This document shows positions 1-7,065 of a DNA stretch of 7,065 nucleotides, piece after piece (the first letter of the stretch is position 1; each line of letters starts with the position of its first letter). Made by a program: the position numbers and the translations under genes. The notes beneath the pieces are model-generated. The model ran no database searches. It was not told the origin of the DNA and saw nothing but the letters and a program-made list of their open reading frames with translations. Source of the DNA: Rickettsiales bacterium (lineage in GTDB: Bacteria; Pseudomonadota; Alphaproteobacteria; Rickettsiales; 21-14-0-20-44-7); the NCBI GenBank assembly GCA_023301015.1, contig JALZVI010000341.1, positions 1-7,065 of the forward strand, written 5' to 3'.

Positions 1-17
1 AGGACTATTTTAAGATC

Positions 18-707
18 ATGAATAGTTTCTCTGAAGATATGAATGATAGCGTGGCGGGTCATGGATTGCCAAAACCGAAAGCAATTTTGTTTGATTGGGA
101 TAACACCCTGCTCGACACATGGCCAATAATCCATAATGCAATGGCGCATACATTCACCGAGATGGGCGCTGAGCCGTGGAGCTTGGAAGAGACTAAGGCG
201 AAGGTTGGACATTCCTTGCGTGACCATTTCCCGAAGCTGTTTGGTGACAAATGGGAGCAGGCTGGGGAGATTTACAGGGATGCATATAAGAGCAAGCATC
301 TGGATAATTTAACGCCACTTGAGGGCGCGCTGGAGACTGTGCAGTTCTTGCAAGGCACGGATATATATGCATCTGTGGTGAGCAACAAGCAGGGGCCAAC
401 TTTGCGCAAAGAGGCAGATCATATCGGCTGGAGCAAATATTTCACCAAAGTTGTCGGCGCTCAAGATGCCGCGCGCGATAAGCCCTATGCTGACCCAGCG
501 ATTTTAGCGTTGAAGGATTCTGGCATTACGCCAAACGCAAATGTATGGTTCATCGGCGATTCTGCGCCTGACGTTGAATGCGCATTTGCTGCTGGCCTAA
601 CTCCAATTGTGATTGATAACAAACCGCTGCTGAACCTATATGAGCAGAAGGTGACGCATGTTGAGAATCACGCAGAATTGAAGGCTCTGATTGAGTCGTC
701 TATATGA
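18..707 (+). CDS. HAD-superfamily hydrolase, phosphoglycolate phosphatase-like
   Basis: This 229-residue cytosolic protein carries all four haloacid dehalogenase motifs. Motif I is DWDNT with the nucleophile and general acid Asp26/Asp28. Motif II is Ser122 in VVSNK, motif III is Lys155 in RDKPYADP, and motif IV is GDSAPDVE with Asp181 and Asp185 for Mg2+. The helical insert between motifs I and II (about residues 35-100) gives a C1-type cap, as in Gph-like phosphatases. The reaction is Mg2+-dependent hydrolysis of a small phosphate ester; the substrate cannot be read from sequence. The TGA stop overlaps the ribA ATG (ATGA), so the two are probably co-transcribed and translationally coupled. 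That makes a riboflavin-pathway phosphatase possible besides 2-phosphoglycolate phosphatase. The start at 18 has an AGGA about 13 bases upstream. An in-frame ATG at 39 is an alternative and would leave the catalytic domain, which begins near residue 20, intact. Confidence 0.9.
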   Translation: MNSFSEDMNDSVAGHGLPKPKAILFDWDNTLLDTWPIIHNAMAHTFTEMGAEPWSLEETKAKVGHSLRDHFPKLFGDKWEQAGEIYRDAYKSKHLDNLTPLEGALETVQFLQGTDIYASVVSNKQGPTLRKEADHIGWSKYFTKVVGAQDAARDKPYADPAILALKDSGITPNANVWFIGDSAPDVECAFAAGLTPIVIDNKPLLNLYEQKVTHVENHAELKALIESSI

Positions 708-1723
708 GTTTAAGCGAAGATAAAATTGTAGAAATTGACCGCGCTGCTTTTGAGTTGCGCCGTGGACGTGCTGTGCGTATTGGCGCTGCTTTCTTTATGC
801 ATCCTGAATTTGTGCATAATGGTAATTGGGCAGAAATTTCACAGCAAAACCCTAAATTGATTGTAACGGCAAAGCGTGCGGCTGGTCTGTTTGCAGCTGA
901 GTTCGAGTGCGCGCAGGAATTACCGCTGGCGACTGAAAACCCAGCAACAATTGCGCTGCTTGCTAGTGGCTATGAGGCGTTGGAGCTTAAGAAAAGTGCG
1001 GATGTGGCGGGTGCAGAGATTGATGCGGCGCTGGCACTTGCGCGAATTTCGCAGCTTTTACCAACGGTGGTTCGTCTAGATGCGGCGGCGAATGCTGTGG
1101 CAGTTTCGGCTGAGGATATTTTGGGCTACAAGAAATCTCTGAATGAGAATTTGAAGATGGTGGCGCAAACACCGCTGAAGCTGAAGAATGCACGTAAGGC
1201 AAAAATTCTGGCATTCCGTCCACCAAATGGAGATTCTGAGCATCTGGCAATTGTGATTGGTGATGTTGGCGAAGAGCCACTAATCCGCCTGCATTCTTCA
1301 TGCTATACGGGTGATTTGCTAGGCAGTTTGGCGTGTGATTGCGGTGACCAGCTGAGTGAGTGCATCAAGCTTATGGACAATGCTGGCGGTGGAGTAATTG
1401 TGTATTTACTGCAAGAGGGTCGAGGAATTGGGCTGATTAACAAGCTGCATGCCTATGCTCTGCAAGATGGCGGGTTGGATACTGTTGAGGCGAATGAATT
1501 TTTAGGCTTTGACGACGAAGAGCGCGAATTTGAACCGGCTGTGAAAATTTTGGAAGAGCTGGGTGTTTCAAAGGCAAAGTTGGTTTCCAATAATCCCCGC
1601 AAAGCCAAGGATTTGCGGGCGCTAGGAATTGATGTGACAGAAATGGTGCCGCTGCTGGTAACGCATGAGCACAACCATGATTATGTGCAGACAAAGGGCA
1701 AGAAATCTGGACATATTGTTTAG
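704..1723 (+). CDS. ribA: GTP cyclohydrolase II with long N-terminal extension (riboflavin synthesis)
   Basis: It catalyses the first committed step of riboflavin synthesis, converting GTP to 2,5-diamino-6-ribosylamino-4(3H)-pyrimidinone 5'-phosphate, formate and pyrophosphate. Residues about 150-339 align with E. coli RibA. The zinc ligands Cys200, Cys211 and Cys213 (CYTG...CDCG) are present, as are QEGRGIGLINK, Tyr251 (E. coli Tyr105), Arg274 in DEER (E. coli Arg128), and the SNNPRK and GHIV tail. The protein has 339 residues against about 196 in E. coli. The first ~145 residues resemble the outline of a RibB-type domain (ELRRGRAV near the start, VSAEDILGYKK at its end) but lack the acidic DDEDREN catalytic motif, so this half is probably not an active DHBP synthase. 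The start at 704 overlaps the upstream stop and has no clear Shine-Dalgarno sequence, which fits translational coupling to the HAD gene. Confidence 0.95.
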   Translation: MSLSEDKIVEIDRAAFELRRGRAVRIGAAFFMHPEFVHNGNWAEISQQNPKLIVTAKRAAGLFAAEFECAQELPLATENPATIALLASGYEALELKKSADVAGAEIDAALALARISQLLPTVVRLDAAANAVAVSAEDILGYKKSLNENLKMVAQTPLKLKNARKAKILAFRPPNGDSEHLAIVIGDVGEEPLIRLHSSCYTGDLLGSLACDCGDQLSECIKLMDNAGGGVIVYLLQEGRGIGLINKLHAYALQDGGLDTVEANEFLGFDDEEREFEPAVKILEELGVSKAKLVSNNPRKAKDLRALGIDVTEMVPLLVTHEHNHDYVQTKGKKSGHIV

Positions 1724-1743
1724 TTGAATAAATTGCGCTGCTC

Positions 1744-1759
1744 TTAATTGATCTTTAAC
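1744..1759 (+). promoter_or_regulatory. Candidate CtrA-binding box
   Basis: TTAA (1744-1747), seven bases, then TTAAC (1755-1759) is an exact match to the TTAA-N7-TTAAC consensus of the alphaproteobacterial response regulator CtrA. It lies in the 58-bp gap between ribA and the diguanylate cyclase gene, about 22 bases before that start codon. The Shine-Dalgarno-like run follows directly at 1762-1768. A transcript that includes this run must begin at or very near the box, so CtrA bound here could repress rather than activate, unless an upstream or leaderless transcript is used. The match is seen in the sequence; the function is inferred. Confidence 0.5.
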
Positions 1760-1761
1760 TA

Positions 1762-1768
1762 GAGGGGG
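1762..1768 (+). promoter_or_regulatory. Shine-Dalgarno sequence of the GGDEF gene
   Basis: GAGGGGG ends 13 bases before the ATG at 1782, a rather long spacing. It is the only purine-rich ribosome-binding candidate nearby and supports 1782 over the next in-frame ATG at 1842. Confidence 0.5.
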
Positions 1769-1781
1769 TTAATATAGTAGT

Positions 1782-2819
1782 ATGAATCCTAATGATGAAA
1801 AGAAAATTGTAAATGGCTGGGGCTTTGCTGCTATCCAGTCAATGAAAGAGCATGGCATTTTGCCCATGCCTGAGACTTATTCTGTGTGGTTTGAATATCA
1901 CCGCAAGTCATATCCGCGGATGAATTCTAAAATTGATAAAATCATTGAGGCAGGATCTGTTTTTGACCGCGATGTTTCTCGTGAGCTCTATAACCAGTTC
2001 ATCTTAAACCAAGTGAGCGCAGAGTCAGTTGCTTCTGCCAGTGATAAAACGCAAAAGATTATGGAATCGGTTCTTGGTCTAATTGATGGCACTGTTTCGG
2101 GTGCAGCTGGTTATAATGAAGATTTGGGTGATTTCGCAGCTGATCTTGAAGAGATGGGTGCTATGGATGCGGGGAACATTAATGAGATGATTTCTAGCAT
2201 TGTGACTAAGGCAAAAAGCTTGAAGAGAGAAGGTGAAAACTTGAATAGCAAGTTGGTTGAGTCGCAGAAAGAAGTTGGTGATTTGAAGGTTTCTCTGGAA
2301 GAGGTAAGTCTGCAAGTGAGCTTGGACGCGCTAACTGGGATTGCGAATCGTAAGGCCTTCGATGAGAATTTGGAAGCGTCTATAGAAGAAGCAAAAGCAG
2401 AGAAGAAAAGCCTTTGCTTGCTTATGCTTGATGTTGACCACTTCAAGAAGTTCAATGATACATACGGGCATCTGATGGGCGACCAAGTTTTGCGTATTGT
2501 TGCTAGTGCAATGAAAAGCGTAATTCGTGGGAAGGATATGTGCGCGCGTTATGGTGGTGAAGAATTCTGTGTAATTCTGCCCGATACGCCGCTGCAAGGT
2601 GGTAAGATTGTGGCCGAGAACATCCGCAAAGCAATCGCAACTCGTGAATTGAAGCGCAAAGATACTGGCGAAAGCTATGGTAAGGTTACGGTTTCGACTG
2701 GTGTTTCCATATATAACCCGCTCTATGACAACTCCGAAAGCATGATTGAACGTGCGGATAAGGGGCTTTATTTGTCAAAAGAGAATGGCCGCAATTGCGT
2801 CAGCGTGGTTGAAGGATAA
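1782..2819 (+). CDS. Diguanylate cyclase (GGDEF domain), soluble
   Basis: It makes cyclic di-GMP from two GTP. The C-terminal GGDEF domain spans about residues 178-345. It begins with DALTGIANR (182-190), has the metal-binding Asp217 in DVDHFKKFND, and has a canonical GGEEF signature at 258-262. The RxxD inhibitory site (Arg249-Asp252) is correctly placed five residues before the signature, so product feedback inhibition is expected. Residues about 1-140 are a mostly helical region without membrane segments or a signal peptide and without a sensor fold I recognise. A heptad-like stretch at about 142-180 probably forms the coiled-coil linker that drives dimerisation. The protein is therefore likely cytosolic and controlled through its N-terminal region. 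A perfect CtrA-type box stands just upstream. All catalytic residues are intact; the signal and the regulated process are unknown. Confidence 0.95.
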   Translation: MNPNDEKKIVNGWGFAAIQSMKEHGILPMPETYSVWFEYHRKSYPRMNSKIDKIIEAGSVFDRDVSRELYNQFILNQVSAESVASASDKTQKIMESVLGLIDGTVSGAAGYNEDLGDFAADLEEMGAMDAGNINEMISSIVTKAKSLKREGENLNSKLVESQKEVGDLKVSLEEVSLQVSLDALTGIANRKAFDENLEASIEEAKAEKKSLCLLMLDVDHFKKFNDTYGHLMGDQVLRIVASAMKSVIRGKDMCARYGGEEFCVILPDTPLQGGKIVAENIRKAIATRELKRKDTGESYGKVTVSTGVSIYNPLYDNSESMIERADKGLYLSKENGRNCVSVVEG

Positions 2820-2852
2820 GATCTTGAAGAGTTAGATTAGGGCATATATAGT

Positions 2853-3563
2853 GTGAGTATGTTGAACTCACTAAAACCAAATTTTGTTGAAAAGCTTTTT
2901 GAGAAAACATTTGTTCCCGCAATAATAATATTCTTCGTCTGCCTTTTTGCAGGCCTGCTTTTTGGTTTGGTTTTCTCGCCTGAAGACTACCAGCAAGGCT
3001 CAACCGTGCGGATTATGTATGTGCATGTGCCGTCTGCATGGCTGGCAATGGCGGTTTATGCAATGATGGCCTCGTTTAGTTTTGGATATTTGGTGTGGCG
3101 CAATCCGTTGGCATATTATATCGCAAGAGCAGCCGCTCCAATTGGTGCAATGTTTGCGCTTGTGTGCCTTGCAACTGGCTCTGTCTGGGGCTATCCGACA
3201 TGGGGCACATGGTGGGTTTGGGACGCGCGCCTGACTTCGATGTTGATATTGTTTTTCCTATATCTAGGATATATGGCGCTCGATGACGCATTTGTGGATG
3301 CTGAGCGCGAGGCGAAATCATCCTCAATTTTGGCCGTAATTGGTGCGATTAACCTGCCAATTATCAAATATTCCGTAGAATGGTGGAACACTCTGCATCA
3401 ACCCGCCAGCATTTTGCGCATGGACGGCCCGAGCATCGACGGATCAATGCTGCTGCCGCTGGGCTTGATGGCGGTTGCTTGGCTAGCCTTCACATATGTC
3501 CTAATCGGCCTGCGCGTGCGCAATACTCTGATGCGCAAGAAATTGGATTACATGAGGAGCTAG
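2853..3563 (+). CDS. ccmC: Haem exporter/handling protein CcmC (cytochrome c maturation)
   Basis: This is the System I cytochrome c maturation protein that, with CcmD and CcmABE, presents haem to the periplasmic chaperone CcmE. The 236-residue protein has about six membrane segments (roughly 21-41, 60-82, 95-112, 127-143, 157-173 and 201-220). The haem-handling WWVWDARLTS motif is at 120-129, preceded by WGYPTWGT. The two conserved periplasmic haem-ligand histidines are present as His58 (YVHVPSAW) and His182 (WWNTLHQP). Length and motifs match the family. The GTG start at 2853 is preferred over the ATG at 2859 because AGGG at 2839-2842 lies 10 bases before the GTG but 16 before the ATG. The gene follows the GGDEF gene by 33 bp and may share its transcript. 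No ccmD, ccmB or ccmE lies next to it; a convergent repeat region follows directly. Confidence 0.96.
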   Translation: MSMLNSLKPNFVEKLFEKTFVPAIIIFFVCLFAGLLFGLVFSPEDYQQGSTVRIMYVHVPSAWLAMAVYAMMASFSFGYLVWRNPLAYYIARAAAPIGAMFALVCLATGSVWGYPTWGTWWVWDARLTSMLILFFLYLGYMALDDAFVDAEREAKSSSILAVIGAINLPIIKYSVEWWNTLHQPASILRMDGPSIDGSMLLPLGLMAVAWLAFTYVLIGLRVRNTLMRKKLDYMRS

Positions 3564-3565
3564 TA

Positions 3566-3725
3566 GTTTTTTAATTTCCTCCCCGCTGCGCCTTCGGCTT
3601 GCAGACTGAAACGCGCTCATGGCTGCTGGTTCGGAATGAATATGTATACGATCACGAGGCCTCGCCGAAGTGCAAGGCCATTGAGGCCGACCGGCCTCAG
3701 CGGCCGAAGAGCGTAATTAAAAAAC
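3566..3725. repeat. GC-rich palindromic (MITE/RPE-like) element with 11-bp terminal inverted repeats
   Basis: GTTTTTTAATT at 3566-3576 is the exact reverse complement of AATTAAAAAAC at 3715-3725. Just inside, CTTCGGC (3592-3598) can pair with GCCGAAG (3703-3709), and CGCT (3584-3587) with AGCG (3710-3713), so the whole block can fold back on itself. Internal palindromes include CGAGGCCTCG (3655-3664) and TGAGGCCG/CGGCCTCA (3682-3699). The core 3578-3714 is about 62% GC by hand count, richer than its AT-rich neighbours. It fills the gap between the ccmC stop and the stop of a convergent gene. No transposase is encoded, and no clear target-site duplication is visible. Non-autonomous mobile repeat is my preferred reading; a structured RNA or an elaborate bidirectional terminator are alternatives. 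No second copy lies in this window, so repetitiveness is untested. Confidence 0.55.
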
Positions 3726-3746
3726 CACCTATCACGTAGTGATAGG
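3719..3746 (-). terminator. Intrinsic terminator of the minus-strand small-gene operon
   Basis: On the minus strand, CCTATCAC-TAC-GTGATAGG (3746 to 3728) forms an 8-bp stem with a 3-base loop. It is followed by TGG and six T (3724-3719). The TGA stop of the 82-residue gene (3734-3732) lies inside the 3' arm of the stem. The T-run belongs to the terminal inverted repeat of the 3566-3725 element. Confidence 0.75.
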
Positions 3747-3980
3747 ATTCGGGCTTTCGCTGAATAGCTTATCGAAGAATAGATAATAAGCCTTTGCGAT
3801 GCGGGCGATAAAATCTTCTGTCCATAGATTCATGTCATAGCCGCGATTGATTACGTCTGAGAAAATTTCCAAGCGGATTTTTTCTGTAATTTCTGTTTCT
3901 GGTAAATCCTTAGCGCGGTCTAGGAAAAACCATCCCGGCGCCTTGTTTTGTTCCATCATTGTTTGAAGATATCCTGCCAT
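3732..3980 (-). CDS. Hypothetical protein, 82 residues, second gene of small operon
   Basis: I do not recognise this protein. It is charged, has no signal peptide and no clear membrane segment, and is probably largely helical. The N-terminal part contains APGWFFLDRAKDLPE. A central stretch is rich in Glu, Ile and Lys, and an aromatic cluster (AKAYYLFFDKLF, about 63-74) precedes a short SPNPITT tail. It is believable as a gene because a strong GGGAGG Shine-Dalgarno sequence precedes it by 9 bases. The upstream gene stops only 2 bases before its ATG, and an intrinsic terminator overlaps its stop codon. These signs indicate co-expression with the 110-residue protein and perhaps a shared complex. 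Function is unknown. Confidence 0.75.
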   Translation of the reverse strand: MAGYLQTMMEQNKAPGWFFLDRAKDLPETEITEKIRLEIFSDVINRGYDMNLWTEDFIARIAKAYYLFFDKLFSESPNPITT

Positions 3981-3982
3981 TG

Positions 3983-4315
3983 CTATTTACCTCCCAACTC
4001 TTGTGATGCTTGCGCTGCTTGCGCCCCTGCTGTGAGCTGCGCTGCATCTCCTAAATCTCTGCCGTCTTCTACAATTTGCCCTAAGCTAGATGTTGGTACT
4101 GTAAGAGCTAAGCCTTGCGGAGTGTCGTCAATTCCAAGTCCTTTTACTAAGGAGCTCATAAATTCGTTTTGTGCAGCTTCAAGGCCTGTCTCGTCACCTC
4201 TTTGCTTAAGGAATGAATTTGTATCCGGCATAATTACATTAGGATCGAACTGTTTGCTCCCCGAACCTGGTGGAATCCCATCTACTACCTGATCAACTTT
4301 TAAATCTACCATCAT
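3983..4315 (-). CDS. Hypothetical protein, 110 residues, first gene of small operon
   Basis: I do not recognise this protein. It is small, lacks a signal peptide and membrane segments, and is rich in Gly, Ala, Gln and Asp. It has a Pro/Gly-containing N-terminal part (GIPPGSGSKQFDPN at about 13-26), a helix-prone middle (about 43-62), and a low-complexity AQ-rich C-terminus ending in QELGGK. Translation has a GGGAG Shine-Dalgarno sequence 8 bases before the first of two tandem ATG codons (4315 and 4312). The TAG stop is followed after 2 bases by the ATG of the 82-residue gene, whose Shine-Dalgarno lies inside this gene's last codons. The pair is divergent from ubiD across a 132-bp promoter region. 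The small size and Ala/Gln-rich helical tail could suit a structural or secreted protein, but that is only a guess. Confidence 0.72.
   Translation of the reverse strand: MMVDLKVDQVVDGIPPGSGSKQFDPNVIMPDTNSFLKQRGDETGLEAAQNEFMSSLVKGLGIDDTPQGLALTVPTSSLGQIVEDGRDLGDAAQLTAGAQAAQASQELGGK
3990..3995 (-). promoter_or_regulatory. Strong Shine-Dalgarno sequence of the 82-residue gene
   Basis: GGGAGG on the minus strand lies 9 bases before the ATG at 3980, inside the final Gly-Gly codons of the upstream gene. It supports this start and the reality of the downstream gene. Confidence 0.75.
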
Positions 4316-4323
4316 AATTTATT

Positions 4324-4328
4324 CTCCC
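4324..4328 (-). promoter_or_regulatory. Shine-Dalgarno sequence of the 110-residue gene
   Basis: GGGAG on the minus strand lies 8 bases before the first ATG at 4315. It fixes the start of the small-gene operon. Confidence 0.65.
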
Positions 4329-4377
4329 TATAAGAATCATTCTAGCACGTTATTGTTTCACAACCGTTACAAAACCC

Positions 4378-4393
4378 TTTACGAAAGGTTAAC
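4378..4393 (+). promoter_or_regulatory. Near-match to a CtrA-type box in the divergent promoter region
   Basis: TTTA, seven bases, then TTAAC differs from the TTAA-N7-TTAAC consensus at one base. It sits between the divergent small-gene operon and ubiD. It overlaps a small inverted repeat, CCTTT-ACG-AAAGG (4376-4388), which is a competing explanation such as an operator for another regulator. Weak evidence on its own. Confidence 0.22.
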
Positions 4394-4412
4394 AAACCCA
4401 ACTTTTTTCGAG

Positions 4413-4441
4413 TTGCTGAATTGGCGTTTTTCGGCTAGTGT
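4413..4441 (+). promoter_or_regulatory. Possible sigma-70 promoter of ubiD, placed for a leaderless transcript
   Basis: TTGCTG (4413-4418) and TAGTGT (4436-4441) are separated by 17 bases and resemble -35 and -10 elements. A start about 7 bases after the -10 box would fall on or next to the ubiD ATG at 4448. No Shine-Dalgarno sequence is visible before that ATG. The -10 match is only moderate. Confidence 0.3.
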
Positions 4442-4447
4442 TTCTGC

Positions 4448-5914
4448 ATGAAACTCAAGGATCTGCGCACATTTATTAAACATCTGGAAAAAACCAACCA
4501 GCTTATTCGGGTGACCGAAGAGGTTTCGACCGAGTTGGAAATGACAGAAATTGGCTATCGCCTCATCCGCGAAGGCGGGCCCGCGGTGCTATTTGAAAAT
4601 GTGAAGGGCTCAGACATGCCTGTTCTAATCAACCTGTTCGGCACGCAAGATCGTGTGGCGGCTGGGCTGGGAACAACCAAAGATGGTTTGCGTGAGCTGG
4701 GAGAGATGCTCGCATTTTTCCGTCAGCCAACGCCACCAAGCGGAATTGCTGAAGCTTGGGAAATGCTGCCGATTGTGAAAAAGGCCATGAAGATGCGCCC
4801 AAAAACTGTGAAAACCGCGCCTTGCCAAGAAATTGTGCTCAAAGGTGACGAGGTGGATTTGGACATGTTTCCAATTCAAACCTGCTGGCCTAACGAACCC
4901 GCGCCGCTCATCACATGGCCGCTAATTGTGACCAAGGGCAGTGGCTCTGAGAAGGTGGATGATTATAATCTCGGCATTTATCGGATGCAAAAGCTCGGTA
5001 AGAATAAGACGATTATGCGTTGGCTCAAGCATCGTGGCGGTGCTCAGCATCACCAGAAATGGGACAAGGACGAGAAATTCCCCTGCGCTGCTGTGATCGG
5101 ATCAGACCCTGCAACAACACTTGCCGCCGTTTGCCCCGTACCAGATAATTTGAGTGAGTACCAATTCGCAGGCCTGCTGCGCGGTGACAAAACGGAGCTG
5201 GTGAAGTGCAAAACGATCGATTTGGAAGTTCCCGCAAATGCAGAAATTGTGCTGGAAGGTCATGTGAGTTTGAGCGAATATGCGGATGAGGGGCCATATG
5301 GCGATCATACTGGCTATTATAACTCCGTCGAAAAATTCCCTGTTTTTGAAATTTCAGCAATCACAATGCGCAAAAAACCTATCTACCACAGCACCTACAC
5401 TGGCCGTCCGCCTGATGAGTGCAGTGTGCTGGGTGAATCTCTCAACGAGCTTTTCGTCCCGCTTTTGCAGCAACAATTCCCTGAAATCACCGATTTCTAC
5501 CTCCCGCCTGAGGGGTGTTCATATCGCATCGCGGTGGTGAGCATCAAAAAATCTTACCCAGGCCATGCCAAGCGCGTGATGATGGGTGTGTGGGGCTTTT
5601 TGCGCCAATTTATGTATACCAAAACCATAATCGTGGTGGATGACGACGTGAATGTGCGCGACTGGAAGGATATTATGTGGGCAATTTCCACCCGCTCCGA
5701 CCCCGTCCGCGACACCACCCTAATCGAGAACACCCCAATAGACTATCTAGACTTCGCCAGCCCAGAAGACAGCATGGGCGGCAAAATGGGCATCGACGCC
5801 ACCAACAAAGTGGGCTCTGAGACCAAGCGCGAATGGGGCAGGCTGATTGAAATGGACGAGGATGTGAAGAAGCGGGTTGATGCGTTGATGGAGAAGATAT
5901 CTTCTAAAGCTTAG
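4448..5914 (+). CDS. ubiD: 4-hydroxy-3-polyprenylbenzoate decarboxylase UbiD
   Basis: It decarboxylates 3-polyprenyl-4-hydroxybenzoate to 2-polyprenylphenol in ubiquinone synthesis, using prenylated FMN made by UbiX together with Mn2+ and K+. The 488 residues align end to end with E. coli UbiD (about 497). Landmarks are [14 protein letters not shown] at the start, [12 protein letters not shown] (43-54), [13 protein letters not shown] (145-157), and NLGIYRMQ with Asn174 and Arg179. Then come WLKHRGG with His195, the [12 protein letters not shown] loop (281-292) carrying catalytic acid Glu281, and the [25 protein letters not shown] and [13 protein letters not shown] blocks. By family comparison Asn174, His195 and a Glu near 270 should bind the metal and cofactor. 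No Shine-Dalgarno precedes the ATG. Its 3' end overlaps a convergent gene by 11 bp. No ubiX lies in this window. Confidence 0.97.
5892..5905. repeat. 14-bp perfect palindrome at the ubiD 3' end
   Basis: AGAAGATATCTTCT reads the same on both strands and covers the last codons of ubiD just before the stop, reaching the stop of the convergent gene. It could be a dimeric protein-binding site or coincidence. It lacks a loop and a T-run, so it is not an ordinary terminator. Confidence 0.4.
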
Positions 5915-6500
5915 TCTGTTGCGCGCGGCTCTTTTCAAGTTTTTCTATCGCCTCGATAATTCTCAAAGCATCATACTTTTCTTGGTTATCTGTATAGCTG
6001 ATGATTTCATCGCTGCCATCTGTCGCATAAAAATTGATGCTTTTTGATATATCTCTTTGCCACTCGGCTGGGTAAATTTGTGTTCTCTCTAAGAACTCTT
6101 CAACCATTGGCCGTATGACTTGCAACAATTTGCCATATGAGCAGTTCAGCTTTTGCATCTTCTCTGTCAAGGATTTGGACATTCTCTGGGGTTCAATACT
6201 GTCAGCTATTGTGCTCCTTAAGCCGATTGCATCATTGACGATATTTGCTAAATCCTTTTCTGGTGGAATCTTGCCTTCAACAAAAGGTGCTATTAAATAG
6301 CCAGAGCCCAGTGGGCGAACGTCATCGAAGTTGCTAACATCTTCCTCGGATATTTTTGTATCTTGCAATGAAGTGTTGTTTCTAGTCTTTCTGCATAGCT
6401 GGTGGCATCTTATCATGTAGGTGATGTCATCCGCGCGCGGCTGGAAGTGAGCGTGCATGTTTGCCCATAAGGTTGCGTAGTTTTCTTGTATATCATTCAT
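5904..6500 (-). CDS. Hypothetical protein, 198 residues
   Basis: I do not recognise this protein. It is predicted soluble and mostly helical, with no signal peptide or membrane segment and many charged residues. Visible features are an N-terminal helical part with [12 protein letters not shown] (29-40), a central [23 protein letters not shown] stretch (62-84) that is the most fold-like portion, a helix-rich region (about 85-140) and a charged C-terminal helix ending [13 protein letters not shown]. The long uninterrupted frame, antisense to no other good gene, makes it credible. Its stop lies inside the last codons of ubiD on the opposite strand (11-bp overlap). No strong Shine-Dalgarno precedes the ATG at 6500. 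It is divergent from the transporter gene across 47 bp. Base use looks more AT-rich than ubiD, so recent acquisition is possible but unproven. Confidence 0.65.
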
Positions 6501-6547
6501 TCTTCAGTCATGATAAATGAATAAAGAAAGATTTCCAAATAAAGCTT

Positions 6548-7065
6548 ATGCAAAACAACCACATCCAAGGCTATATCCTCGCGTTCATCACGGTCATCAT
6601 CTGGTCGGGGTGGATGATTATTAGCCGTATGGGGATGCTGTCTGAGCTTTCTAATTTTGATCTGACATTTCTGCGCTTTACCACGGCAGGGTTGATTATG
6701 CTGCCGATTGCTTGGCGGAATCGGGGGTTGATTACGCAGCAAAATTGGCGCGGCATTGCGATGATGCTTGTGGGTGCGGGTGCGCCATATTTACTGGTAT
6801 GCAACATGGGTTTTGCTGCCGTTCCTGCCTCGCACGGAATTTTAACGCCAAGCACAATGCCCCTTTGGGTGGCGCTCGGTGCTTTCTTGGTGTTTGGTGA
6901 GAAGGTTGGCTTGTTCCGCATTTGCGGCTATCTATTCATCATCGCTGGCGCAGTTTTTAAGCTCAGTACAGGTGAACACGGGTTTGAAGTGGCGGACTTA
7001 TATTTCATCTTCGGCGGAATTTTATGGGCGATATACACAATTCAGGCCAAAAAGCATTCATACCT
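6548..7065 (+). CDS. EamA/DMT-family transporter, N-terminal part (runs off the window)
   Basis: An open frame starts at ATG 6548 and continues without a stop for 172 codons to the window end. The product is strongly hydrophobic, with about five membrane helices visible (roughly residues 8-26, 40-56, 68-87, 102-117 and 124-140) and a sixth starting near 151. The IIWSGWMIISRMG start, LRFTTAGLIMLPIAW in helix 2, and a helix-break PASHGILTPSTMPLWVALGAFLVFGEKVG segment are typical of EamA (DUF6) drug/metabolite exporters in the inner membrane. The family has two five-helix repeats; this is the first repeat plus the start of the second. The substrate cannot be told. Upstream lies only a weak AAGAAAG ribosome-binding candidate. 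The gene is divergent from the 198-residue minus-strand gene. Confidence 0.9.
   Translation, partial: MQNNHIQGYILAFITVIIWSGWMIISRMGMLSELSNFDLTFLRFTTAGLIMLPIAWRNRGLITQQNWRGIAMMLVGAGAPYLLVCNMGFAAVPASHGILTPSTMPLWVALGAFLVFGEKVGLFRICGYLFIIAGAVFKLSTGEHGFEVADLYFIFGGILWAIYTIQAKKHSY

Follow-up and report, generated by a model that had tools for sequence, protein, structure and literature searches.

The best-known cases of palindromic repeats inserted in frame into genes come from Rickettsia, where the Rickettsia palindromic elements (RPEs) include such copies. In Enterobacteria, the ERIC sequences are structured palindromic repeats of about 127 bp which occur class-wide, as diverged copies, in intergenic positions. 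RPEs are described as palindromic repeats of 105–146 bp with predicted stem-loops (PMC2229807). A further type, the CGTC-type REP, is reported to be common among Alphaproteobacteria, with Micavibrio aeruginosavorus and Rickettsia among its hosts, and to be characterized by stems of 8–9 bp, loops of 4–5 and a CCA-like tail (PMC3733652).

The window analyzed here is a stretch of 7,065 bp from a Rickettsiales bacterium (contig JALZVI010000341.1), in which a palindromic block lies between ccmC and a convergent frame (Table 1). Carrying no gene, the element is probably one of the scattered copies of a non-coding palindromic repeat that occurs in Alphaproteobacteria, mostly uncultured ones, and behaves like RPEs and like ERIC or REP sequences. 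Direct support comes from the membership of positions 3656–3725 in the family, its dispersal in relatives, a covarying hairpin A, copies in relatives that lie in frame in genes, the position near gene ends and a break in gene order. The repeat is best read as new as a family and ordinary as a kind, the nearest kinds (RPE, ERIC) having been compared with it by description. The earlier note had named the block as its strongest candidate for something undescribed; this would hold for the family, of which no description was found in the literature searched (few subscription journals covered), and does not hold for the kind, which is already known in the form of RPE- and ERIC-like repeats. With ERIC sequences, likewise compared by description, the repeat shares its structured, diverged and intergenic palindromes, whereas it belongs to another bacterial class.

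Table 1. Features of the element and its neighbors (window positions).
Feature	Position	Strand	Remark
ccmC, cytochrome c assembly protein	2853..3563	+	Upstream neighbor; Pfam PF01578, E 7.6e-40
Whole element	3563..3728	.	Bounded by 14-bp imperfect AT-rich end repeats
Element end sequence			TTTTAATTGCGCTC
Left AT-rich end repeat	3563..3576	+	Starts on the final base of the ccmC stop codon
5' hairpin, CTGCGCC-TTCG-GC-TTGCAG	3586..3604	+	Hairpin at the same place in long G432 copies; homology suggestive
3' module with proven relatives elsewhere	3656..3725	+	DNA match, held-out profile, model R1
Hairpin A, GGCC-ATTGA-GGCC	3676..3688	+	RTTGA loop conserved, stem covaries
Hairpin B, CGGCC-TCAGC-GGCCG	3692..3706	+	3 of 5 pairs changed on both sides across copies
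GAGCG, then AT-rich end	3709..3713	+	Invariant in 13 aligned copies
Right AT-rich end repeat	3715..3728	-	Doubles as T-run of the convergent gene's terminator-like site
Terminator-like hairpin, CCTATCAC-TAC-GTGATAGG	3728..3746	-	Spans the end of the convergent frame
82-aa frame, convergent neighbor	3732..3980	-	Narrow, uncharacterized protein family

The exact 11-bp terminal inverted repeats claimed in the earlier note are present, with GTTTTTTAATT at positions 3566–3576 and its exact reverse complement at positions 3715–3725, and the two arms can be extended to 14 bp with one mismatch (3563–3576 and 3715–3728). The placement of the block between two stop codons was also confirmed, that of ccmC at 3561–3563 and that of the 82-aa frame from position 3732. 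The inner 138 bp reach 61.6% G+C, the joint highest value among the 138-bp stretches of the window (47.0% G+C as a whole); the interior is thus GC-rich, as had been claimed, but the flanks are not uniformly AT-rich (50.8% and 44.6% over 500 bp on either side). Taken alone, the 11-bp inverted repeat is at chance level: at least one exact pair of this length, up to 200 bp apart, appeared in 60 of 200 dinucleotide-shuffled windows, and the end repeats alone therefore prove nothing. A second exact 11-bp inverted repeat, also at chance level, is located in the ribA-like gene (1182/1290, spanning window positions 1182–1300).

These ends bear on whether the element could be a classical MITE, as had been proposed, in which the AT-rich ends would act as terminal inverted repeats recognized by a transposase encoded elsewhere and insertion would leave a target duplication of CTA (or TA). 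The 14-bp end repeats with their single mismatch, the AT-rich ends which are also found on the long copies of a related genome, G432, and the CTA that flanks the window copy on both sides are in line with such a design. However, the 3-bp CTA match is weak, no duplication was seen by eye in the G432 copies, the short copies of another relative, G411, have no clear left AT end, and 11-bp end repeats arise by chance at the frequency given above. The one transposase family sought, Y1_Tnp, to which the tyrosine (Y1) transposase linked to GTAG REPs belongs, was present in 2 of 12 genomes and in none of the three richest in the repeat (G411, G432 and G524), which argues against REP-type mobilization, although these genomes may be incomplete. 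With end repeats at chance level and no convincing target duplication, the element is unlikely to be a MITE.

Among the genomes compared, the nearest by UbiD identity are G411 (79%) and G432 (73%), both of one family, and the stretches examined in G411 have 43% G+C. A plain BLAST search of the element, which the earlier note had recommended for related Alphaproteobacteria, gave hits at nine places (E ≤ 0.01), spread over 6 of the 216 genomes searched, all of the same order. The best DNA match lies in G411 (81% over 47 bp, E 5e-6); three matches in G411 and one in G524 correspond to the 3' side of the element (47–56 bp, 77–81%), and G432 has two matches of 22–23 bp. Places in G401, G450 and G551, which lie inside frames of 368–459 codons, look like chance. 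A pattern consisting of CATTGAGG, a gap and GAGCG gave 19 matches in all four genomes searched, of which 11 were judged to be family copies (four each in G411 and G432, three in G524) and eight to be chance; the reversed pattern, used as a control, gave no match in the same four genomes.

A covariance model, termed R1, was trained on 13 copies, namely the window copy and 12 from G411, G432 and G524, with none from G506. At E ≤ 0.05, R1 matches 29 of the 216 genomes of the order, many of them with weak matches alone (E 0.001–0.05). It finds at least 18 places in G411, at least 15 in G524, at least 12 in G432 and, outside the training set, at least eight in G506, the counts per genome being lower bounds in the order set, where up to 23 candidates were scored in each genome, and also in the class sample, where the figure was 13. 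In the class sample, 4 of 385 genomes have matches at E ≤ 0.001 (at least six in G206, at least five in G299 and at least one each in G293 and G347), and the sequences of these four show the same core, with four cores in a row at the G347 locus (L257). The window scores 73.9 bits with R1, being itself one of the 13 training rows. Because the window had helped to train the model, a further profile was built without it, and this profile gave 39.0 bits (E 3.5e-12) at 3663–3724, compared with 7.7 bits for the best of 100 shuffled windows. The module at 3656–3725 belongs to a dispersed repeat family. In the relatives it lies at many unrelated places, and neither as a single copy nor beside ccmC alone, and copies within one genome have diverged from each other. 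The core pattern of the repeat had no match in viral contigs, and the L257 copy had none when compared with plasmids.

The 5' half of the element is less firmly placed. Nine of the 12 G432 copies inspected run about 100 bp further upstream and contain, by eye, at least one extra hairpin, and the layout of the window resembles that of these long copies. When compared with a G432 profile, the 5' half (3565–3655) scores 3.6–3.7 bits, slightly more than any of 1000 shuffles (at most 2.9 bits) and less than a chance site at another place in the window (4.7 bits). An end-to-end match of positions 3567–3723 to the long G432 copies reaches 28.8 bits (E 8.6e-10, profile without the window), a score which comes mainly from the 3' module. 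The 5' half may be homologous to the long copies, for which the resemblance is suggestive; proven homology was rejected on account of the borderline score.

Across the copies, the module retains a constant order of hairpin A, a short spacer, hairpin B, GAGCG and an AT-rich end. As RNA, the block folds better than its shuffles on both strands (z -2.75 and -3.61), and the covarying pairings that were tested are the local hairpins at 3676–3688 and 3692–3706. In the alignment of 13 rows, 85.5% of cells are paired, as opposed to 33–47% with slid partners, and double changes occur in five of nine pairs, with 12 such cells compared with 4.1 in shuffles. Hairpin A pairs in 98.1% of cells of this alignment and hairpin B, which is less regular, in 74.1%. 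Five of six covariation measures lie clearly above both the shuffles and the slid versions, while the number of further pair types (seven) does not exceed the slid control (eight at slide +3). The RTTGA loop was sought in 60 matches of the order (the 52 whose positions were studied and 8 of the remaining 14) and in 11 of the 13 class-sample matches, and was present in 47 of the 60 and 10 of the 11. In the order set, the hairpins with this loop comprise 14 distinct 4-bp stems with 94.6% of positions paired, whereas 2000 re-pairings of the arms averaged 58.9% and never exceeded 82.1%. Since related sequences can beat shuffles even without constraint, the variety of stems weighs more here than their number. 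The check by folding and covariation that had been called for turned out in favor of a covarying stem. Selection on the structure of RNA or DNA could produce such covariation, and so could template switching between the arms, since an arm that is copied from its partner as the DNA replicates can stay complementary to it with no selection involved.

The genomic positions of the copies, judged from simple ORF calls, were studied for 52 of the 66 R1 matches, the 14 omitted being further units of the G524 array and weaker or partial matches. Between called genes lie 41 of the 52 copies (15 between convergent genes, 12 and 8 between tandem genes in the two orientations, 6 between divergent genes); nine overlap called ORFs, which are mostly short and doubtful, and two lie near a contig start with a called gene on one side alone. 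A downstream neighbor on the opposite strand is present at 27 copies; in 18 of these, including the window copy, the 3' end of the model lies within 8 bp of that neighbor's stop codon (a raw count). Modules are also arranged head to tail in arrays, with units of 63–68 bp in G524 (L224, L226) and of 88–153 bp in G347 (L257).

Two copies of the family, with the window copy not among them, lie in frame in conserved protein-coding genes. One is an insert in G411, in a gene resembling cystathionine gamma-synthase, and 19 of the 21 top-ranking relatives in the alignment lack it; among the relatives that do have an insert, that of P0004 is similar and that of P0024 different. The other is found in xseA of G537, where the copy lies on the opposite strand and 14 of the 22 best relatives have a gap; the other eight have shorter or other inserts at a variable loop, with a similar one in P0136. 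Both judgments draw on these 21 and 22 top-ranking sequences among 120 listed relatives. At the same loops, P0024, P0132, P0137 and P0142 carry other inserts, which perhaps stem from other repeat families.

The resemblance to a Rickettsia-type palindromic element, suggested in the earlier note, is well supported as an analogy. Both are palindromic repeats with stem-loops in Alphaproteobacteria, and the family described here is likewise dispersed over many loci per genome, with two copies in frame in genes. It differs from RPEs in its hosts and in having several short local hairpins as opposed to one long one.

A repeat copy also lies directly 3' of rnpB in G524 (L225) and G512 (L234), at about 1000–1100 in these loci, the RNase P match having been computed for G524 on the overlapping L163 and the gene in G512 having been placed by shared flanking sequence. 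The two copies differ in the stem of hairpin A, which is perfect in one and has one mismatch in the other. Near rnpB, L163 of G524 also contains a match to the Rfam whalefall-1 RNA (2222–2276, minus strand, 42.5 bits).

One alternative is that selection maintains the repeat as a functional element of structured RNA (or of single-stranded DNA), which would be bound at its RTTGA hairpin by a protein or RNA partner and work at gene 3' ends. Besides the covariation of the stem and the retention of the loop, points in favor are the copies 3' of rnpB in G524 and G512, whose stems differ, and the same core in G206, G299, G293 and G347 of the wider class sample. On the other hand, tandem arrays and in-frame gene copies are the behavior of a repeat, the copies show no clear preference of orientation (12 tandem in one direction and 8 in the other), and copying between stem arms in replication could maintain complementarity without selection. 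A search of the window with 4227 Rfam families gave none at E ≤ 1, and across 20 copy-bearing loci nothing reached the cut-off on a copy; a weak match to MIR7510 overlaps two L257 copies (28.6 bits, with a cut-off of 93; E 0.075). A structured RNA is a possible but quite unlikely principal reading.

A further alternative is a one-off pair of convergent terminators, in which the palindrome and its T-runs would mark no more than the points where transcripts of ccmC and of the 82-aa frame end. A terminator-like site does lie on the minus strand (3746–3728), and hairpins followed by T-rich sequence accompany the 3' side of 13 of the 52 copies, the window copy among them, as opposed to 4.6 expected from simple base shuffles, some of the 13 being hairpins of a neighboring copy (e.g., L204, L242). 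Yet the site in the window lies mostly outside the block, its single occurrence compares with 0.9 expected in shuffles, and the plus strand has none. The module recurs beside other genes, and terminators peculiar to this locus are disfavored as a highly improbable explanation.

The window copy, read as a member of a dispersed repeat, lies where the gene order breaks. G411 shares the order HAD-ribA-GGDEF-ccmC with the window at 55–61% identity, and a primase-like frame (named from its translation) comes next after its ccmC. In a word search covering 5.8 billion proteins, the 82-aa protein had just two relatives (P0001 and P0002, 91% and 83%); diverged homologs are located near ubiD in G411 and G432, and in G411 the homolog is on another contig, where it adjoins a convergent acetolactate-synthase-like frame (again named from its translation). 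R1 found no element up to E 1 in those stretches. The gene order of the window was also absent from the best 80 ccmC loci, in which ccmC reached at most 62% identity and the GGDEF protein was the only other one matched (E ≤ 1e-4). The break is consistent with recombination between dispersed copies, as a single case, and since G411 is distant (55–61% beside ccmC), breaks in gene order are expected anyway.

Compared with the REP types, the repeat shares the character of short dispersed palindromes, but its common module has a 4–5 bp stem and an RTTGA loop. A CGTC, TGTC or CCTC tag beside an 8–9 bp stem with a loop of 4–5 was found in 1 of 52 copies, L203 of G411, in which TGTC, an 8-bp stem, a 4-nt loop and CCA adjoin the module; the window copy has none. 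When loops of 6–10 were allowed, TGTC with a 9-bp stem appeared in five of 52 copies, compared with 0.55 expected, and all five (L210, L211, L213, L232 and L233) belong to G506 and have loops of 9–10. The CGTC-type REP and the repeat may thus be linked in some genomes. A GTAG or GTGG tag beside stems of 7–13 bp with loops of 3–12 was present in 1 of 52 copies, compared with 1.85 expected, and again not in the window copy. The GTAG at window position 3563 was not seen at the corresponding position of the G432 copies.

An integron attC site was also considered. The consensus boxes of such sites are RYYYAAC and GTTRRRY; both were present in just 2 of the 52 copies and not in the window, and this assignment was rejected.

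The copies are GC-rich cassettes with AT-rich ends and a constant run of local hairpins, and they have spread to many unrelated sites, which may have happened either passively or by means of some enzyme. They would persist mainly in places where they cause little damage, such as gene 3' ends, and occasionally in frame in a gene loop. At gene ends, the hairpins would be transcribed into the 3' ends of mRNAs and could contribute to the termination or protection of transcripts; in the window, the AT end of the copy supplies the T-run for the terminator-like site of the convergent gene. A more ambitious and distinctly improbable proposal is a class-wide alphaproteobacterial hairpin element whose conserved RTTGA loop would be recognized by a partner; the element would be able to move and would also have a function at the 3' ends of mRNAs, with its copies serving in addition as sites of chromosome rearrangement.

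A similar repeat in uncultured, small-genome Alphaproteobacteria would untie such repeats from Rickettsia, and its covarying stems provide a family in which to ask whether selection or template switching preserves hairpins. For annotators, the repeats call for caution, as they create spurious short ORFs. Finally, the G397 copies (L241, L247) adjoin hairpins of the form CGCCTAACG..CGTTAGGCG, which perhaps represent a second repeat or terminators.
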